DNA from: Edaphochlamys debaryana
Taxonomy: Eukaryota; Chlorophyta; Chlorophyceae; Chlamydomonadales
Assembly (NCBI GenBank): GCA_016858145.1
Contig: JAEHOE010000019.1
Location: 620,001-684,000 of the forward strand
DNA length: 64,000 bases
Direction of reading: 5' to 3'
Shown: one piece after another, positions 1-64,000 of the stretch
How positions within the stretch are numbered: position 1 is the first letter of the stretch
How the letters are laid out: each line of letters starts with the position of its first letter
Program-made: the position numbers and the translations under genes
Notes under the pieces: generated by a model
What the model saw: the letters and a program-made list of their open reading frames with translations, nothing else
Database searches by the model: none
Told to the model about the DNA's origin: nothing

Positions 1-625
1 AGGATACGAGGACTGAATGACTTTATGCGCCCCTGCACCTCCGGACCAGAACGGCAGGGGGGCAGACTGACAGCATCGGTGGCCGCCCAGTGCCTGCTAG
101 CAGCGTACGTTCCCCGCGCGCACACGATAAGGCGATTATGCGGAACATAGGCTCACGCGTCGCCACCCCAAGCTGATGGGCAGGAAAAGGCCCGAGGCAT
201 AAACACGAGTGGGCCCACACAGAGACCCATGCCCAACATACACCCGCGCACACCAGCACCCACCCACTAAGAGCAGCGGCTTTCATGGAGGATTCCCCCT
301 GCGTTGCCTGCTCGGCCCCCAATAACAACACACACCACGCTCCTCTGCCTCATCTCCAGTTCATGCACTGCCTTCGCTCTCGCTCTTCTCTCTCGCGTCG
401 GCACGGATTGTGCGCGGCGCATAACCTGGCTTACGCCTCAGCAGACCTCGCAACCACGTCGCTCACGCCCAACTCTCACAAAAGAAGGATGCCGAACAAC
501 CGGCGCCTGGCAAAAAACAGTCGCTCCTCTTGGATGGTTTCCTCCTCACCGCGCATCCGCGCCCCGCCCTCCCAAGGCTGGACGTTCTGCCCGACGACCC
601 ACCTCCCCCCTGCTCCCGCCTCCCC
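1..625. other. Intergenic region 3' of the OPR gene
   Basis: No coding exon could be supported here on either strand. The open frames are GC-driven and lack splice or protein-family support. The stretch holds the 3' flank of the minus-strand OPR gene. I see no TGTAA poly(A) motif for that gene in it. Confidence 0.5.
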
Positions 626-3600
626 TCAGCCCGAAGGCGCAGGCATGGGCACTCCGACCATGCCCCCACCCGCTGCATCCTCCCCGCCGTCCGCCTCATG
701 GCTCCACACGCGGCCCATCTGGAAAGTCCCGCTCGACCGTGTGCCCTTGGCCCTGGCCGCCGCCGCCGCGCGCCTCTGCGCACAGCCGCTGAAGTCCGGC
801 CCGGGCGGCCCATCCGGGGGCCCCATGAGCCGCACCAACGAGGCGCTGTCAAGGTACTGCACGTGGCCATCGGCTGAGGCCAGGGCGCCGGCGTCTTCGG
901 GACGGAAGGGCTGCAGCGGCTGCGCCGCGGCGGCGGCTCCCAGGCCGTTCGGCAGCGCGGCGGACGGCCGCGGCCGCGGCGCGAGGACCAGCGGCGTGGG
1001 CTTCGTGGTCGTCTGCGGGGGCTTGGTGGCAAGGTAGCCGCCACCCAGGGCCGCCCGCACGAGCAGCTCAATGTCGTCCTCATCCGAGGACGCCGGCGAG
1101 CCGGCGGGCGAGTTGACGGAGGTGGCGGCAGCCGCCGCCGCCGAGGCCAGCATCGCCGCCGCCAGGACCCGCACCGGCGGCGAATGCACCACCGCCGCCG
1201 CCGCCTCGCGGCCCGTGCCGGGCGACGTGCCACCGCCGCCCGAGCCGCCGCTGGAGCCGCCGTCGCCGTCGCCAGGCCTTGGGCCATTGCCGTTGCCGTT
1301 GGCACTGCGGGAGCCATTGCTGCTGACCGACAGGGCCGCTTGAGGCGGCGGGACGAGAGCTGCGGTGGCCGATGCGCCGGTGATGATGGGCACCGACGCG
1401 AGCTGCACGTCGGAAAGCGGCCTGACCGGCGGCGCGACCAGGCCGCTGGAGCCGTTGGCACGGAAGTACGTCACCGCATTGCCGCTGACGCCGTTGGCGC
1501 TTCGGCCGTTGGCGCTGCCGTTGGCATTGGCCTTGAAGCCGTTGGCACCGGTGGCGTACGACAGCTCCGAGGGGATGCTGACGATAGCCTCCACCTCAGT
1601 CGCCGACAGCGGCGGGGCCTCCTCCTCCGGCCTGGACGGTGCTGGCGGCGCCGCGGAGATCGACAGCTCCGCCGCCGCCAGCGCCGCCGCCGCTGCGGCG
1701 TCGCTACGCGCCTTCCTGGCGTCATCCAACCCCGGGGTGGTGAAGCGGGCGAAGGGCACGCAAGGAGCGTCGGAGAGGTAAACCTTCTCGGCCCCCGCGC
1801 GCGCCTCTGCCTCGGCCGACAGCCCCAGGCCGGCCTGCTCCAGCGGCGCCTGCTGGGCCTCCATCGAGGCGGCGGCGGCAGCGGCGGCGTTGGCCGCGGG
1901 CCCCACCGACCGCATGGCAGCCTCCGCGGCACAGATCTACAGAGGCGAGCCAGGAAGGGCCGGTAAGCGCTCAAGGCGTTCAAGTGAGCGGGACCTATTG
2001 CCAGCCGTCATACCGTGCCGCCCGGTCAAGCGCCACGTCCACAAACCGCGCCTCGCCGCTCCCAGCCGGTCCCCAGAGCGCCACCCCAAGCCTCCCCGTC
2101 CGATTCCCCACCCACCGCAATGGACAACCACGCCCCCGCCCCCACCTGGATGATTTCGTCCAGCCACGACCCGTGGGGCGCCAGCGACGGCAGCGACTCG
2201 AACACGGCCGCCAGCTGCGACGCATCGAAGGCGTCCAGCTTCGAGTATGCGGCCATGATGAACGAGTACAGCCACGACACCTGTGAGCGGCGAGTAGCGG
2301 GCGGGGGCAGCCAAGTGAGTGTGGGCTTGCCAGGCGGTCTCAACCTTAGGGCAAGGGTCATACGACGCTGGCAGGCCAGAAGGCTTCGTGAGGACGCCGA
2401 TTCGGCTGAAGCGACAGGCGGCGCTCGGTGAGACAGCGCTGGGGGCCAAAAGCCATCAGCAATTGGACGAGTAAGCAAAGACCTAACTAGCTCGGCCCTG
2501 CCGGGAAGGAGAACCGTGCAGCCTCGCGCCGCCCTCGTGTCACTCGCCTGCGGCCGGAAGCCCACTTTCGCGAGCGCGCCCAGCGCCGTGCACAGCTCCT
2601 CGGCGGAGCAGCCCGCGAGGCGCGCGTTCGAGTGCGCCTCGTACCCAGCCAGCCACTCCTTGCCCGGCTGGTACCCCAGCTGCACCAGAGCTGCCACCGC
2701 CGCGCTCTGCTGCCCGCCCGGCATCAACGCCAGCTTGGCCCCCAGCTGACGGCCCAGCTCCTGCAGCCACAGCCGCTGCGGCTTGCGGCCGAGCCGCGCC
2801 AGCGAGCCCGCGGTTGCGCAGCACTGGGCGGGCGTGTAGAAGGGCAGGCGCTGGAAGGAGGCGGAGAAGTACTGCTGCAGCCAGGGCTCCGGGGGGCGGA
2901 AGCGCAGTCGTGCCAGCGAGGCCACCAGGTCCGTGAGCTGCTGCGCCGAGGCCTCCGCCAGGGACCGCCGCGTGCCCATCAGCAGCGTGTTCAGCCACTC
3001 GCCCGTGGGGCGGCAGTTGAGCTTGGAGAGCGAGGCCAGCAGCGAGGCGGCCTGCGGCAGGAGGATAGCGTCAAGAGCGGGAAAGGGCGGTCAGCGCGGC
3101 TGGAATGTTTTTTCCGAGGGCATGCCAGGGACAACTGGACCGGCAGCATCCCGTAATGCCGTGACCACCGTAGGCGTGTAATGGACACGAGCACGTTGGA
3201 TCTCGGAGGCGTGCTGAACCCGCCCTAGGCCTTCGAGCCTGACCCCAGGACCAGCCGTACGCACCTGCGGGCCCGTGAGCCCTCCTGCCGTGCCCACGAC
3301 GGTGAGCGTGTGGGCGTAGAAGTCCTCCATCCACGAGTCACTGGGGCGGCAGCCTAGCGCCGCCAGCGACGTCATGGTGGTCGTGAGGTCCGAGGCCGTG
3401 TACGACGATAGTTCGTCATTGGCGGCAGCGAAGAACTCCGCAACCCAGGGGTCGTCGGGCAGGTGCCGTACGCCCGACAGGCCCGCCGCCAGGGCCCGCA
3501 GCTGCTGTGCGCTGTAGGAGCGGAGGTGCGGTGCCGCGGCGGCGCACGCCGCTTGCAGCCAGGCGGCGTGGGGCCGGTGGCCCATGTTGCCCAGGCTGGA

Positions 3601-4656
3601 GAGGAGCGTGGGGAGGCGCGCCGGAGAGCTGCCGGCGTAGGACGGCAGATGGGGCTGCGTCGCCGACAGCATTGCCGCCGCCCAGGCGCCTGAAGGCCGA
3701 TGCCCCAGGCTCCCGAAGGCGGTGACCAGCTCTGCCAGGTCGGCCGCCGCCGTCGCGGCGGGGTCAGTGGCCTGCGGCCCCGGCAAGGGCCCCGGCAGCG
3801 ACGACCGCTGCTTGCCGTGCTTACGCTGCCGCTTTTCCCGCTGCTCCTCTCCGGCGCCCGCCTTTGCGGCCTCCTCAGCGACCACCGTGACTGACGTTGG
3901 TGATACCGCCCCAGGGCTGATCCGAGCTGCGGCCGGGGTCGTGGACACGTCGCCCGCCCTGGACCCCGATGCCTGCTGTAGCAGCTGCAGGGACCGGGCC
4001 TCGAGCAGCTGCAAGAGTTCCGGGTCGTTGTAGCGCAGGCGCTTCAATGCCCTGGCGACCGCTGCCACGCCGTGCGCGTCGAGCGTCGGTATCGCCTTCG
4101 ACAGGACCGCCGCCAGCCCAGATGCCATGGACTGGACCTGCTTGCGGCTCAGCTGCGGCTGAACCGGCTTGGATGCGGCGGACTGCGGTGCTGGCCGCGA
4201 GGGCGTCGCGAGGGGCGCGAGCGGAGTGGGACTAGAGCTGGAGGTCGAGGCCTGAGCGTTGCTCGCCAGGCGGTCGGTCTGCTCGCTCACGCTCCCTCCC
4301 GCGGGGTCCACAGCGCCCTCGCCTTGGCGGACCATCAGGCGGCCCGTCCGCTGCGAGAACGGCGGCAGGTCGCCTGAGTCGGAGCCGCTGTCTGAGCTCG
4401 CATTCGGGCTGTAGGAGGGGGAGGGCGGAGCCTCCGTGTCCGCGCGCTCCGCGACCGGGGCCACCTCCACCAGCTGGTGCAGCGCTGCGCAAGCGTGCAC
4501 GTGGTTGAAGCGCACTCCGTGCTGTCGGTAGAGCGAGAACAGCTGAGAGGTGCTGTTGCAGGCCGTGATAGCGGCCGTGAGCTCCGCGGGTGCAATGGCC
4601 GGACCGCCGGAACTGCTGCGACGCTTGCGCCGTTGAAGCGACCCGCCCGATGCCGC
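626..4656 (-). CDS. TBC2: Tbc2-like OPR protein, chloroplast mRNA translation factor (5' exon missing)
   Basis: Recognised exons on the minus strand: 4656-3265, 3051-2548, 2280-2146 and 1936-626, all phase 0, giving 1113 residues. Nine to ten degenerate repeats of about 38 residues each end in a PPPEW-like box (RPSGAW, RPHAAWL, LPDDPW, RPSDSWM, RPTGEWL, RPPEPWL, YQPGKEWL, FRPQVSW). That is the octotricopeptide repeat signature. Chlamydomonas Tbc2, needed for psbC mRNA translation in the chloroplast, is about this size and has nine such repeats; assignment to Tbc2 rather than another OPR protein is inference. The tail after residue 680 is Ala/Asn/Gly/Ser-rich. The first recognised exon follows an acceptor (cgcag) and an in-frame TGA, so an upstream exon with start codon and transit peptide is missing. 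A phase-compatible donor at 4744 could end it. Intron 2 uses a GC donor (CAG|GCGAGT). Confidence 0.75.
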
Positions 4657-5952
4657 CTGCGAGCGTCAAGACGCCATGTTATGCCGCGTAATCAGCGGCC
4701 TGCGGAAGCACTTCGGGCCCGCAGACACATCCCAACTACGCGCACCTGTCGACCGCACTGGTCCCGCTCTGTTACGCCGTGGGCCAGCGGGGAGTGCCCC
4801 GCAGAGTGCGCGTGACACGTCTGATGCGTGCCGGGTGCCCGGAAGGAGAGCAGGCGGTGTCGGCCGTGAGTCGAGCTGATGCCGGGCCCGACGCTCCGCG
4901 CCGTTCCGCATAAGCAAGCCTGAGAAGGCAATCGTCTCGGTAAGTTCTACACGCTAAGACCAGCAGCGATTCAACAGCCCACCAGCGCTTACCCGTCCGG
5001 TGCTCATCCTGGGACTCTGGAGACGCCGGCGGCCACGCTGGCTGCAATCCGACAAAGCAGATAACGGTAAGCAAACAGAGGAGGCTTGGCGTGCTCGGAT
5101 CTAGACTTTCAACGCAAGTCTCCTCGGGCAGCCTCCCCTCGCACCGGTTCCGGCTCCCTCTTGGGAACGGCTAACGCCTTCTATCTACCCAGCATCCTCA
5201 AGCGCGACAGGAAGCTGTGAACGCCAGCCTAGTGCAAGCCAAGCCGATGGTCGGACCCTCTCGGGTTCTACTACGCGGGCAGCTAGGTTCTACTGGGCTA
5301 GACGCGTGTGGCAGTTCTATACCCAGCACAGGTCTAAACAGTGAAGATGGCGCCGGGTGAGGGGCCGGATGGTCGGCTTGCAGGGATTTGCAGACCCTCG
5401 CCGACCCGCGATTGGCTTGGCGTTGCGTCGCCTTGCTGCCCCTGTGCACATTTACACCGCAATGCTTTGGTTTGATGAAGTCCGGCCAAGCCTGCCGCCT
5501 CGCGTGCCACGCCTGACGCGATTTCCAGGCCCCGCCCCAGACGCCTTGCTGCTCCTCTTCCCCCCTAGACCTGCCCGCCTGCGCCCTTCACGACTGCAGA
5601 CATGGCTCTAAGGTTTCGTCTCCCCAAGTCAAACAGCTGTGCTGTGAAACACTGACAAAGTTTATGTGCGTCCGGCCAGGCGAGTCGTCCCCAGCAGTTG
5701 CACTCGGCTCGTCGGCTGCGGCCGGGGCCACGGCTGGGGGACATCACTCCACTCACGGGTTACAAGCTCTGCCACTTTAGCAGATAGCCTAATCCACAGG
5801 GACCACATCTCACTCCGCGCACAGCTTCAGACCACCTCTCGCCATCCCCGCCGCGCCCAAGATCTAGTCGGCGGTCGGCGGTCGGCCACGGTCCAGCTCG
5901 CGGCCTGCCCTTGCTACGCCCCTCTACCCGTCACAGTCCTCCGTGTGGGACA
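4657..5952. other. Intergenic region; probable 5' part of the OPR gene and 3' flank of uL2m
   Basis: Upstream exon(s) of the OPR gene probably lie between 4744 and about 5100 but could not be fixed: the open frames there begin with non-ATG codons. A TGTAA motif on the minus strand (plus 5760-5764) lies about 190 bases past the uL2m stop and is the likely poly(A) signal of that gene. Nothing else is supported. Confidence 0.4.
5760..5764 (-). terminator. TGTAA poly(A) signal of uL2m gene
   Basis: TGTAA on the minus strand, about 190 bases downstream of the uL2m stop codon. TGTAA is the usual poly(A) signal in Chlamydomonas and relatives. Confidence 0.5.
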
Positions 5953-8248
5953 CTACCGCTTGGCCGCCGCGGCCTTCGCACCACCACCCTGCTGCGCCTT
6001 CTTCTGCTCCGCCTTCACCCGTGCGCGCCACTTCTTGGCCTGCACGAACTTCTCAATCGGCTGCCCGCCCGCGCGCACAAGAATGAACTTGTTGGAGCTC
6101 TTGTTGCGCCGGCGCGTGCGCTTGCCCTTGGTGTAGACGCCCCAAGGAGTGCAGGAGGGCCGGCCGCCATTAGTGCGGCCTCCATGGGGGTGGTCCACGG
6201 GGTTCATGGCGATACCGCGCACCGACGGCCGCCAGCCCAGCCGCCGGCTCTCGCCCGCCTTGCCCCGGTTGGTCAGGAGCTGCAGGTGGTTGCTGACCTG
6301 GCCCACCGTGGCGCGGCAGTCGAGCGACAGCAGCCGCGTCTCGCCTGCGGGTGCAGGGAAGGGTGGAAGGTGGGGTGCAGTTTAGGTTGGCGGGCAGGGG
6401 CACGTGGTGGTGATAAGAGAGCCGTCCGCGTGAGGTCAATCAAAAGGGCCAGCCCATCACCGTACGGGTCAGCAGCGCCCTGAATGGCGCGCGCCTACAC
6501 CTGCTTACCGGTAACAACCTGCCTCGGCATGCCCCAGCCAGGTGCAGCCACTCAGCCCCTTCCGCACCCCCAGCCCTCCACCTGCACCTTATGCCCCCAC
6601 ACTCCGCACCCCGCACGCACCCGAGGGCAGCCGCACCACTGCAAAGTCCTCTCGCTTGCTCGTCACCGCCGCGGCCGTGCTGGCGGCGCGTGCCAGCTGC
6701 CCACCGCCGCCGGGCGTGAGCTCCAGGTTGTGCACGGGCACGCCCACGGGCACCTCGCGCAGGGGCAGCACGTTGCCCGGCTTCACGGGCGCGCCGGCGC
6801 CCGAGAGCAGCGTGTCCCCCGCCTTGATCTCAGCGGGGCACAGGTGGTAGCGCACGAAGGGCAGCCGGCCCTCTGCGGGGGGGTTGCAGAAGGGACGTTG
6901 AGGGGGCCGGCGAACCCCGATGCGCCTTGCCGATGCTCCTGGTGCCCATGCCCTGCGCATGCCTCGCCTCGTCCAATCCGCCTCTGCCGCTGTGCTGCCA
7001 TCTGTCCACGTGGCCACTGCGCCTCTGCTCTCATGCCCCGCCACATGCCCTATGGGCCTGCCCCTCGACAGCTGCCCGTCAGCCTCGCTCCAGCCCGAGC
7101 CCTCCCGCCTTCCCGCCCCCCTCACCCGGGCAGTACTTGACCAGCGCCAGCCAGCCCGAGCGGTTGGGGTCGGCCTCCACCCGCTGCACCACCCCCGGCA
7201 GCCCGTCCACGTCCCGCCGGGAGTAGTCCACATCACGGAGCACCTAAGGGCAGGAGGCAGGGGCGGAGGCAGAGGGCCCGGAGTGTGGGTGAAAAAGGCA
7301 GACGGACGGGGGGAGAGGGGGGCTGTTGGGTGCAGGAGATCACGAGGGATGGACAGGAGGCGGATCACAGGCACGAGATTACTGCAGGCTGAAGGGAGCA
7401 GCAAGTGGGAGCTGCAGGCGCAGGGAACGGGCTCCAGGCGCCAACCGCACCTTAAGGTCGCCCCCTCCCCGGTGGCGGCAGGTAATGCGACCCGTGATGT
7501 TGCGACCGCCCGTCTTGTGCACCGGCGTGGAGAGTGAGGGCACGGGCGGGCCCGTGTAGATGCCCAGGCTCTCATAGTCGATCGAGATCTTGTGCCGCAA
7601 CCCTGGGGTGCGCGGCTTCCAGTAGATCAGGCCTGCGCGAGCCGGCGGGTGTTTGCACAGGCTTTCAGCTGGGAAAGGAGCGCTTCCTTTGGGGCAGCTA
7701 GCAGGTAGAAGCCAAGCACCTAGGAACCAGGTTTGGGGGATGCAGAAGTGTACATGGCCGTCGAAGACCCCGTGCCAGCGGGGTCGAGCCGTGCCTTGTT
7801 GGCCGGCCCTGTGAGAGGGTCCTGGCCCCCCTTCGTGCCGCTCCGAACCAGGCCTCACCCGCCATAGGTTCCTGCTTCTTAAAGGCGTACGTGTACTTTG
7901 AGCGCAGGAGCTGGAGCACGGTGGCCCCGCCTGCGTTGTTGGGTGATGGGGCGCAGGGCGCAGCGTGAGCTTGTGGGGGTGCTGGTGGAGGTATGGGCGT
8001 GCGAGGGCGGGGCTCGCGTCCAGACCTCGCCCCCACTCTCACCTTGCTGCAGCGCCTCATTCCCCGCCTGAAGCAGCGGCGCACTCGTGCTGGGCTGAGC
8101 CAGGTCCTGCGCGGCGACATCAGCACCATCAGCGACAACTCCGGCCGCGGAGTCAGCACACCGCCATCGCCCGGCAGCTACACACCACTAGGACATGAGC
8201 CTGCTTGGACGCCAGGCCTGCGCATGCCTGCGCCAGCCGACGCAGCAT
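5953..8248 (-). CDS. MRPL2: Mitochondrial large-subunit ribosomal protein uL2m
   Basis: Seven exons on the minus strand: 8248-8162, 8106-8043, 7930-7859, 7632-7451, 7243-7126, 6872-6621 and 6344-5953 (1167 nt, 388 aa; all phases match). The product is a universal uL2 protein. The N-terminal OB-fold part contains [13 protein letters not shown] and CRHRGGG. The SH3-like part contains [23 protein letters not shown] and the hallmark [11 protein letters not shown] near the peptidyl-transferase centre. The start [16 protein letters not shown] is an Arg/Ala-rich presequence typical of mitochondrial import, and green-algal chloroplasts encode their own L2, so a mitochondrial role is inferred. The C-terminal tail is Lys/Ala-rich. 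It is transcribed divergently from the DNAJC17 gene across a 457-bp gap. The split of the first two exons is the least certain part. Confidence 0.9.
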
Positions 8249-8705
8249 GGTGCACGGTCCGCTCGGCCTCGACGCGAGCCGCTTCCTAGCTAGAACATGT
8301 CGCTGATGATGGTGCAGCTACCGGGTGGTAAGGAATATTGACGGGGCTTGATTGCCCGCGACCAGTGACAAGTTCACCGAGTACGCTGTGTGGGTGATAC
8401 CTCGGCACTAACGAGTTCGCTTGGCGTGTATACTTATGCCTGCACACGATGAGAAGCTGTTGGGACTGTTGGGCCTGTGCCGCGATCGGCGCGACTGGCC
8501 GGACTTGCATCCGCGTCCAGGCACACAGGATCATGATTATAGACATAACAAAAGGAATTATACCTGAGTAGCTAGTTCCCGGTCAAACCCGGCAGGTGTC
8601 CATCCCCTCTGAGCAGCTCAGGCCGGGGCTGTGCCGCCCGGCGGGCAGCCCGGCCGGCACCTTGAGTGCATCACGCTCAGCGTGTAGAAGCTTGAGGGGG
8701 CGGAG
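8249..8705. promoter_or_regulatory. Divergent promoter region, uL2m / DNAJC17
   Basis: Only 457 bp separate the two divergent start codons, so both core promoters must lie here unless 5' UTR introns exist. An A/T-rich patch around 8530-8570 is the lowest-GC stretch and a plausible core element for the plus-strand gene. No canonical TATA box is decisive. Confidence 0.45.
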
Positions 8706-11528
8706 ATGGACGAGAAGAAGAATGCGTACACGATCCTGGAGCTGGAGCCCAGCCCGGAGCTTGACGACATGGCCATCAAGAAGGTACGGGTTGGACTCAG
8801 CTACTGTCTTTGGGTGGGAGGTGGCGGCAGTGCCTGGGTGGGGGCCTGGAGTTGGGGGCCTGGGGATGGGGGCACGGGGAGGGGGAGGCCATGCCCTTAC
8901 GCAACCCTCTTGTCCCCCAGGCGTACCGCAAGCTGGCCATCCAGAAGCACCCGGACAAGAACCGTGACAACCCCAATGCCGGTACGTAGGCACTGAAAGG
9001 CGAGCATGGTGCTGGGCTCCAGGCAGCCGCTCCCCCGCTACCCTGAACCCCCGCCACCCTCCATCCCCGCCTTCGAACCTTGCGTCCGCCTCACACGCGC
9101 TCTTCAACGTGCCCCCCTCCCCCTCCCCACCCCCGCCCCCAGCTGAGGAGTTCAATGAGCTGGAGCGGTCGTATCGGCTGCTGCTGGACAAGCAGGCCAG
9201 GGGGGCGCTGGACGACCTGCTGAGGTGGGGCCGGGGGTACCAACTTTAGACGGGACGTGCGGGGCTGCGAGAGGTCCGGGCCGGGCCCGTGTGAGGCTCT
9301 GGCAGTTGTGCCAAGGTATGAGCACTGATGGAGGGGGGCAGAGGTACCTTAACGGGAGGTGTGCGGTCCTCCTTGCCCTCCGTGCAGGGCCCAGGCGCAG
9401 CGGGTGCAGAGGGAGGCCCATCTCAGCGACAAGCGGCGCAAGCTCAAGGAGGACTTGGAGCGGAGGGAGCGGCAGGTGGGGTGGGAGCTCCAGGGAGCTA
9501 CGAGATCGGTGGGGAGGGATAAACAGAGTTGTTGTTGGGGTGGTCAGTTGCACGAGAGGGTGGGCCAAGTCACGAGGGTCAGAGCCGTGGGTCGAGGGAG
9601 AGGCAGGGAAGACCTGCCCGGCCCATCAGCCAATCAACGTAGGATCCCTGGTTACCCTGTCGCAGGCTGCCTCGGGGCGGAGCGAGGAGGAGCTGGCGCG
9701 ACAGCGGCTCAAGGTGCGGAGCCTGGGGCGGCGGGTGGAGGAGACGAGCCAGTCACAGGCCGGGAACAGGGGCCGCCGTCGACTCGCACCGACAGAAGGG
9801 GGCTGGAGTGGAGGAGCCTGAACACATGTGCCCACAGCTGGCTAGCCACGCCACACGCAACCCGCTGCACAACCATTACTCCCCTACGCCGACGTAAAGG
9901 CTAGCCGGGTCTGCCCAGGGCACCCCTTCCCCACCCCTGCACGGCCAGTCCTTGAACGTGTCGCCCCGGCCAAGCTTGCCCTGCAACCTGCTCTTACGCC
10001 CCCGCATGTGCGCCCACCCACCACCCCAAAAGATGCCTTCTGCCCTCCTCCACTCCACTCCACCTTCCACTCTCCCTTGTTTCGCCTGACCCACGGCCCT
10101 GCCCCTGTGTCCCCCCCCGCAGGTGGAGCTGGAGCGGCTGCGGCGCAAGGCCGAGGAGGAGGAGCTGCGGCAGCGCAAGCACGCGGCGGAGCTGTCGGCA
10201 GCCATGGCCGCGCACCGGGCGGCGGCGGCGGCGGCTGAGGGCGGCGGTGGCGGCGCGGGGGAGCCCGCTGGGGCCGGGGCGGGGGGCGCAGGCGGCGACG
10301 CGGCGGCCTCGGCGGCCGTCAAGGCGCAGCTGGCCCGCACGCTCAAGGTGCGGCCTACACGGCAGGGTGGCGGGCTTGTGGGCTTGCGGAGTCGGATCGA
10401 TGGGGCGCGCAAGCCGCAAGAGGTGTCAGCTCTCCTCCGGGGATGTTCCAGCAGGACCCCAGTGGTACTCCCGGGAATTCGGGGCCGGGATTCCGAAGGA
10501 CTGCTCGCCACCTACCCGTATCACCGCCCCCGCACCGGTGCAGGTGACGTGGGACCCCACGCTGCGGGACTACACCAGCGAGGAGCTGAGGGCCATCTTC
10601 GGGGCCTTCGGGGGCGGCACGCCTGTGCAGGTGGGGCCGGGACGCGGAACGGGGGCGCAAGCAACGGCTGGAGGCTACCCGGAATAGTAATCGCTGGCAC
10701 CGCCCGTCTTGGCCGCCTGCGCCCCGATCCCCACCACGCCTCCTCCCATCTTGCCCCATCTTTCTGCCCCGACATGGCCCCACACACACCGTCCCTTCCT
10801 CCCTCGTCTCCCCTCCCTTCCCCCCACAGGACGTCGTGCTCCGGGAGCGCAAGAAGAAGCGCAAGGCCGCGGCCCTCGTGGTGATGGCCACCCGGGCGGC
10901 GGCGGCCGAGGCGGCGGACAGCGTGTGCGGGGACCCGTCCGACCCGCTCCTGGTGGTGCCGCTGGTGCCGGAGACCGATCTGGACCTGGACCCACTAGCA
11001 GGGGAGGAGGAGCCAGGGGCGGCGGCGCCGGCGGGAGCCGGCAGCAAGCCCGCTGGGCAGGGGAGCGGCGCTGGGAGCAGGGGCGCTGGAGGGGTGGATG
11101 CAGATGGGCTGTTGCCGAGGTTTCCGGGGGCAGGAGGGGCGGCGGGGGCGGCCGGGCCGGGCCCGGCGTCGATGCTGCAGCGGCCCGCGCGGCTGCCGGA
11201 GGCGGCGGCCGGCAAGCCGCTGTTCCCCAGCGCCGGAGCACGGCCCGCGTTCCCCATTGGCGGGGCGGGGCAGGGCGCTGCCGGCGGCGGCGGGCCGGGG
11301 CTGTTCCCGTCGACATCCGGCCGGCCGGCCTTCCCCGACGGAGCAGCAGCGGCGGGGGCAGGGACGGGGGCAGGGGCTTTCCCGAGCTTCAAGATGCTGT
11401 CGTTTGGCGGTGCAGCAGGCGGAGGGACCGGGGGCGGCACGGGTGGCAGCTATGAGGATGAGATCCTGGCGAAGATGATGCGGAGAGCGGCAGCAGCCAA
11501 GCAGGCGACGGACAAGGAGGCCGGGTAG
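8706..11528 (+). CDS. DNAJC17: DNAJC17-type J-domain and RRM protein (spliceosome co-chaperone)
   Basis: Eight exons: 8706-8783, 8921-8981, 9143-9224, 9388-9475, 9666-9713, 10123-10347, 10544-10630 and 10830-11528 (1368 nt, 455 aa; phases consistent). Residues about 5-70 form a J domain, with KKAYRKLAIQKHPDKN carrying the HPD motif that stimulates Hsp70 ATPase. Residues about 75-195 are charged and helical (coiled coil). Residues about 197-255 are an RRM beginning VTWDPTLRDYTSEELRAIF, as in DNAJC17 and yeast Cwf23. Those relatives act in pre-mRNA splicing and spliceosome disassembly in the nucleus. The last exon adds a roughly 200-residue Gly/Ala/Pro-rich tail absent from the shorter animal protein, closing with an EDEILAKMMRR helix. 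The start is the first ATG in frame with the J domain. Confidence 0.9.
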
Positions 11529-12086
11529 CGAGGGCAGTTGCGACGTGATTCCCTTGCCGGGGTGCTGACGGGCTAGAACGAGGGAATGGAAGTGTGGAGG
11601 CAGTGAACCTCGAGTCAACCGACTGCTGTGGGGCTACCTGGTCAACTGCAAGGGTCATAGCGCAGATGGCGCTCTGCTGGACATCGTTGCGCTTGCACCA
11701 GGCCACCAGCCTATGCGTCGAAGTGCGACAGCTCCCAGCGCACACCCCACGCACGCCCAAGCGGTAGCTCCCCAGCTAGCTCTCCAGCTCTTGGAGTCCC
11801 AAGCCCCAGCGGCCAGCGCACACACATCAACCAACAGTACCAACTCCCTCGCTCGAGTCCCTCCCTGCACGCGCCATCCTGCCCCTCCATGCTGACTGGG
11901 GCTCACCCTGCCCTGCCGTCCGCTCTCACCCACAGTCCTCGTACGGCCAGGTATCTCCAGCGCCTGAGCTCCCATGGCTCACACGAGCCGCCGTTCACAC
12001 AGTTCGCACGCGCACGCGCCTCACATCGCTGTCCCCGCTCACGCCTCGCCCTCGGTCACGCGTCACATCCTGCGCTCGCCGCTCGC
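11529..12086. other. Convergent 3' intergenic region
   Basis: Lies between the 3' ends of DNAJC17 (+) and STK19 (-) and should hold both 3' UTRs. No coding exon or clear TGTAA signal was seen. Confidence 0.5.
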
Positions 12087-15000
12087 TCAGTCCCGTTCGC
12101 CCGCGGCCGCCCGCGTCTGGTGCGTGCGCCCCTTCTTGTGCCCCGCCCCCGCCGCAATGGCCTTGGCTGCGGCGGCCGCCGCCGCCACGCCAGTGGGCGT
12201 GAGCTTGATGACGGGGCCGATGGTGGTCTCCATGCGGATGGCAGAGCCCCGCCCCACCAGGTCCCGGAAGTGGAAGCTGGCCGGCAGAAACGTTGAGCGA
12301 AGCTTGGCCTGGGCGATCTGCGAGGCAGGGTCCGGGTTTCGGGTGGGTAGGTAGGACGCAACGCAGGGGAGGCGCACGGCGAAGGGCGGCGCGTCCAAGC
12401 AAGCTGGTCAGGGACTTGCGCTAAGGAGCTATCTGTAGCGACCCCACCTGCGCCTCGGTGGCCTCCTTGTTCATACGCTTGGACAGCCACACAAGCAGCT
12501 CGCGCCGCCCGCCCGCGACCGCCTGCGGCACCACCAGCGACGTTACGGTAGTCAAGCATCGTACAGAAGATTACAAGGATGCGCATGTGAACACCATGAT
12601 GGGTCTGGCAGCTGCATCCCCACCAGCTCCTTGCCCCCGTGAGCCTGCGCCGCACCTCACCGGCCGTGCGCCCCGCCCCCAGTGACACCCACGCCCTGCC
12701 TGACGCCCCGCCCCACCCCGCGGTTCCGCGCCGCACCTGCACCATCCGCCCCGCCCCCGGCACCGCCAGGACGAAGGCGTCCGCGTCTCCGTCCGTGTGC
12801 CTCGCAATGCAGCCCAGGTGCAGCAGCGAGGACACCTGCAGATGGCGGGGGCGGGGGCGGGGGCGGGGGCGGGGGTAGATGAGGACGGGGACTGCGTGAA
12901 AGGGCCGAGGCCGCGGGGTGGAGGCAAGCACATGCAAGCGGGAGCGTGGACCAGGTCAAACCTAAGGATGGTCCCTTACTCCTTGATGAATCGTGGCGAG
13001 CAACTCACCAGCTCCTCCGCCTGCTCCTGAGTCATGGCCGCCTTGCGCCGCTGCCCCTCGCCCTCCGCCCCGGCTTCGGTACCGGCCCCCGCCTGGCGCC
13101 GCTTCTCTAGCAGCGCCTGCGACGGCAGGGGCGCCAGCCGCGCTCTACTGCCTTCGTCCTGTCCCCCCGCCGGCCCTGCTGCTTGGCCGCTGGCTGCCGC
13201 CGCCCCATACGCAGCCGCCGGCGCCGTCGCGCGTGCGGGCGGCGGGGCCGTGGCCAGCAGCCGTATCAGGTGTTCGTGCGAGAGCTCAAAGTCCGTGTAC
13301 CGATCCACGACGGCCCTCAGGAACACGTCGACCGCCGCATGCCAGCGGCTGCGGATCTGCCGTACGGCAGTTACGCCTGATGCGCCGTACGCTCCCGAAG
13401 GCCCCGCTGCAAGCGCTCCGGGAGCGGAGTGCGAGCGGCCCGCCGCAGCCCCGCTGCTGCCGGCAGCGTCGCCTCCGGCCAAGGCGGCGGCTCGCGCGGC
13501 CTCGGCCGCCGCCTCGGCCTCTGCGGTCTGCAAGAGCAGGGCCCGGTATTCGGGCGTGGTGAGGATTGCGAACTCGTCCAGACCTGGAGAGCGGGCATTC
13601 GGGAGAAGCGCCATGGTACATGCTCACTCAGTTCGCGTCGCTAACTCCCTGGACCAGGGTCAGGTCCAGGGCAAGGCCTACAGGGTCAACAGCTGAAGGA
13701 CATACAAAGCAGAACTAATGCACGACAGGCCCTCCATCACCGCCAGCCTTTCTCGCGCCCCGCTCCGACCGCCCCGCACCCACCCGTTGGCAGTTTGAAG
13801 ACGCGCACTCGGTTTGCCCTGCGCTGCTCGTCCAGCTGCCGTTCCACGTCAGACCGGTCCGGCATGAGCGCGGCTAGCTGTGAGCGCAGGGCCAGGGGCG
13901 GCAGCGCCTCGCAGCCGGGGTGCGAGCGGAGGTCGCACCTGGTGGGGGGAGGACGGGACGGGACGAAGAGAAAGCGGGTTGAAAGATGCAGAGCTGTCTC
14001 CATATCTAGGTTCTAGAAGGCGCGGAGGAGCGTTCCAGCCGTCGTCCGCACACCCCACGACCCCCGGCTGTCCAGGGCTCCCAGTCAGCCCTATCTTCAC
14101 CGTACGTCGCATCGCCTGTGCCCTGCTGCTGTTGCCAGACCTGAGTGAGATGAGGGTGACCTCCACATCGCTCGGGATTGCCTCTGCCAGCGCCTCGTCA
14201 TCGTCGTCCATGGGGTCATTGTACCGCCGCCCGCCGCCGTCGGACCGCCACGGCTGCGGCGGCGCCGCCGGCTGCGGCGCTGCGCCCGGCCCTGGTCCCA
14301 TCCTTGGCACGGGTCCAGCAGGCGCCCCGACGCCTAATGGCGATACGCCCATGGCGGCCAGGGCGCTGAGGCGGTGAACTGGGTCGGCGTCACGAAGGAA
14401 GCCACCGGCATGTGGGTCCGGCGGCGGCGGGGGGGCCCGGGCACCGCCCCGACCGCCCGCGCACCGCGGCCGCAGCTGCGAGGGCTGGGGCCTGGGCTGG
14501 GCCTGGGCCTGGGCCCAGCCGCCTGGGCCGCCGCCGCCGCCGGCTGCCAACCCCGCGCCCGTGGCAGTGGGGGCACTGGCGCTGCGCTCGGACAGAGCCG
14601 CGGCTCGCCGTGGCCGGGCTGCCCCAAGCAACGGTGCAGACGGTAAGAAGGCGTCAGTGCCTTGCTTATTACAGGACGGAGCAGGTGCCCATCGAGGCAC
14701 TCCCCTGCCCTCGACCTGATCCTCGTGTCCCCTGTGCCAGCGCAGAGCTAGGCACTCCCAAACGCGTTTCACCATGGTTTACCAACGTCTCGCTCGTCCC
14801 ACCTTGGCCTGCTCCCGCCTGGCTGCTGCCCACGGCCAAGAGGTTGGCGGCCGCCGCTGCCGCCAGCGCCCGGACCTCCTCCGCAGAGGCCGCGGGCGCC
14901 GAGGCAGCGCCCGCGCCTGCAGCGGGGCTGCGAGCAGCTGCAGGTGATGACGTATGCCCGGGCCCCAGCAGGAGGCTCTTGAGCTTGGCCTAGTGGGCGG

Positions 15001-15329
15001 GAGCACGGGTTGTGGAGGGCAGGATAGGAGGTGGTAGTTTGGAGCAAGCGCCCGGTTGAGGGGGGTACAGTCAGGGGTCTCTGCTACAGGGTCGAAGGGC
15101 GTCTTCCCGGCAACCCTGGTGTGGGGCTGACGTACTTGGGTAGACAGCCTAACCATCACCGGGCGTTTGTAACGGGGGCCGGGTGCATGAACGACGGTGC
15201 AAGGTGGTTGCTCACCGAGCGCTGGGACGCCTCAGCGGCAGGGGAAGGCGAACCCGCTGGGCGCAGGTCCGCGTAGGCCTCCTGCAGGCGCCGCCGCTTA
15301 GCCCGCTCCAGTTCCGCAAGCTCTGCCAT
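12087..15329 (-). CDS. STK19: STK19 homologue (winged-helix DNA-binding repair factor)
   Basis: Eight exons on the minus strand: 15329-15216, 14989-14803, 14618-14141, 13938-13784, 13583-13009, 12835-12737, 12522-12448 and 12317-12087 (1914 nt, 637 aa; phases match throughout). The C-terminal two-thirds align by eye with STK19: SDVERQLDEQRRANRVRVF, then GLDEFAILTTPEYR, AVDVFLRAVV, FVLAVPGAGRMVQ, GGRRELLVWLSKR and FHFRDLVGRGSAIRMETT. These correspond to the winged helices of human STK19, a nuclear protein now linked to transcription-coupled nucleotide excision repair; the older kinase label is doubtful and no kinase motif is visible. The first 250 residues (Ala/Gly/Pro-rich with a short DDDDE stretch) and two Ala/Gly-rich insertions are lineage additions. 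The intron before exon 6 ends in a (CCCCCG)n tract. The start is the first ATG, MAELAELERAKRRRLQEAY. Confidence 0.85.
12845..12875. repeat. (GGGGGC)n tract abutting an STK19 acceptor
   Basis: About five consecutive GGGGGC units on the plus strand, so C-rich on the transcribed sense strand. The tract ends nine bases before the acceptor of STK19 exon 6 and supplies its polypyrimidine tract. The G-strand could form a quadruplex. Confidence 0.8.
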
Positions 15330-16296
15330 CGCTGCAGCCGTGCAGCCTGTCCAGAGCTCGCCGGCGTCAAGGCATCTGCATCTCTCGTCCCCGAGCTCCT
15401 GGACACGGATAGGGCTTTTCCACCAGTTGCAGGCTTTTACCTTGATGTGCGCGCAATAAGCAGGTGGTAGCCTGTATATACGCTGCAGGGTGTGGATGCA
15501 ACTCGTGCAATTTAAAAAACAGAAACGTTTGCCATTTAGGCTTCTTCCTCTCTGTAATAGCATCTACAGCACACCTGGGCAAAAGCGCAATTGTGGGCCT
15601 GCCGGAGTGCCGTGAGCGGCCGTGTCTCCCCGGCCCCCCCGCCCCCTCGCCCCTCCTCCTTCCCCGACGACCCCTCCTGCAAGCCCCCCGTGTCCGCAAC
15701 CTTCAACCCCCCTTCCCCTCAATGAACGGGCAGTGGCAGGCAGGCTGGAGGCCCTGAGGTGTACAGCTTTAGCGCAAGGGCAATCCAACCCTCGCCGACA
15801 GACCATGACGCATGGCGCATGCTGCCCGGCCTGAACCGACTGTCCCGCCCGGACCTGTCTCTCCTGTCTCAGCGCACCAAACAAGCCGACACAAGGGCTT
15901 CTCCCACACAGCGCGACCTTGGGCCCATTGCAATTGCCACAAGGCCGCACGCCGTCGTTGGCTTCTCACACAACATCAAGCAGCTTGTGTGCTGCTATAG
16001 CCGTCGCGTCCGCTAGGAGCTGCATAATTAGATTCGAGGTCAGTGCGCGCTCGATTTGACGACCTCCGGCGATTCGCCAACGCCGGACCAGCGGCCTCAT
16101 TCTGTCAGCAGCAGGTTCTGCGTAGGCAAGCTGAAGGCAAGGCAGCAGGAACCGCCTAGGTAGGCTCCCTTTTAAAGCAGCGACGAGAGCTGACACCTAC
16201 TCCTCTCCTTGCCGACCCCTCTCGACACTCCCGCCCCCCCCCCCCTAACTCCCCCAGAAGCCGACGTCCGCGTCCCGTGGCCCCCACCCAGCTGCT
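15330..16296. promoter_or_regulatory. Divergent promoter region, STK19 / ankyrin gene
   Basis: A 967-bp gap between two divergent start codons. A TATATA element at 15474-15479 lies about 145 bases upstream of the STK19 ATG, beside an A-rich patch at 15510-15530. A TTTTAAA patch near 16170 lies about 125 bases upstream of the ankyrin-gene ATG. Both are plausible core promoter elements; no coding exon is supported. Confidence 0.4.
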
Positions 16297-18017
16297 ATGG
16301 CGCCCTCAAGCGACCCAGTGGCCGACGTGTGGCGCATGCCTGGGCTCCTGGGCCGCATCGCCTCCTTTCTGGACCCCAGCGACGCGGCGTGGAGCTTCAT
16401 CCATGTGAGCAAGACAGCGGCAGCGGCTCACGATGATAAGGGGCAACCGCTACCACGCACCGTTAGCCTCGTTTGGCTAGCGGGTTCCGGTCTCCTCGCC
16501 ACCCCCGAGGGCCGGGTCGCCGCGCTGGCCGTATGCTACCGTCTAACACGGAAGCAGCGGGAGGAGTATTTGTGTCGCTGCGCGGCGGCCGACTCCAGTC
16601 TCGATTGCCTGGGAATGGCAGTGGTGGCGGCAGGCCTCACGCCGCCGCCAACAAGCGTGCTGGTTGCCGCCGCCGCCGCTGGCCAGCTGTCGAAGTGCCG
16701 CTGGCTGGTCGAGGCCATGGGCTGTGCGGGGCTGGTCCGCCTGCCCTGCCTGTGCGTGATCAGCGCTGCGGGGCCGGGGCCCGGGGTGGTCGAGGAGGCC
16801 CGGGCCTGGCTGGCGCCCGCTGCCCTGGAGGGCTGGAGCGAGGCGCAGGAGGCGACGGCGGCAGGCGGGGACGTGGAAGCCGTGAGAAACCTCCTATCCG
16901 GCTGGCAGCCGGCGGGTTGGGATGCGCCGCGGGTGTTTTGGTGGCTACCCGCGCTCTGGACTGCGCAGGCTCGGCGCGACTTTCAGGAGGTCCCCACCCC
17001 TTGGCCACGCCTTGCCTGGCGTCCCGAGTTTTACCGCGGCCCCCACGCTGCGCTCGCCGTGACCCGGCTGACCCAGATGGACCCGGCGGAGCTGACGGAT
17101 GACTGCCTCTGTGTTGCCGCTAAATCTGGGCACGTGGAGGCCGTGCGCTTCCTGCTCAGCCGCAGAGTGCGGCCGGGCGGCTACCCCCGGCCCGCCGCCG
17201 CTGCTGCGTGCGGTGGTCACGTGGGCGTGTTGCAGGCCCTGCGCGAGGCGGGCTGCATGGGCGAACCAGCACACTGCTTTAGGGAAGGCGTCAAGGCGGG
17301 CTCCCTGCCCGTGGTGGAGTGGCTGGTGGCGACTTTCGGTGCCCAACGCCTGGGAGTGGACGGCCACACCCTCGCCTACGCGGCCCAGGCTGGCAGCGTA
17401 CCGCTGCTCGAGGCCCTCCCGGGGCTCCTGGACGCAGCGGTTCCAGGGTGGGACGTGTACCGTGATACCATCTGGAACGATGTGGCACAGTCTGGGTGCG
17501 CTGAGGCCGTGGACTGGATTGCCAAGGAGGCCGCTCGGCGGAAGGTGCGTGCGCAACCGCCCCTGCTGGTGGGGGAGCAGCAGCGAAGGCCCGTGGGCTG
17601 GGGGGCTGCTATGCTGCGAGCGAGCATGTGGTGAGGGGCTTCTTTCAGGTGCTGACACACTCGCGCCCACAGATGACATATGCGTACAATGCGTACTGCA
17701 CGGCTGCGGCCCACGGGGATCTCCGCATGGTGCAGCGCCTGCGCAAGGTGGGCTGCGGCTACAGCGAGGACGACGCCAAGGCCCTGGCGCGGGCGGCCAG
17801 CCGCGTCCCTGCCGCCGCCTCGGCCCTGCCGTGGCTGGAGGAGCCGGGACGCCCCAAGACGCTGAAGGCGGCGGCAGCGGAGGCGAGGGTAGTGGCGGTG
17901 GCGGCTTCGACTGTGCACCTCGCTTGTGGGTGCCGGGACTGCAGTCGCCACAGCGGGATTGTAGAAGAGGCAGAAGGGTACCGGTACGGTAGAGGGGACT
18001 TCGGACAGACCTTGTAA
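16297..18017 (+). CDS. F-box-like, ankyrin-repeat protein (volvocine family)
   Basis: Two exons, 16297-17544 and 17673-18017, joined in phase 0 (530 aa). The N-terminus reads WRMPGLLGRIASFLDPSDAA, which resembles the F-box-like helix that opens many ankyrin proteins of Chlamydomonas and Volvox. From about residue 120 onward come degenerate ankyrin-type helical repeats (for example CVAAKSGHVEAVRFLLSRR, ACGGHVGVLQALREAGC, AAAHGDLRMVQRLRKVGC). Such proteins form a large, rapidly evolving family in volvocine algae with no assigned function; the F-box-like part hints at a substrate adaptor role, which is inference. The last 100 residues are Ala-rich and end in a Cys/His-containing tail (ACGCRDCSRH). 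The start is the first ATG, directly before the F-box-like segment. Confidence 0.8.
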
Positions 18018-18254
18018 GGGGACAGGAGGCGGCGAGGCCTGGCCACTTAGGGCCCCGCTGACCTAGCATGTTTCCCAGAGCTGCCATGTGGTCAACTGGC
18101 CAGGGTGCGGTTTAGCAAGCGGTGCTTTAATGCACCGCCTTGGCGGCATCTATCTGCCTCCGTCGACTCATCGCCCAGATAGATGTCTTCTCCGCACAGG
18201 CCCCCTCCCTTGCTTGCACATCCTCCCTGCCATCTCCTCCTGGATCCCCGCCAG

Positions 18255-19051
18255 GGCACGTCTCCATCTCCGCAATACTGGCCTACGGGATGGCGGTGGG
18301 GCTGGTGGTGATGCTGGAGGTCGGAGGTGCGGTGGATCGCCACCAAGTCGACGACGTCTTGGGTGCGTGCGTCCGGGGCAGGGGAAGTGCTTGGACACGA
18401 GCGGGGATGCGCCGCCCCCCGCGGTCCCTTAATTGAATGCTTTGCTCTGTGCCTGTCTTCTCCAGCCTGGGGACTGGGGACTGGGAGGTCCGGTTTTGCC
18501 ACACACTGCATCCCAGCTGACCGCCCGCTCCCATTATTGCCAATGCATTCCTTGCCCTGCCAACCCATCAGCGTGCTTCAGGGACCGCGTCATCGTGGCT
18601 CAGGTGCTCATGATTGCCCTCTTTCTCTTGTGGCGCTGGGGCGCTTCTGCTCGACGCACGGTCCTGTTGGGCGTGTGCTACATGACTTCGGTGGTGGTCC
18701 TGGTCGTGGTGGACCTGGGGGCCCGCGCGGCGGGGTACGGCCAGATCGTCCCCGTGGGCCTCGTTGAGAACCTCATATTGGGTGAGGCACGTTCAGTCGG
18801 CAGGGGCAGTTGACGAGGGGCAAGGCCTGGAGAGGAGGAAGAGGAAGGGGCACTGGGCTTGGGGAATGTCTCGCGGACTTGCGGTCACGGAACTCCCTCG
18901 GCCCTTTTTCACAGTGCCGGGGAACCTCCTTTGTTGGTGCGGTAGTTGCAACACTTTGCACTTGCCGGACTCGATGGTCCATTGGCCAAGTTCCACCGCA
19001 GACTCTTCCCGCTCACCGCAGACTCCACCTCTCTCTTACTTCTTTCACTAG
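18255..19051 (+). CDS. Putative membrane protein, 5'-incomplete
   Basis: Three candidate exons, 18255-18362, 18582-18781 and 18915-19051, are joined by good GT-AG sites in matching phase 1. Each of the first two carries hydrophobic stretches: ISAILAYGMAVGLVVML, then VIVAQVLMIALFLLW and VLLGVCYMTSVVVLVVVDLG, separated by short charged loops. This suggests at least three membrane spans. No family is recognised. The third exon is Cys/Ser-rich and ends at a TAG; its coding nature is the weakest. An acceptor (gccag) opens the first exon, so upstream exons and the start codon are missing, perhaps between 18018 and 18250. It could be a gene fragment. Confidence 0.35.
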
Positions 19052-19826
19052 CACCTCGTGCCACAGCACTTCCACACGCCCAGCCCTCGTCACCGCTAGC
19101 TATCCGGTAGCTATCCGGCAGGTGTATTGAAGGAACGGCAGACCGTGGAGGGAATGTTCCGAGTCTGACGACGTGACGAGGTGCAGGCCGGCAGAGGCAT
19201 CGGATGGCAGACAGGCAGGGGTGGCGTTGCTCTTCTGAGCCCGGAGGTGGCTTAGGAAAAGGTTTGCGCTCGGGCCACAGTGAGGGGCGGCGGAGGTGTA
19301 GGCCGTTGCGGTCGGAGGCGCTCAGGAGGCTGTCGACGTGACGGGAAGCATAGGGAGGGTAGTGGCCCTTGCGACATGGAGTGTGATGAGTCCAAAAGAA
19401 TGGACACTTTGTGGGGATCGACTGTGTGTCTAGTCCATGCGTGTATTGCTATCTTCTCCCGTCAGGTGCTGCTAACTCATGGCTGGGTGGGGCCATGTTG
19501 TGGAGGGGCTGACCGGCTATGAGCGGACGAAAGCACTGTCAGCCCATTAAAGGTCAAAGGAGTCAGGGGATCTGCCCCCCGGGGAACACGCTCCGTAAGG
19601 GCCACCCCCTCTGTCAAGTCGATTCACATCAAAGTGCCTCGACCCTTGAGCGCAACCCGCCCCAAGGAGAGGGACTAACCCAGGGCTGTCGGAGGACTGT
19701 GTCGCTCTCGCAGGCAGCGCCGGCAAGTTATCAGCCCATCCAAATCGCAGCCGGGCAGCCTTCTCTCGCTGCTGCTTCTCAGGGCTCCTCCCCTCCAGCT
19801 CAAGCCCACACTGCCCCTCAAGGCCC
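19052..19826. other. Intergenic region
   Basis: No exon is supported. It contains a small direct duplication of the AGCTATCCGG motif near 19098-19120, and otherwise ordinary unique sequence. Confidence 0.4.
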
Positions 19827-22800
19827 TCAGCAGCCCTCCTTCTCCATGCGCGCCTTCAGCCCCTTGCGCGCGTCCTCCACCACCTTCGTCAGCTTACTTT
19901 TACCGACCTTCTTGCCCCGCGATTTAAAACGCCTCCTCCTGCTCGACCGCGTGGGCGTTGTAGCAACTCCTGCAGACAGCCTTGCTAGACGTGTCCAGCC
20001 GCATCCGTTGCTGACGGATGGCCATCCAATCCAACCGCCATTACAACTGTACGCAGCTTCCCATTCCGCCATGCCAATGTCCTCCCCCCACTGGTGGCCT
20101 GCCGCCTCACCAGGGCTCGACCAGGAGGCAGCAGCAGCAGCCCGCCTGCAGCCCCACCCTTCAACCGCCCATCCCCACGAACAGCTCCAGCGGTGTGGGG
20201 CCGGACAGACCCTACTGAGCAGGCGCCACTGCAAAGTAAAGGCGAAAGGCGATTCAGTTGCCGCTGCCGTTGCTGCTGTAGCCGTGGGCGGCTGGCCGGA
20301 GACTCTTGCCGCTTCCTGCTGCTGCTGCTGCCGCGGCGGCGGCGGCCGCAGCAGCAATCGGACGCTCACCGTACAGCAGCCCCCCCGGCAATGTAGCCGT
20401 TGCCGCTGATGGTGTTGCCACTGGGCTCTCGCGCACTGCCGCCGCCTCCCGGCTCCCTGCGGCTGCCGTCACCGCTGCTGCCGTGGCCGCTGCGCCTGGC
20501 ACGGTTGACGTCAACGACGCTGCCAACTGCGGAGGTTTGGGCGCTGTGGCGCTGGCGGCGGCTTTCGTGCCGAAGGCGGCTGCGACGGGAGCGGTGCTCT
20601 GGCCCGGCGGTGGCGAGACAGAGCCGCTGTCTGCTGCCGGCTGCCGACGTCCCCGATGCTGCCGCAGAGCCTAACGGGACGGGGGCCGTGTTGGCATGGC
20701 AGCCCGCCCAGCGACAGCGGCGAGCCCACCGGTTGTGCAGCGGCGGCAGCGGCAGCTGCCGCCGTCGGCGTGCCGCCGCCCGCCGCCAGGCACTCCTCCT
20801 CCTCCTCCTCTTTGGCGGCGATGGCGGCAGAAATGGCCGCAGCAGCTGATGCGGGCTCCGTCTCGGCCTCGCGGGCAGCCACAGCGATTGGAGCCACCGC
20901 CGTGGGGGCGGCCGCCCTCGAGCGCTGCGGCCGCTAAGGACGAGGACGCGGGGCAGGTCCCGGTCGCTGCTGCGGCAGCCGCGGCCTTGCAGGCCTCCTG
21001 GCGCGCGACATGCCGCCGGGTGCCGGTGCCGGTGCCACCGTCTGAGCCGACGGTTCATCGGCACCGCTGCCGCTGCCCGGGTCGTGTACGCCACGCCACG
21101 CCCCCGGAGGCCGAGGCGGTGCTGCCCTCCTCAGCCGTCGCCGCGGGGGCCGTCAGCACCGGCGGTCAGGGCGTCAGGGGCGCCTGAAGACAACGCAGAC
21201 GTCATGGACGCCGGGACCTCAGCCGCCACGCACGGCCGTCGGCATCAGCCCCGGCGGTGGCAGTGAAGGCGGCGCGGCGCCCATTCCACTGCACCACCGC
21301 CGGAGCCAGCATGAGCTGCTGCGGCCATTGACGCATTGGGGCTTGACTGGTGCCCACGCACCGTCTGCCGGGCGCCCCATGCACCTTACAACATGCGCTT
21401 GTCACGGCGACACCACGCACAGTGCAGCTACAGCCTGCGCACCATGGGCGCAGTGGCCTGCTGGCGCGGCAGGGGCAGGGGACGGCAGACCGGCACCAGG
21501 CGGCGCAGCGCCCAAGTGGCGGCGCGGTGTGGGCGTGCGTGCAGGTGGCGAGCAGGCGTTGGGCTGCAGGCGGCCCGGCTGGAGCAGGGGCTGGAGCCTA
21601 TGGCGCTGACGCCACCCGCCGCCGCCGCACCGCCACCCGTGCCGGCGGCGCCGGCAACGCTTCCCGTGCCGCGGGATCGCCGCTTGGTGAGAAATGCCTG
21701 TGCTTGTGGCGGGCAAAGCGGCAGGCGGGCATTGGGACTGAGTGACCGCTTGTCCGACGGGGAAGCAGGGTGCATCTCGCCCGCAGCAAAGGCCCCAGGC
21801 GAGAGCTAAGCATGCCGGCTTGCCCGCACCTGTCCGCGCCGCCGAGTGCTGTCGTTCAGCGGCCAGCGGCCACAGCTGCCGCCCACCGCGTAGCCGCCGT
21901 CCCCAGTGGGCAGCACCGGCGCAATACCGTGCTGCTCCATGACGACCCCGCAGGCCGCCACCTCGTCCGGGTCGTCCGCCCAGCCGTCTGCCATGAGGAA
22001 GACCTCCAGGGGCTTCATCCCGCCCGTGCCCGCATCCTGCAGCATCGAGGTGTTGGGCGCACCGCACTCCACGAGCCCCCTGCACAGGGTTGCGCGGCAG
22101 GTCAGGGCACAGGCCTTGGGCGCTGCACACAGGTAACCGTGGGCCTTGACGGCGGGTTTCCCTGGTGCCCTGGGCCCATAGTGACACCAGGACGACGTTA
22201 GCCACACATTGCACACCGCCGCGCCTACGCCTCCCCCGGCTTACGAGGCATCCCTCCACACTACACACACTGAGCCTCCTTCATGCTTACATGAGGCCCC
22301 GCCTCTTGGCCACCAGCTCCTCCACGTCCTCGAGGGCAATGCGTGGCTCGCGCTCGACCAGCGCCACCCGCTGCTCGGAGTGCGCCAGGCCGTCAATCTC
22401 CACCTGCACCGGCAAGCCCTCCACGAGGCCACGGAGCTTCCTGAAGCACCAGCGGCTCGCTCGCACCTGCAGGCGCCACCCACACAGAAAGTGAGCCATG
22501 GGTGCCCATCAGGGCCAACGCACGCGTTTCAGCAGCTGCCAGTAGCTAGCGCACATAGGATGCAACGGTATCCTGGGGCGCAGTAGCTCTCACCCTTGTC
22601 CGCTTGGAGGTAGAGCTTGCTCCATTCCGCAGCCTGGTACTCAGCACCCGTGATCTGGATCTGCGGCAGGGCAGGATGGCAGCATCCCACTTGAAGCTCA
22701 GCCTGGTCCTCGGCAGGCGCCCGCATGCCATGCAGGTGTTCTAGCCCAGCAGCTCATTTTTGCCGCTTGACCCCCCCCCCCCTTGTGAGACTCATGCAAG

Positions 22801-23970
22801 GAAGAAGCACCCTGCTGAGCGAACAACCGTCCTGCCCTTGGGTGCTTCTGGGTGCTTCTGGGTGCTTCTGGGTGCTTCTGGGTGCTTCTGGGTGCTTTTG
22901 GGTAGGTGCGGCGGGTTGGGGGGTGGAATCCGCAGATTCGGCCCAAGGCCCAGACACAGTGGGTCTGTGCAGGTGAAGGCGGCAACCAGTGAAACTCTTG
23001 GGGTGGGTAAGAGCTAGGTAGCCGAGGAGGGACGCACGCAGCTGAGCAAACCTTACCTGCTGCTGCTCAAGCCGCCACCTGCTTGCTGCCACGTCATGCG
23101 CCACCACGGCCAGCCGCATGCCGTCCCGCAGCTCCACGTCCTCAACGTCCAGAGCCGTGTCAGGGCATTCCGCCAGTTGCAGGAGCTTGGACGGCTGCTG
23201 GTCCACAGGCAGCACGTACCGGTAGCCCCGCAGCATGCTCAGCAGCTGGCTCCTGGTCAGCTGCTTGTGGTCCCGCCTGATGTAGGTCGATCCGCCCGGC
23301 AGGAAGAGCACCAGATTGCTGTATACGCGTTCTTGACCTGGTGGAGACAAGGGTGATAGGGTGAGAGGGGCGCGGTGATCCGAGAGGGGCGAGCGTACCT
23401 TGACAGAAGCCCGCGAGTCTTCTGCCCTCTCAAACGCCCACCTCCTCTCCCCTCCCCTCCCCTCCCCTCCCCTCCCCTCCCCTCCCCTCCCCTCCCCTCC
23501 CCTCCCCTCCCCTCCCCTCCCCCTCCCCTCCCCTCCCCCTCCCCTCCCCTCCCCTCCCCTCCCCTCCCCTCCCCTCCCCTCCCCTCCCCTCCCCTCCCCT
23601 CCCCTCCCCTCCCCTCCCCTCCCCTCCCCTCCCCTCCCCTCCCCTCCCTCCCCTCCCCTCCCCTCCCTCCACCACAAGGTTCCTCTCCCGGAACCGTCGC
23701 TCACTCACGCAAGGTGGGGCGGCTGTGGAACGGTCCGCCTTCGCCGTTGAGAACGGCTACGCTAAACCCCATGTATGGTCATCCGTGCTCCAACGTACCC
23801 TGGCACCGATCTAGGATGAGCCGGTAAATGGTCTTGTCCTCGTCGCGGTCCTCCAGTTTCCAAGACGCGAGCTCTTCCTCCGAAACTCTGCCGACAAACG
23901 ACAGGAGCTTGCCCTTCGTTTCGAGAGGCCCTGCTCGCACAGCCTTGTAAGCCCGTGCCCTGGAAATCAT
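19827..23970 (-). CDS. Unrecognised multi-exon protein gene
   Basis: Exons on the minus strand that read convincingly: 23970-23799 (ATG start), 23337-23057, 22660-22594, about 22459-22291, 22169-21830 and one starting at 21697. All junctions are phase-consistent, except that the start of the fourth exon is uncertain: the obvious CAG acceptor at 22467 is out of phase, whereas a GAG acceptor seven bases further in is in phase. The early part contains EEELASWKLEDRDEDKTIYR, VLPVDQQPSKLLQL and ELRDGMRLAVVAHDV. Later exons contain CFRKLRGLVEGLPVQVEI and MKPLEVFLMADGWADDPDE. Downstream the frame turns Ala/Gly/Glu-rich, and a strongly basic segment (FKSRGKKVGKSKLTK) ends at a stop at 19827. Exon borders below 21.6 kb are not resolved. 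I recognise no family; the basic tail suggests nucleic-acid binding at most. Introns 1 and 2 hold microsatellites. Confidence 0.5.
22840..22899. repeat. Six tandem copies of a 10-bp unit (GGGTGCTTCT)
   Basis: Six head-to-tail units, the last one with a single change, inside the second intron of the unrecognised 19.8-24.0 kb gene. Confidence 0.9.
23441..23671. repeat. (CCCCT)n microsatellite, about 230 bp
   Basis: Nearly uninterrupted CCCCT pentamers, with a few CCCCCT and CCCT variants, form a pure pyrimidine plus strand. The tract lies in the first intron of the minus-strand unrecognised gene, so the transcript carries the purine strand. Confidence 0.95.
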
Positions 23971-24299
23971 TGAGGACTGAGTCTCATGTAAAGGTCCTGA
24001 ATGGAAGGATGCAAGGTCTACTGCACTAGCGCAGTGACAAAGCTAAGCAGCCTGTGAGTATGTCTGGTCACAGGAAGTCAATTGAGGTGGGTGGCGAAGG
24101 CAAGACCCCGCTCCTGCCCACCAACTGCCTCCTTGCGCCAGGTCAGCTGTGCCGCCGCGACGAGGCCCCAGGCTAGTGCCGCAGCCAAGCCCATGTTGGG
24201 AGTTACGGGAAGGGAGCCGTGATGGCCGAGTCCCCAGCGGGAAAACCCCGACTCCCCAAGAGCCTGCCCCGGTGCTGATGGCCCCCACCGGCCCCCCCC

Positions 24300-25815
24300 C
24301 GACCTCCAGCCATCAGCACGCATGGACCGTTTCCGCCCTCCAGACCGTCCTCAGCGCCCTCCTCCATGCCGCCACCACCACCTACCGCGGCAGCGTATGG
24401 CAGCAGACCTGCGGAGTGGCTATGGGGGCCAACTTCGCCTCCTTCGTCGCCAACCTCGCCCTCGCCTACCCCGAGCTCCGCTTCATGCAACAACTCACTG
24501 CCTCGCCTTCGACCGCTCCCGCTCCCAGTTCCCACACCTTGCCCGTGCCTCCGCCTCCCCCGGCCTTGCCCTTGACATCCTCCTTGCCTTTGCCGACACC
24601 CTCCGCTACGCCGACGACGTAGGGGCTTTCAACAACCCCTTCTTCACGCACCTGCTCTACAACGACCCCTCCACCACATTCGAGGGCCTGCACGGTGTCT
24701 ACCCCACCGACCTCAAACTCACCGCCTCCGCCTCCACTTCCGCCGATCAGCCCGCCGTCCCCTACCTCAACTTTGCCGTCACCGCCCATGCCACCTCTGT
24801 TTCCGGCCACGCCGCCTAATCCGTCGCCCCCTACAGCCGCTTTGACAGCCCCGCCTTTGCCGCCCTTCCCCTCGCCCGCTTCACCCCCTTCTCCTCCGTG
24901 ATCCCACGCCACACCAAACTCAATGTCGTCGTTGGCACGCTCCTTACCCTCGCCCGCACCTCCTCTCGCTACGTCCTCTTCGCCGCTGCCGCCGCCGCCG
25001 CCCTCGTCCGCCTGCAACGCCGTGGATACCCCCGAGCCTTCCTCGCCACCGCCGTGCGCCGCTTCTACGCACGGCACTCAACCATCCTCCCCGGTTTCCC
25101 ACCTGTGAGTCACCTTCTCCGCCTCCTACCTAACGCCGACCACGATATTCTCCCGCCCCCACCCCCGCTTCCGCCGCCACCTCCCCCGCCTCACCTGCCA
25201 CCGCCGCCGCCTCTTCCCTGCCTCCGCTGCTACCACTGCCGCCGCCTAACCGCCGCAACCGTATGTACCTCCCACAAACCCTCCGGCGTCACCTCGCTTC
25301 CGCTCCGCCTTCCCTGCCCCCCCACCCACCCGCCGCTCACTTGGTCGCCCCCGCCGCCGCCGCCGCCGCCGCCGCCGCGGACGCTGCCCCCTCCCCAACC
25401 CCCTCCGCCGCCTCCCCCGCCACCGCCGCCACCTCTCCTCCCCCCACCGCCTCCTCCACCCCCCTCGCCCATGCACGACACGCCCTTCCCCCTCCAGCCA
25501 CCCGCTTCCCCAACCACAGAGTCACCACCGCCGTCCGCCGCACCCCAACCCTCACCCTCCACCGCCACGGCCCCATCACCTCCTTCAGCCCCCCCGCCAT
25601 CTTCACCGCGCCTGTTGCCGGAACGGGCTTCCCCACCGCGTTCCCCCCCTCCGCCCACATCACCCCCTCGCCTCCTGCCGCCCCCGCTGTACGGCCCGGA
25701 CGACGACCCCTATGACTTCCTGCACCTCGACCCTACCCTTGTCCCCTACGGCGGCTACACCGATCACCAACCCGTCTCCGCCCCACCCACCCCTGAACGC
25801 GGCACGGCGGACTAA
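24300..25815 (+). pseudogene. Degenerate Penelope-like (PLE-type) reverse transcriptase
   Basis: Conserved RT blocks in order: YRGSVWQQTCGVAMGANFAS (the Q..G..MG finger block), then a catalytic RYADDVGAFNN block, then YPTDLKL, a VPYLNF block, RFTPFSSVIPRHTKLN and ARTSS..RGYPRAFLATAV. This order and spacing matches the GIY-YIG-less or Penelope-like RT family common in algae and invertebrates. The first block is in one frame (up to about 24505) and the remainder is one base shifted. An in-frame TAA at 24817-24819 interrupts the second part. The frame then runs on into a roughly 220-residue Pro-rich tail closing at 25815. With a frameshift and a stop the copy is almost certainly inactive. The element's ends were not found. 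Confidence 0.75.
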
Positions 25816-25849
25816 TTGCTTGGAAACCTTCGCGGTGCATCTGGAGGTC

Positions 25850-25937
25850 CCTGGAGTCAGCCTGGAGTCAGCCTGGAGTCAGCCTGGAGTCAGCCTGGAG
25901 TCAGCTTGGAGTCAGCTTGGAGTCAGCCTGGAGTACG
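25850..25937. repeat. 11-bp minisatellite (CCTGGAGTCAG), eight units
   Basis: Five perfect units, two with CTTGG and a last degenerate one, begin 34 bases after the stop of the reverse-transcriptase relic. It may be part of the retroelement's 3' end or an independent minisatellite. Confidence 0.9.
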
Positions 25938-28722
25938 CCGCCTGGAGTTTTTGTTTTACAGTTCGTGGAGTGTCAGTTTGGTTAAGCTTAGGGTCCGTGG
26001 GGCCGGCGGCGGAGGTGGAGAGCGGGGCGTCGGCCGCGCTTGCCCGCGGGGGACGCCGGACGGCCAGGCCACAGGCTACGTGGGGTTTGCGTGGCCGGGC
26101 CGGGTCCAGGGGTAGGGTGTGACCCGCGCGCCTAGGGGTCGGGAAGCAGGTGTTGCTACGTGGGTTTCTTTCGCAGGTTCGGCTTGGTCCTGCCGGCGCC
26201 TTTCGTCTGGGGAGCTCGTCGGAGCCCGGCTCACCTGGTAACACACATGTTGGCCGCCTATCCCGTGCCCTCGCCTGCCCCAGGACTCGCTCCCACGCCT
26301 CGTCGTCTCCCAGCGCCATCCGCAGCCACAGCTCGGCAGCCAGATATGGTGGCATGGCTCCTGCGCCGCCGCCCAGCCGTAGGACCCTTTGGCGACTCTG
26401 GCCGCGCCATGCAGCCCCCGCCCAGCTGTCTTGCCCATGTCCCTGTGCCCCTATGTCCGCTCCCCAGCATCCTACCCCTCAGCTCTCCGCCTCCAGCGCT
26501 CTGCTGCCGCCTGCCGCCTGCACTTGCACTTTGGCCCCCTCAGCTGTCCCTCTTGCACGACGCACTGGCAGCCCACAGCCCTCTCCACAGCCCAGCTCAG
26601 CTTCCTCGCAGGTTCCAGCATGCGTTGCGTGCGCCCGTTGTTACCCCTAGCACGACGGCCACAGCAAACAGAGCGATGCGACCGTGTCATCATGTCTACG
26701 AGCGCCAGGCAGCCTGAGCAGTAACCTCCTCGCCAGCGCCGCCCCCGTCTTCGCCCACGTATCCCTCTCACTTGGGCACCAGCCCTTAGGCTCCCCAAAA
26801 CTTTGCGCGCTCCCATAACGCCATCTTGGTGCCGAGTCGCATTTAGTTGCACGCCGGGTTCTGGGGTATTCCTTGAGCGTCCGTAGACGCAGCTCCGCCA
26901 GCCTGCCGTACGGTCGACCCACCTACACTGCCGCCAGCACGCGCCCTGCTTCTTTCCCCCAGCTCGCACCTGCACACACTGCACTGCACTATGTGGCTTT
27001 CGACGTCCTAGCGGCTCACGTGGCGCTTTCCATCCGCTTCGCAGGTGAGCTTGCGCCACGTTCTGGGATCCGCGGACGCCTGCACGCACACGCTGGGGGC
27101 CTCGGCACCACAAGATGGCATAGGAAAGATAAGTGACGAGACCGAGTGCGTTGCGTGGTGCGGCCCTTAGGATCACCCGTGCGGCTGCTTGCCCATGCCT
27201 GTCGCTCTGCCTCTCCCTCTTTCTGTCGCGTTGCGCACAGCCTAGTTCGCGTGCAGCTGCATCCCCCTTCGTCGTCGTCCGGACTACGCTGCACGGCCCC
27301 TGCGAGCACAGAAGCCCCCACCGGCCCCCAACGCTGGCCGGTGACCGTGGGTGACGTTGCAGGCGCCAGGCGGCCTCGACACATGCTTATACACACGCCC
27401 ATCGGGAAGTTGACACACAGCCTCTGCACCCCTTACCCAGTCACGCAGCTCCCTCCACAGCAATGCCGTGCCGGGACGCAGCAGGGCTTCCCACATGACG
27501 CGCCCGCACCACCCCGCTCTGTAAGGCTCTGTACGGCTCAACAATGTAACCATTCGATCTTCGGTCTACGGCACCCGTAAGGCTGGCTCCGTTGAACCCG
27601 CACCACAGTTTAAAAGCTTTCGAAGACCCTTGCCCATCACCACAGCCCCGTTCGGCCTGCTCGCCTTGTTTCCTACCCCGCACTTTGGAACCCGCGCTAT
27701 ACCCCGCGGCGACACGACTCCTGCATCACCCTTGCGCCTTCCCCTCTATGTCCCTTGGCTGTTCAGCAGCGGCGCAGCACACACAGGGCCGGCCGCCTAA
27801 CTGCAGCACTCAGGCCACCCCGGCACGAGTCCGGCGGGCCTCGCAAAGAATGTATGCGACCACACGCATGGTCCTACGGTGCACGGACGGACCATTGGTT
27901 CCGCCACATGACCAAGGCAGGCGACCCCGCAGTCCCCGACCACAACCTGCGGTGTGCTGGCGCGCGAGACACAAGCCGAGCCACGGACCGATGCGACGGA
28001 TGAAGGCAAGACAAGCGCACAGCACCGCGAAAGAAATCCCACACCCGGCCGCCGCACTTCCCACTGCAACGGCAATGTTGCCGGGAGTGCGAGTGACTCC
28101 GGGACAGACGGGCCCCAGATTGCGAAGCTATACATCACAAACAGACACCAATGCCCAAGCCCAATTAATCCCACGGTTAGGGCCTGCGTGCAAGCCACGC
28201 GCGAAGCCCAGCTGTGCGGGACGGGAGGGATGAGGAAGGACAAGCGGGGCAACAACCCCAGGCCTTGACCCTCGGACGCCCCGACATAGACAAACGAAGC
28301 ACCTCTACAAGGACCTCTAGGAAGCATGCCACTAGGACCCCTCAGTAACTGCACGCCGCACGGCGCACAGGGCCGTACGCAGGTCAGACACACAAGGTCA
28401 CTATGAAGCCAAAGTCCGGTAAACGCTCAAGCACTGAGACTCATAACGGACTGACTGCACGCCTTGAACTCCGCCCAAAGCCCAAGCCTACCCTCTGCCA
28501 CCCCGACCAGCTCAATCTGTCGCCTGTATCCCACTTCCCCACAGCCTGCTGGCGGGCCGTGCCCAGCCCCTTGCTCCTCCTGCATCTATCTATGACTCCT
28601 GCTTTCCGCCAGGCAAAGACGCGAGGGACAGCATCCCTTCGCGGAGGTGCGTTAACTGCAACGACACCGTGCCCCGCTCTGGCAACAACCCACCCGCTCA
28701 TACGCCTCAACACTGCCACCCC
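25938..28722. other. Long region without a convincing gene
   Basis: No protein family or multi-exon model is recognised. Two minus-strand stretches look mildly coding: 26355-26236, whose frame includes YLAAELWLRMALGDDEAWER before a GTGAGC donor, and 27490-27430, whose frame includes MWEALLRPGTALLWRELRDW before a GTAAGG donor. They could be exons of an unknown gene, but the pieces could not be linked. The rest shows no repeat, RNA or promoter structure that I can support. Confidence 0.3.
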
Positions 28723-31700
28723 TCACCGTCCGCCCAGCCCAGCCTGCAACCACGCAACGTAGCGCCGCGTCTCCAGCGCCGCCGCGTCCGCGTCTGCCTC
28801 TGGCCCGGCCTCGGCGGCCTTGCCGGCCGCGCCCTCAGCCACGGCCTCGCCGTTACCCGCGGACTTCGCAGCCTGCGGCCGCTGCTCCGCCGCGCCCTGC
28901 AGCCGCTTCACAAGCGACTCAAAGGCCACGGCCTCGGCCATCTTGAACCCGGCCGCCTGCTTCCCTGCGCCCGCCAGCAGCACGCACGCGCACTGCGCGC
29001 ACGCGGCCGAGCCCGCCGCGGCCCCGTCCACCAGCGCCGCAGCGCAGTGGAGCACGATGCGCGGCGTCAGCACGCCCACACGCAGCAGGCCCAGCAGCAG
29101 GTGGCAGATGCCGCGGGCGCGGTTCAGCGCGGTCGCCTGGGACTCCACCCAGCCGGGCAGGTCGCCCCAGGCGCGGCGCGAGCCGTTGCCGCTGCCCTGC
29201 CGGGCCGGCAGGGCGGAGCTCGGCGGCGGGGAGGGCAGCGGCGAGTAGCCGTTACGGGGCGTGGAGGAGCCGCTGCCGACGCTGGCGGCGTCCAGGCCCA
29301 GAGCGGCGGTGACCGCGGGCGACAGCACGCGCGTGGGCGTGGGGCAGGCGGGCCCTGGCTGCCCGGCGGGGGAGCCGGAGCTGGAGGCACCCGAGGGGCT
29401 CTGCGCCTGCGCCTGCTGCTTCGAAGCCGCTGCGGACCCAGGCGGGAGCAGCTCCGTCAGACAGCGTTCGAAGTGGGACTGCGCCGCTGATAGCAGCAGC
29501 CGCCGGAACGCGCGGGCCGTGTCCGCAGCACCGTTGCCGTTCGCGGCTCCGTTGGTCGCCGCCTCCGGAGACGCCGCTGGGGCGGCAGCCGCGCTGCCGT
29601 TGCAGCTCGGTGCAGCTCCGGAGGTGCTGGTCGGAGGGCTGCCCGCGCCGGCGGTCACTGCTGACGTGGCCTGCCAGTGCTGCATGGCGTCCGCCGCCAA
29701 ATTCACGTAGATGTCGCACGCCTTGCACTGCTCGTCCCACTGCCGCTGCACTGCCGCCGCCCAGTCCGCATCCCCCATGTCCAGCGACGGCGCACGGCCG
29801 CTCGTGGCAGCGCCCGGGGAGGTGCTGCGCTGTTCGGCGCTCGGATCGGCCCCCGCCACGGCCCCTGCTGATGCGGCGGAGACGGGCGGCTGGGCCTGGG
29901 CCTCGCTGAGCTCCGTCCCCGCCGCCGCCATGGCGCACTCCACCAGCTCATCCGCCATGGCCTGTAGCAGCGGCAGGGAGGCAGCGTGGTGTGTGCAAGG
30001 GTCCCCTGTGCGCATGTCCACAGTCTGGGTTTCGACAATCTGGGTCCCACCCCCACACTGTCCCATTCACACCGGGGTGCTGCCTTGGGATACGGCGGAG
30101 TGACAGGTGAGGAAGGGAATGAGCCGCCCGTCCCCTCCCACTCCGCTGCCGTCTGCCTCCTACCTCGAGCGTGGCGGGCGAGGTGGCCACGGGCTGCGCC
30201 AGCATCTGCGCCTTGACGTCCACGTAGCACTCGGGGCTCAGGTTCCACAGCCCCTCCAGGTTCTGGCTCGACCCGCGAGACGACATGGCGCCGCCGCCGC
30301 TGCTGCCCTGCACACGGCGCAGGAGCGGGTGCCGGAGCACTGACGGGCCCGAAGGGGCCGGTGCAGGCCCTGGGCAGGCCCCTGCATCGCTGCGCCTCGC
30401 CTGCGGCGGCGCAGTCCCTGTCCCGGCGAAGGCTCCAGAGGCCGAGGCGCTGGCTTCGCCGTTGGTCGCTGCCCCGAAGGATTCGTGCCCAGACTTGGAT
30501 CCCGGCCGGCCGTTGGCCCCAGCGGGTTTGAGCAGGTACGGGCCCAGCTTCATTGGGCCCCCACACGATCCACCGTTGGCCGTTGGGCCGTTGGTGGTTG
30601 CAGCGCCCGCCGGCGGCGCGGGCGGCGGGCCGATTACTAGAACCGGCATGGGCAGATAGGTCTTCCAGCCGCCCGCGTGCGCTTCCAGGACCCGTGTCAG
30701 CGGCGCCCGCATGTCCTCCGGCAGTACAGCGGCTTGCTGCTGTACGGCAGCCAGCTTGTCGTACAGGGTGTCCAGCACTGGCCGGTGCTGCGCCGCGAGG
30801 TTCTCGTGCAGCTGCGTGGACGCGGGAGCGAAGTGAGTCGTCTGCCAGTTCCGGGCCCAAATCTCAACAACTGCCTTCGCAAGTCAGACCTACATCAGCC
30901 TTCGGTAAAACGATACGACAGCCGTAGTTGCCCTGTCTGCTGTTCTACATAGCCAGCCGCATCCCCCACCATACCTGCCGCCCAGCGATGGTGAGCGCCC
31001 GCACGAGGCAGTCCAGCCGCTGCCGCCCCGCCTCCTCGGCGGGCGCCAGAGGGTCGCGGCCGTCGCTGCTCTGTGTCCCCGGGCCCGCAGCCACCGCCGC
31101 TAGGCAGTTAAGCATGATCCTGATGAGCAGAGGCATTGAGGGTGCGGAGGCGGGAACGTATGATGCAGTGGGGACACCTCAAGCCATGTGGGTCGGATGT
31201 TCGGCCACGGCCTGGTCCTCCCCGCCTGATGCTGCCCGTCCGGTCTGCACCAGACCAGTAGCCGGTCTAGCTTACCTGTCTGTGAGGAGGTGGTGCAGGT
31301 ATAGGAATGCCAGGAACTGGACGCATCCCGCCAGGGGACCGCCCACGGGGGCACTGGTCGGCGGGGCGCCGGCGGCCGGTGAGGAGGGCTCGGTAGCCTC
31401 CGCAGCCGGCACCTGCCCCACCAGGCCGGATGCTACCTCAAACTCCCGCTGGCACAGGTTGAGCAGTGACTGGCGAAAGTCGATGCGCTTGGCTTTGTCG
31501 GCAGCCGTGACGGCGTTTGGCCGTCTAAAGGTCGGCAAAATGGGCGTGAGACTGAAAGCCAGTGCAGCGCAGGGCATGGAAAAGCGCTCCGGGTCCGACA
31601 CCGCCCGCTCGTAGATCCATCGGACAAGCTGCTGCAGAGTGCCGAGGCTCCCAGCAGGGGTGAAGCCTGTCAAAGCCGGGTGGGTGGGCAAGGCGGTGGA

Positions 31701-32059
31701 CGTGGGGTGGGGGGACGTCCTTTAGGGCGAGGCTGGCTGCACACAGCAGCTTCAGGGCGGCCAGGTAACCAAAACAGCAGCCGTATAACATCATGTATGA
31801 TCGATGGCATGCCGGCCGTTGTGTGGAACAAAGCCAGGCGCGCGATGCAGGCATCGAACAGTAGCATCCACACGCTGCCCCAGCTAGCGGTCCATCATGC
31901 CTGATCAGCGCTACGCGACTCACCGACGTCTCTTATCTCAAAAGCCAGGCGCTTGGCTTGGAAATGGCCGGGCTTCAGCCGTTCTAGACACGCGGCCACT
32001 GCCTCCGCCTGTTTGGCGTCGTTTGTGGCCGTTATGACCGTGGTTGCGGTGGGAGCCAT
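28723..32059 (-). CDS. MIF4G-domain protein, eIF4G-like
   Basis: Five exons on the minus strand: 32059-31924, 31666-31276, 31119-30975, 30811-30164 and 29961-28723 (2559 nt, 852 aa; phases match). Residues about 18-270 are a MIF4G HEAT-type domain of the eIF4G kind: CLERLKPGHFQAKRLAFE, LQQLVRWIYERAVSDPERF, DFRQSLLNLCQREFE, FLAFLYLHHLLTDR and RLDCLVRALTIAGRQ. In eIF4G this domain binds eIF4A and RNA in cytoplasmic translation initiation. The rest is low-complexity Ala/Ser/Gly/Pro sequence around a second helical region (residues about 460-820, for example ADELVECAMAAAG, GICHLLLGLLRVGVLTPRIVL), which might be a divergent MA3-like part. No eIF4E-binding or PABP-binding N-terminus is present after this ATG. 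An acceptor-like gcgcag 15 bases upstream of the ATG leaves room for upstream exons. Divergent from DHX16. Confidence 0.75.
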
Positions 32060-32855
32060 GCTGGGGGGGCTCCACTGCGCGCAAAGGCCGACGCTGGAGC
32101 GCCACCCGTCGGAGGTCGAGAAGACTAGGGCCTCCAGACCCGAATCTGCTGCCCTATCCCAAGGGAACTCGAAATTGATGCTGTGGGGCCCGAGAAGGCG
32201 GCACGAGGTCCCCGCAAACGCGGACGATGCCGAAATCGCCAGGCGGAAAACTCCCGCACTTCGCCAATTATCCGTGGAAGCAAGCAGCGCCCTTTAAATC
32301 TTTGCTTATACTGCTATCGGCACACGTGGTGAAGGCTGCGGTGCCTGGAACGCACGGTCTCGGCTGGGGCTGTCGGGTGCCGAGCACAGGCAAGGGAAGG
32401 CCAAGCAAGCTGCTAACGAAGCAGTGAGTTGGGCGTTGCGTGTTTGTGGTCCCTGGAGGACCGGCCACGCCGCAAAAGCTGTGCGGAAATGGGCCTTGGA
32501 GCCGCATGCAGCGGCGAAATGCGGAGAGCTTGTGCAACCGGCTTTCCCTTGTGCTCCGCAGTGTTGTGTGCATTCCCCTTCGTTACAGGCATACCGGGAC
32601 CGCTCTCCTTTGATAGCGCAGATTGCCTTGCCAAGGCCCTGCCCTGCAGGCCACGACGCTGCCTGGCCACCAGCAGCAGGTGGCCAGGGTGATCTAGGTG
32701 TGCACAGGGTCCTGGTACTGGCCGCTTGGTCGCCTGCACGAGGAAGCATCCCCGCCATCTCTGCCGCCTTCGCGGCGAGCAGCACTCCACGCGCGGAGCC
32801 CTGCGTCTGCCGCAGACGCTGTCGGCGGGCCAGGCCGCCGCCTTAGCGCAGGCCG
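32060..32855. promoter_or_regulatory. Divergent promoter region, MIF4G / DHX16
   Basis: About 800 bp separate the two divergent start codons. An A/T-richer patch at 32270-32315 (TTTAAATC and neighbours) could be a core element. Upstream MIF4G exons might also fall here. No other feature is supported. Confidence 0.4.
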
Positions 32856-42319
<9,464 letters not shown>

Positions 42320-43380
42320 GCAGCGGCGGCGGGTTGCGGCCGGGCCACGCCGGCGGGCTGCAGATGGCGCCGTCTTGCGGGGTGTATGGGGGGTGGGGGT
42401 CTCATTGCACTGGGGAGGGAAAGCGGAGGAGGCTGGAGCGCGGGGGCGGGCGCGGGGTTGTGCGGATCACACCGGTGCCGCGCGTGCTCTCGTGGTGTGT
42501 TTGGGACTGGGGAGGGCCTCTCTGGCGGAGGTTTGAAATCGAACGGCGGCTGCAGGCGGCCGTAGGGCTGCGCCGCTTGGGGCTGCCTGGCATGAGGGGC
42601 TCGTGGCCCACACATGGCGCCCTAGGAGAACGAGTACGGCTGGGCTGGACTGCCCTGGGCTGGTGCTTGGACAGGGTGTCGATGAGGGGGCCAGCCTTAG
42701 CGGGCGGTCGGTGGGGGGGCCAGGGGCTCCTGCGGGGCAGGGCCTCATGGATACGTTAGGAGGGTGGCGGAAGCGGTTGGTAATGATAGCCGACGCGAGC
42801 GCTTGCGTTACAATAGCCGGCCGGAAGGAAAGGAAGGTTTCGGCGCGGGGGGCGGTTGGACTGGGAAGGTGGCCGCGCGGGGCAGGACGAGGGGTGAGGC
42901 GTGAGACCAGGTCCTTCTCTCTGTGCACCGTGGCTGTTGAGGTTGTGAGGAGGACAAGCGGTGTCTTAGAGGTTAGAGTCCCCGTCGGTACTGTAGGACT
43001 GCCGGTCGTGCCGTTGCATGGGCAAGTGCGGGCCGCCACACCCCATGGCCTGCAGCTGGCTCGCTGGTTGATGCGGGGTTGCATGGACCCACGGCAGCCG
43101 GGGCTGACACTTGAGGCGAGACGTGGCGCAGATCATGTGCCCAGGGTGTTACAGTTGCTTGATGTACGTGTTGGTGGTCCCCTGAGTGAGAGCTACGGCT
43201 CTTTGCCTGCTATGTGCGGGTATGGGCGCTATGTACATGCACGGCTATCCACGCTCTATCTGAGCCTTCTGGCGCCAGGCGTCCCTATTACTCCTTCGCG
43301 CTACTGCATGGCTCTGTCATCTGCGACTGTAGCCTTCCGCAGCCCGCAACTCGTGGCAATATAGCGAAGCCAAGGTGGGA
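42320..43380. other. Intergenic region 3' of DHX16
   Basis: 3' flank of DHX16 on one side and of the minus-strand inverted-repeat gene on the other. A TGTAA motif on the minus strand (plus 43149-43153) is the best poly(A) candidate for the latter. No exon is supported. Confidence 0.45.
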
Positions 43381-46068
43381 TGCAGGGCCTGACTGCCGGG
43401 GGAATGCAAACCCTCCGGGCCTCCAGGCCTTGTGCCTCATTAACACCACGACGTCACGACCCAGCGCCCGCTCTTCCCCGCCACGGTGCCGGTGCAGATC
43501 AGTGAGCAGCCCTCGATGGACAGCGAGACCGACAGGATGCCCGGGTAGCCAATGCTGCACGCCTGGCCGCCCGCCGCGATGTCGCAGGTACCGAGCTTGA
43601 TCTCTCCGATCCAGGGCACCTTGACGTACACGCTGACGTTGCAGTGGGGCGGGAGGAGGTCCACCATGCCCGCAATGCGCAGGGGCCCTAGCGTGTAGTC
43701 GAAGGGCGTGCCGGCGACCTGCCGTGGGGGCCGAGGCACGGCAGAGGCGGCAGGGGTCAGGTGGGGAGAAAGGGAAGTCGACCAGCCAGTACCGGTAGGC
43801 CAAGAGGCACCCAACATGAGTTGGCAGCACAGCTCAGGAAGGGGGGGTCACTGGGGCCGGACCCTGACGCTGCAGGCCCCTGCCCCATCCAAAGCCGCCG
43901 TAACAATCAGCCCGCCGGCTGGTACGCAGCCAAAGCTCCCGATGCCCGCCCGCTGGCCCACACACCTGTACGGCAGCCGTGGCGCGTACGGCCTGCGGGG
44001 GCCACTCGCCGTACACGATGCTGTACGCCGCCACCGCCTTGGCCATCTCCTCGGTGAACTCGGGGGGGGGCGCGTGCCAGTGCTCCGCCGCCTCCAGGGC
44101 CTTCACCGGGTCGTACCAGTCGATGTGGGTGCCGTTGGCATCCTTCGTCAGCTTCCAGCGGCTGTTGCCGCCATACACACCGCTCCTGTACGCCACCTGC
44201 TCGTTGTCCTTGAAGGCGTACAGGTCGTACCACACGTACTCGCAGGGGAGGTACACCACGGCGCCGGGGGCGACCGTCCGGGTGCAGATGTCGGTGAGCG
44301 CCCACCGCAGCGTGATGGCGAGCGTGTCATCGGTCTGGTTGCTGACCAGCACCCGGGTGGATGCCTGGGTCGTGATTGGCCCGTCACCGGCGGCGGCCAG
44401 GGGGACAACCGCGGCCTGAGGGGCAGAAGGGGAGGGCGAGGGAGGTGCAGGAGGCAGGTGGGGGCGCAAGAGGGGGCGGAAAGGACCGGCGATGCGGGGT
44501 ACGTGTGCTTGATGCATGTATGAATACTGCAGCCAGGCCAGAGCCAGGCAGCGAGGACTCTGAGCGACGCGCTCAGACAAGGTAACACGCGACCGCAACT
44601 GCAGCGCTACCTGCTACAATAATGTATCGGTCGACGCTTGGTTGCTACGCTCCACATGAGCCCCGTCATTGTTAGCAGCTTGCTGGTCTCGGACAGAGCT
44701 CGCGGCCCGGCCATCGCTCTGAACCCCCAAAATTACGTAGCCCCGATATCAAGGCCCTGGCTGTCACACGTAATAAGCTTCATGCACATGCTATGGATAC
44801 AGCTACTCTGCGCTGTGGGGGGCTAGTCGCGGGCGCCAACTCAGTTCACGATGTAGTACGAAGCCTTCGACGACAGCTGGCCAGTTTACGGGTTCGCGTA
44901 CGCGACTTCGTCCCCGTCGCCTCAGCTCTCGCACTAGCTATATATGTCACGCACGGGCTTCTGCTGAGGGTGTCTGGGTCAGCCGGGGTACGCACGGACC
45001 CGTCTGGGTCAGCCCGCATGACATGTCCCCCCCAGGCTGTCGGTAGCTGTCCGTGTCAGCGCGTCGAACCGCCCTCGCACACAACTGGACAGCTGTGGCC
45101 ACGGTCGCCCGAGATGCCTGACTGAAAGGCTCACAGCCCGTTCCCGTGGACGCGAGAAGATTCGTGGAGGGCAACCTTGCTCGCAGGCTGCTGATACCAA
45201 CACAGTACGTAACATCCCCCACCCCCACCCCCTCGGCCTCATACCTTGCGGGACGGGCGTGTCGCAAGGCGTGTCAGCGAGGCACGGTACGGCTTGTTGG
45301 TGGTCTTTGCCAGTGCCTGCTAGGGATAGCGGCGGACAGCAGCAGGAGGGCAGGGAGGGCGGAGGGAGGAGGATAAGGGGTGGGTGATAGATGGGGGGAC
45401 CGCATTCCGTGTATGTGGGGGACTGGCCAGAAGCACGGGCAACCCGCCGGGCCCGTGCGCTGTTTTGCGACGTGTCAGTATCTGGGCGACGTAGCACCGT
45501 AACCAGATAACGGCTCCCGTCAACCCCGCGGTTGCTCACCAGAGGCTTGGCGGTGGCCGAGGCCGTAGGGTGGCCAGTCCGCGTTGGGGCTGCACAGGTG
45601 ACCATGCGGCTGCTGGGTCCCACCGCACGAGAGCGGCGAGACAGCAGCCCAGCAGGGCGAGCGGCGGGACGGTGGCAGAGCATGGTGCAAGGGAGCGCGT
45701 GCCAGGGGCTGGTGCAAGAGGAGAAGCAATTGTGTGGGTTTGGTGAAGTGGGCTTGACCTGCGCCTTAAATAGCTCCAGAGGGCGGACGCAGGACCGGAC
45801 GCAGTGCACGGCAAGGCCGGCCTAGAAGCCGTCAGAAGCGACGACGGGCACGCCCCGAGTAATCCTTTCGCACGTGGACGACAAGCGTCCGTCGAAGGAC
45901 CCAACTCGTACACACCGCACGCGCCAGCTGACAACGGGCACCTCCCAAGCAGGGGCAGCCCGTGTTCCGCACGACCTGCCTGGATCGCAGTGGGCAGTGT
46001 GCCAGCCTGGTGTCCAGGACAGGCACCACCCTCTAACTGCCGGCATGCATCCGCCAGGTGGTGAGTTG
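43381..46068 (+). repeat. Left arm of a giant inverted repeat
   Basis: About 2.69 kb that recurs in inverted orientation at 46133-48838. Similarity begins about 60 bp past the stop codon of the left gene and runs, with scattered substitutions and small indels, through all exons, introns and the 5' flank to within 32 bp of the centre at about 46100. Confidence 0.93.
43440..45683 (-). CDS. Unknown, probably chloroplast-targeted protein, copy A
   Basis: Three exons on the minus strand: 45683-45540, 44415-43966 and 43718-43440 (873 nt, 290 aa). Exon 1 encodes MLCHRPAARPAGLLSRRSRA followed by a Ser/Arg/Ala-rich stretch with RMVTCAAPTR, a typical algal chloroplast transit peptide. The mature part starts near AAVVPLAAAGDG and looks beta-rich: QTDDTLAITLRWALTD, LPCEYVWYDLYAFKDN, GGNSRWKLTKDANG, then a Cys-rich C-terminal domain (HCNVSVYVKVPWIGEIKLG, GTCDI, QACSIGYPG, GCSLICTG, ending SWC). 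I recognise no family. The first intron (about 1.1 kb) is unusually long for this window and contains an open frame conserved between copies only because the whole intron is duplicated. Copy B lies head-to-head 826 bp away. The poly(A) motif TGTAA (plus 43149-43153) lies outside the duplicated arm. Confidence 0.75.
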
Positions 46069-46509
46069 CCAGGGAGCTGCTTGGGCCAACGCAGGCAATT
46101 AGTCTTGGGGCGTCTATCCGGCCTCTATCTGACAACTCACCACCTGGCCGATGCCGGCAGTTGGAGGGTGGTGCCTGTCCTGGACACCAGGCTGGCACAC
46201 TGCCCACTGCCATCCAGGTCGTGCGGAACACGGGCTGCCCCTGCTTGGGAGGTGCCCGTTGCCAGCTGGCGCGTGCGGTGTGTACGAGTTGGGTCCTTCG
46301 ACGGACGCTTGTCGTCCACGTGCAACCGAGTGACTCGGGGCGTGCCCGTCGTCGCTTCTGACGGCTTCTAGGCCGGCCTTGCCGTGGACTGCGTCCCGTC
46401 CTGCCCCCGCCCTCTGGAGCTATTTGAGGCGAAGGTCAAGCCCACTTCACCAAACCCACACAATTGCTTCTCCTCTTGCACCAGCCCCTGACACGCGCTC
46501 CCTTGCACC
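45684..46509. promoter_or_regulatory. Shared, palindromic promoter region of copies A and B
   Basis: The 826 bp between the two divergent start codons are themselves palindromic except for the central spacer 46069-46132. Copy A has a TATA-like TATTTAAG about 85 bases before its ATG (plus 45765-45772). At the mirrored site copy B reads TATTTGAG (46421-46428). Transcripts of the two genes would be complementary only if they ran through into the other arm. Confidence 0.55.
46069..46132. other. Central spacer of the inverted repeat
   Basis: 64 bp of unique sequence between the inner arm ends, which read GGTGAGTTG on the left and CAACTCACC on the right. Confidence 0.85.
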
Positions 46510-48838
46510 ATGCTCTGCCACCGTCCCGCCGCTCGCCCTGCTGGGCTGCTGTCTCGCCGCTCTCGTGCGGTGGGACCCAGCAGCCGCATGGTCACCTGTG
46601 CAGCGCCAACGCGGACTGGCCACGCTACGGCCTCGGCCACCGCCAAGCCTCTGGTGAGCAACAGCGGCGTTGACGGGAGCCGCTGTCAAGTTACGTCGTT
46701 AAGTCGCCCAGACACCGACACGTCCAAGAGCTGCGCACGGGTCCGGCGGGTCGCCCGTGCTTTTGGCCATTCCCCCACATACACGGAATGCGGTCCCCCC
46801 ATCTGTCACCCGCCCCTCATCCTCCTCCGTCCGCCCTCCCTGCCCTCCTGCTGCTGTCCACCGCTATCCCTAGCAGGCACTGGCCAAGACCACCAACAAG
46901 CCGCACCGTGCCTCGCTGACACACCTTGCGACACGCCCGTCCCGCAAGGTATGAGGCCGAGAGGGTTGTGTGTTACGTACTGTGTTGGTATCAGCAGCCT
47001 GCGAGCAAGGTTGCCCGCCACGAATCTTCTCGCGTCCACGGGAACGGGCTGTGAGCCTTTCAGTCAGGCATCTCGGGCAACCGTGGCCACAGCTGTCCAG
47101 TTGTGTGCGAGGGCGATTCGACGCGCTGACACGGACAGCTACCGACAGCCTGGGGGGGACATGTCATGCGGGCTGACACCCGTGCGCACCCCGGCTGACC
47201 CAGACACCCTCAGCAGAAGCCCGTGCGTGAGCTTCATAGCTAGTGCGCGAGCTGAGGCCACGGGGGCGGAGTCATATGACGCGAACTCGTTGGCGCAAAC
47301 TGGCCAGCTGTCGTCGAAGGCTTCGTACTACATCGTGAACTGAGTTGGCGCCCGCGACTAGCCCCCCACAGCGCAGAGTAGCTGTATCCATAGCATGTGC
47401 ATGAAGCTTATTACGTGTGACAGCCAGGGCCTTGATATCGGGGCTACGTAATTTTGGGGGTTCAGAGCGATGGCCGGGCCGCGAGCTCTGTCCGAGACCA
47501 GCAAGCTGCTAACAATGACGGGGCTCATGTGGAGCGTAGCAACCAAGCGTCGACCGATACATTATTGTAGCAGGTAGCGCTGCAGTTGCGGTCGCGTGTT
47601 ACCTTGTCTGAGCGCATCGCTCAGAGTCCTCGTTGCCTGGCTCTGGCCTGACTGTAGAAGTTATGCATGCATCAAGCACACGTATCCCGCATCGCCGGTC
47701 CTTTCCGCCCTCCGCGTCGGCCCCGTCGTGCCCTTAACCCCGCCCCCTCTTGCGCCCCCTCTTGCCTCCTGCACCTCCCTCGCCCTCCCCTTCTGCCCCT
47801 CAGGCCGCGGTTGTCCCCCTGGCCGCCGCCGGCGACGGGCCGATCACGACCCAGGCATCCACCCGGGTGCTGGTCAGCAACCAGACTGATGACACGCTCG
47901 CCATCACGCTGCGGTGGGCCCTCACCGACATCTGCACCCGGACGGTCGCCCCCGGCACCGTGGTGTACCTCCCCTGCGAGTACGTGTGGTACGACCTGTA
48001 CGCCTTCAAGGACAACGAGCAGGTGGCGTACAGGAGCGGTGTGTATGGCGGCAACAGCCGCTGGAAGCTGACGAAGGATGCCAACGGCACCCACATTGAC
48101 TGGTACGACCCGGTGAAGGCCCTGGAGGCGGCGGAGCACTGGCACGCGCCTCCCCCCGAGTTCACCGAGGAGATGGCCAAGGCGGTGGCGGCGTACAGCA
48201 TCGTGTACGGCGAGTGGCCCCCGCAGGCCGTACGCGCCACGGCTGCCGTACAGGTGTGTGAGCCAGCGGGCGGGCATCGGGAGCTTTGGCTGCGTACCAG
48301 CCGGCGGGCTGATTGTTACGGCGGCTTTGGATGGGGCAGGGGCCTGCAGCGTCAGGGTCCGGCCCCAGTGACCCCCCCTTCCTGAGCTGTGCTGCCAACT
48401 CATGCTGGGTGCCTCTTGGCTTACCGGTACTGGCTGGTCGACTTCCCTTTCTCCCCACCTGACCCCTGCCGCCTCTGCCGTGCCTCGGCCCCCACGGCAG
48501 GTCGCCGGCACGCCGTTCGACTACACGCTGGGGCCCCTGCGCATTGCGGGCATGGTGGACCTCCTCCCGCCCCACTGCAACGTCAGCGTGTACGTCAAGG
48601 TGCCCTGGATCGGAGAGATCAAGCTCGGTACCTGCGACATCGCGGCGGGCGGCCAGGCGTGCAGCATTGGCTACCCGGGCATCCTGTCGGTCTCGCTGTC
48701 CATCGAGGGCTGCTCGCTGATCTGCACCGGCACCGTGGCGGGGAAGAGCGGGCGCTGGGTCGTGACGTCGTGGTGTTAATGAGGCACAAGGCCCGGAGGC
48801 CTGGAGGGTGTGCAAGCCCACAGTCAGGCTGCACTCCT
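46133..48838 (-). repeat. Right arm of the giant inverted repeat
   Basis: Mirror copy of 43381-46068, about 2.7 kb, colinear over its full length. Differences are single substitutions and short indels, mostly in the long intron and flanks. Confidence 0.93.
46510..48779 (+). CDS. Unknown, probably chloroplast-targeted protein, copy B
   Basis: Three exons: 46510-46653, 47804-48253 and 48501-48779 (873 nt, 290 aa), with the same splice sites as copy A. By reading, the proteins differ at only about two positions: GHATAS here against GHPTAS in the transit peptide, and APGTVV against APGAVV in exon 2. Both copies are intact, with no stop or frameshift. Function is unknown. The mature part is beta-rich and has at least six Cys in its last 92 residues, so a disulphide-bonded or metal-binding small domain is possible. 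The stop is followed by about 60 bp of duplicated sequence, then unique DNA. The nearest TGTAA (49307-49311) is 530 bases downstream and outside the arm, so the two copies have unrelated 3' ends. Confidence 0.75.
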
Positions 48839-50274
48839 GGCCGCTGGCCGCACGGGCTGGCGAGGGCCGCCGGGATGCCGTGTTCCCAGATGGGGCGCGT
48901 GATGATCTAATATACTTGGTGACGTCCTGCTGTAGAGCGCTCCTTGCACATAACGGCACATAACGGCGGAGGGGGAAGCGCGAAGCGACCTCGGGGCGGC
49001 AATGGCGGCGGACGGGGCAGGGCGTCCCGAGGAGAGAGCACGGCGCCGCCCGCAAGCAAGCGGCGCGGCGCTGAGCGATGGCGGCCTGGGCAGGGGAGCA
49101 GCGCACGGAGCGGCGTTGCCTGGCCTACAGACGCTACAGTAGCCCAAAGCTGCTGTGCTTGAGAGCCTGTTGCTTTGATAAACTGACCTCGGTTATGGGG
49201 TCCGGCGGATTGGGGTTGTAGGCACACGACCCCAGACAATTTGTTGTGGTTCACTGGACACATTACCCACGGCCCGTACGGGAGTTCACGGCTGATACCA
49301 TGCCCGTGTAACAACAACAACAAAAGCCCTTATTCGGGATGGACGTCGCGCACTAGTTGTCGCTCACGGCATAGCCAACACCTGAGGCTGTGTTCTGTAA
49401 AATGCACCGTCCCCCGAAGGCCCGAACTGCGCCATCGCCAACCCACTACCTAGCACACCATACGCAGCGCCAGCCTGGCCCATCTATTGCTGGGTTCCGG
49501 CAACGTGCCATCGAGCAAGTGGTCCCATCAACGCATTCCAGCATCCGCCGGGCAGCTCGCTACCTTGTGATCCGCCGTCTTCAGTTGTTGGTGCACCACC
49601 TGGAGTCTATGCGAAAAACAGCAACGGAGGCCCCGGTCAACTCTCAGCAAGCCCAAGCCATGTTGTCAGCACCAGCCAGGGCCGCCACTTGCAACTTTGT
49701 GATGATGCATGCGCTATCCACCCTCGGCCTCGCTCTACACCGGCACAGCTCTACTTCGTCAGCAGCAACAGCATGCCGGTTACTCTAGCGTAGCCGTTCT
49801 CAGCCGCATCCCCGACTTCATCTGCGCGTACCGCTCCGCGTAGTGCTAGATAGCCCTGTTGCTAGTGCACTGCATGGAGGCTATGCCCTCCGACCCTCGG
49901 CCTCGCCCTTGACTCTCCAACCCGCAGCCTCCCTGGCAGCCCGCTCCTCCTACCTGTTACACCCTCTACCCGTTACATACCGGTACATCCTCCCTGCAGT
50001 TCGCCAATCATGCCCTCCGGCTTCACACTCCTTGGCTGCAGCCTCCTTGCGCGCCTCCTGGTGTTGCGACATTGTGTTTATTTTGGAAGAGGAAGCTACT
50101 TCGCTACTACGCTACTTCGTGCTCTACATATACTCATGGTTCTGGGGATAGGACTGCTGCCCCCGCGGGTTCGCCCACTTGCCTGACACGACTGCCCCCG
50201 CGGGTTCGCCCACTAGGTATACAGAACGTCCAGTGTCTGTATACCTGCCCGCTGGCTCCAACACCAGCCTGCAA
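48839..50274. other. Intergenic region
   Basis: No exon is supported. It holds the probable TGTAA signal of copy B (49307-49311) and two TGTAA motifs on the minus strand (plus 49957-49961 and 49973-49977) that suit the minus-strand gene starting at 51818. A 23-bp segment beginning CTGCCCCCGCGGGTTCG is directly repeated at about 50156 and 50199. Confidence 0.4.
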
Positions 50275-51818
50275 TCAGCTCCGGTACCCCTGCCGGCCCA
50301 GCCACGCGCACAGCTCCTCAAGGTGCTTGGCGTCCACCTAATAAGGGAGGAGGAAGCGGAAGGGGAAGGGGCACGAGAGGCGGGGCGTAGACTGGGTAGA
50401 CGCAGCATGGCATGGGCGTTGAGCTCCAGCCGCTTCTTGGCAGGGATGGAATGGGGGCGAGGCGAGAGGAGAAGTGAGATTCAGGGTTGCTTTCCTGGGC
50501 CCAGGCAGGTGGCAGCGTCGTCATGCACGGGAACGCAAGGGGCTTGCTAGCGGCCAGACCTATTCGGAAGCAGGGCCGCTCTGCAGCGAGGACTGAGCTT
50601 GATGCCGGATTACATGCACCTTTTGTAAGATCAAGGGGTGGGGGTTCCTTACTTCCTGTGCAGTATATCGCTGCGGCATCACTAAGGCTACCAGGTTCCC
50701 TCTCCTGCGCGGCTTCCGCACTGCCACCCCCTCCCTGCCCCCCGCAGTCCGCACCCTCACCTCCGTGAAGGCTGCTGGGTGGTCAGAGTCGATATCCAGG
50801 ACCGCCATCAGCCGCCCACTGCCCTCCTCGACCACAGGCACCACAACCTCAGACCGGGTGCTGGGGAGGAGGAAACACAACAGCCCCGCCGTCGGGGTCA
50901 GTCGGCAGATGGACGAGGAAAGCGCTCCGTCCCGGGCCCATCCACAAGCTCCTCAACACACCGTCACAGCTGAACACACCGTCACAGCTGAGCAAGCATC
51001 CTACCATCCCCACGCCTCCGCCCCAGGGCCCCATACGTCTGGGGGCCCCGCCCCTCCGATGCCCCCACCTGGACGCGCAGGCGATGTACCCGGGGAAGCG
51101 GGACACGTCCGGCACCAGCTGCGTGGCGCGGGTGCGGGCGGCCGCGCCGCACACGCCACGGGCGTAGGCGATGCGCAGGCAACCCATGTGGCCCTGAGCG
51201 TGCGGAGGATGCATGGGGGTGTGGGGCACAGGGCTGAGGGCCGACGGCTGAGAGCGATGAGGGTGTTGGGAGGAGGCGCTCGCTGGACCGTGGCCGGAGT
51301 CCGCTTGGAGGTCCCTGCCCGACCGAGCCAACCCAGTGCGGTCCAGGAAGGTGCTGGGTCCTGGTCACCCCCGCTCAAGTACAGCTGCTGTGGCCCTCAG
51401 TGCCCGACCTGGTATGGCCCAATGACCAGCGTGTCGGCGCCCGGTGGCCCCGCCTGGAAGAACCCCTGCGGTGTGAACCGGTTGCAAGCCAGAGCTCCCG
51501 TCAGGTGGGCATATGGGGACAACTGTCAAAGGACACCCAACGAGGAGGTGGCGCCCGGCAGGCCCCCAGAGGCCCCCAGTGCACGCCGGTCCGCGTGCCG
51601 GTGCCAGGTCCCCGGAAGTTACCCAGCCCAGAGCACACCGTCCAGTGGTAGTACTCGAAGGCTTGGTGCAGTAGGCACGCTACCGTCGCCATCACGGCTA
51701 CCCAGTCGCTCTCGCCCTCGAGCGCGAGCTGGATGGCATTTATGACCTCGGCGTAGTGTTCGCTCCGTGCTGCTGCATCTGCAGTCAGTGGCAACTCCTT
51801 GATATCTACGCCGGTCAT
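50275..51818 (-). CDS. Free methionine-(R)-sulfoxide reductase (GAF-domain fRMsr)
   Basis: Five exons on the minus strand: 51818-51639, 51465-51409, 51193-51069, 50860-50761 and 50337-50275 (525 nt, 174 aa; phases match). It is a single GAF domain of the MsrC/fRMsr type, which reduces free methionine-R-sulfoxide using thioredoxin. Seen motifs: HYAEVINAIQLALEGESDWV, FEYYHWTGFFQ, IGPYQGHMGCLRI, ARGVCGAA, TQLVPDVSRFPGYIACAS, SEVVVPVV and AVLDIDSDHPAAF. All three active-site or resolving Cys of the family (in GCLRI, GVCG and YIAC) are present, so the enzyme should be active. The frame stays open upstream of the chosen ATG, but without family similarity or another ATG, so no targeting peptide is claimed. 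It lies directly downstream of, and in the same orientation as, the LINE. Confidence 0.9.
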
Positions 51819-52124
51819 CGCGATCGCGCTGGTCGCTAGTTGCGAGGTGTGGTGAGAAAGCAAATGGGCCTGGTGCGCTGCTAGCAGCGGTCGAGGTGGC
51901 TGAGGCTTGCAAAGACTGATGCTTGGTTGTATTGTGAAGCAGCGATTACAGTGGCGAGGGATCGCAACCCACTCGCAATGGCCTGATTGTGCCAGACCGC
52001 ACACTGCATGCCCCGATATCGTTCGGGAGCTGCCGATGGATAGCCAGGAATGCCAGAGTGTCAGAGTCGCAGGACAGGCCGAACACCAACAACGCCAGGG
52101 CACAGCGTGCCAAAACACAACGCA

Positions 52125-55100
52125 CTAGAGCGGCCCGCGATACACCACCTCGCCCTCCGCGGAAGCCGCCAGAAAAGGATGCACAACAGACACACGGTCC
52201 CACTGGGGGGGAGGAAGCTGCAGGGCAGCAAAGCCCCGAAGGCGGGCCCAAAAATCAGCGACAGCAAGAGCAGATACGCGGGCAAGGACCCCCGCAGAGA
52301 CAACAGGAGCACGAACCCCATGAAGGACAGGCCGTGACGCAAACAGGGACCGCCGCCCACACTCCATAGCGGACACGGCAGCAAGCACAACAACATCCCA
52401 AACCACGGACGACAGCCCAGGGGGGCAGGCGGCAAGCCACAACTGAAAGGGAGTAACTGGAGCCCCAACAGTCGCCGAGAGGACAGAGACGACACCATGC
52501 GCGACAGGGCAGCCCCAAAAGTGATGCCAGCGGGCAGAGCCCCTCCCCGAGGGATCGACCATGGGGGCGCCACACGCACACACAGGCGGGACCAGTGCGC
52601 GCGCATGCAAGGGGAACGCGGGGAAGCCATCGAGGGCCAGCCGCCAGAGGGCTTCCTTGTGACAGTTGTCCCACTTGAGCGCCCAGAGACGAGACAGAGT
52701 AGACTGGAGGGTGGCGAGGGCGAGGGCCACCGGGGGAGTGAGGGCCGCCGGGGCGCCAAGGCCGGCAGGCGGGGGCGGGAGCAGCGCAAGGGAGGAGCAG
52801 AAGGCGACATGGCGGGCCCGCAGGGCAGCCCGGGCCGGGCCCAGCTGGAGGGACGTGGCAATCTTGACTGTAAGGGCGCCAAGGGAGACGGCGGTGCCGC
52901 CAGGGAGGCGCCACCCAAGCGAGCGAATGAGGCGGGCACAGGCATCCGCAGTGGACGAGGGGGGGCCAACCCCCGGGGAGGCAGCCGCAGCCCGAGTTGC
53001 GGCCACCCATGCGGGCGGGATGCACGTGAACACGAGCTGAAGGGACGGGAGGCCCGTGTCGAAGGCGCGGAGCGGAAGGGGCAGGGCGGAGAGGGGGAGG
53101 GCGAGGGCGTCCAAGAGGCGCTGGCGATAGGAGGCGGCGACAGCAAGCCGGTACGGAGGGCACGCATGGAGCGGGGCGGCACCAGCCCACTGCGCGGCGA
53201 GAGGCGCCATCGCATCCCACGTCCGCACCGCGTCCGCGACGGTGGCGAAGCCACGGACCGAGCGCCAGAGCGGGCAGCGCTGCTCCAGGCCGCAGCCCGC
53301 CGCGTCCGCCAGGAAGGGGTTGCCGAAGAGCGGGGCAGCCGCACACCACGGCCCCGCAGCAGGCGCCGAGAGAGAGCGGATGGGCGGGAGGAAGGAGAAG
53401 GCGCGGACGAGCTGCCGAAGGGCCGGGGACGACGGGAGGGGCAGCTTGCCGAGGCGGTAGACGGCGGGCCGGGGCCCCCCCACGGGCGGCGGGGAGGGGC
53501 GGCCAGCCGTGAGGAGGCATAAGGGGTGGAACTGAGGGTGGAGGCGGCGGAGGAGCGCGTGCGCCACGGGGATCCAGAGCGGCCGGGTGCGCAGCAAGCC
53601 GGGAACGCTGCCCAGCACGCAGCGAGCGGCGGCGACAGCATGGCGAGCCCGGACGTGCTCGGGGAGGGGCAGGAGGCCCATGCCGCCGGCGGCAGGGGGG
53701 AGGGCCAGGGAGGCGTGGCCCAGGCCGACCAGCCAGGCGTGGGGGCGGGCAGCATGGGCGGCGGGGGTGGAGCGCCGGTCGACCAGCGCGGCGGTGAAGC
53801 GCACGAGGTCGGCGAGGGCAGCGCCAGCGGGGAGGCCAAGGAACTCCGCGAGGTACAGGAGCTTGCTAAGGCCGTACCCAGAAGCGGCGAAGGCACGGCC
53901 AAAGGCGGAGAGGGGGAGGGCGGCGACCAGCGTGTAGGCTCGCCAGACACCAGCGAGGCGGCCAGGCCAGGGGGAGGGGGCGCCGGGGCCGCTGGGGAAC
54001 GGGACACCCAGCGCCACAGCCGACGCGACGACGCGTGGGGGAGGCGCGGGCGGGGCGGACGGGATGGGCGGGGGGGCAGGTGGGAGGACGCCGGCGGGGA
54101 CGGGGGGAGGAGGCGGCGGGGTCCTCGCACCGCGGCCACGGGAGGTGGGCGACGGTGAGCGGCGGCGGCGGCGGGACGGGGGAGGGGCGGCAGGGGCCGG
54201 GGCGGCCACAGCAGGGGCCGCCGCAGGGGCCGCAGGCAGCGGGGGAGGGGGAGCGGGTGCACCAACACAGAGGTACTTGACCTTGTCCAGATTCAGCCGC
54301 TGCCCCGACGCTGCCCCAAAGGTGTCCATGTGGGCGAGGAAGGCGGGGATGGCCGCCAGGGAGGGGAGGACGGGCTGGCCGTCGTCAGCGTACTGGGCTG
54401 CAGTGATGGTGAGGCCGTCAAGGGTGATGCCAACGTGGTTGGACTTGAGCCACGAGAGGAGCGCCTGGGCAATAAAGAGGTATAGCAGGGGGGAGAGAGG
54501 GCAGCCCTGCCGGACGCCGGCGGCAATGGGGACGGGGGCAGAGGTGTAGCCGTTGACCAGGGCGGACGAGCGGGCCCCAGCCAGCAGGGTCCACGCCCAG
54601 GACAGGAGGCCAGGGCCGGCCCCAGTGGTGGCCATGGCGGCGAGGAGGAAGCCGCGATCAATGGTGTCGTACGCCTTGTAGAAGTCCAGGAACGCGACCA
54701 CGGCGGAGCCGCCGGACGCAGCGAGGAGCTCGGGCAGGAGTTGCAGGAGCAAGACATTGTCGGCAATGAGCCGGTCCGGGAGGTAGGCGGTTTGCTCTGG
54801 GTCCAAGCAGGCCCCAAGGAGGGGCGACAGGCGGCGACTCAGGACGCGGGCAAGGGTGCGGTAGTCGGTGTCCAGGAGGGTGATGGGGCGATAGTTGGCG
54901 GCGTCGGCAGGATCCGGGGGACGGGCGGGGTCGGGGCCGGCCTTGGGGAGGCTGACGATAACGCCGTCGAGGAAGCCAGCTGGCAGAGCGCCTGTGGCGC
55001 CAATGGCGGAGAAGAGGCGGGCGAGGATGGGAGAGAAGGTGCCGGAGAAGCTGTGATACAGGCCAGGCAGGAGCCCGTCCCGCCCAGGAGAGGCGGCGGG

Positions 55101-56627
55101 GCGAGCGGCCGCCAGCGAGGCGGCGACCTCGTCGGCGGAGACAAGGAAGGAGCCGGCAGCCGCCGCCCCCGCCGGGTCCAGGCGAACCCCGGAGGCCTGC
55201 AGCGCCGCAAGGACCTGGGCACGGGCGCCGGGATTGGGGGCGGGCGCCGAGCAGACGCGCTGCCAGAAGGCAGCGACCACTGCAGGGAGCCGGCGGGGGT
55301 CGGTCACGTAGGTGCCGTCGGGGCAGCGCAGGGCGGTGACAGGGGGGGCGGCAGCGTGGGGACGCAGGTGCTGGGTGATGGCGGGGGAGGGGCGCTCCCC
55401 CGTGCCCAGCCAGGCATGGTGGGTACGCCGGGCAAGGCGCGTGGCGCCGGCAGCTGCAGCTGCGGCGGCGGCGCCGTGGGCCGCCACAGCGGCAGGGACA
55501 GCAGCTGCGTCGCCCGCCTCCACGGCGGCGAAGGCAGCCTCAGCCACCGCACGAGCGGCAGCTTCAGCATCGGAGGCAGCCAGGCGGCGGGAGCGGGCTT
55601 GGTCGTTGAGGGCACGAGCGGTGGCGGCGACAGCCCGCTTGAAGGAAGGCCACCAGAGGAGCAAGGCGCTGTCGGCGACGGGGGCCGCCGCGACCGCGGG
55701 GGCAAGCCAGGCTTGGAAGGCGTCGACCAGGTCGGGGTGATCAAGAAAGTACAGGCGCGTGCGGCGCAGTCCGGGGCCGAGCGGCGGGGCCGCAGGGGAA
55801 GGGCGAAGGCGGCAGACAAGGAGCCGGTGGTCAGAGGCGCTGCCCGGAGCCGTGCCGCAGGCCGGCAGGAAGGGGAGGAGGGCTGCGGAGGCGTGGAAGC
55901 GGTCGAGGCGGGAGCCAGAAGCGCCGCGGACGCAGGTGTAGACACGGCGGGAGGGGTGAAGAAGGCGGAACACATCACCCAGGCCGGGGCAGGCAGCACC
56001 GAAGGCGGCGGCCGTGCGCACGTCAGGCGCGCGTCCTCCGGCGCCGGCCGTGCTGTCCAGGGCGGGGGAGCAGACGAAGTTGAAGTCACCAGCCCAGAGA
56101 TGGAGCCCCGGGCCCTGGGCAAGGGGCTGAAGGCGGTCTGCAATGAAGGCGCGCTGCAGGGTGGGTTTGCCGCTGGGCAGGTAGGCGGAGAGGAGGCGCA
56201 CGGTGTGGCCCCCCCAGGAGACGGGGAGGTGGAGGAGGCGCCCATCCGGGGAGGCGACAGGAGCGGCCGCCCCCCCGGGGAAGGTGAGCGCGCCGGTGGT
56301 GAGCAGGGATCGCCGAATCAGGATGGCAGTGCCCCCGGAGAAATTATTCGGAGCAGGCGCCCAGAAGGCGTGCCAGAGGCCGCAGTGCAGGCTGGAGGCG
56401 ACGGCACCCAGGGCCGTCGCGGCAGCGGCTTGGGCAGAGGCGGGAATCCACGTTTCCTGGAGGCAGACAATGTCCAGGCGCTGCCGATGCCAGAGGAGAG
56501 CGTGCCGTGCCAGCTGGGTGGGGGGCCCATGCAGCCCGCCGGGCCCAAGGAGCCCGCGCACATTGTGGGAGCCAACCCGCAAGGGGCGAGCCGCGCGGGG
56601 CGCGGCGGGGGGCGCGGCTTGCGCCAT
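52125..56627 (-). CDS. LINE ORF2: AP endonuclease and reverse transcriptase
   Basis: One uninterrupted 1500-codon frame. Residues about 15-270 are an APE-type endonuclease: SHNVRGL, LQETW, LWAGDFNFV, SRLDRFH, SDHRLLV. Residues about 520-800 are a reverse transcriptase: VIVSLPKAG, NYRPITLLDTDYR, FLDFYKAYDTIDR, GVRQGCPLSPLLY and the catalytic QYADD box near residue 746. Near residue 1360 a CACGAP...HHFWGC cluster resembles the zf-RVT element found in plant and algal LINEs. The protein nicks target DNA and copies the element RNA from the nick (target-primed reverse transcription). The ATG overlaps the ORF1 stop in a TAATG, suggesting coupled re-initiation. All catalytic motifs are intact, so the copy may be young. 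Confidence 0.93.
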   Translation of the reverse strand: MAQAAPPAAPRAARPLRVGSHNVRGLLGPGGLHGPPTQLARHALLWHRQRLDIVCLQETWIPASAQAAAATALGAVASSLHCGLWHAFWAPAPNNFSGGTAILIRRSLLTTGALTFPGGAAAPVASPDGRLLHLPVSWGGHTVRLLSAYLPSGKPTLQRAFIADRLQPLAQGPGLHLWAGDFNFVCSPALDSTAGAGGRAPDVRTAAAFGAACPGLGDVFRLLHPSRRVYTCVRGASGSRLDRFHASAALLPFLPACGTAPGSASDHRLLVCRLRPSPAAPPLGPGLRRTRLYFLDHPDLVDAFQAWLAPAVAAAPVADSALLLWWPSFKRAVAATARALNDQARSRRLAASDAEAAARAVAEAAFAAVEAGDAAAVPAAVAAHGAAAAAAAAGATRLARRTHHAWLGTGERPSPAITQHLRPHAAAPPVTALRCPDGTYVTDPRRLPAVVAAFWQRVCSAPAPNPGARAQVLAALQASGVRLDPAGAAAAGSFLVSADEVAASLAAARPAASPGRDGLLPGLYHSFSGTFSPILARLFSAIGATGALPAGFLDGVIVSLPKAGPDPARPPDPADAANYRPITLLDTDYRTLARVLSRRLSPLLGACLDPEQTAYLPDRLIADNVLLLQLLPELLAASGGSAVVAFLDFYKAYDTIDRGFLLAAMATTGAGPGLLSWAWTLLAGARSSALVNGYTSAPVPIAAGVRQGCPLSPLLYLFIAQALLSWLKSNHVGITLDGLTITAAQYADDGQPVLPSLAAIPAFLAHMDTFGAASGQRLNLDKVKYLCVGAPAPPPPLPAAPAAAPAVAAPAPAAPPPSRRRRRSPSPTSRGRGARTPPPPPPVPAGVLPPAPPPIPSAPPAPPPRVVASAVALGVPFPSGPGAPSPWPGRLAGVWRAYTLVAALPLSAFGRAFAASGYGLSKLLYLAEFLGLPAGAALADLVRFTAALVDRRSTPAAHAARPHAWLVGLGHASLALPPAAGGMGLLPLPEHVRARHAVAAARCVLGSVPGLLRTRPLWIPVAHALLRRLHPQFHPLCLLTAGRPSPPPVGGPRPAVYRLGKLPLPSSPALRQLVRAFSFLPPIRSLSAPAAGPWCAAAPLFGNPFLADAAGCGLEQRCPLWRSVRGFATVADAVRTWDAMAPLAAQWAGAAPLHACPPYRLAVAASYRQRLLDALALPLSALPLPLRAFDTGLPSLQLVFTCIPPAWVAATRAAAASPGVGPPSSTADACARLIRSLGWRLPGGTAVSLGALTVKIATSLQLGPARAALRARHVAFCSSLALLPPPPAGLGAPAALTPPVALALATLQSTLSRLWALKWDNCHKEALWRLALDGFPAFPLHARALVPPVCACGAPMVDPSGRGSARWHHFWGCPVAHGVVSVLSATVGAPVTPFQLWLAACPPGLSSVVWDVVVLAAVSAMECGRRSLFASRPVLHGVRAPVVSAGVLARVSALAVADFWARLRGFAALQLPPPQWDRVSVVHPFLAASAEGEVVYRGPL

Positions 56628-57696
56628 TAGACCGTGGGGTCGGGGGGAGCCGGGGAGGGCCCGCCACGTTGCCCAGCGCAGGGTGTGTCCGCCATCGTGG
56701 TGTCACCAGCGGAGTCCGCGGCGCCTGCAGCAGCGGGGGGCCCCGTGGGGGCGGCCGCGGGCGGCGCGGCGCGCGCGCGCTTGGGGTCGGGGGCAAGCGG
56801 GAGCCCCCTCGCCGCGTCGGGGGCGGCCACCGCGAGCAGGGAGGCCAGGAGGAGGGGATCCGCCCCAGTGTCCACCGCCATGGGCTCCTGCGGGTCGCCG
56901 GGCAGGGGGCCGGCCGGGCCGGGGGGCGCACCCAGGGCCAGGGCCGCAGGGCCAGGGGCAGCCGCAGCCGCCCCGCCGCGTCCCTCACCGCTGCCGCCGG
57001 CGGCACTGCCGCCGCTCGCCGCCGCCGCCGCTGCCGCCGCGGCCGCAGCCCCCGCCTCCGCCGCGGCCTCCGCCGCCGCCACCGCCGTCTGCCGCTGGAC
57101 CAAGGCAAACGCCGCCTCCTGCGCGGCGTCGGCCACGACCGCCGGGTCCTGCCCGGGCTCCGCCGCTGCCACCGTCGCCCACGTCGGCACGCCCGCCGCC
57201 GGAGCCGCCGGGGCTGCCCGGGCCGCCGGAGCCGCCGGGGCTGCCCGGGCCGCCGGCGCCGCCTCCATCGCCAGGTACTCATCATGGGAGATGCAGTAGC
57301 ACTCGAGGAGCTCGTCGGGGCAGCCCTCAGTGACTAGCGCCAGAGTGAAGGAGGTCTCCCCAGGGCCGAGGCCGAGGTCCGTGCCAGCGGGAACCAGGGC
57401 GCAGTAGCGGTCGCCGTAGCAGCCGCCGGACAGCAGATCACGAAACGGGATGACCGAAAGCACGTCGGGGATGGCGGCGCGCAGCTGGGAGAGGGCGCCA
57501 ACGACGGTAGTCGCAGCGTGCCATCCCGCCGTGTAGATGCCGAACGGGGGGTCGGGTAGCGGGCGGACCGGGAGGCAGGCGGCCAGAGTGCCGCGGGAGG
57601 CGAGGAAGCGGATGACGGGGGCGGCGGCCAGGAAGGCCCGACCATCCGCCGACAGCTCATTGTGTCGTTACAACAGCTGTGCGGCAAGGCTCGGCA
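56627..57696 (-). pseudogene. LINE ORF1, interrupted near its start
   Basis: The frame starts at an ATG at 57696 (MPSLAAQLL), meets an in-frame TAA at 57670-57668, then stays open to the TAA at 56629. It contains FGIYTAGWHAATTVVGALSQ and VIPFRDLLSGGCYGDRY, followed by a long Ala/Gly/Pro-rich stretch. No zinc knuckle or coiled coil is obvious. No in-frame ATG follows the early stop for about 130 codons, so ORF1 is probably not made as a full product, unless the element starts differently (for example by splicing). ORF1 products of such elements normally bind the element RNA; that role is inferred from position only. Confidence 0.6.
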
Positions 57697-58109
57697 TTTA
57701 GATCCGCCTTTCCCGCGCCCTGGGCACCTGCCTTACCCCGCAGTCCCGCGCTCTCACCCGTCACCCCTCGGGCCCTGCAGCCCCCTGCGCACGCCCCAAC
57801 ACGAGCACAACATGCCTATAGCCTACTGCCCGACCCGGAGGTCCGCTACAACGCACGAAGTCCGAGTCTGCACGCACAACCAACCTCAACACTTTCCGCT
57901 CGGCGCCTGCACTGTCCGCCTCCGGTCCGCAGCGCCGCACGCGCAAGTCACCCGCTCTCCTCCCCGCGGGCATGAACCCAACGGCCGTCCCCGCTAACCC
58001 CGCCGTGCCTCCAACCCATCCGTTGGCCGCCTCCCTCGTCCGCCTACACCTCGCACGCGCACCCCTCCAGCTCTGGCTCCGCGCGCTCCCCTCCGACGAG
58101 TGCTCACGC
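57697..58109. other. Intergenic region upstream of the LINE
   Basis: Could contain the 5' part of the LINE or ordinary flanking DNA. No exon is supported. Confidence 0.3.
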
Positions 58110-59457
58110 TTACTCGAACTCGAACTCGCACGACTGGCTCAGCAGCACCTGGGCCAGGCGCACGAACGCGATGTCCTCCGCCATGGACAGCATGTACACG
58201 AGCGCGCGGCGCGACGGGCTGTTGCCCAGCCCCGGCTCCGAGGTCTGCGGCAGCGACGCCCCGCAGGCGGTCACGCAGTCGGCCCAGGCTGCGAACAGCG
58301 CCTTGTCGTTGGCGATGTCGTGGAAGTGGAGCTGCGGAGGAGGGCAGGGGGAAGGGGTGAAAGAGGATCGGGTCAGGAGGCGTAGAATAGGTGGATCGGA
58401 CATAGTTGGTAATGCCCACAGGCCGTGCGTCTTCGTGGTTTGGGCCTACAAGACCTGCTGACGAGCCCACACTTCTCCCCCAGGACTTGCTGTCGAGCTG
58501 ACGAGGGACTCAAACCGCTCAAGTCGGAGCCTCCCCTGCGCTACGCGGGGACTACGGCTCCTCTCATACCTGGAGTATGCCGCGGCCGCTCCAACCCCAC
58601 CTGCAACAACCCATGCCCCCCCTCGACCGTGTATGAACGTTCTCATAGGCCCCAGCAACCGTGCCACCCAAGCCCGCACGCCTGCTGCGAGCGATGGACT
58701 TGCTTCGTGTTAACGGACTGCGCACACCTGCCTAGATCAGCCCCGCCAGACCCTCCAACGAACCCTAAAGTTTTGTCCTGTTTCGATCTCTCAATGCCCA
58801 TGCGTCCACTCCGTCCAGGTGCCTCGGCATGAAGAAGGCCACGCTATCCAGCCAGGACAGCCTCCGCTAGACTTCCCCTCCGTCCACGCCGTCTGACCCC
58901 CGTCCCCCCATTCCCCGTGTGCCGCCGGCCTCCCTCACCTGAAAGTGCGAGACCACGGGCAGGTACTTGGGGATCTGGCTCTTGTCGGCGTTCTCCCCGT
59001 AGACCTCGTCGTAGCAGGGCCCGTTCACGTTCCCGAACTCCGCCAGACTCTCCTTGACAAGCTGAAGCACCCGGGTCCGGAAGTTGGACAGGAACTCCTT
59101 CGCCGCCGGCTTCAGATCCACGGAGGCCTCGCTCACTGCACCCAGCGAGCCCAAAGTCAGCTCAGCCAGCTGGGGAAGCGGGTTCGACATGTACATGGCT
59201 GTTGCGGTCCGTGCGGTCCCACCGTGGAGCTTGATAAAAGCGTTCAGGATCTCCTGGTATCCACTCAAGCCCGAGCTGCGGGACCAGCGGTTCATCGCGA
59301 GCCGCGCCAGGCCCTCGGCGGTGGGAAATGACTCCAGAACCGCGGCCTGCGTTGCCGCATCCGGGAGAGCCGTCGGCGGGCTCGTGTTCAGCAGGACCGC
59401 GATCTCAGGCTGGTTAGGCTTGAGGGTGCCAAAAGCGTCGACGAGGACCTTGCCCAT
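58110..59457 (-). CDS. Unrecognised 246-residue protein
   Basis: Two exons on the minus strand, 59457-58939 and 58331-58110, joined in phase 0 (741 nt). The sequence is even in composition and helix-rich, unlike the low-complexity shadows around it: MGKVLVDAFGTLKPNQPEI, EGLARLAMNRWSRSSG, LSNFRTRVLQLVKESLAEFG, then LHFHDIANDKALFAAWADC and VYMLSMAEDIAFVRLAQVLL, with an acidic end EFEFE. I recognise no domain. An all-helical fold is likely, and no signal peptide or membrane segment is seen. The frame is open for about 20 codons upstream of this ATG, so the start could be further 5'; a TATAA sits about 45 bases upstream. Confidence 0.6.
58332..58938. other. Long intron of the 58.1-59.5 kb gene
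   Basis: A 607-bp intron with GTGAGG donor and CCGCAG acceptor on the minus strand. Nothing else was recognised within it. Confidence 0.5.
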
Positions 59458-60409
59458 TTTAACAACGATCTGCACAACGCTAACCCAAGTTTGGTCCTTA
59501 TACTCGTATGTGTGTAGCGTGCGACAGAGGTCACGGGTGCGCGGATAGTGGCCGTTGCGTCGCGGGCCAGGTGCCAGGTGCACGCAAAGTTCGACGTGCT
59601 GCAGTACGGAATTTCCCCTGCGCCCCCGTGTCCCTGAGGCACTGTCCCTGTGGTTACCCCTGCAATGCCGACCCCCACTCAACCTGCCCCCAATTCCATG
59701 CTCGGGCACAGCTGACTCGCGCCGTCGGAAATCTGGGACATGGCCTGCGCGCCTTCGTCGCTGACCGGGGCCTTGGTATGGGGAAGTACCGAGCTGCCCC
59801 GTGCCCGGGTCCCAGCCACCCAGGTCTGTTCCCCGCACCGATACCGCACGGGCCCCCTTTCCGCCAATCCTTGCACTGCTTCCCCAGTCGCATCTCAGTC
59901 ATCCACGCACCCGTCCACTGCGCAACGGCGATACCCCTTGATAACCTCATAGTGCCCAGGCACTGCTTGCCGCCATGCTTCTTCCCGCGCCGCTTGCCGA
60001 TTACATCACAAGTGCCCGCCCGACGCCGGGAACCCAGGCCCTGGCTGGGACCCACAAAGCCAAGGCAGGAGCCGATCAGCCGATGAGAGGCCGACTGTGG
60101 AGTCCCACCCCCAAACACGCGGAAGACCCTGCCGGCCTCGTCTTCCCACAAGGTCCCCGCTGCCGCCCCCACCAAGCAGACCCCCTCTCACAGATCCCCT
60201 CGAAGACAGAGCCTTCGAGGCATTTCCGTCCATCTGACCCCTCCATTGCGTCTCATCCTGCCCCACGGCAACCTCAACATTTGCAACTTAAGGGAAAGCT
60301 CCCACGCCAAACCCTATCGAAGCCAGCCGCAACCACACACCGCACTCATCCCCTCACGCCGTCCCCTTCCCGCAGGCCCTGCTTAACTCACCACCCCTCC
60401 GCGCCCCGC
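59458..60409. other. Intergenic region
   Basis: No exon is supported. A TGTAA on the minus strand (plus 60001-60005), about 405 bases past the stop of the epimerase gene, is its best poly(A) candidate. Confidence 0.4.
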
Positions 60410-62834
60410 TCACAAAGCCGCCGCCCCGCCCCGGAGCACACGGAGCGACTGCGCGCCCTCCCACGTGGCCCCCGGGTCCAGCTCCACGGGCTTAGTCACC
60501 ACCAGCCCCGGCTCCAGGCACACCTGCGCGCGCAGGAGGTCACAGCAAGCGGCACGGGGTGGGGGCAATGCAACCGAGACGAGGAAGCGGAGCAAGAGGT
60601 GGGAGGGGTGCGTGGCTGTTGCAGCGGGACCAGAGCGGTGGGTTATGACTGTGTGAGGAGGCCTGAGCTTGGCTCCCGTGTCCCTAGACCTCCCGACCTA
60701 CCATGCGCTTCCACTCGGGGTCCCCCAGGTCAGACATGGCGGCCGCCTTGACGGCCGCGGGGTTCCACAGAATGGCGTCGTGGAAGCCGCGCTTGCGGAC
60801 CTAGGGGGAGCGTGAAGCAGGGGACGGGGGACGGCGAGTGAGGGAGGGCGTGCAAGTGAGGTGCGGCGGGCAGGAGCACTGGAGGTGGCAAGCGGGCTGA
60901 GGCTGGGGAGTACCCCCAGGCCGGGCTATGAAGCTGGTGACACGGGGCGCCTACCTCGTACGTGAGGCCGCCGCCGGGGGCGCCCTTGTCATGAATCTGC
61001 GACGGTGCGGACCAAGACAGACACAGAGTCAAGGACAAGCGGCTCAGAGCACATGAATGACAAGCAGCCGGCTACAGTCCATCGAGGCTCGCACAATCGG
61101 CGGAGCGCACGCAGCTTGGCCCCGAACCCCACGAGCTGCATAGGACCAGCCCGCCCCCGGCGCCCGCCTCCGCTCGCCTTGACGGTGTCCGGTGCGTCAA
61201 TGTAGATGCGGTCCACCTCCCCCGGGAACACCACCCGCGCCTCCGCCTCCGCCTTCTGCAGCCGCCCGTCCGCGTTGTCCAGGTACTGCAGACCCTGGGG
61301 TAGGGCGCGGCGGGGCGGGGTGGGAGGTGGAAGGCTGAGAACAACAGGCTCGTGGGGGACAGCGCACAAGGCTCAAGCTGCAACGTGCCTGACCCCCGAA
61401 CATCGTAAGGTCCCCGAGGGTGCAGGATGGGGCAGGCCGCCGACGCGGGGCCGGCTCAAGGCTCATGGCCTCATGCCTGCAAGCTGCCCCGCCCCATCCC
61501 CGCCCCGCCCGCGCCCTACCTGCAGCCCCTCCACCTCCACATTGGAGATATCGCTGACCGTGTAGTAGGTGTGCAGGGCGGCGGTGAAGGGCATGGGGCC
61601 AGGGCCTGCGCGGCAAAAGGGGGATTGACGGGTCGCCTAGGACCACCCGCGCCAGCCCCCGGTGGTCTGGCGCCTGCCCGCCGACTGCCCTTTGGCCGTT
61701 GCCGACCTCGTCCCCAGCCAACCACGGCCCGTGCCCCCACGCCACCCCACACCGCACCCGCAACCCCAGCTCCGCAACCCCAGCTCCACCCACCCTTGCC
61801 CGTGTTGGTGACGGCCAGGCGCTGCTCCAGCACGTCATCGCACAGCTCCACGCGGGTGGTGAGCGTGAAGGGGTGCGGGTAGTCGGGGAACTCCTGGCCG
61901 TCGTAGTCCAGGGACTGGCGGGGCGGGGGCAGGGGCGGATTTAGCGGGCATGGCAGGGTGAGCAAGCCGGGCTAGGGGTCCCAGGCTTTGAAAACTGACG
62001 CGGTAGCATGGGCATGACATGCGAGCGGGCGTCGGCAGGCCTATCTGGAAGTTGGGAGGTGGGGGTTGCGCCGCAGTCAATGTGGCACGCACGCACTCAC
62101 CAGCGTGACCGCCCAGTCGCTCTTCTCCACCAGCTTCCACTGCTTGTTGCGCACGAAGCCGTGCTGCTGAGTCAGCCGGCCGAAGTTGGAGAACTGCAGG
62201 GGGGACAGCGCGGGGTTCAGGGCCAACAGCGCGAGGGTCAGGGCCAATTTTGGGAGCGGCGGCGCAGTGCTGTGGGCATGGCAGGTACAGGCAGGGCGTT
62301 TCAGGGGGAGCTGACATGACCCCAAGCTAACGTGCGCACCTGGGGAAAGCAAATGGGGACCCCGCCCCGGATGGCCTTTGGCGGCTGGAAGACGGCGTTC
62401 TTGCTCATAAACAGGTAGTCCTGAGGTGGAGGCAGAGGGGCCAGGGGGGCAGCGAATGACAGCAAAGTGACACCGCAGATGCAAGCCGAGGGCTGTGTGC
62501 CACCTGTGGCGGGGGCAGGGTTTGACGAAGAACAGCTTGGCGCGGGCTGGGCGGGGACAGGCTGGGCGCACGCCTGTTGGAGCGCACGCTGGGAGGGCGC
62601 GGAGTCGCGCCGCTGGGGCCCCCTGTGCTCGCGAGGCACGCACCTGGCCATCAGCGTTACGCCATGAGAGCACGTGTCCCGCGTAGACAGATACCTCGGC
62701 CGTCTGGCCCTGCGCGCGCGCAGAGAATGTCCCGCATTGGGTCGTCGCCGCAGCCGAGACCGCACCGGCCACTGAGGACCTGCGCACCCGCGTACCCCTT
62801 GAGTCCTGAGCGTGACGCGGTCCAAGCTTTCCAT
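60410..62834 (-). CDS. Glucose-6-phosphate 1-epimerase
   Basis: Ten exons on the minus strand: 62834-62796, 62709-62644, 62420-62340, 62193-62101, 61914-61794, 61605-61520, 61294-61178, 60996-60955, 60800-60702 and 60523-60410 (858 nt, 285 aa; phases match). It belongs to the aldose-1-epimerase superfamily, D-hexose-6-phosphate mutarotase branch, which interconverts alpha- and beta-glucose 6-phosphate. Matching blocks: AEVSVYAGHVLSWRN, DYLFMSKNAVF, AIRGGVPICFPQF, QQHGFVRN (active-site His), FTAALHTYY (second His), VDRIYIDAPD, FHDAILWNP and VCLEPGLV. Length is normal for the family. The short N-terminus MESLDRVTLRTQG has no transit peptide, so a cytosolic location is inferred. Intron 7 appears to use a GC donor (AAG|GCGAGC). 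Exon 1 is the least certain part. Confidence 0.9.
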
Positions 62835-63090
62835 GTTGGTTTCGTGGCCAGACGACAAACGGCTGTTGCCCGGCTCTTGGCCTTCGCGATGCGCTAAGCA
62901 GACTCGCAGATGCTTGTCTGAGGTAAGATCAATGAACAAAGGTGCTATGTCTCAGAGGTACGACTATGCCCGCGACGTGGGGACCGAAAGGAGTTGGGTC
63001 CGCGGGACACTCGAGGTCTTGAGCGTTGAGCTTCGAGGGCTTGCGGCCTCGTCGCATGCGTTGGGTGCTGAGGGGGAAGGTGCATAGTCC
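62835..63090. other. 5' flank of the epimerase gene
   Basis: Promoter and 5' UTR region of the minus-strand epimerase gene. No defined element was recognised. Confidence 0.35.
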
Positions 63091-63136
63091 CTCCCCTCCC
63101 CTCCCCTCTCTTCCCCTCCCCTCCCCTCCCCTCCCG
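63091..63136. repeat. (CCCCT)n microsatellite
   Basis: About nine CCCCT pentamers with one CTCTT interruption. It is the same motif as the long tract at 23.4-23.7 kb. Confidence 0.9.
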
Positions 63137-63160
63137 CCTCACCTCCCTCGCCGGAACTAC

Positions 63161-63250
63161 TCCTCGGTGTCCTCCTCCTCGGTGTCCTCCTCCTCGGTGT
63201 CCTCCTCCTCGGTGTCCTCCTCCTCGGTGTCCTCCTCCTCGGTGTCCTCC
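63161..63250. repeat. 15-bp repeat (TCCTCGGTGTCCTCC), six units
   Basis: Six perfect tandem copies leading directly into the TCC triplet array. On the minus strand one frame reads Glu-Asp-Thr-Glu-Glu repeats. Confidence 0.95.
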
Positions 63251-63341
63251 TCCTCCTCCTCCTCCTCCTCCTCCTCCTCCTCCTCCTCCTCCTCCTCCTC
63301 CTCCTCCTCCTCCTCCTCCTCCTCCTCCTCCTCCTCCTCCT
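63251..63341. repeat. (TCC)n triplet microsatellite, about 30 units
   Basis: An uninterrupted array of about 30 TCC triplets; the minus strand is (GGA)n, with one frame reading poly-Glu. Confidence 0.97.
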
Positions 63342-64000
63342 AAATCCACTGCCTTTGACCTCAAACCCTGGCCCAGCTTTGCCTTCCATTGCTCCAACGG
63401 GTGGAGGCGCCGTGCAAATCCCAAGGCCCAGGGGTCGGCGTCCGAGCATGGAGGCACGAAGCTGGGCGTCCCCCGGTGGACCCCCCGCCCCCCTTCCACT
63501 CCGCCCGTTCCGGCCCTCCCTTACCCCCGGCCGCCCCGGCTTGCCCCCAATGTCCTTTTATCGCCCCCTCGCACACGAAACTCTTGCTGCATACCGGCCA
63601 TGCTCTGCACAGCCGAGCCTTGTACTGGGTTGATGACCTTCCATCTTGCTGGTGACCTTCATGCCATCTCTTCTCTGGACGTCACTGGAGAGCGGCTCTT
63701 AGGTGTCAGGTCTACACCATCTTACCACGTGCCAGAGGGTAGAAGCTGTTTCCCCACGCGGCCACGCCCCACCCCTGGCTGTGAACACGAGTTTGCTTAA
63801 TTTGCCACGGGCCAGCGCTGTTGTATCAAGAACACCAGGGGGGACGGTCAAAGGCAAGGCCAGGCAAAGGCCTCAGACGCTCAGAGAGGAGCGCGTTACA
63901 TGGCAATATGGCATGCGCTTCTGCATCAATCCCACGACTGTCCTTAACTTCCGCAAGATAGTTGCGGCCTCCCTGCAGACGCACCCGTCGACGACGTCAT
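63342..64000. other. Terminal region without a recognised gene
   Basis: No coding exon or RNA gene could be supported on either strand up to the end of the window. Confidence 0.4.

Follow-up and report, generated by a model that had tools for sequence, protein, structure and literature searches.

An inverted gene duplication around a mirrored promoter in Edaphochlamys debaryana, with signs of gene conversion

The closest known case to the locus described here is that of the inverted paralogue pairs of Caenorhabditis (C. elegans), e.g. F44E5.4/F44E5.5, which Zhao et al. (2007; PMC1803023) report from three species, naming gene conversion as one mechanism and arguing for selection on the structure. 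Here, we describe an inverted gene pair of the green alga Edaphochlamys debaryana, located in a stretch of 64,000 nucleotides (the window). As in F44E5.4/F44E5.5, the genes are divergent and near-identical, with arms of 2.7 kb compared to ~2.2 kb in the worm, and a spacer of 64 bp compared to 126 bp (PMC1803023). In both systems the mirrored structure persists as the sequence drifts, and further copies have a mirrored intergenic part; however, this is seen across three species in the worms and between two clusters of one genome in E. debaryana (PMC1803023). A further difference is that the other E. debaryana cluster carries the mirrored promoter only, without a second gene.

The human Y palindrome P6 also has mirror arms homogenised by conversion, and its mean conversion tract of ~2 kb can be set beside homogenised stretches of ~2.6-2.7 kb here (Hallast et al. 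2013; PMC3723533). In the human case the arms are more than 99.9% identical and a set of 378 chromosomes served to count conversion, whereas in the present case the arms are 96.3% alike and conversion is deduced from one assembly (PMC3723533). The pattern itself is thus known from worms and from the human Y chromosome; the existence of a mirrored promoter both with and without a second gene is new here. The DCL3-dependent precursors of Chlamydomonas reinhardtii likewise contain inverted sequence that is foldable if transcribed through, but no transcript crossing the centre is predicted for the E. debaryana palindrome (PMC4817775). Among the literature matches listed, no title or abstract start describes the locus.

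The palindrome and its genes

The gene was found in four copies: L and R in the window, and A1 and A2 in a tandem cluster approximately 140 kb away (the A cluster). A sequence-only reading had placed a palindrome at L and R, with arms of about 2.7 kb around a 64-bp spacer, and this was borne out. A repeat finder reported six nested inverted blocks of 68 to 1080 nt (90-99% identity) covering 43400-48819, which are the sole inverted repeats of at least 60 nt that it reported within the window. Gapped alignment of 46072-43387 with 46129-48829 gave an identity of 96.3%, introns and promoter included (2659 sites, 99 mismatches, 8 gaps). The likeness is not restricted to the exons (98.6%, 98.4% and 98.9% for exons 1, 2 and 3), as intron 1 is 94.5%, intron 2 98.8% and the region from the centre to the TATA-like box 95.1% identical. 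Folding of the 301 nt at the centre as single-stranded DNA gave a z of -24.5 against 100 shuffles. The inverted duplication of this nuclear gene is genuine, and it has two features of an inverted paralogue pair, near-identical, mirror-oriented paralogous genes including their intergenic DNA, and a short central spacer.

Table 1. Positions of features in and around the palindrome, numbered within the window
Feature	Position	Strand	Basis or remark
Left arm (L)	43387..46072	-	probable parent copy; public model HYH03_005602
Right arm (R)	46129..48829	+	probable copy
Central spacer, 64 bp	46069..46132	.	resembles A cluster spacers, same orientation
Palindromic promoter core	45781..46420	.	mirrored form present in A cluster too
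Exon 1, L copy	45540..45683	-	mirrors R exon 1; exon also in public A1/A2 models, from inner ATG
Exon 2, L copy	43966..44415	-	alignment
Exon 3 with stop codon, L copy	43440..43718	-	alignment
Exon 1, R copy	46510..46653	+	alignment
Exon 2, R copy	47804..48253	+	alignment
Exon 3 with stop codon, R copy	48501..48779	+	alignment
TATA-like box, L copy, sense CTATTTAAGG	45764..45773	-	read from sequence; aligns with CTATATAAGG of A1 and A2
TATA-like box, R copy, CTATTTGAGG, one base different	46420..46429	+	sequence
TGTAA motif, candidate poly(A) signal, 3' flank of L	43149..43153	-	aligns with TGTAA in A1 and A2

Each arm had also been read as carrying a complete three-exon gene. The open frames fit this, and A1 and A2 have the same exon 1 in their public models, from an inner ATG, but the public model of L has a different first exon, placed inside intron 1. 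The exon 1 given in Table 1 is therefore a prediction, based on conservation and not on transcripts. Over the three exons, L and R differ by 10 synonymous changes in 223.7 sites and 2 replacement changes in 646.3 sites, where codons with a gap or stop were excluded (in A1, the codon at a one-base gap in exon 3 was dropped). In the motif APG(A/T)VVYLP, P0001 has A and R has T. The open frames and few replacement changes fit a protein role for both copies, and the two genes probably share a promoter region from which they are expressed divergently.

The gene family is so far known only from E. debaryana, and its protein is without assigned function. Protein searches gave only three Edaphochlamys clusters, and no relatives outside Edaphochlamys, among 5141 and 7997 scored candidates; the search requires shared five-residue words and the larger one scored the best-sharing candidates only, so that distant relatives can escape it. 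The two long frames of the L copy had no Pfam match at E up to 1, and the best match in a PDB sequence search had an E of 1.6. An AlphaFold model built from three sequences was unusable, with a mean pLDDT of 36. The dispersed copies expected of a DNA transposon with terminal inverted repeats did not turn up: DNA queries 43300-44300 and 44300-46100 matched only contig C19, in the window and the A cluster, with the best candidates only being scored.

The mirrored promoter and the direction of copying

A1 and A2 bear the same mirrored promoter as L/R. The second promoter half of each breaks off at an identical point, immediately short of the TATA-like box, and neither a second gene nor a further family exon was found beyond the mirrored half at the A cluster. 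Since A1 and A2 have the mirrored promoter without a second gene, it seems older than the present arms. When compared in the same orientation, the spacer of the window (W) resembles those of the A cluster, and its scores against A1c1, A2c1 and A2c2 were reached by 0 of 300 shuffles; in reverse orientation against A2c2, 5 of 300 shuffles reached the score.

The direction of copying was addressed through the outer flanks. The L flank aligned with the 3' flank of A2 at a score of 33.5, reached by none of 1000 shuffles (maximum 26.0) and by none of 318 control comparisons (maximum 28.0). For these controls, 200 windows were drawn at random, 41 in the range of the A cluster were skipped, and the remaining 159 were each used in both orientations. 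In a second control of 600 random windows against the A2 flank, one window scored 33.5 and the next 27.0; the former is presumably the L flank itself. Matches to A1 were weak for the L flank (30 of 1000 shuffles reached the score, and 2 of 300 in another run) as well as for the R flank (9 of 1000, and 42 of 300). As the L flank matches the A2 3' flank, with the TGTAA motif, and the R flank is without such a match, L is probably the parent and R the copy; the evidence is moderate, since this direction depends mainly on a single alignment of ~180 bp. The R flank was also considered as the site of gene addition, which was unconfirmed from the R side: no homology was found to what lies beyond the inverted half of A1 or A2, with 616 to 957 of 1000 shuffles reaching the score.

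Alternatively, the whole head-to-head pair could predate the split of the clusters, in which case the A cluster would have lost the second gene, and conversion would have kept the two window genes alike throughout. The mirror itself is old, as the mirrored halves of A1 and A2 (A1i and A2i) are 31% apart from each other and 26-30% apart from L/R, similar to the 30-32% between the promoters of the two clusters. The spacers being alike in the same orientation also agrees with an ancient full palindrome. We nevertheless find it unlikely, given that both A units end at the same place before the mirrored TATA-like box with no further family exon found, and that the R flank lacks the A2 match of the L flank. 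In an unrooted tree of the promoter halves, the A halves were all separated from L/R (support 100), and A1i grouped with A1g/A2g (support 81); among two-state site patterns 18 set all A halves against L/R and 17 set the two g halves against the rest. Neither tree nor patterns decide between an ancient pair and the growth of R from an older mirrored promoter.

Gene conversion and the remaining alternatives

The identity of L and R is patchy. Bins of 100 columns between 47308 and 47608 are 100% identical, compared to 87-88% for bins 46624-46824 and 47208-47308, and the longest run without a difference covers 322 sites in intron 1, a length that arose once when the 98 differences were placed at random 10,000 times. 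Constraint is a poor explanation of this run, as the intron segment containing it (47280-47803) is only 58-61% alike to A1/A2. The L/R changes split evenly when polarised, with 33 for L, 30 for R and 35 ambiguous, which counts against the history proposed below.

A1 and A2 are 97.5% identical over the gene and their own promoter half (64 of 2557 sites differ), but 71.9% in the inverted half (85 of 302) and 73.8% in the 3' flank (149 of 569), with Fisher P values of 4e-48 and 1e-67, respectively. Within the promoter, A1g and A2g differ by 1.9%, compared to 31% for A1i and A2i. The end of this stretch at the centre is not razor sharp, since the spacers of A1 and A2 are 88% identical by count. 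The patchy L/R identity points to gene conversion, as does the bounded stretch in A1/A2, judging indirectly from patchiness within one assembly. The sequence-only reading had offered a recent duplication or one maintained by conversion; this was supported, and both may apply, as R resembles a copy of L (with moderate evidence) and a single copying event would leave the arms less patchy in identity.

A plain recent inverted duplication, in which uneven identity reflects chance or uneven mutation, would suit the modest overall divergence of 3.7% and the agreement of L/R introns (0.047) with fourfold sites (0.050). We regard it as quite improbable in view of the 322-site run and of A1 and A2 being alike in the gene and own promoter half and not on either side. 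Within pairs, fourfold and intron divergence agree, unlike between clusters, where R and A2 differ at 10 of 115 fourfold sites in exons 1 and 2 and at 461 of 1272 intron sites. The low fourfold divergence between clusters may reflect older, exon-limited exchange, or constraint together with poor intron alignment.

It had further been suggested that read-through across the palindrome would give a long hairpin RNA, a natural Dicer substrate. Such RNA could feed a Dicer enzyme and silence the family, which is compatible with the other explanations. C. reinhardtii DCL3 makes small RNAs from mRNA introns and untranslated regions (PMC4817775). Piwi and RNase III domains have matches in the E. debaryana genome, which do not prove a Dicer, and the left neighbour, with helicase-associated domain matches, reads towards the palindrome on the + strand. 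No positive evidence for such a hairpin was obtained, and we hold it to be very improbable: the TATA-like boxes and frames of both genes face outward, so that their own transcripts leave the centre and crossing it needs read-through from a neighbour, there is no Rfam match in 42000-50000, and the open frames with few L/R replacement changes fit a protein role.

Long-read data are known to suffer from fold-back chimaeras. An assembly artefact from such reads has next to no probability here, as the arms are not identical save for read error but differ by 99 mismatches and 8 gaps, the outer flanks are distinct and not the same on both sides, a separate, diverged palindromic centre exists at the A cluster, and the PacBio Sequel reads behind the published assembly came from a library sheared to ~20 kb with 15-50 kb size selection (PMC8226300).

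Proposed history and its implications

The arms, the common palindromic centre, the homogenised stretches and the few L/R replacement changes are observed features, for which we propose the following history. A short mirrored promoter would be old and common to all four copies. Beside L, the mirror half would have been extended by copying of the whole gene, to ~50 bp past the stop codon, giving R, and arm-to-arm gene conversion would since have kept L and R alike. The tandem copies A1 and A2 would have been homogenised in a similar way, over the stretch between the palindrome centre and the stop codon. Taken as a whole, we consider this account reasonably likely.

As to mechanism, the inverted promoter can likely fold back, the vicinity of its centre would be prone to breaks or template switching, and repair would then copy the neighbouring gene from its paralogue. 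A more far-reaching reading is that the mirrored promoter is itself a recombination module, whose fold-back or break-prone centre repeatedly allows overwriting of the adjoining gene as far as the stop codon. This latter reading is tentative and we would not favour it at present; if true, it explains the common start (the centre) and end (the stop codon or ~50 bp past it) of the L/R and A1/A2 stretches.

With this locus, a green alga joins the organisms whose inverted gene pairs seem to be maintained by conversion. The four copies in two clusters, the mirrored promoter with or without a second gene and the recurring ends of the homogenised stretch make it a natural test case on a small scale. 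Promoter architecture would be linked to concerted evolution if the exchange is driven by the mirrored promoter.

The palindrome and its gene pair

The sequence-only reading had described a palindrome carrying a head-to-head gene pair, and both arms were recovered at that position by gapped alignment and by a repeat finder. Aligned from the centre outward, the left arm (L, 46072-43387) and the right arm (R, 46129-48829) are 96.3% identical, with 99 mismatches and 8 gaps over 2659 sites. In the 64-kb window the repeat finder reports six nested inverted blocks, all within the arms, and otherwise no inverted repeat of at least 60 nt. The identity check per feature called for by the same reading was carried out, and the likeness extends beyond the exons: 95.1% from the centre to the TATA-like box, 94.5% in intron 1, 98.8% in intron 2 and 88.2% in 48779-48829. 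The window corresponds to bases 620001-684000 of contig 19, in a genome of 141.9 Mb. As far as the available text of the assembly paper describes it, the data are PacBio Sequel at 40-49x across three species with Illumina correction, from a library sheared to ~20 kb and size-selected at 15-50 kb (PMC8226300); reads from such a library can span 5.5 kb.

Three predicted exons in each copy are supported by open frames, splice borders and paralogues.

Coordinates of predicted exons and of other elements (C19, contig 19; A1 and A2, two further gene copies)
Feature	Position	Strand	Basis or content	L vs R identity
R exon 1	46510-46653	+	open frame, splice borders, paralogues	98.6%
R exon 2	47804-48253	+	open frame, splice borders, paralogues	98.4%
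R exon 3	48501-48779	+	open frame, splice borders, paralogues	98.9%
L exon 1	45683-45540	-	mirror of R exon 1	
L exon 2	44415-43966	-	mirror of R exon 2	
L exon 3	43718-43440	-	mirror of R exon 3	
Left-neighbour exons	39878-42181, perhaps from ~36.6 kb	+		
CCTCC tandem repeat	23441-23667		~45 copies	
LINE-like retrotransposon	52125-57463	-	1500-aa open frame with Exo_endo_phos endonuclease and RVT_1 reverse transcriptase domains	
A1 exon 3	~C19:521033-521313		one-base gap relative to the other three copies	
Mirrored promoter piece beyond A2	C19:528083-528457		partly permuted; halves ~76% alike	
Tandem repeats adjoining the A cluster	C19:533469-538991		spacing ~1.23 kb; longer matches 94-98% alike	

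The CCTCC repeat adjoins a stretch of strong GC skew, and a 278-aa frame with no Pfam match lies upstream of the 1500-aa frame.

A protein search matched the public Edaphochlamys debaryana models HYH03_005602, 005574 and 005573. The models of A1 and A2 share our exon 1, starting at an inner ATG, and that of the L copy has a different first exon, which we place within intron 1 from the sequence. HYH03_005573, the A1 model, is without part of exon 3. Sequence searches found no protein family, no solved relative and no relative outside Edaphochlamys. Over the three exons, L and R differ at 10 of 223.7 synonymous and 2 of 646.3 replacement sites, which suggests that purifying selection continues to act on both copies. 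Between clusters, dN is ~0.13 against a dS of 0.18-0.22 in exon 3, and 0.012-0.018 against 0.10-0.13 in exon 2; by these estimates the C-terminal part of the protein is much faster-evolving.

The sister cluster and the mirrored promoter

Among the best candidates scored, protein matches fall at four loci (L, R, A1 and A2), each of them on contig 19. The last two are tandem units in one orientation at ~521-526 kb, ~140 kb from the window pair. In each, the gene and its own promoter half are joined by a spacer to a mirrored promoter half. The mirrored half stops at the equivalent of window position 46408-46409, immediately short of the mirrored TATA-like box, and no additional family exon was found beyond it. 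The window spacer matches the A-cluster spacers A1c1, A2c1 and A2c2 in the same orientation at scores reached by 0 of 300 shuffles each. The comparisons of A1c1 with A2c2 (5/300) and of A2c1 with A2c2 (1/300) are weaker, and 5 of 300 shuffles reach the score of the window spacer against A2c2 in reverse orientation.

Between groups (L/R, the A genes' own halves, the mirrored half of A1, and the mirrored half of A2), promoter halves diverge by 26-32%, against 5.3% between L and R; the own halves of A1 and A2 diverge by 1.9%. This argues that the mirrored promoter is old, of about the age of the cluster split, and that the similarity now seen between the arms arose recently.

Probable gene conversion and direction of copying

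L and R differ at 98 of 2645 sites compared. Their longest difference-free run is 322 sites, in intron 1; placing the differences at random produced a run at least that long in 1 of 10,000 trials. Constraint would be a poor explanation, since in the segment holding the run (47280-47803) window and A copies share only 58-61% identity. Bins 46624-46824 and 47208-47308 show 87-88% identity.

A1 and A2 are 97.5% alike over the gene and own promoter half (64/2557 sites differ), 88% in the spacer (14/117, with many gaps), 71.9% in the inverted half (85/302) and 73.8% in the 3' flank (149/569). This homogenised stretch extends from within the palindrome centre, where near-identity continues through the spacer as far as the inverted half, to the stop codon. 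The limits of the window arms are almost identical to these; as two pairs are few, the agreement may be coincidence or a result of selection on the gene.

Fourfold sites and introns agree within pairs (R vs L, 9/179 and 64/1355; A1 vs A2, 4/169 and 48/1327). Between clusters, fourfold sites are less divergent than introns (R vs A2: 10/115 in exons 1 and 2, 5/45 in exon 3; introns 461/1272), and an older exchange between window pair and A cluster is possible.

The 3' flanks of L and A2 align over ~180 bp with a score of 33.5, which none of 1000 shuffles (highest score 26.0) and none of 318 control comparisons (highest score 28.0) reached. When the A2 flank was compared with the window at random 600 times, one comparison, which probably hit the L flank itself, scored 33.5, and the next-highest values were 27.0. 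The match contains TGTAA, which the available text of PMC3439250 gives as the chief signal for cleavage and polyadenylation in Chlamydomonas. The R flank against A2 is at chance level (348/1000 shuffles); L against A1 (30/1000) and R against A1 (9/1000) are weak. Because only the L flank matches that of A2, we consider with moderate confidence that L is the parent and R the copy, which would end ~50 bp past the stop.

Transcription, origin and known systems

Both genes are oriented outward, so neither gene's own transcript crosses the centre; RNA across it would have to come by read-through from a neighbour gene. The left neighbour, directed at the palindrome, matches the helicase-associated domains HA2_N and OB_NTP_bind and resembles a DEAH-type RNA helicase gene. 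Its exons, which converge with the L copy, end near the palindrome; no domain match was obtained for two more frames, at 36.6 and 38.7 kb. The genome has four Piwi matches, three above cut-off, and two RNase III matches, which do not amount to proof of Dicer, and nothing in 42000-50000 matched Rfam. The Dicer-type small-RNA hairpin proposed by the earlier reading is so far unsupported.

Folded as single-stranded DNA, the central 301 nt give z = -24.5. Most likely, a mirrored promoter able to fold back would have served as seed for copying the second arm, and conversion would then keep both arms alike. R may be weaker, since its TATA-like box (CTATTTGAGG) differs at one base from that of L (CTATTTAAGG); A1 and A2 carry CTATATAAGG.

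The nearest described case found is that of the Caenorhabditis inverted paralogue pairs, for which the accessible text gives arms of ~2.2 kb, a 126-bp spacer and a structure more conserved than the sequence (PMC1803023). Human Y palindrome P6 undergoes conversion with a mean tract of ~2 kb, according to the portion available (PMC3723533). On these descriptions the locus groups with both, here in an alga, and its added feature is a sister cluster with the mirrored promoter but without a second gene.
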